NCBI GenBank assembly: GCA_015227615.1
Contig: JAALGZ010000003.1
Coordinates: 1,798,001-1,862,000, forward strand
DNA: 64,000 bases
From: Labyrinthula sp. Ha
Lineage: Eukaryota > Sar > Bigyra > Labyrinthulida > Labyrinthulaceae
Reading direction: 5' to 3'
Shown: positions 1 to 64,000 of the stretch, piece by piece
Layout of the letters: each line of letters begins with the position of its first letter
Position numbering within the stretch: the stretch's first letter is position 1
Translations under genes and position numbers: made by a program
The notes under the pieces: generated by a model
What the model was told of the DNA's origin: nothing
Databases searched by the model: none
What the model saw: the letters and a program-made list of their open reading frames with translations, nothing else

Positions 1-1
1 T

Positions 2-1984
2 AATCTTGCAGGTAGCAAGTATTATGGTAGTTTCGATGTTGTTTCTGGCTTCGATCAGTTAGGGATAACGGAAGAAGCTAAAAAATACTTTAACATTGTG
101 TCGGAGCATGGAACTTTTCAGCTCCAATTCGCTCCTATGGGATATCATAGTACCCCAGTATTCTTCCATCAGAGGATGGTTGATGAGGTGGTGGGGGAAA
201 AATTGATAAATCGTTCAAGGAATGGAGTGATTCAATGGATTGATGATAGTTTGCTTTACGCAGATGACTTTAATGAGTATTTAAAGCTATTGGAAATCAT
301 GTTGGCAAACTTAAGGAAAGCTAAGGTTCGTATTAGTCCCGCTAAGTCAATTATTTTGGCGAGGGAAATTGTGTATTGTGGCCGCAAGGTGGCAAATGGC
401 AAATGGAATTTTAAGAAGGAGTATTATTCTAGGATCCTGGATGTGCCAAGATCGGAATATGTTTACCAATTGGCATCAATGATGCATTTGTCTCAATGGT
501 TATCTTTGGCAATTCCAGAGTTAGCCGAATTGAGAAGTGTTATTATGGAATTTTACCCTGAGATGAGAGGTAAAAAATCGGACTTAAAAAGGAAAAATGA
601 GAGGGTTCATTGGTCTTCTGAACTGACAGAGGCCTTTGAAAGATTTGTTAGGACGATTAGTATTGCGGCAAAGCAGAAGTTGAGTCTGTATGATAGAACC
701 CAGGATTTGTTGTTAATAACAGATGCTTCTGGCATGTTCTTCAGTTCGATTCTGATGCAAGCCGATACTCCTCAAAGAGATCGGAAACTTATGGAAAAGA
801 GGGTGGTTCCCATGATGTTCTTTTCTGGGAAATTTCAAGATACCCAGACAAGATGGGGAATTGTGCATAAGGAGTTATATCCTATAGTTAAAACTTTTAA
901 CAGGTTGTCGTATCTGTTACCATTTCATCCAACGCCAATCCAGGTGTATACGGATCATTTGAATTTGAGAGCCATCATAAAAGGGGGATCTAAGATCAAC
1001 CATGGCCACTTGAATAGGTTGCAACGATGGATTTTGACCCTGCAACAAGCGGATGTAGAGTTACATCATATTAAGGGGGAGGACAATGTCTTTGCTGACA
1101 TGCTTTCGCGTTGGGCGGCTACGCCGGAGCGAGAGAAGCAAAGAATTGCCTCTATTAGGATAATGAGAGCGGCGATTCGTCGTGATCGGAGGGAATCGGA
1201 CGCGTCTCTGGGGCCTCAACTCTCGTTGACATCTAGAGAGCGCAAGTACTTTAGGAGGATGTTCAAACATCCATCGGAAACCGATGAGGGTCTGGATCGG
1301 TGGACTCCATTGGAGGATAAACACCCCGATTCTGATCCTGAGTCGTCAGTGGCAGAATTCTCAGACCCTTGGTATGAGAGTGATGGAATAAATCATGGCC
1401 TTAGGCCAGATGGGGGTTTAGAGATAAAAGTTGAAAGACCGAGTCTGGAAGAGGAGTACAGTCGGTTGGCTCTAGTGGATACGGAATCTACCGTATCCCT
1501 AGATGAAATAGGTACATGGGTCTCGTCCCAAATTGTGAAATCTGACCATTCCTCTAGCAAGGAAATTAAGATTGAAGTTCCTAGAGTGGGACTTGACGTG
1601 ATTGTTTCTGAGTTGAGACTATCTCCGAAGAAGCAAAAGGAAAAATTAACTTATGAAAGGATGCGAGCCTTAGATAAGGATCGTATTTCCTGTTTGAATC
1701 CGTATTACCAAGGTGATTGGAAACGGATTTCGGAGAAGGAACTCTTGGATGCCCAAAAGCAGGAAGCTTTGGGCGATGGTATAAAAATTTCGGAGGAGGA
1801 GGGAAGGATTATGATTCCCAAATCATTGTTTGAGCGCCAACTCGTTCACGTTCACTTGGCTAATAGACATGGGTCTAGAGTTCAGGATGTGGCCGAGGTG
1901 AGGCGATTTAGGTGGATAATACCTGCTGGGTATGGTACAAAGGTGTCAGCGGAAACTGTGATGCTGGGATTAAGATCAAATTGA
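2..1984 (+). CDS. pol: Ty3/gypsy polyprotein: reverse transcriptase and RNase H, 5'-partial
   Basis: The reading frame is open from base 2, so the true start lies upstream of the window. The RT palm begins at once (FDVVSGFDQL, about bases 35-64, with the first catalytic Asp). The second catalytic pair is WIDD at bases 236-247, where most Ty3 elements have Y/F-x-DD. RNase H follows, with ITDASG near base 720, VYTDHLNLRAI near 945-977 and NVFADMLSRW near 1085-1114. A long acidic linker (about bases 1180-1650) separates RNase H from the start of the integrase zinc finger (HLANRH, about 1850-1870). The ORF ends on a TGA at 1982-1984, exactly where the first Cys of the CxxC half of that finger is expected, and the same frame continues after it. 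I read this as a disabling mutation and not as a natural protein end. Confidence 0.9.
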   Translation, partial: NLAGSKYYGSFDVVSGFDQLGITEEAKKYFNIVSEHGTFQLQFAPMGYHSTPVFFHQRMVDEVVGEKLINRSRNGVIQWIDDSLLYADDFNEYLKLLEIMLANLRKAKVRISPAKSIILAREIVYCGRKVANGKWNFKKEYYSRILDVPRSEYVYQLASMMHLSQWLSLAIPELAELRSVIMEFYPEMRGKKSDLKRKNERVHWSSELTEAFERFVRTISIAAKQKLSLYDRTQDLLLITDASGMFFSSILMQADTPQRDRKLMEKRVVPMMFFSGKFQDTQTRWGIVHKELYPIVKTFNRLSYLLPFHPTPIQVYTDHLNLRAIIKGGSKINHGHLNRLQRWILTLQQADVELHHIKGEDNVFADMLSRWAATPEREKQRIASIRIMRAAIRRDRRESDASLGPQLSLTSRERKYFRRMFKHPSETDEGLDRWTPLEDKHPDSDPESSVAEFSDPWYESDGINHGLRPDGGLEIKVERPSLEEEYSRLALVDTESTVSLDEIGTWVSSQIVKSDHSSSKEIKIEVPRVGLDVIVSELRLSPKKQKEKLTYERMRALDKDRISCLNPYYQGDWKRISEKELLDAQKQEALGDGIKISEEEGRIMIPKSLFERQLVHVHLANRHGSRVQDVAEVRRFRWIIPAGYGTKVSAETVMLGLRSN

Positions 1985-3343
1985 ATTCACTGTAATAGGG
2001 CACCGAAATTGATAAAAACAAATTTAAGATTGGTTACTGAGGCTAGGAGACCTAAAGAGGTTCTTGTAGCTGATTTTTTGTATATTAATGCTAAAGGTTA
2101 TATTTTGGTTATAACGGATGCATTTTCTCGGTTTTGTTTTCTTCATTACGCTCCTAGAGCTGATGCAGGAACTGTAGTTAGGGCTCTAAGTAAGTTTCAT
2201 ACTTATTGGAGATTAGAGGTGGAGTTTACCCTTGTAACTGATAGGGGCTCCCATTTTGCGAATCAATTACTTGAGTTATTGCAAAAGGAGGTTCGATTTA
2301 CGCATAACTACGCGGTGAGCTATGCTAGTTGGACCAATGGTGAGGTGGAGATTGTCCACAGGAAAGTTCTGAGCTTCTTACGAAGTTTGGTTTCAGAACT
2401 TAGATTGCAATGGGATCAGTGGCCGGATGTGATTGAGTCAGTAATGACTGCAGTCAATGAGGTTCCTCTGCCTAGTAGGAAGCTTCCTGGCATGGAGAAT
2501 GCTCCGAGCGCTAATCTGTTGTTCTTAAATACAGATCCTGCTAGGGAATACATTGAGACGGAAGCTTTTCCCAAGGTAATCTATCGGGAAATTGGAGATA
2601 GGCAGGGTGCGATTAGGGTTGATAAGGATATCCTATATCGTCTGTCGATGGAGTTCCGACGTGAGCTAGATGAGATGCATAGTCAGATAGCTGATTACGT
2701 CTCGCTCATGAAACGGAAAAGGAATGAATATTGGAATAAGCGCCAAGAACGGATAGATAAGGCATGCATTCAGTACGTGCCTGGTGACTGGTGCTTAATT
2801 AGTACAAAGAATACCCCCAGGGAGAATAATAAAATTAAGTTAATTTGGTCGGGTCCGGTTAACATAATTGAGTTACTTTCATCGAATGTGTATAGGGTTA
2901 GACTATTAAATGGGGAATCCCAGATTGTGCATGGAAGTCGATTATACTTTTATGAGCCTGATGGTTTCGTTCCGGATGACTCAATGAGGAAAGTTTTTAT
3001 TAACAATTGGGGTGAACTTGAGGTTCAGAAATTCTTGGATATTAGATACTCGAAAGGAGAATACTTCTTGAGAGTAAGATGGAGGGGTTTCGAACCCATA
3101 GATGATACATGGGAGCCGTTGCTCACCATGTATAGGGATGTGAAAGAGCTTACTCTTAAATTCCTAGGAGAAAAGCGGATTCCAAATAGGAGAAAGTTAG
3201 TTAGGAAGCAAGCGCAAGCTTGGTTGGATAGGAAATTTGCAATAGATGTGTCGGCAGCATGGGTTGGAAGACTCCGCCCGAGCCTGTTGCACTACTTAAG
3301 GGATAAGGAGGACCTTAGTCTCTGGGCGAAACTCCCTGGATGA
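1985..3343 (+). CDS. int: Ty3/gypsy integrase with GPY/F module and chromodomain
   Basis: This frame continues directly from the upstream polyprotein after the TGA at 1982; the first ATG-independent start candidate is a TTG at 2009, so it was probably never a separate protein. Numbered from 2009, the catalytic triad is D22 (VADFLY), D78 (VTDRGSHF) and E114 (NGEVE), the classic D,D-35-E spacing. A GPY/F-like module with KLIWSGP is near residues 277-283. A chromodomain lies at about 337-386 (FLRVRWRGF...DDTWEP), with aromatic residues at the cage positions. In chromoviruses this domain directs integration to chromatin carrying particular histone marks. A basic tail of about 55 residues follows. 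The TGA at 3341-3343 may be the natural pol stop, but the frame stays open beyond it. Confidence 0.9.
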   Translation: MHCNRAPKLIKTNLRLVTEARRPKEVLVADFLYINAKGYILVITDAFSRFCFLHYAPRADAGTVVRALSKFHTYWRLEVEFTLVTDRGSHFANQLLELLQKEVRFTHNYAVSYASWTNGEVEIVHRKVLSFLRSLVSELRLQWDQWPDVIESVMTAVNEVPLPSRKLPGMENAPSANLLFLNTDPAREYIETEAFPKVIYREIGDRQGAIRVDKDILYRLSMEFRRELDEMHSQIADYVSLMKRKRNEYWNKRQERIDKACIQYVPGDWCLISTKNTPRENNKIKLIWSGPVNIIELLSSNVYRVRLLNGESQIVHGSRLYFYEPDGFVPDDSMRKVFINNWGELEVQKFLDIRYSKGEYFLRVRWRGFEPIDDTWEPLLTMYRDVKELTLKFLGEKRIPNRRKLVRKQAQAWLDRKFAIDVSAAWVGRLRPSLLHYLRDKEDLSLWAKLPG

Positions 3344-3352
3344 AAACATTTC

Positions 3353-4420
3353 GTGTCAGGATGGAAGGATTATGATCGTGAGTTGATTAGGAATCTTGTG
3401 TTAAAATTTGGTATGGGAAACTTTGAGCAATTTACGCGATACATGCCCTACAAATCAAAGGCAATGATGTATTCGTACTTGCAACGAAAACTGGGTAGAC
3501 TGGATTTGGCTCCTTTAAGGGGAAAATTCATTGATATTACTAAAGGGACAGAGACCTTAGAAAGGTTTTCTTTGGATAGATTAGAATTTATTAGGAGATT
3601 TGACACGCTGGAGACAGCAAAGTCATTTCTAATGGAGACTTGTCCGGAAGGAGTAAGTCAATCGTATAGGAACGCTTTCGAACGAAAGAAAGAAGAGGTT
3701 AAAACGATGGTGAAAACTTGCGAAGATCGTTTTATTAAACTTTATCAAAATCGGGTGTCGAGAGCTGGGATGAAATGTTCGTATCTCTTATGCTCACTAG
3801 AGCTAAGTCGCAAAAGGTACCTACACGAAGTCTTGGACAAAGATTACCCTAAAGAGTTAGTTTCAAAAATTGAAGGTATAGTTGTTGCTCCAGTGGAGTG
3901 CGAGTTATCTGTGGAAAGTCTTGCCATAGGATTTGAGCACGTACAAGCTTTTGCGCTTAAACGTCTTTGTGGCAACTTGGTTTTGGTTGGTTTTGAAGGG
4001 TGTCCGTTTCGGACAAGAATTTGTGTCTCGCCTCGGGATAAACTATGGTTTACTGCGGACTTGTATAAGTCGGCAATTTTGACTGAGTGGCCTGGAGACA
4101 AGGTGGATTTGTTATTAATGGATCCGCCTTGGGCAATAGGTCAGGCAAATCCTATTAGAGGATTGAGGGTTCCGTATGTGCGGAAACCCGACTCGCAAGT
4201 TTTAAACTTGAGTTTTGACGCTTTGAAGGCTTCCTTCATTGCAATTTGGGTAATCGACCGAACTTGGGAATTGACTCTGAATGAGTTATGGGATAAAGGA
4301 TATGAATTAATTCATGTCATCGAATGGGTAAAGTTGGCACCGAGTGGAAAGATAAGAACCTCGCTGGGATATTATTTTCAGCACTCGGCAGAAGCTTTAC
4401 TAATTTTTGTTCGAAAATAG
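3353..4420 (+). CDS. Myb/SANT-like segment fused to MT-A70 N6-adenine methyltransferase (N-terminal and catalytic part)
   Basis: Residues 4-50 look like a single Myb/SANT repeat (GWKDYDRE...KFGMGNFE...MPYKSKAMM...QRKLGRL). A charged linker follows, then an MT-A70 fold: VDLLLMDPPW with the catalytic DPPW at residues 257-260, an NPIRGLRVPY segment, FIAIWVIDR, and a hydrophobic run that ends at the stop. MT-A70 enzymes (METTL3, METTL14, METTL4 and ciliate MTA1) transfer methyl groups from SAM to N6 of adenine in RNA or DNA. The Myb-like part suggests DNA as target, which is inference. The apparent start is a GTG; the frame is continuous with the integrase ORF through a TGA, so the protein could have been made as a pol extension. 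The TAG at 4418 falls inside the methyltransferase domain, and the domain's C-terminal third is in the next ORF. Confidence 0.8.
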   Translation: MSGWKDYDRELIRNLVLKFGMGNFEQFTRYMPYKSKAMMYSYLQRKLGRLDLAPLRGKFIDITKGTETLERFSLDRLEFIRRFDTLETAKSFLMETCPEGVSQSYRNAFERKKEEVKTMVKTCEDRFIKLYQNRVSRAGMKCSYLLCSLELSRKRYLHEVLDKDYPKELVSKIEGIVVAPVECELSVESLAIGFEHVQAFALKRLCGNLVLVGFEGCPFRTRICVSPRDKLWFTADLYKSAILTEWPGDKVDLLLMDPPWAIGQANPIRGLRVPYVRKPDSQVLNLSFDALKASFIAIWVIDRTWELTLNELWDKGYELIHVIEWVKLAPSGKIRTSLGYYFQHSAEALLIFVRK

Positions 4421-4426
4421 GAAAGA

Positions 4427-4702
4427 ATGGCTAGTGATATTGTGGAGAAGGTTGACTTGTTAAGATGGAAAAAGGTGATCTTTGCGGATCGTCTGGTTGA
4501 AGGGGTTAAGCCCCGTAAGACTTATGAGATATTTGAGAAAATATTCCCAAAAAGATATCTCAAGGTTGAGTTATTTGCGAGATGTGCTAATTTGAAAACC
4601 GGATGGATTCAAATTGGTTTAGAAGCTGATCCTAGGGTTTCCGATTTGGTTTTTGGTTGCTACAGACCAGAAAAGTCACTTGCGGAAAAGACTACTGAGT
4701 AG
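4427..4702 (+). CDS. C-terminal third of the MT-A70 methyltransferase, separated by an in-frame TAG
   Basis: This 91-residue frame is in phase with the upstream methyltransferase ORF, with only a TAG and two codons between the stop and this ATG. It contains the two C-terminal signatures of MT-A70 proteins: KPRKTYEIFEKIFP (residues 28-41) and VELFAR..NLKTGWIQIG (48-64), matching the conserved 'KP.E....I', 'ELFGR' and 'GW...G' elements that complete the substrate- and SAM-binding core. It cannot be a functional enzyme by itself. The simplest reading is one ancestral ORF broken by a nonsense mutation. A split-subunit enzyme is possible but less likely. It ends 9 bases before the polypurine tract, so the methyltransferase is the last gene of the element. 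Confidence 0.75.
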   Translation: MASDIVEKVDLLRWKKVIFADRLVEGVKPRKTYEIFEKIFPKRYLKVELFARCANLKTGWIQIGLEADPRVSDLVFGCYRPEKSLAEKTTE

Positions 4703-4711
4703 TCTTTTAGC

Positions 4712-4726
4712 AGAGGAGGAGGGGGA
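4712..4726 (+). other. Polypurine tract (plus-strand primer) of the retrotransposon
   Basis: Fifteen purines in a row (AGAGGAGGAGGGGGA) lie immediately before a TG that begins the presumed 3' LTR, the expected position for the primer of second-strand cDNA synthesis in LTR retrotransposons. Confidence 0.8.
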
Positions 4727-5130
4727 TGTGTGAGTGTTTTCCTCTATTATCTGTGGTAATTAATACTTATAGTGTAGTAAATAGGTTTACAATTTTAAGT
4801 TGTTTATTTAGTCTTAGGGTATATTTAGGTAGTTCTAGAGAATGGCCAATGCGGCCAATGTTTTAAGGTTTAACAACCAACAAAAGATAAATCATAGATT
4901 ATTGTGCTTGTTTCGCCAAGTATCTGGTTAATAATCTACTTATCTTACTTACAAAGGTTATAATAGTTAATTTGGGCTTGAACTCAACAACTTAGTTTCG
5001 TCTAGGTTTGTTCAAGGATAAAATCTGGTTACGTTTGGTAGATCTAGTAATTCTTTCGCGAGTTACTTTTTCTTTGGAAATTAGTGTAAAGGCTATTGAT
5101 CACTCGTAGATCGATAAAATACATATTACA
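4727..5130 (+). repeat. 3' LTR of the Ty3/gypsy element (right edge approximate)
   Basis: It begins TGTGTGAG directly after the polypurine tract. The part near 4844-4860 holds a direct duplication of GGCCAATG (two CCAAT boxes), a plausible promoter element in U3. The right end is set at a CA near 5130 only by the TG...CA convention. No 5' LTR or target-site duplication is available in the window to confirm it. Confidence 0.6.
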
Positions 5131-5427
5131 AAATACAATATAAACATAGTTACATACCCTAAATACAGTTTACTGAAATAGTTATATACTATTTCATATT
5201 AAGCTTTAACGTATTCAGAGCAACCACCAAAATACAAAACAACAACATTTTAAGGAAATGATACGCAAGAATAAAAAAGAAGATAAAGAAGGGTTTGAAA
5301 AGGATTATCTGTCTTGGAAGGAAATGAAGAGAGCCATTCAATAGCACCATATAAAGCCAGATAAATAGATTATTGTAACGATTTTGTATCATTCGAGTCT
5401 TGTGTATGCTTTCTAATTTATCCTTAA

Positions 5428-6419
5428 CTAATCTAAATATTCTAAAATTCGCTCAAGTTGAATTTCTTCCTGTATTTTTCCACTTGCACGATATACAGAA
5501 ATCTAAAAAGTAAACAATAAAAAAGTGTGTTACCAAACTTTTCATTACCATGATTTTTTCTTTCTTCACATCTATGGTCCTGTTTTCTTCTTCGAGATCT
5601 TCCAACATGAGCAAACTTTTCTCAAACCATAGTTCTGCTTCAAAAAAGTTTTCAGCGACTTTGTAATAAAACCCTAAGTTATTCATAGCCAAAGCAGTTT
5701 CCAAACTTTTTCCACATTTGGCTTCAATTATTTCTTTTCCCTTAATGACATCATTATAAGCATCTAAGTCTGGAGTTTTTTGACCATTTATAATGTGAAT
5801 ACTTTGTTTAACTCGACCTAAAATCTGCATATAGTTAGCCACTGTTTTATTATTTTCACCAAGAGAACGCTTTCGTACTTCTAGAACAAGTTCCAAGTTT
5901 TCTCTTGATTTTGTTAGAAGTTGTAGCTTTTCATTCTTATCACTCTTGTATTCCGCAGAAGATTTGTAAGCTAACGCAAGGTTAAAAAGACTAGTCAAAG
6001 TTGAGATGTTTTCTAAATCATATTCTTTTTTATATATTTTATATGCGTGTTCAAAATTTCTTATTGCCTCGTCGAAGAGAAATGAACTTCTTTGAACCAT
6101 AGCTAAGTTGTTCAAAGAACTTGCATACACAGTATGATTCTTTGAAAACAATGTTTCGGATATATTTAATATTTCATGAGATAGTTTTATTGATTCACTA
6201 GATCCTAGTTTACTTTCTTTAAACAAAGAGTTGAAGCGTTTTTGTTTTTTTTATTAATTCACTTTCTAGTTGTGTCTCGTTTCTATTTATTTCAATGCTA
6301 AAAGAGCGAGAGTAAGGTTGTAAGGAAGCGATTTTCAAATAAGATATGGTAAAGTTTTTATTTTGAAAAGAGATATGGCTAAGTAACTGTCGGCTAAATG
6401 ATTCTACGTTCTTTTTCAT
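5428..6419 (-). CDS. TPR-repeat protein, possibly mitochondrial, with one mini-intron and one frameshift
   Basis: Reading from the ATG at 6419, the first 55 or so residues are basic and serine-rich with few acidic residues (…LQPYSRSFS…), like a mitochondrial presequence. The body is a run of tetratricopeptide repeats of the TTC19/kinesin-light-chain kind (SSLNNLAMVQRS..FDEAIRNFEHAYKIY; TALAMNNLGFYYK..FFEAELWFEKSL). Two features break the simple ORF. The first is an A8 run at 6245-6252 (T8 on the + strand), where the two frames join if one base is removed. The second is a 31-nt GT...AG intron at 5503-5533, whose removal replaces an implausible hydrophobic tail with a TPR-like end (LISVYRASGKIQ…) stopping at 5428-5430. 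TTC19 acts in respiratory complex III assembly, but assignment to that protein is uncertain. The frameshift may be a homopolymer sequencing error. Confidence 0.7.
5503..5533 (-). other. 31-nt spliceosomal mini-intron in the TPR gene
   Basis: On the minus strand it starts GTAACAC and ends in a pyrimidine-rich stretch plus TAG. It interrupts the frame exactly between codons, and its removal restores a helical, TPR-compatible C-terminus. Length and style match the introns found independently at 51.1-51.3 kb. Confidence 0.65.
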
Positions 6420-6516
6420 TGATTTTTATTACGGGATGAAATTTGCAGACTTGAAATTTTAATCACCTCTCTCTGGTAATGCACCACTGCGATTCTATCT
6501 TTAGCCTAAGTTAAGG

Positions 6517-6720
6517 TTAGCTAATAACCGTTTGGGACTGTGAACCAAAAAAATCAGTTTTGTTATTATTACTGTCATATATCACATATCCATTCTTATA
6601 ACTTTCCTTATGTATTTTTTGAAAATTGGTAACTCTAAACTTCAAACTTAACATAATTCTAATTATTTCATCGGTTGCTCCGGGAGACATGTGATTTCCG
6701 ATCAAACATTCAGGTGCTCA
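6517..6720 (-). pseudogene. Unidentified coding-like fragment
   Basis: The minus-strand frame reads ECLIGNHMSPGATDEII... for about 67 residues with balanced composition, unlike the lysine/asparagine-rich noise around it. It is bounded by stops on both sides, and its only start would be TTG or an internal ATG. I do not recognise a family. It could be a relic, or one exon of a gene split by mini-introns that I could not place. Confidence 0.25.
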
Positions 6721-7254
6721 AAGTTAAAGTACTAGTCTTACAATATTGCCCTGTCAAACCAATTTTAATGATTAGATTTTTTTAAGCGTTTTAGGTCAGT
6801 ATTTTTTTACGGTGAGCCAGCTGGTTGTTAGAATAGTTTTCTTCTACCGGGTGTGCCCAATATAGTCTTACGAGGCCATTAATGCCAACTATAATAAGTC
6901 TATCCGCTATATAGTTATTCAACTATTTAATAGAAAATTTATTTCCCTTAAATATACAACAAATATATTTGGGCTAGGCTAACAACTATTAGGCTGTTTA
7001 CAAGGAGTTTCTGGTTCTCTGTCGTTGTTTAAATCCTTCAATAGCAATCTTGAGGAATTTATTTTGGGGCCTCTTACTGGCAACCTGGTAACATCTATTC
7101 TTTTATTTCAAATTTATAAATAGAGATTATACTCATCTAATTTGATAAATGGAAAGAATGATTTCAGGCCAGTACGTTTAGAAACCCCAACTTTGGCATT
7201 TGCTCACTATTAGAAAATAGAAGAGTTCATATGTCAAAGAAAGTTTCATTAATT

Positions 7255-7690
7255 ACAACTAGGCCTTGAATTTGATAAGAATTATCAATAATCATTTGAT
7301 AATCATTTTGATTCTCATTTTCAATAAAGAATTAGGATTTTGGTTTTTATCAAATGACTCTGATTTTATTTTGATTATCAATAATAAATTGGGCCATACC
7401 ACGTTGGGTTAAACGACCCAAGAAATTATATTCTATCTGTGAAATATATCAAAATTTATATAAAGAGGCCATGTGGCCTAGAAATAGCTCGGTTAAAGAA
7501 TACAGCAAGGTCATATGACAAGTTTCTTTGAAAATTTTCGTACGGTTGCAAAATAAGAGAGAGAATTTTTAGCCTTTTAGTCCAAGGCCATGTAGCTTAC
7601 CCTACTATGGATCATCAATTGATTATCAATAATCAAAGCCAATGGTTAGAAACTTATTAGAACCAACCAATAAGAGAAATTTGGGAATTC
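7255..7690 (+). repeat. Dispersed AT-rich repeat, copy A
   Basis: Two segments, about 7285-7345 and 7615-7680, match the reverse complement of about 27290-27490. Shared words include TTTGATAATCAT, TTGATTCT, CAATAAAG and ACCAATAAGA. In this copy the two parts are separated by about 220 bp that includes GGCCAT-rich words. The matches were found by eye; overall similarity looks like roughly 80-85 % in the aligned parts. Type of element is unknown. Confidence 0.5.
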
Positions 7691-9549
7691 CTTATGGATA
7701 AATTATCAATTTATCGAAACCGAGCAGTAATCACAACAACATTTTTTTGAATACCTAATGAGATAGTGCAAATTGCTTCAACTAGAGAACAGAAGAGAAC
7801 CATCCATCGTGGTTAATCATCTTGAGCCATTGCAGATTCATCTGATCTTTCCTAAAAATTTGATGAATAACTCTAAACTCTGGTACCAGCTCTTGGTAAT
7901 TTTATTCTATTGTTTCGTAATTGAAGAGCTTTATTTGGTATCAACGTAAGTAAATCTGAAATACATGTGTCAAAACCTGGTTTATTCGACTCAATTCGAA
8001 GGACATTTATTTATTCCTAGCAAAGGTACCTTTTTTATGCTATAAACGAAAGGATACAAAACCCAATTGTGTTTTTTATTTGTACATAGTTAAGTAAATG
8101 TCGTGTACTATTCTTAATAAAATGAAGATTTTATTGAAAACAACGACAAGTTATTAACAGTTTGAATAAATGGACTTCCTTTTCAAAAAACTTTACACTA
8201 ATGACATATAATAAAAACATATTTACAAACCTTAACTTGGTAGATATTGCTAAAACAAATTCTGGTTGGTTAAATTGCACTTAACATTTTTATTGTATAT
8301 CAATAAGCTCGTGCATATCAACAAGAACATCTTGCAAAATATTTCATTGATCCAAGAAAAAAGGTAAGAATTCTGCTCGATAAGTTATTTTATCCGAACT
8401 TTCTACGTGAATATGTTGGTCATTGAGGAGTGTTAAAGAATATGAATTTAGTTGAGCTATATTACTAATATACAGTACTTTCTAATGGAATAGCCTGTAG
8501 AATTCATTCCGTGAGTCTTAACTACTTTACTGACCTAATACAAAGATATTCCAACTTTTTCGTATTTTAATTAGCTAGTTTTATCCTTTCAAGTCTAAAG
8601 ATCGAAATCTCTATATAGATTGACTTAAATATACACGTTATGGTATATCTATTAAATTCATGATACATATATTGAGGAAGTGATCTGAGCTAAATAAATT
8701 TTCCCCAAATGCCATCGAAACACTTCATTCATCTTATACCAGAATTTGGAACACTAGAGCCTAGATAAATGCACTAAGTTGACATTTTCTTTACAAACTA
8801 TCTCGGCCTTGAACATGATTGCTCATATTCTAAAAAAAAATGATCAAACAAGGTAAATAAGTAAAAGACTTTGACTAATAATCAGAGGTATCAACAAAGA
8901 TGTCCATGTATTCTTAGCGTAGTTGGTAAAAACTACTATCATCGAGTGAGAGGAACATAGTTTAATAAAACGCTGGATGTCAACTTGGAGCTTTTCAACA
9001 TATCATGGAAAAACCGTATGATTCCATTTATGTGTTCGGTTGGGCATCGGAGTATATTGCAATATTTTGTCCATGCAACTATCAAAGTAGAAATAAATCT
9101 GAGATCTATCATTGGTATTCAAAATTGAGGGCATTTTTATACTCCTGAGTTATTCATTTCACGTTAATCTGATTGGATATGTTTATTTTAATATTATGCT
9201 TAAACTGGTTTTGTATGTGGAAAACAATAATCTTATTTATTTAGGCAAAATTTATTAAGCGTACGCATCTGAGCTATACTCCTATAGCCAACAAATATTG
9301 AAATTGAAATAAAGAAACAGAAAAAAACTAGGGGGAACACAAAAACAAATACCCAAGAATCTGTTTATATGGAATGTGGACGTTAAATAATTTTAAGTGT
9401 ATATAATAAATGTTCAATACAATTAGAAACTTTACTGGGTGAAAGTTACAGGCTAGAAATGAATCGTAGAAACCTTCAAAAAGCCAGATATAGAAAAAAC
9501 TTCGGAGTTAAAATTCTTATCATTTAGAATACGAACAAATAATTTGAGG

Positions 9550-9900
9550 CCTTATTAATTGTGTGTCAGAAGCAGATGCTGCCTTTGATATTAAAAACCA
9601 AATCCAATTCTCACAGTTGATTGACCTAGATTACTTTGAACATCAACTTAAAGAGTTTTCAGTGGCAAAGAAATCCCTATCAAAGATGATAGAAACAAAC
9701 AGAATAGTTACATACTCTTACCAAAACAAATTTATCTTTTGTTGAACCAAATTATATAGTTCAATGAATATTTAAAAAGAGTAGATTGATACAATATATT
9801 GATAACATGTTAATTTCTGAAGAAGCAGGAGGCTGGGAATACATAGGAGAGAGTAGTATGGTAGCGTTGTCAAAATGTAGATATACGCAAATAGCCAAAA
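9550..9900 (+). pseudogene. Decayed Ty3-like reverse transcriptase relic
   Basis: An open stretch to 9745 contains FSQLIDLDYFEHQLKEFS, which can be laid on the RT motif-A region (F-S-x-L-D-L...Y-x-x-Q). About 160 bases on, in another frame, LIQYIDNMLISEEAGG (about 9790-9835) resembles the catalytic Y-x-DD strand with the second Asp changed to Asn. Spacing between the two roughly fits RT with a deletion. Stops and frame changes mean it is dead. The match is by eye and weak. Confidence 0.35.
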
Positions 9901-12900
9901 CTTAAATTGTCAAGCTCTACGTAAATAAATATTTAAAGTGGAGGAGTTGTTCCGTTGAATATATTTTGAAGATCCCGAATAGAAAAATTAGGATATAGCT
10001 ATAGAAATTGTATCTTGATATGTATAATATGTAAAATCTCACCTTAACAATCATTAGTGATGATGTCAATTGACCCTGATGGCTTTTTGAAGTTTATATT
10101 CTCCTTTTATGTGAAGAAGAGAAGTCATGGTAATATTTTATAGGGTATAATTTCTTGGTATTATAGATTTTAGTGTCATCACGAGTGATGAAGTTAAATC
10201 CTTAGAAAATCTAGTTATAATATTCCACTCCAAATATATCACATGTTTCAAATATTTGTTTACCATTTTAGGATAGTCTTCTAAATATTTTTCTGAAAAG
10301 GATTCTCATTACTTTAGAGAAAGTATAACCAGAATCTTGTACGGTAATCTTTATTCATTCTTGTTACTTTGCCATTTACTACAACCTTGATTAAACACTT
10401 TCCGAATATTTAGTAGCATTATCTTCTTAATAACCAAATAAAAGGGAAGCTCTTCACTAGATTCTTACTCAAAAGAGCTTAATTTGTCAAAGAAAAACAA
10501 AATAATTATTGGAGCTTAGTTACAGTTATTTTTGAGCGAGGTATCTTTAAAAGTTACGACTGGATTTGACTAGGGATGAATTTGTCATTTTTGAGAATAT
10601 AGTTAATTGAAAAGGTGTCACTGACATTATCCATAAGCTCAAAATCTTGGTTGCATATAAAAAGTACCTTTAAAAGAGGTTCAAGAACACCTGAAGAGTG
10701 AAACTAGCTATATGTATTTTTTTCTCATGAATATCCAGGGTGTGACTTTGAGCTTTAGGTATGTAACCGGTACCCGGGTGATTATTTTAACAGTATACTT
10801 TTTGAGAAAGACGACGCTAAACTTCGAATATATATATATACACACATATACTCAGGATGGAAAAGATACAGGTGTCCACAGATAGTACACAAGAGTCTCT
10901 AAAAACTTGAGCAAGATTTCCCTGCTCAAAATATATTTATTTTGAAGACGAGAATATTATAATCATCTTATTTTTGAAATAGATCTAGCAGTAATCGTAA
11001 GAGTTGGGAAGATAGACCGAACGAGTTCGATTTTAGGATAAACTTTTCAAGTTTTGAAAAGCGGAAAATACCACGCAAACTAAGAGTACATATTATATAA
11101 TCATACCTTGGTGTAGGTTGGTTACGGCAAAGATATCGTTTCTTATGACGGATGGAAATAGGCTTTTGCTGCAAAAAGAATAGTTTATATTTCGCTTTGA
11201 AATAACTCAAAATGAAGATGTTGTCAAAAAGGAGAACATGAAGTAAGAGATATAATTCATCAAACTGCTTTGAATATTGAATCGCCAGTAAGAACAAACT
11301 GCCTAAGTAAGGATGTCATTGAGAAGAGTTAATGACGCTGAAATTTGATTTTGAACTACCAAAATATATAGTGACAGCAAGTAATATTGAAAACATTCTT
11401 GAACTTTCTCTTGAACCTTTGCCTTAAAGCATATTTTTGATCGATGGCTTCATCTTAAAAGTTTTCTCTTAATACCTTTACCATATATCCCATCCTTTTC
11501 AATATAAAATTGCCTGAACACCAAATTTTTCCAAATGTAATAACTCAGACTATAGCATTTTTCAAATTCAAATTGTATTAAACATCTCTTCCAAGATACG
11601 GTGTTAAGAAACATGTACCCTTAATGTAAAAGATTTTCATATATTGAAATAAGAATTATTCCGTACAATTAATTAGTGCTGAAGATTCTCATTCTTTGAA
11701 AGCCAAGATTTAATATACCTTCATTTTGTGCTCTACATTTGGACAACAACTTATGAAATACATATGTGGTCCCAAAGCCTAAACTCATCATCAAACCCCA
11801 TCTTATCTGTATAGCTGAACCTATGAAACTCATGCAAGGTCTTGTCGTTTCTTTTAACTATATTATTTTTTCTTAGATCAATACAAACCTAAGTAAAAGT
11901 GATTAATTTCATCTTTTCTTTAATTCTGTATATCATAGGTATCTTGTGAGAAGTGTAATCATTTCTATGTTACGTTTTAATTTATGAAGAGGTATTTAAT
12001 TTTCTTTCTATATAAACCTTTAATCTTTTTTCTAAGCAATTGACGTCAGCTACTAGTTTCTTTTTTTCCTTGATTACGCAATAAGATGTCTAAATATATA
12101 TGTGCATGTTGTAGTAATTTGTATTGAACTTGATAACACTTCCTATAAAGCATACAAAACTACCTCTGAAATTGTTCCTGATCTTTTAAAATAATTCTTT
12201 TAATTTTAATGTTCACTCTTATTTATCCTTAGTATTTTTCCTTATCCCGGGTTACTGTTCCTATGCCCGGAGACTTAGAAAGATTCTTTGTATCATTGTT
12301 AATTGCCATGTAGTTAGAAGAAAGTGCCATAGCTTTCCGGTGCGACACGTTTCCGTAGATGTTAATATTCTATCATGATATGAAAAGAGTGTACAAGTAT
12401 AGAACGCGGTGCGAGATAAAGATATGTAGCAGATATAGGTTGGTGGAGTCGATTGTATCATTTTAATTATATTCTTGGCAATTTTATATTGTGCGTATGA
12501 GAACTTAGGGGTGAATAATTATGGAGTTAAAAAGATTATTTCTGGAAGCTAATCCATTTCTTAAAGTCAACAATCTCTAAGCAAAGTATTAGAATGACAT
12601 TAGAATACACCCGGAATGAGCATCTTGACCCTTTGAAAAAGCAATACGAAGATTTTTGAGATACAATAAACGCATTTTTGAAAATTTTCAAAACATTAAA
12701 ATATCGTTTAAAGGAGAACTCTATATTTCTAATTGGAGTTTTTTTTCACACTGCACACCTAATCACATCTCATTTATATCATGTGTGGTACTTACAAGTA
12801 CTGCAGAGAATTATGCCCTGATTAATTGGGCCATTGAGAGAGTATTAGTGTATTGACACTGCTAGGTTAATCAACTAATTCTTACACAACCTCCAAAATT

Positions 12901-13637
12901 AAGCATAAAAACTTTTTGAATTTGTCACAGTACGACATAGTAGCCTTTTCCCATGAAGCTCCAAGTATAAAGAAATGGTTCTTGTTAATTAGAGAATCCT
13001 GATGAGTATGAAGAGACAATTTATGTGTACAATTATTGTCGAGTTGTTTTCACATTTTTAAAAACTGGCAGTGTTAGGATTTAAGTGGTATATCTTCAAA
13101 ATGTAACGATTTCTAGATGACCAGTTGCGTATTTAATCTAACTCTGCTTAGTTACTCGTTTCTTTTTATAGAACTTAATTTCTTCCTTTTTAGATTCGTT
13201 GTACTCTCAAAAGAATAAATTTGAGTTAAGTCATTTTTAAACTCTTACCTCTTTCTTTATTAAGTCTTCTTGTTTCACTCTAGAAAAACTAGTTCTCCTT
13301 TTCGCAGCTATATTTTTATTGTGATTCCGAATAAGAAACATTTTTTAAATCCTTGTTATGCTGAGTTAATTCAAGCCCTATAGTTTTTGATTTTCCTAAT
13401 AGTTACTGTTCAATAAGAAGTTTATAGCTATACTTCCCTTGATTACTAAATTACTATTCTTTCTATCTAAACAAAACTCTTTCCTGTAGACTTCATTCTT
13501 ATTAAGAGAGAAGAGAATATACAATAAGATATTAATTTTAAACAATTTAATATTCTACTCAAGTCTAAACTTCTATCTCTTATACAGTTCAAATTCTATA
13601 CAAGACCTAATGTTTAAACTTGACACTGACATTTTAC

Positions 13638-14831
13638 TTAAGCTATCTCAAATGCAGACACTTCTGGAAATTTATTAATAAGCATTTGATATACTTGTTT
13701 TTTTGATGAACCAAGACCTTCATCTGCATCCTGGAGACAAAAAAAAGTACTAGGTTTCTCAAAAAAATCTTCAAACAACTTCATTTCATCCTCTGTTTGC
13801 TTATTGAACACATTCCACCAAGTTATATTTTCATTAAAAACATAATCTGTGGATTTAAACCATCCAGGATGTGCCTGTATATAAAATATATATGCAAAGT
13901 GTATTTCAATCGCATCATACCTACGAAATTTTGCATGAGAGCTTTTAATCATATCTTTTTCAAAATATTTCCAAACTTCTTCTACAATTTGTTTATTGAA
14001 AAAATATGGAGCATGAGAAGGAACTCTAATCTTTATATTTTGACCAATACCATAACTATGAAGTATATTTGTTATTTCTTTCACTCGTTTACTTGCAAAT
14101 TTATCTAAATATATTTTATGTCCATTTTGAACGGTATAAAAATTTTCCATAGTAATATTTTGTCCAAAGAAAAAATCATCATTTAGATAAATATAATTAT
14201 CACTCAATCCTGGAATTCTAAAGAGGTGTAATTCTATTGATCCAGAGCGAAAAACTGGTAGATCTGCAGCAAATTCACCAACAAAGATATCTTTATGAAG
14301 AACAATATGTATTTTTGGATGAGATATATTTAACCATTTTGGAACTTGTGATTCCAAAGCTACAACAATAAAAATATTATTTACCCAAGGGAAATGTTTT
14401 TCAACAGATCGAAGAGAATATTTTAACTCAGAGTGGTCTGTATATCTATTTTCATCGTTCATATGATGATCTGGGTTAATGTATTTCTTCATATCTTCTG
14501 GCATCACAGGATGAAACTTTTTCTTGTTCTCTAACCAAATTGGATCTGATCCATCAACATAAGTATATACTAAATCAAGCTTGCTTTCGGGGTGTACGTA
14601 ATCAACATAATATTCTGGCGGACTATCGAAATTCTTGTGAACGGATGGAGCTTTTGTTCTTCCTGTTTTATGTGCCTTAATTAGTCTCTGTTTTATTGAA
14701 CTCAAATGAAGGTTTGCTAGTAATAAAACAATAAAAGTAATTAAGGAAAAAAACTTGAATATTGTGAAGAATTTTGGGGGTACGCGATCAAAATCATATG
14801 AGTCGACTGACTTAGAGTGTTTCTTGTACAT
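13638..14831 (-). CDS. Stealth-family sugar-phosphate transferase (GNPTAB-like), type II membrane protein
   Basis: The 397-residue protein starts at a clear ATG (14831). Residues 22-43 form a single membrane segment, giving a short cytosolic tail and a lumenal catalytic part. All four Stealth regions are present: CR1 at about 86-105 (DLVYTYVDGSDPIWL), CR2 at about 129-240 (RYTDHSELKYSLRSVEK ... GLSDNYIYLNDDFFFG), CR3 at about 268-320 (SHAPYFFNK ... RRYDAIEIHFAY) and CR4 at about 362-396 (FFCLQDADEGLG ... FPEVSAFE). The family transfers hexose-1-phosphate groups to glycans; members include the alpha/beta subunit of animal GlcNAc-1-phosphotransferase and bacterial capsule enzymes. It lacks the long spacers of animal GNPTAB, so it is a minimal enzyme. 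Substrate is unknown. The nearest recognisable gene, a GT64 paralogue, starts 2.5 kb away on the other strand. Confidence 0.9.
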   Translation of the reverse strand: MYKKHSKSVDSYDFDRVPPKFFTIFKFFSLITFIVLLLANLHLSSIKQRLIKAHKTGRTKAPSVHKNFDSPPEYYVDYVHPESKLDLVYTYVDGSDPIWLENKKKFHPVMPEDMKKYINPDHHMNDENRYTDHSELKYSLRSVEKHFPWVNNIFIVVALESQVPKWLNISHPKIHIVLHKDIFVGEFAADLPVFRSGSIELHLFRIPGLSDNYIYLNDDFFFGQNITMENFYTVQNGHKIYLDKFASKRVKEITNILHSYGIGQNIKIRVPSHAPYFFNKQIVEEVWKYFEKDMIKSSHAKFRRYDAIEIHFAYIFYIQAHPGWFKSTDYVFNENITWWNVFNKQTEDEMKLFEDFFEKPSTFFCLQDADEGLGSSKKQVYQMLINKFPEVSAFEIA

Positions 14832-17380
14832 AATACAGGAGAATTGGTTCGGGTTTTATTTTTGATTCCTTAATAAAGCCAGAACTGCGTTGAATAATGG
14901 CCTGTGGCTTTGAAGAGTTTATTTTCATTGCTTATACGCATCACCGGATTCTTTTTGCTTCTTTAGGAACTGCGAGCTATCAAGACAGTTTATGAAACTA
15001 TATAGGTTATCTGTCAAACACATTTGTTATAATGTTCTTCGCATAAAAAATCTTAGTATGAACATGGTAGTTTGTATTGGTTAAGTTTTTTTGTAGAGTT
15101 ATTTGAATATGTCCTTTCATTTTTATTACTGGTTGTAGAATTGTCATTCGGGTAGTAATATACTCTTGGGTTTTACTTGCTTCGGGTTTCAGGAAAACCG
15201 GTAATAGATTTTTCCCGGAACTCAATGGGTTTATTCTCGATTCTCGGTTTATGCATTATTTTAAGCAGAGTATCTCCTAATAATTTCTCATTTTTTCGAT
15301 TCAATACTATTGAATATTTTCTCTTTCTCGAATAAGAGTGCTATACGCAACAATGTACCAGTACAACTTCTTCCGGTCGCATGAAGAGTAAAATGGGAAC
15401 CCGCCCAGCAATAATTTGTATCTCCTAGAAACTATTACTAATAGATTTTAGACCGAGTTTCATGACTTATTATAAATGAATTCTCCTTTATTTTAAGAGA
15501 AAGTCCTAAGAATATATCATATATATGCCTAAAAGTTATTGAGAGATAGATTTCTCATCAATTTATAACTCGACTGACTATCGGATATGGAAAAGTAAAA
15601 CAACATAGCTAGAAATGGGGGTACATTTCTTCATAACTCTCCTGGACAGTGTCCAACCAAGCTCTTGTCCTGGACGCAAGTATTTAAGATGACGAATAAG
15701 TTTCTTTGACTCTTACCAACTCGTTATAACACTCTACCTGTAATACACTGAATTAATATCTTCCTTCACCAACCTTTATTCAAAGTATATAGGTTATCGG
15801 AAGAATAAAACTTTGAAAGCGTCCATAGCTTGAAAAGTATTTAGAACAGGACAAAAAAAGTTGCTTATGGCAAAGCAGTAATAAAAGACAAAGAGCGATT
15901 CATCAATAGAGAATCGGCTCTGAAAGTATTAATAATAGAAACTAGATAAATATTAAGTATTTGAAAGAGATTAGGTCTTTAATAGCCTTGGCAAAGGCTG
16001 CAATCGAACCTAAAATAATTGCTACTTTAACATATTATCAGAAAGCAAGGGAGTTTTACTTACAGATTATGGTAAAAGGAGAGGGCGGTTAAACAGCAAA
16101 GATATGTCATATCTCTGTGGAAGGTTCCAGAGAGCATCTGAGAAAAAGATATGGAGATCTCTGAAATATCCTTTGCTGCTTGTGGAGAAATCGGAAAACT
16201 AAAGGTTTCTTATGACTCTCCATGAACATGAAGTTGCCCTGCTTGGTGGGCTATCAGTTCAAGATAAAAAGAAGTAGCTACAAGAAGCAATGAAGTCTTG
16301 ACACTAAGTACTTTTCAAAGAAACAAAGATGAGTAGGGATTATGTCTCCAAAATAACATCAAATTTTTCTTTGTTATACACATTTAAAAACGTTCTATGG
16401 TAATATGAAATACTTAAGATTGAATATTATTACATCTTTAGTTACTAGGAGCACTTGCACAGTATAACAAATGCGGATAGCATCGAGCTATTACTATTCG
16501 TAGACTACTCTAGAAGATTTGAACATTAGAAAGTGCCTGGATATGGCCAAAGAAGATATACTGTTATCTTAGCAGAAAAGCATACCTATGAAATGGTAAA
16601 TCCACTTTTCTTACCGGAAAACATCCTTAAGTGGTTTATGCTGCTTTTAGGGCCAAATTATAAATTGCTGGGCTTACCTTTAAAGTTAGCATGGTTAGAG
16701 AGATATAGAAGATTCTCAAAAGAATAGAACAGTTCTAGGGGTGTACGGTAGGTACTAAAGAAAAACGAAGTATTGCATCAGATTCTATTGGGCACGAAAA
16801 CCTCATAAGAACACATCAAAAGACATGGTTGAAGCAGGGTTTCGCGAAGGACAATTATTTTGAGCAATATTTGATACGAGATCTTTGCCATGTAAAGCAC
16901 TGCCACCGTTTGTGGATCCCTGCGAATAAAAGCTTTTACGGAGGTTAAACCAAGATACAATAATTTTCCTTAGCTGCTATAATTAATCATCAACAAAGAA
17001 ATCTTCTATGATATTTCAGCTGTCCAGTACTTTTTCTACCACTAAATATAAAGGAACACCTCATTTTGATAAGGTTTCACCTTTCAAGAGAAGAAAATTC
17101 AACCACAGTTTACCCCGTTCGCTTATATTTTTAAATAACAATTCTTAAACATATCTCTTAATAGCTAAAATAGGAGTATATACAGTATCTAGTGCCTTAT
17201 CATTGTACTTTTCATCTATCTTAAGGTTGTCCTAAATTTAACGTACCAGTTTCTAAGAGAATATATAATCCCGGAGTTCGATCCGTTTTTCAACATTATG
17301 TGGAATAATAAATACAGATCGTACTAGGTAATATGTTATACTGTCATGGTACAAAACAAACCTAGAGCTTAAAAAAAAGA
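14832..17380. other. 2.5-kb spacer with a possible retroelement relic
   Basis: No intact gene is seen. The part from about 15840 to 16960 is slightly richer in GC and has one weak integrase-like trace, listed separately. A short upstream segment at about 17270-17300 resembles a segment at about 28575-28605 before the GT64 paralogue. Confidence 0.5.
16455..16727 (+). pseudogene. Possible decayed integrase fragment
   Basis: One frame reads IELLLFVDYSRRFEH, a stop, and then an open stretch ending GLPLKLAWLERYRRF. The first part resembles the integrase core strand (LxVxDxxSRF) and the last the K-L-x-W-x-G-P-Y of the integrase C-terminus. With so much lost between them, the case is suggestive only. 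Confidence 0.25.
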
Positions 17381-18544
17381 ATGAAAAGAGACGGTACAAG
17401 AGAACCTGCAAACAAATATCACAACTTTCCTTGTTTAAGGTTTCTGTTCCCTTTAATTTTTATTGCATTCCTTGCTGTAGAAGTTTCTAATCTTCGTGCT
17501 CGACAAGTACGCAGTTCTGATCTCATATCAAAATCCGTGATTGAACTGGATTTAACGGAAGTTCACTCAGACCAAGGGCCAAGAATTCGCGAGGATAGAT
17601 TTACTATTCTTTTATCTACTTATGATAGAGATGAAAGCTTATATGATAATTTGTATCACTACCTTCATTGTCCTTTTGTAGAAGAAGTTTTTATAGTTTG
17701 GTTCGATATAGATAGGATAGTTCCTTCTGAATTTGACATATTTGCTAATGCAGCTGCATTTCCTGAGATAAAACGATTACCAAAAATAACTTTTCTTCAT
17801 TTTACAGAACATTTACTCTCGAACAGGCTTCTTGTTCCTCCATCTGGTTTCAAAACACGAGCGGTTTTTTCTGTGGATGATGATGTCAGAATTGATTTGA
17901 AACTTCTTGAAACCGGGTTTAAAATTTGGTATTCTTCTTATATTGAAGCTATAGTTGGTTTTGAACCTCGTTTCTTTGATTTACATGGTTCTGGACAAGG
18001 TTATACTCCAATGTATAGTTGTCATCAATGCGTCTATAATACAGTTTGGACTACAAAAGGTGCTTTTCTTGACCAGAAATATTTCAGTGAAGTTTGGAAA
18101 ACTAAATATACTTCTGTAATGGACCTTGTTAAAAAATATAGAACTGGTGAAGATATGTTATTATCATATGTTATTGCTGCATCAAATTACGAATCTGGTT
18201 TACCAATAAAAACTATTTCTGTACAACAGTATTCAGATTTTAGATCTTTTAAAGCTAAACCGATGAAAGGAAAAATTTCTTCTGAAAGGATAAAATTAGT
18301 AAAACAAACACATCTCAGACAGAAAGTTAAACCAAAAACAAAGTCGTTGCACAAAACAACAAGCCAGTATAGACCAGATATAAAAAGAGCTCTTGAAAAA
18401 CTTTCTAACCAATATTTTGGAGTAAAAACTGAGGTGTTTATGCTGGAGAACGAGTGGTATTTTGTTAATGGTAATCTTGAAGTGATTTCAAGTAAGAATG
18501 TTTGCGAAACTAGATTAAAATCACAGCTCGTATGCACGCACTAG
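17381..18544 (+). CDS. GT64 (exostosin C-terminal/EXTL2-like) glycosyltransferase, paralogue 1
   Basis: The ATG at 17381 begins a 387-residue type II membrane protein: basic N-terminus, membrane segment at about 19-35, short stem, then a GT64 domain from residue 71. The domain has RFTILLSTYDRDESL at the start, the metal-binding VDDD at 165-168 (AVFSVDDDVRID), GFEPRFFD, and a GEDMLLSYVIA segment at about 256-266 where the family has its catalytic acidic residues. GT64 enzymes add HexNAc to heparan-type linkers in animals and act on sphingolipids or wall glycans in plants. The donor here is unknown. About 100 residues after the domain form a basic region and a second conserved block shared with the paralogue. 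Residues 71-270 are almost identical at the DNA level to the copy at 28.7 kb, while residues 1-70 are not. Confidence 0.9.
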   Translation: MKRDGTREPANKYHNFPCLRFLFPLIFIAFLAVEVSNLRARQVRSSDLISKSVIELDLTEVHSDQGPRIREDRFTILLSTYDRDESLYDNLYHYLHCPFVEEVFIVWFDIDRIVPSEFDIFANAAAFPEIKRLPKITFLHFTEHLLSNRLLVPPSGFKTRAVFSVDDDVRIDLKLLETGFKIWYSSYIEAIVGFEPRFFDLHGSGQGYTPMYSCHQCVYNTVWTTKGAFLDQKYFSEVWKTKYTSVMDLVKKYRTGEDMLLSYVIAASNYESGLPIKTISVQQYSDFRSFKAKPMKGKISSERIKLVKQTHLRQKVKPKTKSLHKTTSQYRPDIKRALEKLSNQYFGVKTEVFMLENEWYFVNGNLEVISSKNVCETRLKSQLVCTH

Positions 18545-18672
18545 AATATATGTACTCGTGTTTTAGTACCACTAAGCAAAATATATAGATTTAAGTGTCT
18601 TTTCTTAGTCTACAAATCCACTTTATCTAAAGATGCAAAATATTTTTATAATTTCTTTTCGCTTTTAACTTT

Positions 18673-18942
18673 CTAAATTAAATGAGAAATTTGCTCATCA
18701 GAAATATATCTTTCAATTCTGAACAACTCAAGAGAATAGGAAGACAATCTGTCCATTTTGTAAGATAGTTTTCTTAGGCAGTAATAATTATATGAAGGAT
18801 TTATGGACACTAAACCAAAATATTTATACATTGGCAGAAACATTATAATCAAGAGTTTGTCATTTCCTTTTGGTTGAGTTTTGATTTGACACTTTCTTCT
18901 TCGCATTGCTTTCAAATATTGTTCAAACACTTTTCTTGACAA
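18673..18942 (-). CDS. Unassigned small ORF
   Basis: Up to 89 residues; the first ATG would be at residue 13. The start is basic (KAMRRRKCQIK) and the rest is mixed, with a short hydrophobic patch. Possible upstream splice sites exist (AG just before the frame), but I could not build a convincing upstream exon. It is convergent with GT64 paralogue 1, ending 128 bases from its stop. It may be spurious. Confidence 0.2.
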   Translation of the reverse strand: MSRKVFEQYLKAMRRRKCQIKTQPKGNDKLLIIMFLPMYKYFGLVSINPSYNYYCLRKLSYKMDRLSSYSLELFRIERYISDEQISHLI

Positions 18943-21569
18943 CTCCCTAAATACTGTAGGAAATCAAAAAACAAAAAAAACTTCACAATAAATATCTTTC
19001 TATAGTTATCTTTCTTGTTGTCTTAAATATTTTGCAGTTTAGTTCTTACCTCATTAGCACTAACTCCTGTTTCCAGAAATATCTTATCAACAACTGAGAC
19101 TTAGTTCACAGTCTTGTAGAAAAAGTTACGAGTCTTGTCTTTTCATGGTTCTTATTCCTGATTATATGGATAAGCAGAGGTTATGAAACTAATTTCTTTT
19201 TTCTTTTGTACACCTAGAGAAAGGAAAAGCTTCAAAGACAATAATGCTCTTTTATTTGAGTTTTTTCTGTTTCCATTCTTTTCTTTGATCTCTCGATGCC
19301 ACTTATTGTCATAAATTCAAGATCGGTATCTTGAGTCTTGGATATTGAATCTTGGTTCTTGGCTCTTGGTATTGAATTCAGAATATTTCTCGGTCTAGTT
19401 TTAAAATCGATCACTTGGGGTAGTAAAAGTTCTCTCTTTTGAACTCTTTGAAGCAGATATGATGGAATAAAATAACTTTATTAGAAATCCAAACATTATT
19501 TATCAAGCATTTAATCACAGGTGAAACTAAGTTAAATTCATGTAATATTAATAGGTCTCTTTTTAGAGTTGCATATAAATGTGCCGTGATGAGTAGCTCT
19601 TCCTATCTTATGCAATGACAAGAAAAACTACCCCACTATTCACCGAATGTATGTACCGAGTTTTTATTCGTTTTCTTTGGGATTTTAACTGAGATATTAT
19701 TATCGGGCTCAGTTAGGGTGCGCTACTTCCAAAGAGTTAGAGATGCAGAGCTCAGAAAAAGTGAGATAATAGAAGACAAAAGAAGATTTATAGATATTTA
19801 ACTGAAAATATTTATGCACATAAATCAAAACCTCTGGGTTTCTTTACTTTAATGTGCAATATGCCCATAATCTTCTCAAAATTTGGTACTTTATGCTTAT
19901 TCTTCAACCTTGTCTCCAGTGAGTTTCCCATCCCATAGAATGATTTTAAAAACGAGTTTAAAGAGTCACATATTAATGATAGAATATAATAATTGATGTT
20001 TCTGTATATGATCACTACCTTTTTACCCTTTAAACCAAATTAACCCAGTTTAGAAATTCAAGAATTTCCATGAGGTTAGAGCTCGTTCACCACAGTTGTC
20101 TTCAAGGCTGTGGGGGAGAACCCTGTAGTGTACCATATAAAGATTTATAAAGACTAGAATTTTATTTTTTAAGAGCTTATTAAAAACTTTAGAGCTATGT
20201 GATGGAGAATTCATGCCTGATGATTGAAGGCTAGAATTGATTTGAGCTAACAGAACTCGTCTAGAAAGAGGGCGACAGAAGAACAAGTAAAATTCCCTAG
20301 GACTTATGACTTAAGGGCTGGCTATCGCTTCTAGGAAGAAAACTCATAGTCCCCTATGATAATATACATGAAACTAACCATTTAATAAAGTACCATCAAC
20401 ATCCTCAGAGTAAAGATTTAATATTTTATGTTTATGGCATAGTTTGCAGAAGGTAAACAGCACCCATTTCTGACACTTCAAACTAGTTATCGTTTTTTAG
20501 TTACCAAGCTCTTATCCTCCAAATAAAAATGTTGTAGTCCTGCCGAGAAATAATGAATACCATAGAAAAAAATTATTTAGAAAGACTCACAGAGTCGCCT
20601 CTGAAACGTGGTCAGAATAGCAGCAGGGTTACATCTGTGCTGACCGTTAAATCGTACCAGAGTTTATTGCTTTCAAGTAAATGAATCATTTTAAGAAGTT
20701 TGTCTATTTTTTATAACCGAGGTACGGTTCATTACTCAACTCTGAAATAACTTGTCATTCATGGTTCTAGTACTTTGATATCCTTTCCATCTGCTACTAC
20801 AATCAATATCCATTCACATGCTAACCTCAACAAAAAGAAAATGAAAAATTCATACCGTTTACCGGTCAAGGCATATTTTTTGGCAGACTGAATTTATATT
20901 TCCTCAGTTATTTCTTCCAAATAGAATCAAAAAGTTGAGTGCTCGAATACATATTAAATGATTTTAATTTTCTCGAATTATTAATACATTATGATTATCC
21001 AACAATATATATGAGCAATCATTATTACTTAGTATCTATAAGAGAATTAGTTAAAAAAATTATATAATTTATAGTATATCAGAATAACTTCTTGATCCTG
21101 AATTATCTCTTAGCTCTGAACACGCTTATCTTGAGCCAGAACAACAGAAAGCATCTTCAAGTTCTTCAATGGTAGAGTTTAAGCTATTTTCTAAGATATA
21201 TAAGACTAGGAGAGAAAGTAGGAAGGCCAGTATGCCGGTTATCCAAAAAAACTTCAATGAAATTAACCTCTAAAATACTTGGATGACCAAGAGAACATAT
21301 TCAACGAAATAGCTAAATAAGTTAGAATGTCATACTCCATGATATATCTACTCAGACCGTAATTTTCTTTCATATGTTGTTGACTTTAGTTTATTATTTG
21401 CCTGATATGTATTACTGTAAAGGAATTATCTTGTTTGCCAATATTTAATTTAATATTATTTTCGTATATATAGCGACTTTAAGCTATCTATATATTATAC
21501 TTTAGATGGATAAAAAAGAAATGCCATGAGTGCTGAATTTGTTTTTTAATTATTTTTGACCACACTGAG

Positions 21570-21572
<3 letters not shown>

Positions 21573-21612
<40 letters not shown>
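21573..21612. repeat. (AT)20 microsatellite
   Basis: Forty bases of uninterrupted alternating AT in the gene desert, the longest simple repeat I see in the window. It could form a cruciform; no further role is indicated. Confidence 0.95.
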
Positions 21613-21615
<3 letters not shown>

Positions 21616-24600
21616 TCCAATCATAATTTTCTAGTAAACTCTTGTGTGATAGCGTCAATATTCGGGTATGGGAAATAGATCTTAAATATTGCCTTTGTCA
21701 GTTCAGATCTATTCCAATTCTTTTCTTATATATTGAGATATTTACAAAATAGAACTAGTTAATAGTACTGAGGATCAGTTACGTCATATAACATTTAAAT
21801 TTATATTCTGCCGGTCAATATCCCGTTATAGGGTTGCTACTTTTATTTTTAGTTTTCCTTTGTTATATTTTCTGATATTTAATTTTCAACCCTCCTTGAA
21901 TATATTCTCAGCTCAAGCATTTTTTTACGTACAGGGAAATAGAATTTCTGCATACCGTCAACATAGATTAGGTACTTAAATCTGATCTTCTTAGATTAAA
22001 ATGATTAATAAAATCAGGGTATCATCTGAATTAAACATCAAAATATCTCACCCGATTAATGCCGATTTACTAACCGGTTTCTAAAATGACAGCTTGTTAA
22101 TAACTTAGCCAATGCTAAGCATATAGACATGTTCTCCCTTTCATCTATTGCGAAGACATTAAATTAAGACTGCAAATAGTGTATTAACATATTAAAATGC
22201 AATGTCAGCAAGAATTTTATTTCTTGATAATTTCGAGGCCTCTCTCGTTAGATAAACGAATAAAAGAACGTATATGTGATTATATAAAAAATCTAATACC
22301 AATAGGCAATAGGTAAAATCTATTATCAATAAGAAATTATTATATATTACGTATTAGCCAGAAGCTTTTCAAGAATCGCTTAGATAAGGAAAAGCTAAGA
22401 TTAAGTTAAATAATTGTGATGAATAAAATGTATAATCATGTCAAATTTTGTTTTTATAGTTTGTTTCTGCAAACATGGTTTGATCGTATTGTATGAAGTG
22501 ATTTATCCTCATATTGTACCAAATTTTTTACTGAAAGGTGTTTGCCTATAATCCCCCTGGAGTTTAGAATAGATTCAAGAGCGACATTGGTGTAAAGATT
22601 TTATTATACGTCTCGACGATAAATAGGACTATGTAGTTAAAGCTGTGTCAATTTGCATATTGAAATAAATTCCCTAGTATCTACAGAGGCAACAATTCCC
22701 TATAATCATAGTTTTTCCCGAATATTTAGTACTATATTAAACAACCTACAGTAAGACTGATTTAGGAATAAACTCAGAAACAGTTGAATATCTCATCCTA
22801 ATATGAATTTCTCTTGGGATCGAACACTAAAAAATATTGTTGACTAGAGTAGAAACAGACATGCCCAGCTTGTTCATTTACAATTTGCAAGAACATTAAC
22901 GCGCTATCTACTGAAGTTCGGGTGTTCCAATTTTTGTTCTTTATTATCAATATCACTAACTATACTATATCTTTGGACATATCTACTAAATATAAACATG
23001 CAAATACATAGCAGTATTGCATAGGCGATTAATATAAATATTTATTTTCCAATGCTTTATAGGTATCATTCCTTTCAAGCGACATTGGGTAGATTAAATT
23101 GTTTTCTTTGTTCGATGAGCCGCAATTTATTCCAAGTATAAGAAGAGCTTTAGTTTGATGTTTAGTTACCTAAATTAATTTCCTTTCAGCTCTGACAATG
23201 TTTTATTCTAACATCTTTTATCTGACTAAAATAACGAGTTTAACACAATTTTGGCTAAAAACCATATAATATACGAAGTTTCTCTATCATGTTTAAAATT
23301 TCCCGTCACTACATAATTAACGAACATATTTTCTATCTATATTGCAATTAAAATAATTAAAAATAAAATTGGCAAATAGCATATTAATTAACATGTTGGT
23401 ATCTTACATAGTACCTTGGTATCGATTCCTCTTTTACTGATACCATCTTTACTGCCATGTCATTTTGGACAGGAATATATTTCTTATTGGTTTCAGTTAC
23501 ATTTACATGAATTTACAGAACTAAGCATTATTCAAATTCCATGAAAGTGTACTCGGCTTAGGCAATTAATAGAGATTTGAATCTATTGGTTGGAAATTCC
23601 CATAGGTATTCACATTCAATAACCCAGTGTTGCTCCGTTATGTTAAAACACACCGTTTTTTTTATATATATTCTAGAAATCAACTTAGGTTTACTATCTT
23701 ATTTCACCTAGAAACTAATAAGTGATCATATTAAGAGATTATAGGTGTTATATATTAAAAACTGTTTTGAAAATTTTCTATCTAACATCTTCAATGATCT
23801 TAACTCAATTCAATTAAAACATCTTTGTCTGAGCTTAGCACATATGTTTGTTATATTGATAACATCGTTCTTGAAAACTATTTAGAGATTTGAATTGTAT
23901 AACTAAATATTAATTTTGTTAAGATTGCTGTTAGTGATCCAAGTTTAGGTTTGCATAACTTATTTTTTCTTCAAAACTTAGTGTTCTTTTGCAATGAAAA
24001 GAAGGTGATTATAAGTTAACTTCAACGGTATAAAAATTTATAAATCTAGAATTAAATATTAATAATACAAAAGGCTCATTTATTATTGCAGAAATTAGCA
24101 AAAATATTATTCTTTTAGCTTAATTTATGTTATTAAGTGTCAGTTCTCATTATTTATCTTCTATATGTAATCCTGAATCATACAATGAAACTGTATCGCA
24201 TCCAGAATTCATAAAATTGAAAATCTTATGGTAATCCTATTTTAGCATTTAGTCACCATATGACGACAAAATAAGAAACAAACTAGCATTTGCCTCATTG
24301 ATTGGATTAGTATCCCTGGAAAGATTATTTTTATGCCCACGGATAAATGGAGATTATCTTACTAACAACTCTTACCCAAGGCTGAGCTAAAGAATCTTAT
24401 CCTCTTTTCTCAGAAAGAGAGTAAAGAGAGAATTATCATACGTAAATATGAAATAAGATGATTAGTTATAGATGTTATTAATTTGGGAGAAATTTTTCTA
24501 TAGAGATATGGTGGATGGTATAGTTACCTTTTGAAAACTATCTCACAACTTCCAATTCCATGTGTTGCTCATTATTGACATATTATTATTTTTAAAATGA

Positions 24601-27289
24601 TTTTTTTTATTAAAGTTAGAACAAAATACGTTCTATGAATTCAATGAAGGTAACTTTCCTAAAATGCGTTACATTTTCGGGCTTCTCTATTCCAATACCC
24701 TTTACCAGATATTCTGTAAATTTTGTTTTCCTATATTTCAATCTAACAAAAGTAATGATGCTACACTGAGTTTGTAGCTCTAAATTCTAGAATTTTTATA
24801 TTGATAAGATCTGACCAAAGGGCATGAAAGCGCATTTCTAAATTTTTTATTTATACTGACGTAGAAATTAGAAGAAAAACAGAGAGAGTTTATTTGAATT
24901 AAAGGCAGAAACTTTTAGATGTTTAATTCAGTTTAAAATTTAAGACCTACATTTTTCAACTGATAAAATAATTTGATATTATTTGTTTTCTTTAAATTAT
25001 GTTATCATAAGTTACAAGAACTAAACTCGTAGAGAAACTATGTGAAATCTTAATTGTGACACCTCATACTTTGTTCAAATAGATGTGCCATATATATTTA
25101 CATTTTAATGTTAGAAACAAAAATTCTTTCATTCAATCATTTTCTTCTAAATTTTTTTTGGCAAACATTATTTTCTATATTTAATTGAATTTCTAGTGAA
25201 ACACAGGTTAAACGGTTAAATTTTATATCATATCACTTTTAATTATTCATCAATGCAATGAATATTGTTAATATATAACTTAAAATGCCTTATCAATGTT
25301 TCTGATTTTATAACACCTGTCATATTAGGATGTGTTAGATATTTTAAGCACATGAAACTGAAATTGGACAAATTTATGGAAGCATATCTTTTGATTTAGC
25401 ATATTGTGGACAGAAGATAAACGAAGTATCTAGTAATTGTCGGGAGTCAAATTTGATAGTGAATCAAAAACTCAAAGATTCTTATACCTATTCCAACATA
25501 GATTGATGCCATCAATATGTATTATTAAGAAAGTTTTATTTGCTTTTTACTTAAATTATATATACAGATACTTAGAAAGACAGGTAGATTGAAAAATGTA
25601 TACTTTTTCGAAGCCAAATGCAATCCAAATATTTCTATCCACATTAATCAAAACATAATTCTTTTTACTAACCAATCCTAGCAAACTGGGAAACAGAAGA
25701 ACTGTTAATAATACTATTAACTTTTTGCAACATTACGTATACTTAGTTTTTTGTAAATTATAAACTATATTATCTTTCTTATGTATTAGAATTTAACAAG
25801 CACATTGTAGTATGAACCAGATCTCATTGCTATTTTTGTCTTCGGTAACTTCAATTTTTTAAGGTTTTGATGTTTCTTACTTGAATCTTAGAGAGATGCT
25901 ACAGTTAACTCTATGGCGTTATAATGCTATGTAATCATTCTGTTGCTATATTAATGCCAGCAAAAACTCCAACTCATGTAATCAACCAAAAAGTAAAGCA
26001 TAATGCCAACATTTTCGTATTATTTATTAAATTTGGTTCACCATTCAATCCGTACAATAATAAATAAGCCAGTCGCTCTGACCAAGTCTTCAATAATATG
26101 AAAATGTTTCCTCTGATTATGAAAGATTTGGGTTTCCAAATTACATAATGCTAGTTGTTTTCTGATTTGGTAATGACGAATAAAGTATTGTGGTTGATCT
26201 CCATTCAAAATTTTTTTTCTATTAGAACTTCACAAGGTTTTAATTAACTAAGCAATTCCTTTAGCTAAAATAACTTTAATTCATGTTAACATATGAACTA
26301 CTAATATTTCTATTATGATAAACGCTCTCTTCTTTTCTTTACTAAGTAGAATCATATACCCCCAATGCCTGTCAATACTTAGTTACAGATTTTCGATCCA
26401 CCAGTCAATTTGAAAAAAATGCACTTTTTTAGGTTTTATCCAAATCTTATGCGAATTTAGTGTCTTATACCTCAAATGACAACTTTCTGTTCGATGATTC
26501 ATTTCCATGTACTGTTCATTTGATAGAAAGTACTGATATCCAATAATTATCGTTCTAAGTGCAAACAAGAATCAAGAACAAGAACTAGAAAGCATCTGAT
26601 CGCTAACATTGTAAGTGAGAATTGTACTAGAATGTTGGTACAGAGCTCAGAAACTAAATGTGTGTAATAATTAATTAGGAGAAATTTCTCATTTCTATCT
26701 CTAGCCACAGATTTGATATTGTTTTTCAGTTTTTCCCTTTGTTTAAAGTATATACAATGCTTTTCGCAAATGGAAATCTTCTGGCCATACAAAAAAGAAC
26801 TTCAATTAAACTTAATTACCTAAATATAGGGTTAAAAAACACAAATATAGCTGAACACTTATTTCTATTTATTTGAAGAGAATGAAATGTGAATTCTAGT
26901 TAAAACTATAAAGTCAAGGGAAACCTCATTAGGTGTTGAGCGTTGTGATCCTGTCAGTATAAGAATACATCAGCCTCAGCTTTCCTTGAATTTTCGCGAG
27001 GTCAACGTAACTTATGATTTTAGACGCTAGTAAAGAATATTGCCCCTTTGTATCATTTGTATCATTCTTTAGTCTTGCTCTCGAAATTGAGAACCTAAAC
27101 CTCGGCCACGTAACATTAATTGAAGTGCGTTGGTGTATAATGATTTGAATTGATAAGGCACCAAGAAAACAAAAAATTGATGTGCAGGTAGATTTCTTGG
27201 ATATGCTTGTCCATTATGGACTTTCTCAACAATATCATTAACTCATTGTTCGAGCTGGTTCCAGGTAGGGCGTGGATATTTTTTGTTGA

Positions 27290-27490
27290 TAAGATATCAA
27301 TACGAAATTACTTCATATTTTTCTTATTGGTTGATTCTGATAGTTCCCAAATCATTTTGGTTGCTTATTGATAATCAATTGTTTATCAAAATAAGATCAT
27401 AATCAGTTAATAATAATGAAAATTCAAATTGCTTTATTGATAATCAGAATCAACATGATTATCAAATAATTATTTTTAATTTTTGTTAAA
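27290..27490 (-). repeat. Dispersed AT-rich repeat, copy B (inverted relative to copy A)
   Basis: Its reverse complement aligns with two segments of 7255-7690. Here the two matching parts are separated by less than 100 bases, so copy A has an insertion or copy B a deletion. It sits 1.2 kb before GT64 paralogue 2. Confidence 0.5.
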
Positions 27491-28685
27491 TCCGACCCCT
27501 AGTTCTAGATGCTCGCAAAACTGCGAAAAATCAGGTTTACAAAGGTTGTTTAAGCAAGAAAGAAACAAACTGCATCAATATGCCCTATCCAATTATTAGT
27601 GGTTTGTTGCGGTAGCTGTAGCTAGACAATTAGAACTTGAATCGATGCCTTTAAGAATCTTGATGTAAGAATACTTGAAGCTGAGATGCCACTCTTTGAG
27701 AAGCTTAGATATAACACGGAGGATGGATAAGGTAAAGAGAGGTAACATGAAACTTGTTTCAGTCAGGATGAGAAAGAAAGGAATAGTAGGAAGGGATCCT
27801 GGTTTTCACCGGCACTTATTCGCCCTTACATCTCATTATTGCTAGGTAGGTATTTTCTGAATAACAGAGAACATGTTTATAATAGTTAGCGCTGTAGAGA
27901 AATTTAATTCAAGTGTCGTCAGATAGATTAAGTACTTGCCGTGTAAACTATTAAAAGCAAAAAACTGTTGGTACTTTTTCTCTATCAGTTTCACATGAAG
28001 AAAAGCAACATGAATCTTGTTTAGTTCACCAACTGTTCTTGCTCCCCTTCATTGTCCAAAGTAACTCCAACAATAACCTGAGTGCACTTCTTTTATCTTA
28101 AATCAAACACAATGAGTTTCAAAATCTAAAAACACATTTTTTTAATTTCCTGATGGTTTGTGAATTATTCTTATTTATATTATCAAACTCGTAATTCCTA
28201 GTTTACTTGATCACAAGTACCATTAATGAAAACCATGCTCCATGGAATATTGATATACACAATTCCTTGCTATAACTAAATTCCCTGGTAAAAACAGGTG
28301 AATATCAATACCATAGTATATATAGGCGTGGTTATCGAGATAACAAAAGCTTCTCGAGATGGATTTTATTGAAATATCTATAAGACGAGATTAGGCGTAT
28401 TTAACGGCAGAGAGAGTCTTAATGAGATTTTCTCGACTAGAAGTCTCTCGTTAAACACATCCGATTGTTACACTTTCAAACGGTAATTTATAGTACAATA
28501 TTATGAAAACCTGAAACACAACTTTAGAACTGAGTTACCACAAATTACGCGATTATTTAAAATAAATATCTATACACCCAGAATACGATTCATTTTTCAA
28601 CAATTTTTATCATATAAAATATGAATCGAATATATTTATGTGTTTAGGGTTGCATATGACCAAGTTAATAAACGTAGAACGAAGT

Positions 28686-29849
28686 ATGAAGAAAGACAGT
28701 ACAAAAGAACGTTCTAATAAGTATGCCAAATGTTATAGTTTAAAACTTCTTTTCCCATTAACTTTGTTTATATTTCTGACAGATCAACTTATTAATACAG
28801 GTGTGGAACCACTGCGAAATCCTGATTTCATATCTAAGTCATTGATTGAACTGGATTTAATAGAAGTCGAAATCGTACAGCGAAATTCTGTACGAGAGGA
28901 TAGATTTACTATTCTTTTATCTACTTATGATAGAGATGAAAGCTTATATGATAATTTGTATCACTACCTTCATTGTCCTTTTGTAGAAGAAGTTTTTATA
29001 GTTTGGTTCGATATAGATAGGACAGTTCCTTCTGAATTTGACATATTTGCTAATCCAGCTGCATTTCCTGAGATAAAGCGTTTACCAAAAGTAACTTTTC
29101 TTCATTTTACAGAACATTTACTCTCGAACAGGCTTCTTGTTCCTCCATCTGGTTTCAAAACACGAGCGGTTTTTTCTGTGGATGATGATGTCAGAATTGA
29201 TTTGAAACTTCTTGAAACCGGGTTTAAAATTTGGTATTCTTCTTATATTGAAGCTATAGTTGGTTTTGAACCACGTTTCTTTGATTTACATGGTTCTGGA
29301 CAAGGTTATACTCCAATGTATAGTTGTCATCAATGCGTCTATAATACAGTTTGGACTACAAAAGGTGCTTTTCTTGACCAGAAATATTTCAGTGAAGTTT
29401 GGAAAACTAAATATACTTCTGTAATGGATCTTGTTAAAAAATACAGAACTGGTGAAGATATGTTATTATCATATGTTATTGCTGCATCAAATTATGAAAT
29501 TGGCTTACCAATAAAAACTATTTCTGTACAACAGTATTCAGATTTTAGACCTTTTAAACTTCAACAGATGAAAGGAAAAATTTATTCTGAAAGGATAAAA
29601 TTAGTAAATCAAACACATCTCCGACATAAAATCAAACCAAAGACAAAGTCGTTGCACAAAACAACAAGCCAGTATAGACCAGATATAAAAAGAGCTCTTG
29701 AAAAACTTTCTAACCAACATTTTGGAGTAAAAACTGAGGTGTTTATGCTGGAAAACGAGTGGTATTTTGTTAATGGTAATCTTGAAGTAGTCTATAGCAG
29801 GAATCTATGCGGAACAAAATTGAAAGAGGAACTTGTATGCAAGCACTAG
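28686..29849 (+). CDS. GT64 (exostosin C-terminal/EXTL2-like) glycosyltransferase, paralogue 2
   Basis: I choose the ATG at 28686 because it aligns with the start of paralogue 1 (MKKDSTKE against MKRDGTRE); an upstream TTG at 28638 would add 16 unsupported residues. The protein is then 387 residues, the same length as paralogue 1. It has the same layout: membrane segment near 19-34, GT64 domain from about 71 with VDDD at 165-168, basic C-terminal region and conserved end block. Bases 28896-29493 differ from 17591-18188 at only 9 of 598 positions by my count, without indels. The N-terminal 70 residues are only about 45 % identical. Upstream, a short segment near 28577 resembles 17272 (CGATxCxTTTTTCAACA), which may be a shared promoter element. 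Confidence 0.9.
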   Translation: MKKDSTKERSNKYAKCYSLKLLFPLTLFIFLTDQLINTGVEPLRNPDFISKSLIELDLIEVEIVQRNSVREDRFTILLSTYDRDESLYDNLYHYLHCPFVEEVFIVWFDIDRTVPSEFDIFANPAAFPEIKRLPKVTFLHFTEHLLSNRLLVPPSGFKTRAVFSVDDDVRIDLKLLETGFKIWYSSYIEAIVGFEPRFFDLHGSGQGYTPMYSCHQCVYNTVWTTKGAFLDQKYFSEVWKTKYTSVMDLVKKYRTGEDMLLSYVIAASNYEIGLPIKTISVQQYSDFRPFKLQQMKGKIYSERIKLVNQTHLRHKIKPKTKSLHKTTSQYRPDIKRALEKLSNQHFGVKTEVFMLENEWYFVNGNLEVVYSRNLCGTKLKEELVCKH

Positions 29850-30088
29850 AACAAAGGCATTCATCCGTTCTACATCTGAGTAATACACATTACATACAAA
29901 GATAATTATTCACCTAGCGTGTGAGCAGTGAAACGAGCTTAGAAACTGCTTTACCTCGTATTGTTTTTCCTTTCCAAGAATCTAGATAATTTTTCTCAAT
30001 TCAAAACTTTTTGAGTGCGACTTGAGGATTATAAGGGTAGGGACCTTGGGTTGTCTCTTTTTCAAGCAGATTGTTTGGGGGTTTACAA

Positions 30089-31021
30089 TTATTCCAATAT
30101 ATAATTGACGTCTAAACTATCACCTTGTCCCTCGGACACCATTGAAATCTGCCCTTTTTTCTCTTTCTCTTTCACTTTATGTTTTTTCTTTTTCTTCAGA
30201 GATTTTTTTTTCGTATCTTCTTCAGGGATAATGTTAAGTTCTTTGGCTTTGTTTCTTACTTCTTGGACTTCCTCAACAAATTTGCTGAAATTGTTGTCCC
30301 TACTTAAACCTACTTCAATATCTTTATTTATGCTTCTTACAAAATCTTTAATATGTTCAATTTTTTTCAGTTTATATTTGAACTCATCAACTTTGATTCG
30401 TCCTTTCAAGAGTTCTTGAGGACCGATTAGGACTTTCTTGGCATTCTCCCACATTTGAAGTTTCTGACCAAGAACCAATGTTTTTCTGTCATCTACAACA
30501 AAATTCATATTATTTTTCGTGAAACAAAGAAAAAATTTTTGAACAGTATGTGCAAAATCAATGGCTAGTCTTGTCTCCTCATCTTTCTTCTTCCAGATTA
30601 GAGGTATAAACACAACATCTACGTCTGTTTCTTTTTCGTTAAGACCACTCCGAGAAATTAATAGTTTCTTCGCTAATATCTTTCTTTTTTCTGAGCCATT
30701 TCTATTTCCACGTTTCCTTTTCTTGGTTACTGGTTTCTGTGGTTGTAATCTGTGCTTTAATGAACGAATGTGAGACCTTATATGCTGTCTTGTATGCCCC
30801 TGAGCTTGTAACTCCCTAGCTAACTTCTGCACTTCTCGCTGCACATCTTTTCGCTTTTCTTCAGCTTTTGTACGTGCTTGTTCAACCAGTTGTTTCTGAT
30901 ACTCGGCTCTTTTCATCACTGGCATCCTTTCTTTTGTGGTAGAAATGTTGTTCCTTTTCTGGGGTAACACAATCTTGTTTTTAGTGTGCTCCTCTTCAAC
31001 AAGCTCTGCACAGTATTGCAT
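30089..31021 (-). CDS. Basic protein with an anticodon-binding-like (HGTP) domain and a possible RRF-like N-terminus
   Basis: The protein has 310 residues. Residues 133-230 match the anticodon-binding fold of class II (Thr/Pro/His/Gly) tRNA synthetases: DVDVVFIPL, a helix, MNFVVDDRKTLVLGQKLQMWE, then VLIGPQELLKGRIKV. The pattern is the family's 'IPL ... DDR..lGkK...we ... viG..El..g.v.v'. There is no synthetase catalytic domain. Residues 33-90 (MPVMKRAEYQKQLVEQ … EEKRKDV) are a charged helical stretch somewhat like domain I of ribosome-recycling factor, a weak resemblance. The C-terminal 50 residues are lysine-rich. A role in tRNA or ribosome biology, perhaps organellar, is inference. The gene is divergent from the transporter at 31045, with only 23 bases between the two ATGs; the true start could be at Met33 or Met36. 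Confidence 0.7.
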   Translation of the reverse strand: MQYCAELVEEEHTKNKIVLPQKRNNISTTKERMPVMKRAEYQKQLVEQARTKAEEKRKDVQREVQKLARELQAQGHTRQHIRSHIRSLKHRLQPQKPVTKKRKRGNRNGSEKRKILAKKLLISRSGLNEKETDVDVVFIPLIWKKKDEETRLAIDFAHTVQKFFLCFTKNNMNFVVDDRKTLVLGQKLQMWENAKKVLIGPQELLKGRIKVDEFKYKLKKIEHIKDFVRSINKDIEVGLSRDNNFSKFVEEVQEVRNKAKELNIIPEEDTKKKSLKKKKKHKVKEKEKKGQISMVSEGQGDSLDVNYILE

Positions 31022-31044
31022 TACCGTCCTGGTCTATCAAGAAC

Positions 31045-32166
31045 ATGACGAAACAAAACCTCCTATTCACCTGTAATAGTTATCAACTGTTGTTTGCCTT
31101 CATAGCGGGATTTGTGCTTCCAATTCAAGCCAGTTTAAACGCATCATTACTTGATCCTCTTGAGAACCCATTGACCCCAGGTTTCATTTCTTTTCTTACC
31201 GGTTCTCTAGTCCTCACCATCACTTTTCCATTTACAATGCACGACAATCAACTAGGGTTTGATCATACGCTGTTTACTTGCGGGAAAAATAACATTTCGA
31301 TAATTCTCAGTGTGCCAAAGTATATATACATTTTGCCAGTTTCATTTGGGGTTTTCTATGTCCTAGTTGGGTTCATCATTGGCAGTCAAATCGGGTACAG
31401 TCTAGTATTTGTCAGTGTCATTGCGGGTCAAATCCTGTCTTCTATTTTCAGTGATTACACAGGTTTCTTTGGAGTAATAAAGCTCCCTATCTCTTACACA
31501 AAATTATTTTCTCTCTTAGTCGCCGTCTTGGGAGCAGCTCTCTCCGTTTTGAACAAGATTCAAGATTCCACCAGCTACACGTCGAAGACCACTCCAGTTC
31601 TATTTAGCTCTTACATTTTTATTTCATTTTTATCTGGGTTTCTTCTAGCCTTACAGCCTCCAATGTATCACACACTTAAACTAAGACTGCACACCTTGCC
31701 TCATCGGATCACTTGGTATGGATTCACTGCGGGCGCACTATTTCTCTTAATTGGTATATTTATTTCTATTTCATTTACATCTCCGGTAAATACAACAGCA
31801 CTTTCAACAGTTCCGTTTTGGAAGTTTCTTGGTGGTCCTTTAGGATCCTTCTACATTTTTGCTTCAATATTTCTAACTCCACGGTTGGGTATGAGCCTCT
31901 TTTTTGTCGTAGTTATTGCGGGACAGTTATCTAGCAGCTTAATTATAGACAGTTTTGGGTTGTTTGAAAGTGAAAAATATGCTCTCACTCCAAACAGGAT
32001 TACTGGTATGACACTAGTTTTTTTCTCGGTGGTGATGTTTCGGTTTGGAGACTCATTCATAGCTAGAGTAAAATCAAGGAGGCACCATATAGATATAAGG
32101 ACTGATGAAAATCGCGCTAATATAAACGCCTCAGAAACTGCCATACATTCCGTAGAACTTGGGTGA
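31045..32166 (+). CDS. DMT-superfamily transporter of the YdcZ/DUF606 type
   Basis: The 373-residue membrane protein consists of two homologous halves with about five membrane segments each. Both halves begin with a glycine/proline-rich helix (AFIAGFVLPIQASLNASL; SFLSGFLLALQPPMYHTL), then a TP/LG...SF loop and a GQxxSS motif (VIAGQILSSIF; VIAGQLSSSLI). These are marks of the YdcZ (DUF606) branch of drug/metabolite transporters. Bacterial members are usually single-half proteins of about 145 residues; here both halves are fused. The family is mainly bacterial, with some fungal and protist members. Substrate is unknown. The TGA at 32164 leaves a short hydrophilic tail. Start is the ATG at 31045, with hydrophobic residues beginning soon after, so a later start is unlikely. 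Confidence 0.8.
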   Translation: MTKQNLLFTCNSYQLLFAFIAGFVLPIQASLNASLLDPLENPLTPGFISFLTGSLVLTITFPFTMHDNQLGFDHTLFTCGKNNISIILSVPKYIYILPVSFGVFYVLVGFIIGSQIGYSLVFVSVIAGQILSSIFSDYTGFFGVIKLPISYTKLFSLLVAVLGAALSVLNKIQDSTSYTSKTTPVLFSSYIFISFLSGFLLALQPPMYHTLKLRLHTLPHRITWYGFTAGALFLLIGIFISISFTSPVNTTALSTVPFWKFLGGPLGSFYIFASIFLTPRLGMSLFFVVVIAGQLSSSLIIDSFGLFESEKYALTPNRITGMTLVFFSVVMFRFGDSFIARVKSRRHHIDIRTDENRANINASETAIHSVELG

Positions 32167-32414
32167 CCAAAGTAACATGTTGAAGTGTAAGCCCTTTTTT
32201 CTAACATGCTAGAAAAAAATTAACAATCCATAAATAATAAATTTATCAAATGCTTCAAAAATATCTGTTAAAAGTTTTTCGCTATAGAGCATGATGTATG
32301 TGTTTCATTTAGTATCTCTATGTTTTGGATTCGTATTAGCATCTGTTCAAATATCTCTATCATACGATTTTATTGGTTAGTGAATGAATTTTCATCCAAT
32401 CAACGTCAACTGAA

Positions 32415-34235
32415 ATGACAGTTAAAATTCAACGGAAACAGCTGCTTCAAGAGCTAAGAAAAGTAGAAGACTTGAATGCACCTATAAACCAAGAGTATTA
32501 CTCTCTATTTACTCACCACTTGCAAATTTTTGTGTTTTTCATCATCCTTCGAACTGCTTTAGCTGAATTGTCTGTCAATGAAGAGTTGCAACTAGTTCTG
32601 CTTGAAAATTTCCAGTGGATTTCAAGTTGGCTTGGGTACAATTCGAAAGCTTCTTCATTCTCAGCCAAAAAATTTAAGCATCATGAACTTTGGACTGATT
32701 TTTACCTGAATCAAGAAGTTTATACTTACCTCACCGGTGTAAGTTTCGACGATGAGCCACAGGAGCCACAAGTCTCAGCCCTTGAACTTCTTCTTTCATT
32801 CTTAACCTTTCTTGCGCAAGTATTTTCATTTATTTTTCTCTTTTCAACACTTCTTTATCTTTTTCTTTTTATTATCGATCAACAAGAAAACCAAAAATCC
32901 TCCAAACCAATTAAACGGCCAAAAATTAACCTCACACTTTCTAACGAACAAATTAAATCTATCGGTTTAGAAAAACATATTCAACCGACAAAAAAACCTA
33001 TATGCGCAACACCAACAGAAACTAAAACAAAATTCTTTACACCAAGTGAAAAAGAATCTAGAAGTGAGGTGCGACATAGGACATTTCAGCTCTTCAACTC
33101 GGATGGCAAAATCTCCGAAAATAGAAGAGTTTCTTTTACACCTATGAATTCAACTCTCAGTTTTTCTCGTCAACGAAGTGGAACCAAAACATTTTTCACG
33201 CCTCTTACTGACAAAAACAAACTTTCAACCCCATTTTCAGGTACATTTTCTGCACCTCGTATTCTGGACGAAACGCGAAAACCTTTAAAGTTTTCTCTTT
33301 CTCCAATAGGAAGTTATTCTGAAATTGATCTCGAGCGTCGAAAAAGAATTAGACTCCAAGATGAAGCGGCCTATAATTTCTTAAAGCAGAAGAACATAGT
33401 TGAAAAAATTAACTCTTGGACAGAAAACTTACGCAGAGCTTTACAAAAGCATGTTAGAGTGAGTGTGCTTGATGCCTTTGCTGAGAATGCTCTGAGTATA
33501 TATGAAATTTTAGATTCAGTTCAGGGAAATTCTCTTTCTATAGAAAAAAAACAAGAAGAGAAAAAGAGAATTTTGTCGATTTTGTTGTTTCACCAAGATT
33601 CTTCGGGATTAATTAATCCTGATGAATTCTTAAATAATATTTCACATCAGGTGCAGATTCAATCTTTGACTAGTGGAGGTAATAATTTGCATTATGTCTA
33701 TAATCAGCTTCAAAGTCAAATTCAAGCAAGAAGTAAATTAGAAAAGTATTTTGATTTGGGATTAAGAGCAGCTGACAAAGAATATGTTTTTCATAGACTT
33801 GAACAGCTCGTAATTTCAGGAAAAACTATGCCGAAATTTAGTATGGATGAAAGAAGAGAAGATGAAAATAATTTTAGACCTAAAGACTCTGAGATTATTA
33901 TGAACTGTATGATAAACTGGTTAGATTCGTCACTTAGTCAAACCAAAAATCAAACAGGAACTATTTTAGGGGAATCTAGAAGGAAAGAGGGATTCAAAAA
34001 CTTACACTTTCGCAAAATTAATAGTTTGTTTGAAATAAAATCACTTCAATCAGAAGGTTTCTGGGGTTTAATACAAAAAGATGACTTGTATAAAGTTATG
34101 GTGCAAGGGGAATTGTGGGAGGTTAGAAAAAGTAGATTAAATGTTTTTTATGCTATTGTTTTACTTTTGTTTTCTTTAAAAGAAAATAATGTTCTTGGTT
34201 TTGAAAAAGAGATAAGTATGATTATTTCAGAGTAA
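32415..34235 (+). CDS. TMEM209-like nuclear-envelope protein (cytochrome-B561 N-terminal-like domain, PF09786)
   Basis: This 606-residue protein has two membrane segments in the first 165 residues (about 36-54 and 128-155), a disordered Ser/Thr/Pro/Lys linker, and a C-terminal domain that matches TMEM209. The clearest blocks are DSEIIMNCMINWLDSS near residues 494-509 and KVMVQGELWEVRKSRLNVF near 562-580, followed by a helical end (LGFEKE). Animal TMEM209 is an inner nuclear membrane/nuclear pore-associated protein that binds NUP205; plants and several protists have homologues. The name 'cytochrome B561 N-terminal' is historical, and no heme site is visible. It starts 248 bases after the transporter and ends 13 bases before the next ATG. 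Confidence 0.8.
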   Translation: MTVKIQRKQLLQELRKVEDLNAPINQEYYSLFTHHLQIFVFFIILRTALAELSVNEELQLVLLENFQWISSWLGYNSKASSFSAKKFKHHELWTDFYLNQEVYTYLTGVSFDDEPQEPQVSALELLLSFLTFLAQVFSFIFLFSTLLYLFLFIIDQQENQKSSKPIKRPKINLTLSNEQIKSIGLEKHIQPTKKPICATPTETKTKFFTPSEKESRSEVRHRTFQLFNSDGKISENRRVSFTPMNSTLSFSRQRSGTKTFFTPLTDKNKLSTPFSGTFSAPRILDETRKPLKFSLSPIGSYSEIDLERRKRIRLQDEAAYNFLKQKNIVEKINSWTENLRRALQKHVRVSVLDAFAENALSIYEILDSVQGNSLSIEKKQEEKKRILSILLFHQDSSGLINPDEFLNNISHQVQIQSLTSGGNNLHYVYNQLQSQIQARSKLEKYFDLGLRAADKEYVFHRLEQLVISGKTMPKFSMDERREDENNFRPKDSEIIMNCMINWLDSSLSQTKNQTGTILGESRRKEGFKNLHFRKINSLFEIKSLQSEGFWGLIQKDDLYKVMVQGELWEVRKSRLNVFYAIVLLLFSLKENNVLGFEKEISMIISE

Positions 34236-34248
34236 TAGCCGTTTAATA

Positions 34249-35847
34249 ATGATGAAAGAAGGGAAAAAGAGAGAAGGATATACGTTTGTAGTGTTGTTTA
34301 TACTCTTGGTAGTATATTTAGAAACCTTTTCATGGCCTCTTCTTATACCACTATTTAAAAGAATTCAGTTAGGAAACGTTTTTGAAAGAAGAGAATCAAA
34401 TCCGCTTCTTCCTTTGAATTTCTATATGAGGACAAAAGCAGAGGTGGAAAAATGTTTACTAGTTCGAAAGTTTAAGTTTGAAGGTATAGTTCACACGGAA
34501 CTTAAACCAATACAGGAAAGTTCTTGTGAAACAACCGCCATTCCAAGATCCAGGTGTGTAGATTTCAAGTATAAATTATATTCTGAAACCGATTTAGAGT
34601 TATCGAATAGTTTTTTTCAAATCATTGAGAAGTTTGATGAGATCTTTCATGGGAGAAATGAGATCCAGGGAGTAATATTTGAAAGACCAGCTGCCGAAGT
34701 TGATGTTGAAAGCGCACCCGAGCTGCTTGTTGAATTAAAGCCAAAATCTTTGAAGCAACTGCTGTCAGACTTGACTGGTAAGGAAGCCATGCTGATCTTC
34801 GGAAGGTCATTTACATTCTCTCGAGAACCAACTAGAAGCAGAAAATTATTTCGAAGCAGAATGAATTTAGAAAACGAGTACAAGAGTTTTATAGTTAGAG
34901 CCAAAATTCCATTTCGATTCTTATCTGCGTCCGAGCTGGATTCAATGGAACATCTAAGTACAGTAGATTCGTGCTCCACCTTTAATGTCACTGACAAGCA
35001 CCTACAAAAGAATCATTTCTTTCCATTGTTTCCTTCTTATAAACCTTTGAAAGAACAAAGCAACTCGTACACAATCGGATTGCTTAAGCACATCCAAACT
35101 GTTTATGGATTCGCCATCATTCAAATATTTAATAAAAACTTCTTAACACTTACTAAGAATTATATTTGCAACCTAGAAGCTCTAAATCTGTTAGCAAAAA
35201 TGCAGAACCTAATTTTCTTAGCGACAGATCTTACTGCGTATGCGGAATTAAGAAAGTTTCACGTTGGACTAAAGGTGTCCTATGTAGATACATTTTCACC
35301 TATCCTCTCAAAGGGACAAAATCTAAGGTACGGTGATAGTGATTATTTTAACTATATGATTTGGAGAACAACATTTATACAGCAGATTCTTGATAATGAT
35401 ATTAATCTATTGCTCACAGAAGCAGACGCGTTCTGGAGGAGCACACCACTTAAAAACATATTCTCCTTGGAGAATGATGAAGTTGTCTTAGTTGATAATT
35501 TACCCCCAAAGAAAACCCCTAATGGAGGCTTTATATATATTAAATCTACTAGGCATACGAAACAAATGTGGGGTGAAATTACGAAGCGACACATCCAGGA
35601 AGGAGGAAACGAACAACCAATTGAGAACGAAGTAATTAACCTCTATCATAGGAAAGGTTTAATTCGACTCAGATGGGTGCCACATGACGTTGTTTCTTCA
35701 GGTTTGTGGTATCAAAATCCTGAAACCTTAAGTTCGAGAAATGTTGTGATCCTGAATAACTGGATTACAGGAACAGATAAGAAAATTGAGAGAGCGAAGA
35801 AGTTTAACCAATGGTTTCTTGATGAAGGGAAGAATAGATGCTCTTAA
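34249..35847 (+). CDS. GT77-like nucleotide-diphospho-sugar transferase (PF03407), type II membrane protein
   Basis: It has 532 residues. A basic start is followed by a membrane segment at about 11-30, then about 300 residues of unassigned stem. The catalytic part occupies the last 210 residues. LLAKMQNLIFLATD begins the nucleotide-binding fold, a DSDYFNYMIWRTTFIQQIL helix follows, and LLTEADAFW near residue 390 sits where GT77 enzymes have the DxD metal site (here ExD). PNGGFIYIKSTRHTKQMW and NEQPIENEVIN come next, and WVPHDVVSSGLWYQ closes the domain. GT77 members make arabinose, xylose or galactose linkages on plant and algal glycans and a Skp1 glycan in Dictyostelium. Donor and acceptor are unknown here. 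It starts 13 bases after TMEM209 and ends 6 bases before the CSC1 stop on the opposite strand. Confidence 0.75.
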   Translation: MMKEGKKREGYTFVVLFILLVVYLETFSWPLLIPLFKRIQLGNVFERRESNPLLPLNFYMRTKAEVEKCLLVRKFKFEGIVHTELKPIQESSCETTAIPRSRCVDFKYKLYSETDLELSNSFFQIIEKFDEIFHGRNEIQGVIFERPAAEVDVESAPELLVELKPKSLKQLLSDLTGKEAMLIFGRSFTFSREPTRSRKLFRSRMNLENEYKSFIVRAKIPFRFLSASELDSMEHLSTVDSCSTFNVTDKHLQKNHFFPLFPSYKPLKEQSNSYTIGLLKHIQTVYGFAIIQIFNKNFLTLTKNYICNLEALNLLAKMQNLIFLATDLTAYAELRKFHVGLKVSYVDTFSPILSKGQNLRYGDSDYFNYMIWRTTFIQQILDNDINLLLTEADAFWRSTPLKNIFSLENDEVVLVDNLPPKKTPNGGFIYIKSTRHTKQMWGEITKRHIQEGGNEQPIENEVINLYHRKGLIRLRWVPHDVVSSGLWYQNPETLSSRNVVILNNWITGTDKKIERAKKFNQWFLDEGKNRCS

Positions 35848-35853
35848 ATCCAA

Positions 35854-38643
35854 TTAACTCTGAACGTTAATTCGTACAGGCTCATTTAGAACAGGTATTG
35901 AATAATCATACACGTAAATTGTCCTCCTCTTGCTCTTATTCCTCTTCTTCTGTTTATCTTCAGTTTTAAGATATTTTAAATAGTACGGTTCATTCTCCAA
36001 CCTTTCGTAATGAAAAACAGCAGGGGATATTTTCTTCACTTTCACTTTATTCTTTTCTTTCTCTATATCTTCAAGTTCTTCAACTTCTTGATCTATTTTC
36101 TGCGCAATGTTGAGTGGAATGCTTTTCAACAATTTCTTAAATCTCGAATCCATGATATGAAAAGTTCCCAAAGTTGCGAGAAATACAATCCACATTGCAA
36201 AGACCTGCTTAAACCCTTCCTTAATAAGCAAAACAGCTATAAGAGTTATCTGTGATGTTAATAATGCACTTGTTAAGCACCAATAGACATTTGGCCAACT
36301 CTGACCTCCGGAATCATACCTCTGCAAATATAAATTCATGAAGTTGTTTCCATAAATAACATAAGCCAAGATAAAAAATACTAAGGCTGCGGGGGCAATT
36401 AAAGGTTGGATTGAGATATAAGTTGTTGCTATAAAGTAAATCAACAGCAATTCAGCTTTAGTAGAGCTCAAATAATAATGAGTTGGTAATTTTGGATTCT
36501 GCAGCCCTAAGACTTCTTTTTCAAAATCGTACATTGTTATATCTCTTCCTTTAAGAATCCATCTGAACAATCCAACAAATAAAGCAGGTACCCTTAATAG
36601 CTCCATCGACAGCATAGTAAATAATTTCGTGATTATAAAGCTAATATAAAATGCAGCATTTTTTGGAATAGTTTGAGCCAGAGTGTATAAAAGAGCTTTT
36701 GGGTTATCAATAATCTCTTGCAAGAGTAAAAAGATTGTTCCTGCAATTCCGTAAAACAAGAACAGCTGGATAACAAGGAAAATAAAGTAGTAAAAAGTAT
36801 TTATTTCATCGATCTCTGACTCAGAATGTCGAACATGAAAGGTTGAAAGTTGTCTGATAAATGGATTGACGCCAGCTAAAAGTGCAATTAGAGTAAGTGG
36901 GGCGACCAAGTCAATCTGTTGCCCATAATCAAACAAAAACCTGTTAATTAGAGGTCCTACTCTTGGAAACTCTTCGCTCAATTTCTCCAGCGCATGTCTA
37001 ATACTTTCTGGATTTGTGATTCCTGAAACAAAAGTTGTCAAAGTACCCCAAAATATAATAATAAGAAAGAACACAAATCGAGAAATATACTTTCTAAATG
37101 TCAAATTGCTTTCAGAATATCCAATAATTTTAAAATCAACATTTGAAGGCTCTACAGCTCGTTCTATAATCATATCTTTTTGTTCATGTACCAAAGTTTG
37201 TTCTGCAATTGTGCTTGATACGGCAGAATTAAAAGTAACAAAAACAGATGTAACTCGATCAAGACCAGGAGATATTTCAATTTTTTCCAACAGAGAAAAA
37301 TATTTATGCTTGACACTCTCAAACTTCTCATTTAATTCCTGTAATTGATCTTCTAAGTTGGATATTTGTTCTTGATCTGCATTTGGCATAACAAATAGTC
37401 TTTGCAAAGAATTATAAACAGCTTCTCTTTGTTCACCAATCATATACAATTTTTCAAGAACGCGATGAGATTTTCCTTTTGTTGCCACGACATCTATTTT
37501 TTCAACTTTGCCAGGAAATAATTTATCAAAATGAGTAAAAATCTCGCGTTTTGAAGATAATTTCACATTTTCTGGAATCTCATCTAAAAGAATAGTATAT
37601 AATTCAGGAGGTTTTTTCTTTTGCCAATACACATTATTTCTAAAGAAAATAACTTTCTTATATTCTCTTCTAATTAACCAAATGGTTAAAATACTACACC
37701 AACACATTGAAAACACGGGTGCCCAAAGTTCAAGACAATTTACTTCAAAGCTCAAACTACTTCCAGATGCTAAATTTGTTGAAACTGATGAACATTTAAG
37801 CATCGCAAGAGAAGACCTATCTATAAAGTTACAAATACATCTAGCATCATACGGATTACTGGCTTCAGAAAAGGTTTGGTTCATTAAGTTTTTGCAGAAG
37901 GAATGACAAGATGGATCTTGAGGTTGTAAATGATATAAAGGAAGAAGAAAAGAAAAACTAGGAACCATGTATCCAAATAAAAGTTGGATAATTAAGCGAA
38001 TCATTCTCAGGAAAATAAGTTGATCCAAATTTAAAACATTCAAAAGATCCATATCTTTGGCAAAGAAAATAGAAAACAAATTCTTGATGCCATTCAAAGT
38101 CGAACGACAACAATTTTCAGAAGTATCTTCATTGGTTTCAAGTTTTTCATGTACTGTAGAGTCTATTGAAGCATACGAGTTTTGGGTATCGATCGATGCG
38201 GAAGAAGATGAGGTGTTTAGTAATTGCGGCTTTGAAGGGAAGAAAGGTTGTGTTGAAGCAGGTTTCGTCTTCTTGATCTTTCGTCTAAATTTTAGAAGAG
38301 GCTCCAGAACAGTGTTTTGGTTCTCGACAGATTCGGTATTTAAATCAGACAATTCATCATAAACAATATTCTTCAATATAGTTTTCTTTTCGCTAATGAA
38401 ACTCTTGTTTAGTTTGTTCACTCGGAGAATATAGAAACTTGGGAAGTATGCGCGGAGGAGGAAATAAATAAATACGGAGAGTAGAAATAAGAGTGGATAA
38501 AGTATTGATATTAGGAATATGGAATGGTCATCTGGAATTACAACTGTTTCAGGTGAGTTTGAAGGTGTCGGAGGAATAGTGAAGATTTCATGATCTTTCA
38601 TTGTTCCTTGTCTGGATTTAATTCTTCTATGGTAATGCCACAT
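35854..38643 (-). CDS. CSC1/OSCA/TMEM63 mechanosensitive cation channel
   Basis: A 929-residue multi-pass protein with the family's layout. There is an N-terminal membrane segment (about 43-67), more segments near 210-240 and 310-325, a cytosolic ferredoxin-like insert (PELYTILLDEIP ... SVFVTFNSAVSSTIAEQ, about 345-485), then the channel core of about eight segments. Typical core features are present, including VAPLTLIALLAGVNP, an IYFIATTYISIQPLIAPAA-like segment and LQRYDSGGQSWPNVYW near the end. These channels open on membrane tension or osmotic shock and pass cations or lipids. A Ser-rich region at 90-180 and a Lys-rich tail are likely disordered. The ATG at 38643 is in good context and no introns are evident. 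Confidence 0.9.
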   Translation of the reverse strand: MWHYHRRIKSRQGTMKDHEIFTIPPTPSNSPETVVIPDDHSIFLISILYPLLFLLSVFIYFLLRAYFPSFYILRVNKLNKSFISEKKTILKNIVYDELSDLNTESVENQNTVLEPLLKFRRKIKKTKPASTQPFFPSKPQLLNTSSSSASIDTQNSYASIDSTVHEKLETNEDTSENCCRSTLNGIKNLFSIFFAKDMDLLNVLNLDQLIFLRMIRLIIQLLFGYMVPSFSFLLPLYHLQPQDPSCHSFCKNLMNQTFSEASNPYDARCICNFIDRSSLAMLKCSSVSTNLASGSSLSFEVNCLELWAPVFSMCWCSILTIWLIRREYKKVIFFRNNVYWQKKKPPELYTILLDEIPENVKLSSKREIFTHFDKLFPGKVEKIDVVATKGKSHRVLEKLYMIGEQREAVYNSLQRLFVMPNADQEQISNLEDQLQELNEKFESVKHKYFSLLEKIEISPGLDRVTSVFVTFNSAVSSTIAEQTLVHEQKDMIIERAVEPSNVDFKIIGYSESNLTFRKYISRFVFFLIIIFWGTLTTFVSGITNPESIRHALEKLSEEFPRVGPLINRFLFDYGQQIDLVAPLTLIALLAGVNPFIRQLSTFHVRHSESEIDEINTFYYFIFLVIQLFLFYGIAGTIFLLLQEIIDNPKALLYTLAQTIPKNAAFYISFIITKLFTMLSMELLRVPALFVGLFRWILKGRDITMYDFEKEVLGLQNPKLPTHYYLSSTKAELLLIYFIATTYISIQPLIAPAALVFFILAYVIYGNNFMNLYLQRYDSGGQSWPNVYWCLTSALLTSQITLIAVLLIKEGFKQVFAMWIVFLATLGTFHIMDSRFKKLLKSIPLNIAQKIDQEVEELEDIEKEKNKVKVKKISPAVFHYERLENEPYYLKYLKTEDKQKKRNKSKRRTIYVYDYSIPVLNEPVRINVQS

Positions 38644-40751
38644 TCAACTTATTAGCTGTCTTAATTTTGCCTGGCTCTAGAACGAAAAATACAAGTAATA
38701 CAAACAGGAAAACTATATGAATTAGCATTTCCATATTTTTAATTTAAACCTAAATACATACTTTGGGAAACCTATCAACTTATTACTTACGTTCAACAAT
38801 AATCGTTTCATATAAAACGCATAAACTTACTATTCACCCATTCTTAACTGATATTGGCTACATGACTAATACCTAAAGGATATCAGAATATCATTTCATT
38901 TTCCAATACATTGTATTGAAATATTGAACCTCTCTAAACCTTTAAGTTTTGTGATGGCGAATTGTGCGGGATACTTAGGTTTTTGTGGACATCATAGTAT
39001 TGTTATATTCCTCAAGAACACCTCTAAAAAAATAATGCTGCAATTCATTAGGTTTATCTTATATAAAAACTATATTTAATTAATAAAAGTCTTTTCTAAT
39101 TTAATCATATTACTTTCATTGATATCAAAGTCCCTTGTTTTTGCGCAAAGGCGCATCCCCCGACCCATACCAAAAAACTGCTGGTCTTCCTCCCTCTTAG
39201 AATCCATGATTCATTTTGAAAACTGAAATAGCAGAGTAAATTAAGTGATGCGGACACTAATCCCTTTAGCACAAGTATACTTATTCTCTCTCTCTATATA
39301 TAACTCGTTCTGATTTTGATCTGCTATATTAAAGAGTTCCATAGCTTAGATCTACTAGAACACCTTCTTCCTATATGTACAGAGTGATTAAAACACCTGA
39401 TATAATCCTACGCAGGTTTAATTAGTTGATGGGAAATTTGGTACGATGTTGGCTAGAGACGCTGGCTTGCTGCTCCAAGGTGTTAACCTTGAAACCCAGC
39501 GTGAATAATCAAGAGCAGAGCAACCTTGTTCTGTCCATTCTCCTCTGAACAGCATTTTTTTTTGCCATCAGCTAAAACAAAGAGAAAATATACTTTTATG
39601 CTTTAAGTCAAGATCAGAAACTTACTGTTAAGAGACAAGATATATTTTAACAAACTTAATGTGGTTTCCACATTGTTTCATCAGTCACTCTGAACTTATC
39701 TCCTACCAAAACTATAATTTCAAATTTTTCGTGTATTGTAGCAACTTTGTACCCCCCCAAAGATATAGGATCTATAAGTGAATTAATAATTTCTTTAAGA
39801 GGTAGATAGAATCAATTGCCTTGATCATATAAAAAATTATTTTACTTGATTGCTAAGCCCATTAACTATATTATTCCTGTTATGGTGAGGTTCCAGTTTA
39901 TTGATTGAACAACTCTAGTGAACGCGCCAATTCTATTAATTTTACTTAGTTTGAGCTGAATAATCCTTAAGTAAGAATTCCCTTCCGTGTATTCTAGATT
40001 TTGCGTACGGATTTACCTAGAACTCAAGTGCATTGTTTCACTCTGTAGAGAATTCCAAAATTATAATTAATAGAGAATATATGTTTTTTTTTTTGTAAAT
40101 CTCAACTCATAACTTATTTTTTCAAAATATTACGCGAACGCTCTAATGCTGGTAAGACAAAAATAAGAATTATCTAGTTAACTATTATCTATATTGCTGA
40201 AACTATGAAGTAAAGAGAGGTGAGATGATAAGAATACTTGGAGAAAAAGAGTACTAAAATACATACATAACAACAATGATTTTAATTTGCTAGTTATTAG
40301 AAAAGAAACCCGCCGTACAGATCGAGATAGGTAGGTCATTGGTACTATGCAAAATGATACTTAAGGAAGCAGCAACGACATAGCAGTACGGAATTCAAGT
40401 AACTTGGATTTTTATGCTTAAAGATATGTACATGTTAGAGCCTAGTCACCAAAAATATTATTAGTCAAGAAAACAAAACGATATTCTGGAGGAAAATAAA
40501 ACTTTAATTAAAACTAAATCCAGAAGATTAGAATTTATAGGGTAATTTGCTTAATTTAAATAACTCTAAAGCAGGTTTAACAATATTCAAAGGTTAAAAC
40601 TTAGCCAAGATCTAACATTTTAAAAAGAAAATAATAAAAATTATTAATTTGGTCGATAATTCATTGTTATACTAAGTATTTTCGCTCTATTGGGCTAGAT
40701 AGCAGCTATCAAACAATTTATCATAGTATTGCTAGCATATTTATTTCTATA
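38644..40751. other. 2.1-kb AT-rich spacer, nothing recognised
   Basis: No ORF, RNA gene or transposon signature could be supported between the CSC1 start and the Mutator-like element. Confidence 0.6.
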
Positions 40752-40760
40752 ATCTACACT
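40752..40760. repeat. Target-site duplication, left copy
   Basis: ATCTACACT lies directly before the element and is repeated exactly at 41885-41893 directly after it. Confidence 0.85.
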
Positions 40761-40840
40761 GGGCGCGGGTTTTTTGACTCCGGAGTCAGATACTCCTCGC
40801 GATTTCATTGGTCAGATCGATTTCCCAAAATTTTTTTTCA

Positions 40841-40980
40841 TCATACTTCGTCTGAATAAAGAAGGCGCAGAATGCCAATTTCTCATACTTAGACGAAATT
40901 TCGAGTGCGCAGAATGGCGATTTTTTCATACTTCGTCTGAATAATCGCTGCGCAGAACAATAATTTCCAATACTTAGACA
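40841..40980. repeat. 42-43-bp tandem repeat inside the Mutator-like element
   Basis: About 3.3 units begin at 40841, 40883, 40926 and 40968. Units share CATACTT and GCGCAGAA. Alternate units carry TTCGTCTGAA or TTAGACGAAA, which are nearly reverse complements, so the array is also a set of inverted half-units. Subterminal arrays of this kind bind transposase in many DNA transposons; that is inference here. Confidence 0.8.
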
Positions 40981-41084
40981 AAAAAGAGAGGGGGCTGGGA
41001 ATAAAGTTAAGTGTAGTAGAAGATAAAAAATAAATATTAATAGTTAAGAAACAATAAAATCTGAAGTTGACTGACCCTAGCGTA

Positions 41085-41109
41085 GCGGGGAGCCTTTCAT
41101 GCTCCCCGC
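41085..41109. other. GC-rich stem-loop inside the Mutator-like element
   Basis: GCGGGGAGC at 41085-41093 pairs perfectly with GCTCCCCGC at 41101-41109 around a 7-base loop. It is followed by a direct duplication of ACTCGGCCCTC. In this AT-rich genome a 9-bp GC stem is conspicuous. Function is unknown. Confidence 0.7.
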
Positions 41110-41884
41110 GTCCTTAAAAATGGCCCCCATGACTCGGCCCTCCCTCCCCACTCGGCCCTCGATGAAAATGAGGATGGATTTAAATCTTTTTCCATAGCTT
41201 GAATACAGAAACTTGAAAATTTGTAAAGAAGTTAATAAGTAAATATATGAAGTGACATAATTAAAAGCTTAAGACAAATAATTTTGAAACCTGAAATTCA
41301 GAAGATTTAGATTTTTGTTAAAATTAAAATTTAAAAATTAAATGGATTCGTCATCTAATCTAGATGCAACTGTTTATGCAAACTCGCTCTGTTTTTTTTA
41401 ATTCAGCTGCAACCTTTTTATCCAAACTCGTTATTTTTCTTCATTCTTTTTCTTGGTGTAGTCTTTTTTCTCTTCGAAATTTAGCGTCATCCAGCTAAAA
41501 ACTTCCTATTTGTTTTTTTTATTTATCCCTCGATCTTGCTCTATTCTGTTGAACTCTTTCCGTATAAAATATCCTCATTCTATCCAAATCGGCACCTAAC
41601 GTCTGAGGTTTTTTTCAAAGTTAGGGTGATCCACTTTTAAAATATCTGTTTCATATCGTTGAAAGGTATTTTTTCGTTCAATCATGTTTCTAAATGCTCA
41701 AATTGCAACCATCTGGTACATCACTGGGTCTCCCGGCGTCTGTTGTGATCGAATGGTAAAGTTTTGTTTTTTTTTATCTTGAATTTGTTGGTTTGTTTTT
41801 TTTGAAAAAACAATTTTGGGCAATTGAAAATTCGGCCAATGAAAATTTGGAGTATTTGACTCCGGAGTCAAAAAACCCTATTCG

Positions 41885-41893
41885 ATCTACACT
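41885..41893. repeat. Target-site duplication, right copy
   Basis: Exact copy of ATCTACACT found at 40752-40760. Confidence 0.85.
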
Positions 41894-43443
41894 TGATGTC
41901 TTCATTTTGAATTAGGTGCCCAAAAATTTTATTTAATGTATCTAGAAGTATAACTATATTTTACATCTTTGTTCTGGTAATATGCTTCGTATTTGACTAT
42001 TATCTGAGCATTTTAACATAACTTATATATTTTTAAATTTACAAAAGGTTTTTTATGGTAGTTGTCTTTCTTGTATATTTCCTAAAGAATCTATCAGAGG
42101 TCGTGTTATTATATTAATAATTAAGTGACCTAGTTCAAGTATAACAAAACTATAACAGGAGATAAGCTATATTACATATTTAACCGTAAACGATGTCTAT
42201 TACAAATGTCAGGTCTAAAGTGGACATGTACTCATGTCGTTTCCGGACATACTTCCAGTTGTTTATGGAAAGTAAAACCATATTAAATCTAACTTTGAAC
42301 TTCTTATTATCTATATTGGGTAGATTCAAATGTTAACAAACAACATCTTTTTTCAAGTAGGTGAAAATAGGATACGACCGTAAAGGTAAGAAACACAAAT
42401 GTTCATCAAGAGTTTCAAAGCATTTTTCCTCTAGTTTCTATTTACAGATGCTTCAATCCATGTTCTTGCAACTTGTTGTCAAGCGAGGAAGGTTTGATTA
42501 ATTTTGATCTTGGGGGATTAACGTATGTATATTACTTAGCTTAGTAACATACGTTAGTTATAAATATATAACAAACTAAATAAATGTTGGTCAATTACTT
42601 TCTCAGCTCTTAGTGGATGAAAATAAACCAACAGTACATTTTTCAGCAATGTTGCATTTTGATATATAGTATTGCAAGCTGTATGGAAAAATTTGAAAGA
42701 CAGGTTATTCATATTCCTCAGTCCTTTATGATTGTTTCGTAGCTTAGTATTTATAGAATTTAATTAAACTTATTATTAATTTCATTTGATTAAGTTTAGA
42801 ACTTATTGGAGTAAGTAAATAAGAATCTTATGAATTAATGATTCATTGTCTTGCTAGAACAAATCTAAAGAGAAATAATCGTTCAAACTCTTTAAAAAAG
42901 TTTAGGTGGTACATAAAGAAAAAATAACTCTTTTCATACAACTTTAGCATTAAAATATATAAAATTAACCAAAAATAAAATAAATACAAATCTAGTAGTA
43001 TCTCATTAAGCTTCACTTTTTACTTACAAATGTGGACACCGTCTGACATGGAGGTACTTACTGGTATAAAATTAAATACATTTTTCAGTGAAAACTAATA
43101 GGAAATTATATATATATTATTTAGACTGACAAGGTGACAGATCCAGCTCAGCGCTTATAGAAGAATGTTTTCCACCACAACTTGAATCATTTTTTTTTGT
43201 GTAGCTCCTACTTTATTTAGATATATCTCCTAAGCTGTATTTAATTAAAAAAAGAATATAAATTGTGGTGGAAATAGTAAAAGATGTTTCTTCTATTACC
43301 TAATTGCTCCACTTCGAAAATACGCATAACAAAAACTTTATATATTGAATATTATAGGACTTTCAAGTTTTAATTGAATAAGAATCTGAATACTTTACCT
43401 TAAGATCTACTTTAAAAGATTTTTGTATACATTTACTGCTTTA
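41894..43443. other. 1.5-kb AT-rich spacer, nothing recognised
   Basis: No gene or repeat could be supported before the 3' end of the G-alpha gene. Confidence 0.6.
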
Positions 43444-44583
43444 TCAGAACCCCAGGTGTAGAAAATCTCCTTTCAATAGTGCTTCTTTTAAATTATCAAA
43501 GACTTGAAACATATCGTTGGAATCTGTTGCAACAGTAAACCTATAAAAAAACTTTGAATGAGGTTTAAGTTCATGGAAAATATTTTTGAACTTATGTAAA
43601 ATCCACTCCTTACTTCTTTCAATATCTAATTCATCAGACCCACTGTTCAATTTCGGAGCATCTAAAAAGTTCCCAAAATTCCTAATTGGAATTTTATACT
43701 CAATTATCTTACTTTCAAATAAGTCCGTTTTATTGAAAAAAATTAAAAAATCGATTTCTTCTGGAAAAATATCCATAGATAAAATTTCTCTGAAAACTTG
43801 TAGAGATTCCTGCAGTCGGTTTACCGTCATATTCTCAAATAGGTTCTCGCTGTATTCACTGATATTTACTACAAAAATTATAACAGAAACACCTTCAACT
43901 AATGAAACCCATTTTCTTCTTTCAACCCTGTGACCTCCAGTATCTAGGATTTCCATAGACAAGGTTGGGTTTAATTCCATTTCATATACCAGACTTCCAC
44001 TTGTACGAATATGTAAAAGCAGAATATCCTCAGGTGATGGAACCCAACCTTTAGATCCCCAACCATTAGAGAAACCTTCAGCATTCCAACTTTTGATACA
44101 CCCATCTGCCATTCTACCAAAAGAATGAGGCACTGAGGAATTAATCCAGTGTTCACGCCAATAGTTTTTTACCTTTTTATTGCTCCAAAACCATTTAAAC
44201 GCATTTTGGAAATCAATAGAGAGGGTATTTGGGCGATTACGGTTATGAAGTTTCCAGTTAGAGATTGAATCATCGAGAGTTCTATCTTTTGAGAGTAGAT
44301 CTTGTAATTGGGTGTCATCAGAAAGCCGAATTTCTGAAAGTAGAAACATACAATTTCTCAGGAGAAACTGAATAATAAACTCTTTGTACCTGTCATAAAA
44401 CAAATAGTTTTCTTTTTGTTTGTTGTATAACATCAATTGTTTGAAAATTGTGCTCTTGCCTCCATCCCCAGTCCCCAACAATAAGACTTTGGCTCGTTTC
44501 CTCCTTTCAAGTCTCAGCCTCTGAAGACTGATTTCAATTTTCTTTTTTTCATTCCAATTTTGACAAGCAAAGCAATTTCCCAT
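43444..44583 (-). CDS. Divergent heterotrimeric G-protein alpha subunit lacking both catalytic residues
   Basis: The 379-residue protein starts MGNCFAC, fitting N-myristoylation at Gly2 and palmitoylation at Cys4. The G boxes are: P-loop GTGDGGKST at 37-45 (usual GAGESGKST), switch I HIRTSG at 191-196 (usual RVKTTG), switch II DTGGHR at 214-219 (usual DVGGQR), NKTD at 284-287, and TVAT at 350-353. The helical domain between P-loop and switch I is present. The switch-I arginine is therefore His191 and the switch-II glutamine is His218; both are needed for GTP hydrolysis in known G-alpha proteins. Nucleotide-binding residues remain, so it may be persistently GTP-bound or work as a slow switch. 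The C-terminus ends GDFLHLGF, similar in length to the receptor-contacting end. Stop is TGA. Confidence 0.9.
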   Translation of the reverse strand: MGNCFACQNWNEKKKIEISLQRLRLERRKRAKVLLLGTGDGGKSTIFKQLMLYNKQKENYLFYDRYKEFIIQFLLRNCMFLLSEIRLSDDTQLQDLLSKDRTLDDSISNWKLHNRNRPNTLSIDFQNAFKWFWSNKKVKNYWREHWINSSVPHSFGRMADGCIKSWNAEGFSNGWGSKGWVPSPEDILLLHIRTSGSLVYEMELNPTLSMEILDTGGHRVERRKWVSLVEGVSVIIFVVNISEYSENLFENMTVNRLQESLQVFREILSMDIFPEEIDFLIFFNKTDLFESKIIEYKIPIRNFGNFLDAPKLNSGSDELDIERSKEWILHKFKNIFHELKPHSKFFYRFTVATDSNDMFQVFDNLKEALLKGDFLHLGF

Positions 44584-45052
44584 GAGATATAGGTTAATCA
44601 GGATAATTTTACCGAGTTTTCACTGAGTTTTAGATGCTTTCCTCTATTTCAGTTTCTGATATTCAACAAGATGCCACGTCATTAAGACCCCTTTTAATGT
44701 TATTGTTGGGTTTAGTTTAAAAAAAAACAATGAGAGAAAAGAATGTTTTATTCCGAAACTCCAATAAGTCCTAAAGAATATAATATCCTAATATATATAT
44801 ATAGTTATAACTCGCTAAAGCAGCAGAAAAATACAATTTTCCAACCGCGGGTATGATTATCTTTCTCTAAGACAAAACTAAGGTATGATCAGTCATCTAA
44901 GGTTTGAAATGGTAAAAACCAACGAGCCAGATATAACTTTTTGTCCCATGAGTTTCTTTTGGTTGCTTTTTTACCTTTGGTTTTATATCAATTTTTATTG
45001 CATCTATTGACGGGAACTGATTAAGGCGATCTGATGGGGGCGGCACCCTTGA

Positions 45053-45295
45053 GCTGAAAAGAACAGCCTCAACCTGAAAATAGTCTTACCGCACAAGGCT
45101 GCCTCTTTGCGGGTGGATGATGGTACAAAACTAAATGGATTCTGTTTCTGTCTAGAGCTGAAAAAAACTGGAAAGTTCCTCTTACTCTACCGCTACACAT
45201 ATCCTACAGCATTGTATAAACAAATGCTGAAAAGAGCCGACTTAGCAGGTACCAGGAAAAACAATAATAAGGACAAGCTGGTTATTTTGCTGTAA
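45053..45295 (+). pseudogene. Unidentified open frame in a GC-richer patch
   Basis: From a stop at 45050 the frame runs about 80 codons (AEKNSLNLKIVLPHKAAS … LKKTGKFLLLYRYTYP) to a TAA. There is no ATG at its start. Composition is more protein-like than neighbouring noise. With the zinc-finger relic 300 bases downstream, it may be part of an old retroelement. Family is not recognised. Confidence 0.25.
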
Positions 45296-45559
45296 ACTGT
45301 TTTTCTATATTTTTTTTTCTTTGATTGAACTGGATTATTTAAACGAATATTTCGGTAGGGAAAATTAACTAAAGCATGCAATATTTATCTGTAAAATTTG
45401 TATAGCTAAATTAAATACATATTATAGCTCACCTGGTTATATAGCTCCAACTATATGATTTTCATTCTATGGTACTCAGAGAAGGACTGGATCATTTCTT
45501 TTGAAGAGAATATTAGCAGTTAAATTAACACACATTTATTATACTAACTCAGTACCATG

Positions 45560-45710
45560 AGTACGTGGTATCATGTTTGCTGCCGATTATGCCCAACAGG
45601 TTTAACAAAGAAAAAACTAATATTGAAAACGTATCATGGAAAAAACTATTTCGAAAGAGTCAGAAAAACCTGTCCAAAATACCAAAAAGGTAAGAGATAG
45701 GATGTGATGA
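45560..45710 (+). pseudogene. Decayed integrase zinc-finger (H2C2) relic
   Basis: One frame reads KTYHGKNYFERVRKTCPKYQ, which resembles the second half of the integrase H2C2 finger (aromatic-W/K ... V+..C..CQ..K) with the last Cys changed to Tyr. Frame is broken soon after by TAG. Assignment is by eye. Confidence 0.3.
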
Positions 45711-48700
45711 GTTCTTCTTTTAATTTTAGAAGAGAGTAGCTAGTTATCTGTACTTTTTTATTGGGTATTTGCAAGATTTGCTTTCTATTTGAAGAAAAAA
45801 ATATTGTACGGAGACTTTTCGAAAAAGTTTAACTAACTATGGGTCTATTTTTAAATTAAAAAGTTCATTGGAGGATAATGCAACTCTACGGGTTGGCTCA
45901 AATGAAACCATTGGATAGAATATTTTAACTCAAGCCTGGTCTTTCAAAATTCTTGCCTCTGAACAACAATAGTCAAGATATTTAAATCTAGAAGTAACAT
46001 CTTTCTTATTTTAATTTTCTAGTAGGCACATCGTTCATTCTTAGATAATAGCAAAGCTTCATACTTTGCATTTCTTGGAATGTGCAACGAGGTTAAATTT
46101 TATTGATTTTAATATCTTTCAATCCATTATATAGAATATGCATAACTTCAATTTCTACTTAAGGATTATCTAAGTCTAAATTACAATCCATTTTGAACTT
46201 TAATTTTATTTTCATTCTTTGTGTCAAGTTGGAATATTAATCTTAAGATCATCAGCAATTGTGGAATTGGCAATCCCTTATATAATTAAAAATTGAAGAG
46301 GGTCAGTTGATATCTGATTATTAGAAACCGATTTTCCAACTTCTAGATACTAATTTCTATAGAAATAGAAATTGTTTTTGTTCTGAGCGATCTTTGTTGT
46401 CTTTGGCTTGAGTTTTTCTTTTCATTGGTCCGATCCAGTTATTCGCATTCAGCTTCCACCCAAACACTCTAGTGAGAGCAAGTATAAATCAACGGCGGTA
46501 CAATTCAACATCTTTCTAGATGGTTTCTACTCAACATACATTGCTCATATCAATGAGGTAAAATACAGGAAGACCGTGACAATAAGAAGAACTATCATAT
46601 TTAAGTGATATAAATTATGAGAAAGTAATTCAATCCATTCCTGCTCGAAAGGAAATATTTCTTCTTGAAAACTTCCCTCTTCTCTTTTCTGGATAAAGTA
46701 GTACACTCAATAAATATTAAACTGACGACGTCGTTTTTCGTCGTAAATATGGCAGAAAATACAGAAAATATGGGTTTAAATATGAAAGAAAAATAAAAGT
46801 TTAAATCAAATAATAATTATTATTTTCAAAAAGATTTTCTTAATTTTGAGAATGTTTACGGGTATAAAACTTAAAAAGAAATTATGTTTTATATAAAAAT
46901 TTGCAAAAACAGTATTAGGTAAGATTGTGTAGTTACAATCAAGAGAAAGTTAATGTTTTCTATCTTTCTATTATAAGTGAAAAATATTTGATAAAGTTGA
47001 GGATTAAGTTGAAACCATTTTAGTTAGCTAAAACTCAGTTCTGAGTAGGCTAAACTTGAGTTAGTTGCTAGGAAGGATTTATTTAATTTCCCATAGCTAC
47101 GGATATTAAGGATGTTCCTTGAGTTTGCTCAAAAGTAATACACACAAATATTTAATCACCCATAGTTATTGCTTAGAACCATTCTTCATAGTTGTTTCCT
47201 TATGTGGTACCATTTACTAAATAAGAATGTATACTTAACAGTATTTGGTTATTGTTTCCGAAGTCTTCAGATAATGATAATTTGTTAAGAATCAGTTAGA
47301 TTACATTTTAATCATTAAAAAAGGCTTCCTCCAGGATATCAATTCACATATTTTCCGGTTTCTCTCACTTGTTAAAATTTTAAATGAGTATTTGGTGAGG
47401 GAATCATCCATTTGAGGTTGAGAGAAAAAAATATTTTATTTGATATAAATTCTCCTTTAAAATTATTTGAAACTACCCTGAAAAGTATTCTAAGAATCAA
47501 ATTCATTTTTTTTTGTCGATGGGCTGCATTGAGCAGAAGCCTACAGGGCTGCAACAAAAATAAGCAATATCTTATAATCAAGTTTGAAAATATTGGCCAT
47601 TTGGTTTTTCTGATGAAATTCTAGCTTGGATACATGCGACAAAATTTGGAAGGTAAAAAATGTGTTAAGGAATAGAGAAGTGCATCATTATTTATGGAAT
47701 CATTCATGATGTTACCTTGCAATGTTGTTTTTGGGTCGTGTAGACTTTGGGAAAAATGACACTAGGATTAGATTTTCTTAGGGTTTAAAGTACCCATCCT
47801 AATCAAATACTTTGCCAAAGCATATGGTTAGATTTTTTTTTAATTCCAAATACCCACTAGATGATAATATTGTATTTGAGGAAGATTTCGTGACAAAACC
47901 TATCAAATACCATATGTGTTATTTTCAATAATCACAGTTTTCATACTTTATATTGCTTAAATTCTTTAAATTTTAATGTGATTATGTGCTAGGCTCAGTT
48001 TGCAATGTGTTTTGAGCTTTGTAGGACACCTGAGGAGGTATTGTTGATTATATGGCCATTATACTGCATTTTAGAAAAAATCGTTGATAGAGTTTTCAAT
48101 ACCCTGTAATAACAAAAACCACAAAAAATTGTTGTTTACTAATAGGGGCAGCTTGAATATAAGAGCTAATCTTGACAGTATACAGAGGTGGTGTAATCTT
48201 TTTCTTCATTGTTTTCTGGTCCATATAAAATGAATGAGCTATATTTTTCTGGTATCCAGTGTTCTATATGAATTTATTATGTTCAAATCCTATACTTTCC
48301 TATATTACCCGAAATATATTTAAAAGATATTTACAAAACTGTGTTTTGTTTTTCATAAGTTAAAAAATCAATGAAAAATAAGCTCTACAAATTTTTGTTA
48401 AATATTGCAAAATACAGGTTAACCTAAAAAGAAAAGAATAGAGAACTAAGACAAATTGATCAAATCTATGAGATTTGAGAATAGATCATTAGATATAGCC
48501 CATAAAATATGTCCCATATGTTATAATAGCGTTTTAAGGTGAAATTGAGTGTTCCATATAAAGAGCAAAATTATGACACGATGTTCGTATGCATTTGCCA
48601 AATATTTAAACGGTTAGGTCAAGTATAATATGACTTATAGTCAAGTTAATAAGCCACATTATGTTAGCACATATTTCTTAGAGTACGCCACATTTTTATT

Positions 48701-49794
48701 TGGTGCAAAAATCAAAGTAACTCCTGGTAAATATCATCTTTACTGAAGCAAATATTAGTACTCAAAAAAATTGAAGTTATAATAACTGCGTCTTTGGATT
48801 TTGTATTTAGAAAACTACCTTCCAGTATCATTCTTACGTGCAAATAAATATAATCCAGCACGTGTCCTTATCTACTAATTTGAAAAGATTAGGTACGAAG
48901 ACATCTCCAACATGCTATTTGTTTCAATTTGTCTCAATTTTTTATATCCAATCATCGCGGTTAAAAATTATTTCGAGTAGAAGGAAAGACTACTCATTTG
49001 TATTAATAACTTTTGTGGTTTTTGAATCAACAGATTGCAAGTTTTTTGTGTCTTAAAAAGCAGGTGGTGATGTTAAAATGGGATCATTGTCAAAAACAAA
49101 TTTTATATATCTTTAATGAGAAAGTTTGACTTTTCGAACGAGAGAATTAAAGTTCATGTGCCTGGATGTTCCTGCCGAAAAATAAGCAAGTCAGAGGTAA
49201 AAAACTTTTTTAAGTAACTCATCTACAAGCCCTTGCCCAAGTTTCATAAAATTTTCAAATTCTCAATTATAAATATTCTTTAATTTAACTATGTTATTGG
49301 GAAACCTTTTTAGTGTGCAAGTATTTCGGTGCAGAATTTTTCAAAGACTTGAAGAAATCATGGAGAGCGAGGTATTTTAGTGTTGCCGGGTACTTTATTT
49401 CAATTTAAATTGTCGTTTCTATGATAATTGATTGTTTTAGAGCACTAAAATAAAAATGTAGAGTAGCTACCTCACTGTTCGTAAGAAAAATTGAAGCAAA
49501 AACTTTGTACATTCAAATTTCATGAAAACAAAAAAAAACAACTTTGACACTCTCTGTTTTTTATATTTGAACAGTGCAACTCGAGACTAGAATGTATGTA
49601 TAACCCTTAGCTCATCTGCATCAGCATCTTAAGCTGATGTGGAAGCACTAGATTACTTGTACGTATTTTAAGAAATAATATTTAAGGCATCCGGAGAGAT
49701 CAATCATAGGGGTTCAACTTAGCAATGTCAAACAAATTTCTCATACAACTATTTCACAATCCCAAATCAGTCATCAACATCTCTTGATCCTACT

Positions 49795-50028
49795 TCAATA
49801 TCCAATGTTGAAATCATAAACAGGGTCTCTTGAAAGATGAAACATGAAACCAATGCTGTCATATAGATATTGTAGGTTGTTATTTAAAACGAAAATGGAA
49901 TTTTGAATTTTAATATTGCATGCAATACTTTCTACATTACCAATCTTCCCATCATTGCAATTTGAGGCACTAATGAGGAACACGGTCATACATAAAAAAT
50001 ATTTCATTAAATATTCCAACTTGTGCAT
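49795..50028 (-). CDS. Possible small secreted protein
   Basis: The 77-residue frame begins at an ATG (50028), with a second ATG at residue 8 followed by a hydrophobic stretch (YFLCMTVFLISASNC) that resembles a signal peptide. The remainder has no recognised motif. It stands alone in a gene-poor region, so it may be chance. Confidence 0.25.
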   Translation of the reverse strand: MHKLEYLMKYFLCMTVFLISASNCNDGKIGNVESIACNIKIQNSIFVLNNNLQYLYDSIGFMFHLSRDPVYDFNIGY

Positions 50029-51065
50029 ATATGAGAATTAGATAGGATTGTACAACCCCAAATTAATTATATTCTTGAGTGCTGTGCTTTTCATATAGGT
50101 GAAAACTAGTGAATTCAAACAGATCACTTGATCCACAGGACGGCCAGACCTAAATGTCATCTAAAATTATTCTTGGCCGCTAATACTATTCACGTTGCGA
50201 GTTCTCGCTGAAAATGAGCACATGCCAAAAGTTAAAAGTCCAAACTCAAACTTGTAAGGAATATAACCCTAAAAACAGCGATGTTTTCTTATTTCCTTTT
50301 ACTGTTATCCCTGTTTTTCTAGTAGAGTTCTAGCTGGAATGTCGAAATAAGTAGGATACAGTGCCCTGACTTTATAAATTTTGCTTTCTGCGCTAGATCT
50401 ATTTGTGGTATCCCAAATTATGGAGACTTCTCGAAAAAAATAAAAAGTAAATTTAATTCTGACTGGGTCGTCGAAACTACACCAATTTTGATTAAATATA
50501 TAACAAATGGGACTGTTAGCCATGCAAAGAGAATATTCAAAAGGAGATAAAGTTCATCTCTGTGAAAAACAGTGCTACTTAATACTGTATGTTGGACTTA
50601 AATTAAATCGATGAAATTTTTTTGTATCAAAAAGCTTATATTTATTAAGATAAAGTTGTTATAAATAAGTAGTTTTCAAAGACAAGGTGCACCGTCTTGG
50701 TCTATATGCTAGTGGCAATATTCTTTTGAGGGTTGCCAACGCGAAGATCATTAGAAGATGTTGTGTCATTTTTGGAAATTCTATTTCTGTTTTTTTAAGA
50801 TAAATAATAAAATATGTTTTGTTTTTTGTATATGTAGGGTTTTTTATCGATAAGAACAAAAATAACCGATATGAAAAATCACTTAGAAATCGGTTTCCGC
50901 CGTTACCGTTAGAGTCTTACCGATAAAAAAACTTAAACTACAATTACGATTTATGAAGAATTGAACGAGTATTGGACACAATGTTGCATTACCAAAAGTA
51001 TAATACTACTTGAATGCAAGTTTTCTTAGTAGACAAGACAAAACAATTTCCCGAATTTCATCAGC

Positions 51066-51567
51066 ATGACTAAGACTTACTTACAGTACGAAAGAATAGT
51101 TCAAGTTTTATTAGAAGACGCTTTCCAGATATTTTGGAGCAGTATCAGGTTTCTTTACTTAAGACTTAGATAACTGGGAAAGGAGTGCTGGCTTGCCAAC
51201 TAAATTAAAGTTGGAAAACTCAAATCCTAATGCAGTTGTAGGAAGGTATCATTACCCTTAACCGTATTTCCTTAGCCGAAGAAAGTTGAAACTTATTAAT
51301 CTTGTAGAAGAAATACAAGATGTTCAAGCGCCAAAGTTAATACGATACAAAGTTATTTCAGGAAAAATACCAATGAAGAAACATGAAGCTTTAGTAACTT
51401 TTGAGAGCATTTCTGACAAAAGCACTAAAATGACCTACAAGGTAGAGTTTGAAGGTTATTTAGGTGTAACATCTATTATGAAAGTCTTTACGCATATATC
51501 TATTAAAGGAAGCGCTGATAAATTCGCTAAGATTTGCAAAAAGCAAACGAGCAGCAAATCTAATTAA
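51066..51567 (+). CDS. SRPBCC (polyketide cyclase-like, START-fold) protein with two mini-introns
   Basis: Joining 51066-51141, 51170-51245 and 51276-51567 gives a 147-residue protein from a good ATG. It has the family's features in order: an N-terminal strand and helix (YERIVQVLLEDAFQIFW), NWERSAGLP where the family has 'f..w.pg', PNAVVGSRRKLKL (the conserved G..R.l strand), VEEIQDVQAPKLIRYKV, and ALVTFESISDKSTKMTYKVEF, then a C-terminal helix. The family binds hydrophobic ligands in a helix-grip fold; several are plant or bacterial stress or polyketide proteins. Function here is unknown. The second intron is well supported because both sides rebuild a family motif. The exact 3' site of the first is less certain. 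The gene is convergent with the membrane protein at 51595, 27 bases away. Confidence 0.75.
51142..51169 (+). other. 28-nt mini-intron 1 of the SRPBCC gene
   Basis: GTATCAGG ... CTTAG. Removal bypasses an in-frame stop and keeps the reading frame (phase 1). An alternative 3' AG exists at 51163 (22 nt), also in frame. Confidence 0.55.
51246..51275 (+). other. 30-nt mini-intron 2 of the SRPBCC gene
   Basis: GTATCATT ... CCTTAG. It contains an in-frame TAA, and its removal joins PNAVVG to SRRKLKL, rebuilding a conserved family motif (phase 2). Confidence 0.75.
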
Positions 51568-51594
51568 TGAAGATTTAGTTTACCTTGAACCTCT

Positions 51595-52731
51595 TCATCG
51601 ATCTAAGGACATTCTTCGAACTCTCCGAGACCATTTTGGCTTTCCCGGCGATCTCAAAGTTCTTCTATTCCTCTCATCTTCTTCAGAACTTGCATCAGAC
51701 ATCGAGTTCGACGATCCTACACTCGAATCATCGGACAATTCACTGTCCGAATCATCCCCATCTCGGGCACCAAAACTGACTGGAATGAACAAGCGCGATA
51801 ATAGATTCTTAAAAGAAGCAAAAAAACCTTCTTCTCCATCACTTGAATAACTATCCTCTGAGTCGTATCGTTTTCTTCTCTTTCTCGCTGATGAATCTTT
51901 GACCAAAAGGGTCAACTGGTTTAACGGAAAAGAAGACTTATTCCTTCCTCCACAAAAAGAAGTAATCAAATAATATAAGGCTTGAAGAAAAACAAGAAAA
52001 ATCATCCCAGCAAATATATTCACAATAGGATTAAGAAAGTATTGAGATATGTTGCTAAGGTGATTTACCAGCCCAAAAATAGAAGTGATTTGTCCAAGTG
52101 CTTGAACCACAATTGGGCTTTCATCAATCTGCTTAACACCATAGGATAAACGACATGGGTGACATATTTCCAAGTCGGTTGGTCCTTCTTTTTCCGAACC
52201 TTGTTTGTAAATCGCCCTTCGGCAAGAAATTCCGCTGCTTGGCAGAAAAGGTTCATACTTTGTATTCAAACTTGATGCAAAACTCCTTTTTTGAGTATAA
52301 GAGAAGGAACATTGCCAGATTGGGTTACTCTTTTTATCTGAAAAATATCCTCCTCCATTGTTAATATTGACACAAACAGCTGAGTGCACATCCACCTTGT
52401 CGCAATTATTTTGATCAGATCCAGAGCTCAATATACTCTTATCACAAGAAAGAAAATTAGATCCAGTGTTACTTTTATCAAAAACAATTTTTCCAAGGTA
52501 AGTCGAAAGTTCATCTCCCTGCTCACAATAATATTCTTTCTTTCCCTTGTTCGTCCAAGGCATAACTCCCCCCTTTGTTAACTTCTCACCAATCGAAGAC
52601 AAAATTAAAGTAAAAACACATATTGTAACTAGACTAAATCCTATTTTTAAGTTATCTTCCTGTTGTTGGCGTGCCTTCTTCGATTTTGGGCGCCAAGATA
52701 GAATTGTCCTTCTCTTCTTTGTCCTCTTCAT
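51595..52731 (-). CDS. Orphan two-pass membrane protein with Cys-containing ectodomain and acidic Ser-rich tail
   Basis: The open frame begins with a TTG at 52761, but the ATG at 52731 (MKRTKKRRTILSW) is the better start and gives 378 residues. There is a basic N-terminus, a membrane segment at about 29-47, an outward region of about 160 residues with ten or so cysteines (CEQGDE, LSCDK, NNCDKV, VCVNINNGG, QCSFSY, SCRRAIY, EICHPC), and a second membrane segment at about 235-260 (IFAGMIFLVFLQALYYLI). The cytosolic tail is rich in Ser, Asp and Arg and ends with basic clusters. I recognise no family. Its ATG is 115 bases from the RPS14 ATG on the other strand, so the two probably share a bidirectional promoter. 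Confidence 0.75.
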   Translation of the reverse strand: MKRTKKRRTILSWRPKSKKARQQQEDNLKIGFSLVTICVFTLILSSIGEKLTKGGVMPWTNKGKKEYYCEQGDELSTYLGKIVFDKSNTGSNFLSCDKSILSSGSDQNNCDKVDVHSAVCVNINNGGGYFSDKKSNPIWQCSFSYTQKRSFASSLNTKYEPFLPSSGISCRRAIYKQGSEKEGPTDLEICHPCRLSYGVKQIDESPIVVQALGQITSIFGLVNHLSNISQYFLNPIVNIFAGMIFLVFLQALYYLITSFCGGRNKSSFPLNQLTLLVKDSSARKRRKRYDSEDSYSSDGEEGFFASFKNLLSRLFIPVSFGARDGDDSDSELSDDSSVGSSNSMSDASSEEDERNRRTLRSPGKPKWSRRVRRMSLDR

Positions 52732-52846
52732 GATAAATAACAAATAGAAACAATTTCCCAAAATAGATGCGTATGGAGCATGCTAAATTCCCCAAAATAT
52801 TTGAATAAGAACCAACAAAAGATTAACATTCAACCAAACAGTAAAA

Positions 52847-53302
52847 ATGGTTAAGAAGAAAGGTGCATCAGCTGTCATAGAGGAAAAAACAAAACCTGGT
52901 CCAATTACCAAGGAAGGAGAAGAAATTTTTGGTGTTGCTCACATTTTTGCTTCTTTCAACGATACTTTCGTTCACGTAACTGATCTTTCAGGTCGAGAAA
53001 CTCTTAGCAGAGTTACTGGAGGAATGAAAGTTAAAGCTGATCGTGACGAATCCTCTCCATACGCAGCTATGCTTGCAGCTCAAGATGTAGCTGCTAAATG
53101 CAAAGAACTTGGTGTTACCGCACTTCACATTAAACTTCGAGCAACTGGTGGAACAACAGCAAAAACTCCAGGACCAGGAGCTCAGGCTGCTTTGAGAGCT
53201 CTTGCTAGAGCTGGAATGAAGATTGGAAGAATTGAAGATGTTACACCAGTACCTCATGACAGCACAAGAAGAAAAGGTGGAAGAAGAGGTAAAAGATTGT
53301 AG
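52847..53302 (+). CDS. RPS14: Cytosolic 40S ribosomal protein S14 (uS11)
   Basis: The 151-residue protein has the length and order of eukaryotic uS11: a short lysine-rich start, [21 protein letters not shown], a [11 protein letters not shown] helix, [10 protein letters not shown], and the basic C-terminus [18 protein letters not shown] ending in KRL. It contacts the 3' end of 18S rRNA on the small-subunit platform. Codon use is smoother and less AT-rich than in neighbours, as expected for a highly expressed gene. No intron is present. The TAG stop falls exactly at the conserved end, showing that TAG is a stop in this genome. It is convergent with TTLL, 38 bases apart. Confidence 0.97.
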
Positions 53303-53340
53303 CTTGTTTGTTTATTGTTTAACTATAAGCAAACAAGTTT

Positions 53341-54969
53341 TTATTCTAACAATGTACAAACTTCAAAGTTAGCTTGTGAAACAACTTCTTGCGGTGAAAG
53401 GTTATCCAAGATATACTTATAGAGCATCTTACCATCTTTTATGGGAAATGACAGTTTCCAATCGCCTGATCTTTGTTTTTCTTTCTGTATATCTTCATAG
53501 ATCCTCTGAACAAGAAAGTCTTTTGTCTGTCTCCTCTTTTCGCTCATTATTTCTTCATCATCAAAGTTTCGAATAAATTGGGGTCGTTTTTTCTTCCGAG
53601 ATCCTAATCTAGACTTAGCTTTTAGATATAGCTGTGAAATTTGTTGCTTCTCCAAATCAACTGCAGGCAAGCCTACAAGATTTAACAACTCACATATCAT
53701 TCTAGGCTTCAACTCCTTGTCCCATTGTGTTCCTAAGTTCATCCCTGGGCTTCCATTGACCTCAAGTAATCGCGGCTTCAACCCATGACAGTTTCGCTCA
53801 ATAAAGATATCAAATCCAAAAAGCTGAAAGCAATGTTTAGGCAAGAATGAGGATGAAGTTTTCCTTGGCCAGATCCTTTCACTGACATGAACTATTTTTT
53901 CCTCAATGGAATGCAAAGTTTTCACCACAATTTGTTCAATCTCGTAAAATAATCTGCTATATTCATCCAGTGAATAAGCGTCAACGATCTTCTGCTTCAA
54001 TTCTGCAAAAGATAATTTATACCTGCTGCTTCCACTCATATATTTTTTGCTCTGTTTTTGCACACTTGAATTAGTCAAGTGTACAAGTCTATTACTAAGA
54101 CAAGACGGTCTCAGAGAATAATTTTCAGTGGCAGATCGCACAAGTCCTTCTTTATATATGTAAATTCTTAGCGGTGAAAACGAGTTTACCAATGCATAAA
54201 CTCTAAGATCTATCTTCTTTCCATCAATCAAAAATGGACTTTGCAAGTATCTAGACACGGTTAAGGATGATTTCTTGTAAGTCTGCTCACGAAGATATTT
54301 ATGAGTTATGTCAAAAGGAAACTCAAGTATTTTTATTCCTCTTCCGCAAGCATTGTTCACAGGCTTCACAATCCAAAATTTATCATCATTAGGGAAACGT
54401 CCATGATTATTGAGTTCCTTTGCTTTTTGTGATAGTGCCTCAAAAGCAGCAGTTTCACGAGGAAGAATGAATGTTTGAGGCATGAATGAGTACTTCTGTT
54501 CACCGTAAATACTGCCATGCTGCATGATATTATCATACAAATTATCTTTTCTCGTTACTTCATAGCTATGAGGAAACGAATTTATCATCTGACCATTTCT
54601 AAGCTTTGCATAGCTTTCTAGTCCACAAGAAGCAGGACTTAACCAGAACAGATTGCATAGTTCATCGAGATCAGATTTCTTTGCCTTTAACCTGTTAAAA
54701 TCATGATTCAGCAGCAGCTTTGTGATAAAGTTAGATACTGGGCCTTTAAAAAATAGTCTTGGCTTCAATTGTTTAAGTCTAATTTGATGGTACTGCCTGC
54801 AGCTTTCACATTTACAGTGAAATCTATGTTTTGGACGTTTGACGAATATTTTCTCAGATTGTTTGTTTAATCCATTGTCGCACCTGTTTTCATCGTTTTC
54901 TTTTTCAACATGCTCTAGGTTATTTTTCAAGTCGAAACATCTGTCTACTTCAAAACTCAAAGTTTCCAT
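53341..54969 (-). CDS. Tubulin-tyrosine-ligase-like protein (probable polyglutamylase)
   Basis: I start at the ATG at 54969; the open frame extends to a TTG at 54984. The protein is 542 residues. The ATP-grasp core runs from about 195 to 430: KFWIVKPVNNACGRGI near 198-213, VSRYLQSPFLIDGKKIDLRV, YIYKEGLVRSATENYS, VHLTNSSVQ, and LLEVNGSPGM with the Mg-binding Glu and Asn. The order and spacing fit the TTLL family, which adds glutamate, glycine or tyrosine to tubulin tails; polyglutamylases (TTLL4/5/6-like) are the closest in pattern. A CKCESCRQYHQ motif near 52-62 may bind zinc. Presence suggests modified microtubules, often flagellar, but this is not proof of a flagellum. Confidence 0.9.
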   Translation of the reverse strand: METLSFEVDRCFDLKNNLEHVEKENDENRCDNGLNKQSEKIFVKRPKHRFHCKCESCRQYHQIRLKQLKPRLFFKGPVSNFITKLLLNHDFNRLKAKKSDLDELCNLFWLSPASCGLESYAKLRNGQMINSFPHSYEVTRKDNLYDNIMQHGSIYGEQKYSFMPQTFILPRETAAFEALSQKAKELNNHGRFPNDDKFWIVKPVNNACGRGIKILEFPFDITHKYLREQTYKKSSLTVSRYLQSPFLIDGKKIDLRVYALVNSFSPLRIYIYKEGLVRSATENYSLRPSCLSNRLVHLTNSSVQKQSKKYMSGSSRYKLSFAELKQKIVDAYSLDEYSRLFYEIEQIVVKTLHSIEEKIVHVSERIWPRKTSSSFLPKHCFQLFGFDIFIERNCHGLKPRLLEVNGSPGMNLGTQWDKELKPRMICELLNLVGLPAVDLEKQQISQLYLKAKSRLGSRKKKRPQFIRNFDDEEIMSEKRRQTKDFLVQRIYEDIQKEKQRSGDWKLSFPIKDGKMLYKYILDNLSPQEVVSQANFEVCTLLE

Positions 54970-55086
54970 TTTGATGCTTAACAACTAAGAAAAAACCCAG
55001 AAAGTCCACGTCATCTAGTCAACCCTCAAGTCTTCCCTACTAGCCAAGTTGGGTAAGAATTTACTGCTAAGAACATATAAAATATA

Positions 55087-55716
55087 TCAATGAATATATT
55101 TATTGAGAAATTTGCGATGAAAGTCATTTCTTATTGTGTCATTAATGAAACGCTTTGGTGCTTCTTTTTCTGTGACTGCCTGGTTGCGAAACACAATATC
55201 TTCGTCCCACCTTCGTTTCACACCTGACCGCGCCCGTGATTGCTCTACACGTTCTTTCATGAGTTCGTATCTCTTCTCTTCTTCTTTTTTTTTATTTTCT
55301 TCTTGTTCTCTTTCACGTCTTATACGTGCAATCTCCTCAAGCAACTCCGCTTCATCATCCTCAGACTCGTTGCTGCTTTCAGCAGAACTTACTTCCTCAT
55401 CGGCGTCTAAATCATTTTGCTCAATGTTGTTCTGTAAGACTAATAAATTTTTCACTTTAGAAGCATAGTTTTCAGGAGTTTTTTTCTTCGCGAAATGCGT
55501 CTTTTCATCTTGAATTAACTTGCTAACCAGTTCTTCCTTTGTTGTTTCGTCTGGGATAACCTGAGATTCTTGTCTAAATTTAAGTTTCATGTGACTAGCC
55601 ACATCTTGTTCTTGCACTTGCTTAGATGCTACCCCATCAGTTGTATAATTTCTAAAATCAAATGTATTTCCACTAGCTCTGGCGGTGTGCCAAGTTGGCC
55701 TATGTGAATATGCCAT
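55087..55716 (-). CDS. CWC15: Spliceosome protein CWC15
   Basis: The 209-residue protein has the three conserved parts of Cwf15/Cwc15: an N-terminal [11 protein letters not shown] segment followed by [12 protein letters not shown], an acidic middle with a Glu/Arg coiled coil ([16 protein letters not shown] then RRER...), and a C-terminal [18 protein letters not shown] with [20 protein letters not shown] at the end. It belongs to the Prp19-associated NTC/NTR group in the catalytic spliceosome. Its presence agrees with the mini-introns found in this window. The protein ends on TGA at the family's normal end, showing TGA is a stop here. The ATG is 117 bases upstream of the TTLL stop side of the spacer; both genes run on the minus strand. 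Confidence 0.92.
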
Positions 55717-58700
55717 TTCTTTATTTTAAATGGTTTCTAATTGCATAATATTTGGGTAATATATCGTATGGTGCTGTTGGGGGAAAGTTGTTCCCTCCCC
55801 AAAAGAAAAGAAAAAAAAACACCAACGGGATGCGAATACAATCAAATTATATATAAAAATATATATTTTATCTTTATATTTCTAAATTATTTTTTCGCTT
55901 ATTGGGATCAACAATAGCTTATGTAAGTTGTGAACTAAGTAGAACTCATACATTTAGTCTTTTCATCCTTGACGGGGATCTACTTTCCTGCATTGTTTTT
56001 TTACACTGTAGCGGCTTTAATGTAGCAAAAATAAGAGTTATCTTATATATTCTATTTTAATTTTTGTGTTTCTATAAAATGAGCTAAAATTCAATTCCGT
56101 TGCAACCATTACAGGTTCTTAAGACAAAGATGTAGATATGGGTGTGCTCGTGATTATACCTTCTCAAGGCGGATGACAGTTGTGGAAGACATTTTTTGAG
56201 AAAATCAGATATATTTTAACATAGTCCCTGGTATTTACATCTAATATAACGTACTAGAAACCCAACAGGTCTCGAACCTCATTTATTTAACATTCATTGC
56301 TCCCCAAGTTAACTAGTAGCCGTTCTTCAATGCAACTATCTGAAGACTAAATGAAGCAAATGAAGCATGATGTCACAATTATACTATCAATTTTTAATCA
56401 ACAGCCACACCAGAAAAACTTTGCTTATAGGAATAATTACGGGGGAGGCCGTGGCAACTGTTAATAAAAATATTTTAAACATAACCCAGGACACTAAGTT
56501 AAAATAAAAGGTATGGATTCCTAACATGAAAGTAACGTGTGAAATGGCTTATGATTATTTTATGTAGAGATGATTATAGACGAAATTAAGTAGTTTTGTT
56601 GGTGGTTGTCCTAGCCACTGCTAAGAAGAAACATAGGGTTATTAGCTTGTTGAGAGAAGAACCAAACGTTCGGAGTTAACAACTGTGACTCATTTCAAGG
56701 AATAACACGTTTATAATTCGATAAATCTTTCAATCCGAAACTAAATCCTCTCTCTTAAATTTACATGGTTTGAGCCAAATGATTGGATTGTTTGAAAACT
56801 GCGGTGAAACCGCTAATCTGTACTTAGAAGTGCAATAATTTGTCACCATTGAGTGTCGTATGCTACTGATGGAAATATGGAACAGTACAAGAAGTCAAAA
56901 TCTCACTATAATTTCCTAATTTTTATAACAGTGATTTCTAAAATTAAGGCAAGCCACCGGTAATGCTTTTCATCCAAATGGGCTAGATTCTTAGATTTCA
57001 AAAAGGAACATATATACTTGGAACGAAAAAAAGACATTTAGGGCTACAATGATTGTTATTCTTTTGCTTTAAATAGAGGAGAGATCGAATTAATTCTAGG
57101 AAAAATGTAAGAGCTTAATTTGAAGCTTAAAGTTATAAGGGAAGTTAACTGTTATGGTTGAACCCGCAAAACTTGTTATACTAGTAATAAAGAGAGGATC
57201 TTAATATAGTACAAAAAGTAAGAGGAAACTACAAATTATCATAACCATATACAGTATTTAATAATATTCTCACAACCATATCTAAGAAGTAAAATGCTAC
57301 ATCTAATGTTGATGTTCTAGTCCAAGTTCAATTGAGAGAACATGTATTATTGATTCTTTGTCACACATCTTGATATTCTATGTCAGGACAAATTACTTTT
57401 CAGGACGTTTTAATTTTTTCAACCAATATATTGTACCAAATATTATTGTTATTTTTTGCCGAGTTTAGCTGTATTGCGATATTTTCCCTTTTGATTAAAA
57501 ACAAGTCCAATGATTCATTCATCGGGGTAACCGCAGTAAGCGACCATACAGAATGCATAACTTTCTCTCAAGTTTTTTTGAGGGCTAACAAATATAAGTA
57601 GCGGAGCGAAATCAGTCACAACATAGTATAGATTAATCTCCTCGGGCAGTGTATTCATAGTTTCCATTGACATGATCCTCCAGTTTCACACAACTGTATA
57701 TCATTTTTTTCTGGTAGACTATATCAGTATCCACGACATGTAATCATTACGGAACCTGAATAGTTCATTTCGTTGCCACCTAGACTTAAAGTACCTAGAA
57801 CCTTGTTCTCAAAAAGTTAAAGGTATACCATGTAATCCAATAATGTAATATATAATTTATCAAAGTTTGATGTCTTTTCTAATCACTACTGCTGTTATCT
57901 AAAGCTATTGCTATCAAGTCTTATCCTTTGCTAATTTAGAATTTAAGACTTCTCTCATGACCTACAGTTTTAGCAATCTTTCATTGAAAATTTTCTTAAG
58001 TGTTAAAAAAAACTTATTTAGAGAACCTTAATATTTTTAGGGACTTTTTAGATTTTTGAATTTGTGTTGCTCTTGTCTGTATCGTAGTTAGAATTAACTA
58101 CTTTTTCCGGAAATTGCAATATATAACTCATTTGCCACGTTTTGATCAGAAATGACCAGTTTATAATTAGAAGAAGATCTTATTACAACTTCTTGTTTCT
58201 AACTCTATGTACTGAAGCTGGTGTTTCATTAAGCTATGAACTTGTACGACTCCATTGTGCGATAACATAAAGACTATGCTCTATGAAATGCAACAGAACT
58301 TCTTTAAGCCTAGCAAACTGTCATGGACAATACGGCCAACTCATGAAACTTCTATAAGAAATACATATCGGCACTCTAATTAAGTTGTATCGCTTTTTGC
58401 ATCTTGTCTATTATTAAAGCTTAATATAGAGTTCTCAATACCGCTTTGATATGTTATATTATGCTCTGACGATAGTCCTACTCAGATAATCTGTAACCGG
58501 ACACCTTGGTATACCACTTATTTGACTTTTTAAAGGGTATTCTTAGCTCCAATAAAAACCAATTTATATATAATGTACTTGTTTTTTACCACTTTCCTCT
58601 TATATCATTTAAGAGTTTCACTTTTATTCTGGGTAATTTCGAAAGGAGTATTATGATAAGAATAACCACAATTAGTTTATGTATAACAACTCTAAGCATA

Positions 58701-59778
58701 CACCCTCTTAATATGATGTTTATTAACTGAGCTATTTAACAAATGATTGAGTACTGAATTTACTTTTCTCCGAAAACCTTAATCAAGCTGTTTGCAAAAG
58801 TTGCTCCTTGGATATGTTGGACCATTGGCCGCTACGCTTCAACCTCACAAGAATAAACCATTATGATTTTTCTGCAAATAAATTTGATTTATTTATTTAT
58901 TAAGTTCCTAACTAATATAATTTTGACATAGCTCTCTATCGCAGTTTTCATTAAACCTCTGAGAAAGTGTGATTGCCCCTTTCACTTGAGAAAGATTTTG
59001 TACTTCTTTAAATGCTTTTCATACTGTTCCCCATAAGAAAGTTGTTTTCTACAGAAAATTAAAATAATAGTTTCTTAACTATTTGTAGAGCTGCTTGAAT
59101 CATACTCATTACGTTCTTCAATCTATTCTTGCTGTTTGCTGTCCAACAAGAGGTATCTGTCAGTATTCGTCACGTGACAACACTTCATTTGCCACTATCA
59201 ACTAAAATTTTTCCTTAGGAAAAAAATAAGGCTATAATTCCACCACAATAATGCTTTAATTTTGCTTTTACTCTTCTCTTTCCTTTGCTCTCACTCTCTT
59301 TGATTTTCTTGTCTTTGTATGTATTTTCAATACCATTCCAGAAACTCTAAATAAAACGATCAAATAATTTTGGGTAATTAGAAAATGAAAATTACAAGAA
59401 CTTAAAATGTGTTTGGATTGTATAAAAGAACCTCTAATCGATAGAGGCGACACAAGTATACTCTAAATAAGTTTATTTATTATTAGCGCTTGAAAGTGGA
59501 TGTTATTTACTTAATCTAAATCCCTGTAATTCTTGCGGAGTTAAACAACCCCCATTGTCAAAGTTTCCAGATACAACAACAGCATCAATACATTCAGAAG
59601 AAAGCACCGAAATCGAAGTAAAAATACTCTTTTTTGTAAAGTTTAGGAAATTGAATTTCGTCATCTATGCCCTAGTAATTCTTGTCAACATGTAATAGCC
59701 GATCACTATTATAAATTTGAAGTTGATGATGAGAAACAAAGTACATTTTTGATGTTATATTTATACTTAGCTTATTTA
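55717..59778. other. 4.1-kb AT-rich spacer, nothing recognised
   Basis: No gene, RNA or transposon signature could be supported. Short open frames (57380-57601, 58506-58730, 59268-59453) have no protein-like pattern. Confidence 0.6.
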
Positions 59779-59976
59779 ATGTCTTGCGCACTCTGTGGAA
59801 AAGGATCGAAAACTATATTTCATAATGGGGATAATTTAGTAGATAATTTTGAAAGTGAAGAAAAATTGAAAGAAAGGAAAAAAAAGACCTCAGTTATAGA
59901 TCTGTTTAGTGGTCTTCAATCACAACTCGAAATCGTACAAGCAGATGAAACAAATGATGAAACTTCATGGGATTAA
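59779..59976 (+). CDS. Possible small acidic protein
   Basis: From the ATG at 59779 the frame gives 65 residues (MSCALCGKGSKTIF ... DETNDETSWD). Two cysteines near the start, a glycine-lysine segment and a charged helix (ESEEKLKERKKKT) make it more protein-like than chance frames. An AG shortly before the ATG could be a splice acceptor, so an upstream exon is possible. No family is recognised. It is convergent with the Cys-rich gene on the minus strand, about 200 bases away. Confidence 0.4.
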   Translation: MSCALCGKGSKTIFHNGDNLVDNFESEEKLKERKKKTSVIDLFSGLQSQLEIVQADETNDETSWD

Positions 59977-60177
59977 ATGCTGGAAATCAACTTTTGAAGT
60001 CACATTAACATTCTAAACAATAGGAGGTTCATTTATTTTGTACAAGTTTATTATGTTTGAAAGGAAATTAAGGTTTATGTAAAGATATATTCTTGACTCA
60101 AACCATACAGAATGCTGCTTAACATCGATATATCTAGTACTAGAACAGATCATGTATTAACACTAAAATAATTACAC

Positions 60178-60570
60178 TTACATTCTAGAGTTAGCTGCTC
60201 TTAAGAATTTATACTTTGATTTTTCCTCCTCATCGTAAAAACAAACTCCGAATTCTCCTAAATTATGACAACTTGCTTCTGGTCCACATTCACCAGGAAC
60301 TTTACCTGTGCATACTAAAGCACAAAATTTATGTTTAGTTTCTTTATTTAACAAAGCACAGGTTGGTTCTGCAGTGACATCTTCTGGTTTATCTGTCGGA
60401 CAAACAAAATGTGAGCACTCTAGGGCACAAACTTGTTTTTCAGTTCCGGGCAATTGAATCTGAACTTCATCTTCTCCACAGCCTAAGAGAGGATTTCCGT
60501 AGTGAGTCTCTGATGAAACGAAGGTGAAGGAGAATAAACAAATAAGAAGGTGAAATAAGAGTGAATTCAT
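60178..60570 (-). CDS. Small secreted cysteine-rich protein
   Basis: The open frame reaches 60663, but the ATG at 60570 starts a clear signal peptide (MNSLLFHLLICLFSFTFVSS, cleavage expected after about residue 20), giving 130 residues. The mature part has ten cysteines in a repeated pattern, CALECSHFVC ... TCALL and FCALVCTGKVPGEC ... SC ... GVCFY, so it appears to be two related halves held by disulfides. Function is unknown. Similar short Cys-patterned secreted proteins occur in several algae and stramenopile-type protists, but I cannot tie it to a named family. Confidence 0.7.
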   Translation of the reverse strand: MNSLLFHLLICLFSFTFVSSETHYGNPLLGCGEDEVQIQLPGTEKQVCALECSHFVCPTDKPEDVTAEPTCALLNKETKHKFCALVCTGKVPGECGPEASCHNLGEFGVCFYDEEEKSKYKFLRAANSRM

Positions 60571-61779
60571 TATTTTGAAGGAGTTAATGTGGTTTGTAAA
60601 AAGGTGGTGCGTATAGAAATTTGGGAACATTGCGGGAACATAATATCCGCCCAAAAAAAGCAAAACGGATATTTTTCCAAAAAAATCGGGATAGAATCAA
60701 GTCGAGAATCTTGTTTGGCATTAGGTTCGAGAATCTTGTCAAGTATTTTCGAGAACTCGGTCTTGGGTGATGTTAATGCGTTTCACAATGAGAACCTTGG
60801 AGTTAATGTTCAGAGAGGTATAGTAAATGGTACATGAATTCTGGGAACTTACAAGTTTGGTTCTCTTATTAAAACTTGGTTAAGAAGGAACAAAGGTTAA
60901 TCTGGGAGTGAAAGCAAAACGACTGAAATATTTTTTAGACTTGTCGAAGTAAAACGTTGACCCTATGTGTGCTTTGTTTATGGTTCTTAGGCCGCTCTTC
61001 CTTGATATAGGGAATTATCTTGTCACCAGCTTTCTCAGTTTCAGCTAAAGCAGCCAAAAATGCACTAAAAAAAGCAACATGAACATTCCGGGGGCTTCAA
61101 CAAAGAGATTGTTGCATATCTTCTTCTTACTTTGTCGCTACTCCCAATGAGCTACTCTAGACCGAATAGTGGCAATAAAATGTAAAATATGTTCCCTCAG
61201 AATTCAAGACAGCCTCGATTCAATGGTTCTAATTGGGTTCAGCTTTTTTTCTAACGAAGTACCCAGCATATTCTTCTTTCGTTAGAGGCCAGCGACTACA
61301 TTTCCATATACCTAATTATAGTATTTATTTATAAACGATACATTTAATATTATAGCTCCAAAAGCAAAGCAGGTGCTATATTGGCATAGATGTAGTTTCC
61401 TAACTAGATCGAGATATAGGGAACCTTCAAATCGATATGAGACCAGATCATCTACCTATTTTAGAACAGAGAACACTCTCTTTATTCTTTGATATTCTCG
61501 TTCGGCACAGGGGTTCCTATTACAGTTTCTTATCGTTCTTACCATTAACTATCGGGACAAGGATTTAAATGTTGCCTATGATTCTTGCAGCAAAACAAAA
61601 ATATAGCAAAATTACCGGTAGCTACCGTGTTTCATAATACGATAAGAAACCTTTGTCCCTATTTTCAGTCGGACCCGAACCATGTGGCAATTCTCTTGGG
61701 CAGATGGTTTGAATAATTTAGTAAGGTAGATTTCCCGGATTATGTTTTGTTGGTTCTATTATCTTGACACAATACTGGA

Positions 61780-62900
61780 GGGGTTAAAGGTAGACTTCCT
61801 TAACTGCAATTATTGGTGTTGTTTGAGGAAAAAATATCAAAACTCAAATAATATTATCAAAATTGTTAAGTTTTGAGATGTTTTTTGGGGTTTTGATACT
61901 CCTAATATGATATTTGAGTTTTACTGATATATCAAAATTCCCCAAATGATATTTGGGCCATATGGTCCAGGACCCAGTTACCAAATCTTGTTTTAGTTTT
62001 CAAGTTTTATGTTTTTTGAGTTTTAAAATTTACATATTTGAGCAAAGAAAGAAAGAAACTAGACAAAACCAATGGGCGATAATTTAATTTGGTTAGCCGG
62101 AATCTCCATTATTTTTGGCGCATTCTATTCCTCATCATGGATTCACTATTTAAAAATGCAAATGTGTAAACCTAAACTGGACCAAGAGGAATAACTTCTG
62201 GACTAATATTAGTTTTGAGCTCTAGTTCATACAGTTTTTTGACTTTTACACATAGCTTGATGGAAAGTAAACCTTAAAGCTATAAGTTCAAACTCATTGC
62301 TTAGACAGAGCAGATGTACTTTTGTTTTTCATTATGAAATCCAATGAAGTTGTTGCTTCTACCAGAACCTCAACATATATATAAACAAAAAAATACTCAA
62401 CTCAAAATAGCTAAACTACTTAGAGCTAAAACTCAATCTAATCAAACTATATGTAGGAGGACAAAAACCCTGCGGGAAAATAACCCCTCCTAACTTTCAA
62501 TCAACTACCAATATTAACTGATTTCGTCTTCAGATGCGGTTCCAAGAAAAGGCCTGTATCCGTTTGTTTCCATCAACATCTTAAAATATTTTTCATTGAG
62601 CACTTCCTAAGCAGTTATTTTCTTCCTAGCGCAGTTGGGGACGATGCAACAGATGAAGCGTTGATCATAGATTTGGTTCCTATCAAATGGGGAAGCTGTC
62701 ACCGTGTTGCCATGGTATGCTTAATAGTGAAAAGGTAGGATGACATAAAAAAACTCAAAGTATCAAAATACCAGAAAAAGTGGGCCACACGGTCAAAACT
62801 AAAATGATACCCAGAATATTATCAGAACTCACTCAAAGTGTCTAGAAAAAAACTCAAGCTGACTCAAAGTAAAATTTAAATCCTCAAAACTTGTTTGACA
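61780..62900. repeat. Possible degenerate inverted-repeat element
   Basis: Left block (61780-62070) and right block (62740-62900) share words in opposite orientation, such as TTTTGAG against CTCAAAA and GGCCATATGGTCC against GTGGGCCACACGGTC. Alignment is patchy and I could not define ends or a target duplication. Confidence 0.3.
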
Positions 62901-63002
62901 TATCATGATTGTATCAAACGGCACCCCTAACTGCAATACCGTAACGTAACACCATGTTTTTTTTTGTCAAATCCTTAGAATGGTAGTACCAGTAAGAAAA
63001 CG

Positions 63003-63026
63003 TTACCGTAAGAGCTATTACGGTAA
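63003..63026. other. Perfect 9-bp stem-loop within a palindrome cluster
   Basis: TTACCGTAA (63003-63011), loop GAGCTA, TTACGGTAA (63018-63026). Nearby are AACGAG-AAA-CTCGTT and CTCGCGAG with facing CGGAT/ATCCG, so about 130 bases can fold on themselves. It is likely the end of a foldback element. No gene is associated. Confidence 0.6.
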
Positions 63027-64000
63027 GATACAGTGGAAACGTTTGTACCGTGGATATTTTAGAACGAGAAACTCGTTTGTCTCGGATGGATTTCTCGCGA
63101 GTATCCGTCTCAGTCAACTGTTGAAACAAAACCAACCTCTAGAAAGAATGGTTAAGAATAAGTTTCAGTATGCAAGAAATAGTCTATTCAAAATCTCTCT
63201 CTTTTTTCTTTTTTTTCTAGATTAGCTGCATTAGCTTTTAACCAAATAAATTTGACAAAAACAACCAAAAACATCAGAAGCCAGCAACAATAATGCCTAA
63301 CAAGTAGCAGCAAAGCACTCTAACTTAGATTAAACTTTGCTTCACCGAATCAAAAATACCTCACTCGAAAGAAGTTTTAATTTTCCAATCTCTCGCAAGA
63401 ACCAATTTTAATTTTTGATAAGTTAAGTGTAGGATATAAACAATTTTAAACACAAGTTTGGGAAGAAAATGATGTGTATTAATATTTGTCCATTTACAGT
63501 AATTTTTCTCATTGAATAGTTTGTTTCTTTATGCCAAAAGAAAATATAACATGCACTAATAAGGTACTGGAAATAGAGCATACACTTTATTTTTACTCTA
63601 AATAAATTTATTTTGAGTTCGATTTATCATTTCCATACTACCAAAGTAAATACGATTTTCACGCCATAGTTTTGTTATTTAGGTGTATCACTCAATTTAT
63701 AAACATGAAGTAATTGTAGTCTATTATTGCTATCTACTGAACTATATCTAGCAACTAACTTTTATTTGTTTTAGATTTGAGCAGTTTCGGTTACCCTTAG
63801 TTTCTATGCTCTTCAGGTCAACCTGTATTTTGAGTGAAATACCCAAGAATTTTAATGCTTGCTTCCTAGCAAATTTCATGTGATGTGAGCAGAATAATAA
63901 TATTTCTAGAAGAAATGTTATATCTTTTTCTACCCACGTAAAACAGCATACAATCGGGAATAGTTACTTTAATATAGGACTCTAAATGGTGCCAAATTAT

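Follow-up and report, generated by a model that had tools for sequence, protein, structure and literature searches.

A p1-type domain and an MTA1/AMT1-type MT-A70 domain in the polyprotein of Ty3/gypsy chromoviruses of Labyrinthula

Chromoviruses are Ty3/gypsy retrotransposons with a chromodomain, which lies C-terminal in the integrase. Captured methyltransferases have been described in retroelements, including a Dnmt3 in a gypsy element of Klebsormidium (KnitGypsy-Dnmt3) and DNMTs in elements of Symbiodinium (SymbioDIRS-Dnmt3 and SymbioLINE-Dnmt), according to passages of two reports (PMC5890265; PMC6338049). The capture of cytosine methyltransferases by retrotransposons, which an earlier note on the DNA studied here had mentioned, is thus on record with Ty3/gypsy elements included, and the Ka/Ks given for KnitGypsy is below 0.2 (passages of PMC5890265). 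The host system closest to the one considered here is the Tetrahymena MTA1c complex (AMT1-AMT7-AMTP1-AMTP2; PDB 7yi8, 8xyl, 9u9e). In the relevant passages of a 2025 survey, 6mA of AMT1-bearing protists is associated with activation and is located downstream of transcriptional start sites, 6mA in Trichomonas is not enriched in transposable elements, the MT-A70 families are relatively static after early eukaryote diversification, and 6mA is treated as a host system; its passages on the relevant terms mention no retroelement with MT-A70 or p1 (PMC12695648). Our search of the open-access literature found no retroelement with MT-A70 or p1 either.

The copy in the window

The window is a 64,000-nucleotide stretch of the genome of Labyrinthula sp. 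Ha (contig JAALGZ010000003.1, positions 1,798,001 to 1,862,000). Its positions 1-5118 hold the 3′ part of a Ty3/gypsy chromovirus of ~9.9 kb, which starts 4.8 kb upstream of the window, ends at window position 5118 and has an MT-A70 domain as its last domain. Comparison of the LTR pair placed the 5′ LTR upstream of the window (C77:1793195-1793586) and the 3′ LTR on the plus strand at 4727..5118, the two being 98.2% identical across 392 bp; ATAC precedes the former and follows the latter. Between them, also on the plus strand, Pfam finds in one frame the order reverse transcriptase, RNase H, integrase rve, chromodomain and MT-A70, with the 3′ part of the reverse transcriptase and the RNase H, both of Ty3/gypsy type, at 1..1981 (RVT_1 1.6e-10, RT_RNaseH 4.3e-16), the integrase core at 2045..2314 (1.1e-10; matched at C77:1800045 in the genome integrase search) and the chromodomain at 3020..3121 (3.2e-5 and 24.2 bits against a cut-off of 25.1, with 27.3 bits in the genome search). 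A p1-type Myb/SANT DNA-binding domain follows at 3359..3535, and then the MT-A70 domain of MTA1/AMT1 type at 4106..4624 (70.7 bits for MTA1 versus 22.8 for METTL3), with the catalytic motif DPPW at 4121..4132 and, by eye, a polypurine tract at 4711..4726 ahead of the 3′ LTR, both as the earlier note had read them. The order reverse transcriptase, RNase H, integrase is that of Ty3/gypsy and not of Ty1, in this copy and in the other stretches that we read. A DIRS-Dam retroelement, with a tyrosine recombinase and a Dam-type enzyme, was ruled out, as Pfam gives an rve integrase and an MT-A70 domain.

The composition that the earlier note had proposed, Ty3/gypsy with chromodomain, Myb-like segment and MT-A70, was borne out by Pfam and by the order found across the family. 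Its single frame stands insofar as the domains share one frame; that frame is broken in this copy by three in-frame stops, TGA at 1982..1984, TGA at 3341..3343 and TAG at 4418..4420. The last of these splits the MT-A70 domain, which Pfam matches in two open stretches, 3344-4417 (6.2e-9) and 4421-4699 (4.4e-5). The upstream half of the element comprises three open stretches in two frames (L009), and its aspartic protease lies in the usual place, before the reverse transcriptase. Elsewhere in the window, a pair of open frames encoding 387 and 403 amino acids (17381-18544 and 28638-29849) look very similar by eye and are probably a recent host gene duplication.

Abundance, structure and selection of the family

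Pooled profile searches found at least 323 distinct MT-A70 places in the 50.8-Mb genome, a number that counts the host AMT1 gene as well as fragments and broken copies; the genome search with Pfam MT-A70 gave at least 150 scored matches, many of them inside frames longer than 1700 amino acids. Among 148 chromodomain matches (from 150 of 275 candidates scored), 127 are followed on their own strand by an MT-A70 match at 0.9-1.9 kb, none has one upstream or on the opposite strand, and 95 are followed by both a p1-like segment and MT-A70. Two of the 21 chromodomains without a listed MT-A70 (on C96 and C95) lie at a contig end. The p1-like places behave similarly: among the matches listed, MT-A70 follows at a distance of 0.2-2.5 kb in 164 of 186 and precedes in 1, and 14 have no MT-A70 or chromodomain close by, both host p1 genes being in this group. 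The co-occurrence of chromodomain and MT-A70 is far beyond chance.

Integrases divide more evenly: among the 150 matches listed, 79 have an MT-A70 match and 71 have none listed. We scored 12 of these 71 with the element integrase profile, to which its own members score ~260-310 bits: ten reached 36-60 bits, including L054 and L061, which group with a Copia element in the tree, and the other two (L064 and L065, at 219-221 bits) are Ty3. Another of the 71, L066, scored 35.5 bits and is Copia by gene order. L066 (C99:90500-96500) has a single open frame of 1350 amino acids, and the integrase matches at C77:1679164, C99:222351 and C128:69054 equal it in score and frame length.

We read 20 stretches of 8-10 kb, picked mostly for long frames. 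A single uninterrupted frame of 2061-2655 amino acids runs from the reverse transcriptase through MT-A70 in 14 of them, and tblastn with the diverged window queries found all six domains in 17, the remaining three being L021, L023 and L009, which flanks the window upstream. The Myb-like segments of L021 and L023 were found by other means, and the chromodomain of L021 is weak (14 bits, under the Pfam cut-off); the integrase is followed by a chromodomain that reaches or exceeds this threshold in 5 of 6 pieces of the Labyrinthula genome. An LTR pair lies within 16 of the 20 stretches, with identities of 93.5-100%. Among 15 LTR pairs, a 4-bp repeat is exact at the boundary given by blast in 4, appears only when the ends are shifted in 8 and is absent in 3. 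On C88, an element of the L024 type (L024, C88:2133800-2143700) is nested in the LTR of a window-type element and flanked by a 4-bp duplication. These elements are a retrotransposon family and not an accident or a chance fusion, and the check for genome copies that the earlier note had proposed turned up copies with the same order, intact frames and methyltransferases under selection.

Several features of these stretches vary. A DSGA protease motif lies behind the integrase, chromodomain and p1-like segment and before the methyltransferase in L010-L018, L021, L023 and P0001, an odd position for Ty3/gypsy; in L019, L020, L024, L026 and L028 the protease precedes the reverse transcriptase as usual. 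Palindromes made up of the last bases of the 5′ LTR and those that follow occur in several of L010-L028 (TATTGAATTCAATA, TATTGGATCCAATA, CAATATTG), and an ordinary tRNA-type TGG start is not obvious by eye at most LTR-internal junctions of L010-L028, so the priming of these elements may be unusual.

The methyltransferase is under purifying selection. Median pairwise Ka/Ks values of the MT domain in three lineages were 0.10 (window type, 35 of 36 pairs), 0.16 (9 of 10) and 0.18 (10 of 10), and two lineages with a single pair gave 0.27 and 0.17; the L019 type is mostly saturated, with one usable pair at 0.16 and a pooled pN/pS of 0.40 for the MT domain. Across five L012-type copies, Ka/Ks was 0.087 for MT, 0.123 for the p1-like segment, 0.112 for integrase, 0.084 for RNase H, 0.024 for the chromodomain and 0.198 for the protease, and across six window-type copies it was 0.095 for MT, 0.077 for the p1-like segment, 0.063 for the chromodomain and 0.336 for the linker. 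The MT and p1-like domains are thus about as constrained as the integrase (Ka/Ks 0.08-0.12). The earlier note had also considered copies lacking the methyltransferase and a host gene fragment joined to the element by chance; the copies found here are of the opposite kind, with MT-A70 behind 127 of 148 chromodomains. The broken state of the window copy would suit a passive passenger or a chance joining of host gene fragments, but the hundreds of places, the constrained domains and the largely matching trees described below speak against it, and abundance and Ka/Ks rule out the chance fusion; we give this explanation practically no credence.

Identity and history of the p1-type and MT-A70 domains

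The earlier note had described the segment ahead of MT-A70 as Myb/SANT-like. Pfam Myb matches 9 of the 14 segments in our alignment A2 (best 4e-7) and gives no match to the Myb/SANT segment of the window copy, which is a member of A2, and the description can be made more specific. The best match of the A2 profile is Tetrahymena p1 (74.9 bits, 3.6e-20, 80 amino acids), ahead of SNAPC4 (55.5 bits) and c-Myb (36), and the p1 alignment continues from the Myb fold into QRLLGQQSLGDFMGLQIDLEAV. Two p1-like genes belong to the host itself, L051 (349 amino acids, 121 bits to Tetrahymena p1) and L052. In a set of 33 sequences, 28 segments match host p1 at an E value of 0.01 or better; the other 5 are host AMT1 (L008) and four stretches in which the Myb part is largely or wholly missing. 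L012-L016 align with host p1 residues 22-156 at 34% (E 1e-14), and in the window-type lineage only ~60 amino acids of Myb align to host p1, weakly (E 1e-4 to 1e-3, with 1.3e-4 for the window segment). These alignments make the Myb-like segment a homologue both of host p1 and of the p1 protein that serves MTA1 as its DNA-binding partner. The p1 lysines K44/K46/K47 matter for MTase activity, according to passages of PMC9852454, whose numbering we use; they are kept in 3, 0 and 6 of 14 element segments, and host p1 keeps K44 only. With so few of these lysines kept, the DNA-binding surface would not be transferable one to one.

The MT-A70 domains of the elements belong to the Pfam family and have its fold. 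By sequence, in five element pieces, they are closer to MTA1 than to METTL3, METTL14 or METTL4, and capture of METTL3/METTL14 or METTL4, which score lower than MTA1, was ruled out. The AMT1 orthologue clade excludes the elements with support of 96/94 in a tree of 34 rows and 99/98 in one of 22, so the comparison that the earlier note had called for places the element enzymes nearest MTA1/AMT1 and outside that clade; on these trees they are AMT1-like and not AMT1 orthologues. With a p1-type segment and an MTA1-type enzyme, one polyprotein holds two of the four MTA1c subunits. An enzyme that places m6A on the RNA of the element itself, to serve its stability, export or packaging or to evade surveillance, would be in keeping with three points: METTL3 is an MT-A70 protein, the predicted fold of the element domain fits METTL3 almost as closely as MTA1, and an m6A RNA demethylase has been described in a Ty3/gypsy element (passages of PMC9289625). 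MTA1, however, scores 1.6 to 3 times the bits of METTL3 on the element pieces, METTL3-type proteins form a separate clade (100/100), and a role on RNA is made less likely by the partner domain, p1, which comes from a DNA enzyme; we regard it as quite improbable.

The 47 aligned rows, from 44 distinct places, all have the catalytic Asp and Arg357; Asn360 is kept in 45 rows, Ser332 in 27 and Asn370 in only 7. The full DPPW is present in 33 of the 47 rows and missing from 12 of the 44 distinct places. It is replaced by DPAW, DPPY, DPPG or DLPF in L001-L007, L010, L011, L017, L018, L024, L026 and L028, within intact frames in L011, L018, L024, L026 and L028, and these variants recall the eroded NALW motif of MTA9. 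We found no second MT domain in the elements. Lineages with DPPW might pair in trans with those with DPAW or DLPF, by analogy with MTA1 and MTA9, and the 6mA landscape of the host would then be made partly by elements. Lineages with an eroded motif would suit a docking module that brings the integration complex to active promoters or to the 6mA machinery of the host (MTA9, p2), with catalysis secondary or lost in some lineages. In line with such targeting, the p1-MTA1 segment comes after the integrase and chromodomain, p1 and the N-terminal helix of MTA1 assemble the complex (passages of PMC9852454), and predicted models of the element enzyme contain a helix aligned to that of MTA1. Yet the catalytic Asp and Arg357 are invariant across very diverged lineages and the constraint on the MT domain equals that on RNase H, and we consider docking an unlikely main role.

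The integrase and MT trees largely agree. L010/11/17, L012/16/18, the union of these two, L021/23 and L025/27 are lineages in both; they conflict over L022, placed with L019 and L020 by the integrase tree (100/100) but outside them by the MT tree, and over the window copy, which is placed differently. In the 34-row MT tree the elements need 3 changes and form one group in 0% of 200 bootstrap trees. A second tree keeps 22 of the 34 rows, dropping L043, L044 and L049 (long branches), the window row and near-copies; in it the elements need 2 changes and form one group in 26% of bootstrap trees. The topology test does not reject a single element clade on this 22-row set (p-AU 0.436), but the free trees do not show such a clade. 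Recent capture of host AMT1 is not supported: L008 clusters with the AMT1s of thraustochytrids (89/82) and stands apart from the elements. The largely agreeing trees favour one old capture followed by co-inheritance and fast divergence, which would be the simplest reading and is not proof; there may also have been several captures. One MTA1-like frame of 285 amino acids on a long branch (L043, C24:1146200-1147300), with a p1-like match ~1.1 kb upstream, could be an element remnant or a domesticated copy.

Protein and viral-contig searches for such elements in other species, whose length limits could miss relatives, returned only EukProt proteins (P0001; P0122-P0124) that are near-identical to those of Labyrinthula itself or annotated in the same style, lone MT-A70 proteins and one contig of the virus collection (L069). 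On that contig the MT-A70 stands alone, a frame close to it resembles a cytosine methyltransferase by eye, and none of the four listed frames is that of a retroelement.

Proposed function and comparison with known systems

Building on the observed order, abundance and homology of the domains, their active-site residues, selection and largely matching trees, and the young intact copies, we think that the captured 6mA module most likely methylates adenines in DNA handled by the element, a reading that we favour with some reserve. The module behind the integrase and chromodomain consists of a p1-type domain and then an MTA1/AMT1-type MT-A70 domain with its N-terminal helix and, being borne by pol, would sit in the pre-integration complex. 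Its putative catalysis, presumably with a host MTA9-type partner, would act on DNA, either the cDNA in that complex or the new copy plus its target, and these would be the places where 6mA is written. As for purpose, 6mA would label element DNA in the manner of active host promoters; a marked LTR might thereby stay permissive, or element DNA might pass as host DNA. We offer more tentatively, as something we would sooner doubt than expect, an element that is reader and writer at once, in which the chromodomain reads chromatin, p1 holds on to DNA and promoter-type 6mA is written on the element's own copies by the MTA1 part. The module's place in pol alongside the reverse transcriptase and integrase would also suit counter-defence, in which 6mA on cDNA shields it from a host nuclease or silencing system that reads unmethylated DNA as foreign; the authors of PMC5890265 make a similar proposal for DNMT retroelements in passages of that paper, and for the present elements we rate this as very improbable.

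That a large family of elements has both a DNA-adenine methyltransferase and its DNA-binding partner in its own protein suggests that elements may mark DNA for themselves. Two 6mA subunits under strong selection have been spread to hundreds of places by a retrotransposon clade, and 6mA function becomes testable from the parasite's viewpoint by comparing copies with and without the active motif: an effect of the mark on the LTR promoter or on cDNA should show in the element copies.

Methyltransferase retroelements are already known, and the new point is the fusion of two 6mA-complex subunits in a retroelement. Compared with ordinary chromoviruses, the elements have the extra p1-MTA1 module and, in one lineage, a protease behind the integrase. 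KnitGypsy-Dnmt3, SymbioDIRS-Dnmt3 and SymbioLINE-Dnmt likewise carry a captured DNA methyltransferase under purifying selection, but their enzymes are cytosine methyltransferases, and the passages on them describe no captured DNA-binding partner (PMC5890265); the present family would be their adenine-side, eukaryotic-type counterpart. DIRS elements with a Dam-like N6-adenine methyltransferase share with it an adenine enzyme in a retroelement and differ in having a tyrosine recombinase and a bacterial-type Dam in place of a eukaryotic MT-A70, with p1 unmentioned in the passages concerned (PMC5890265, PMC6338049). The AlkB m6A RNA demethylase of an orchid Ty3/Gypsy element is also an adenine-methylation enzyme in Ty3/gypsy, but it is an RNA eraser in an additional reading frame (passages of PMC9289625), whereas the enzyme here is a putative writer. 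Tetrahymena MTA1c has, like the elements, an MTA1-type domain with an N-terminal helix and a p1-type Myb-like domain that extends past the Myb fold. In the ciliate complex, however, p1 and MTA1 are separate host proteins that act with MTA9 and p2, whereas in the elements p1 and MTA1 are fused in pol, with a protease between the two parts in one lineage.
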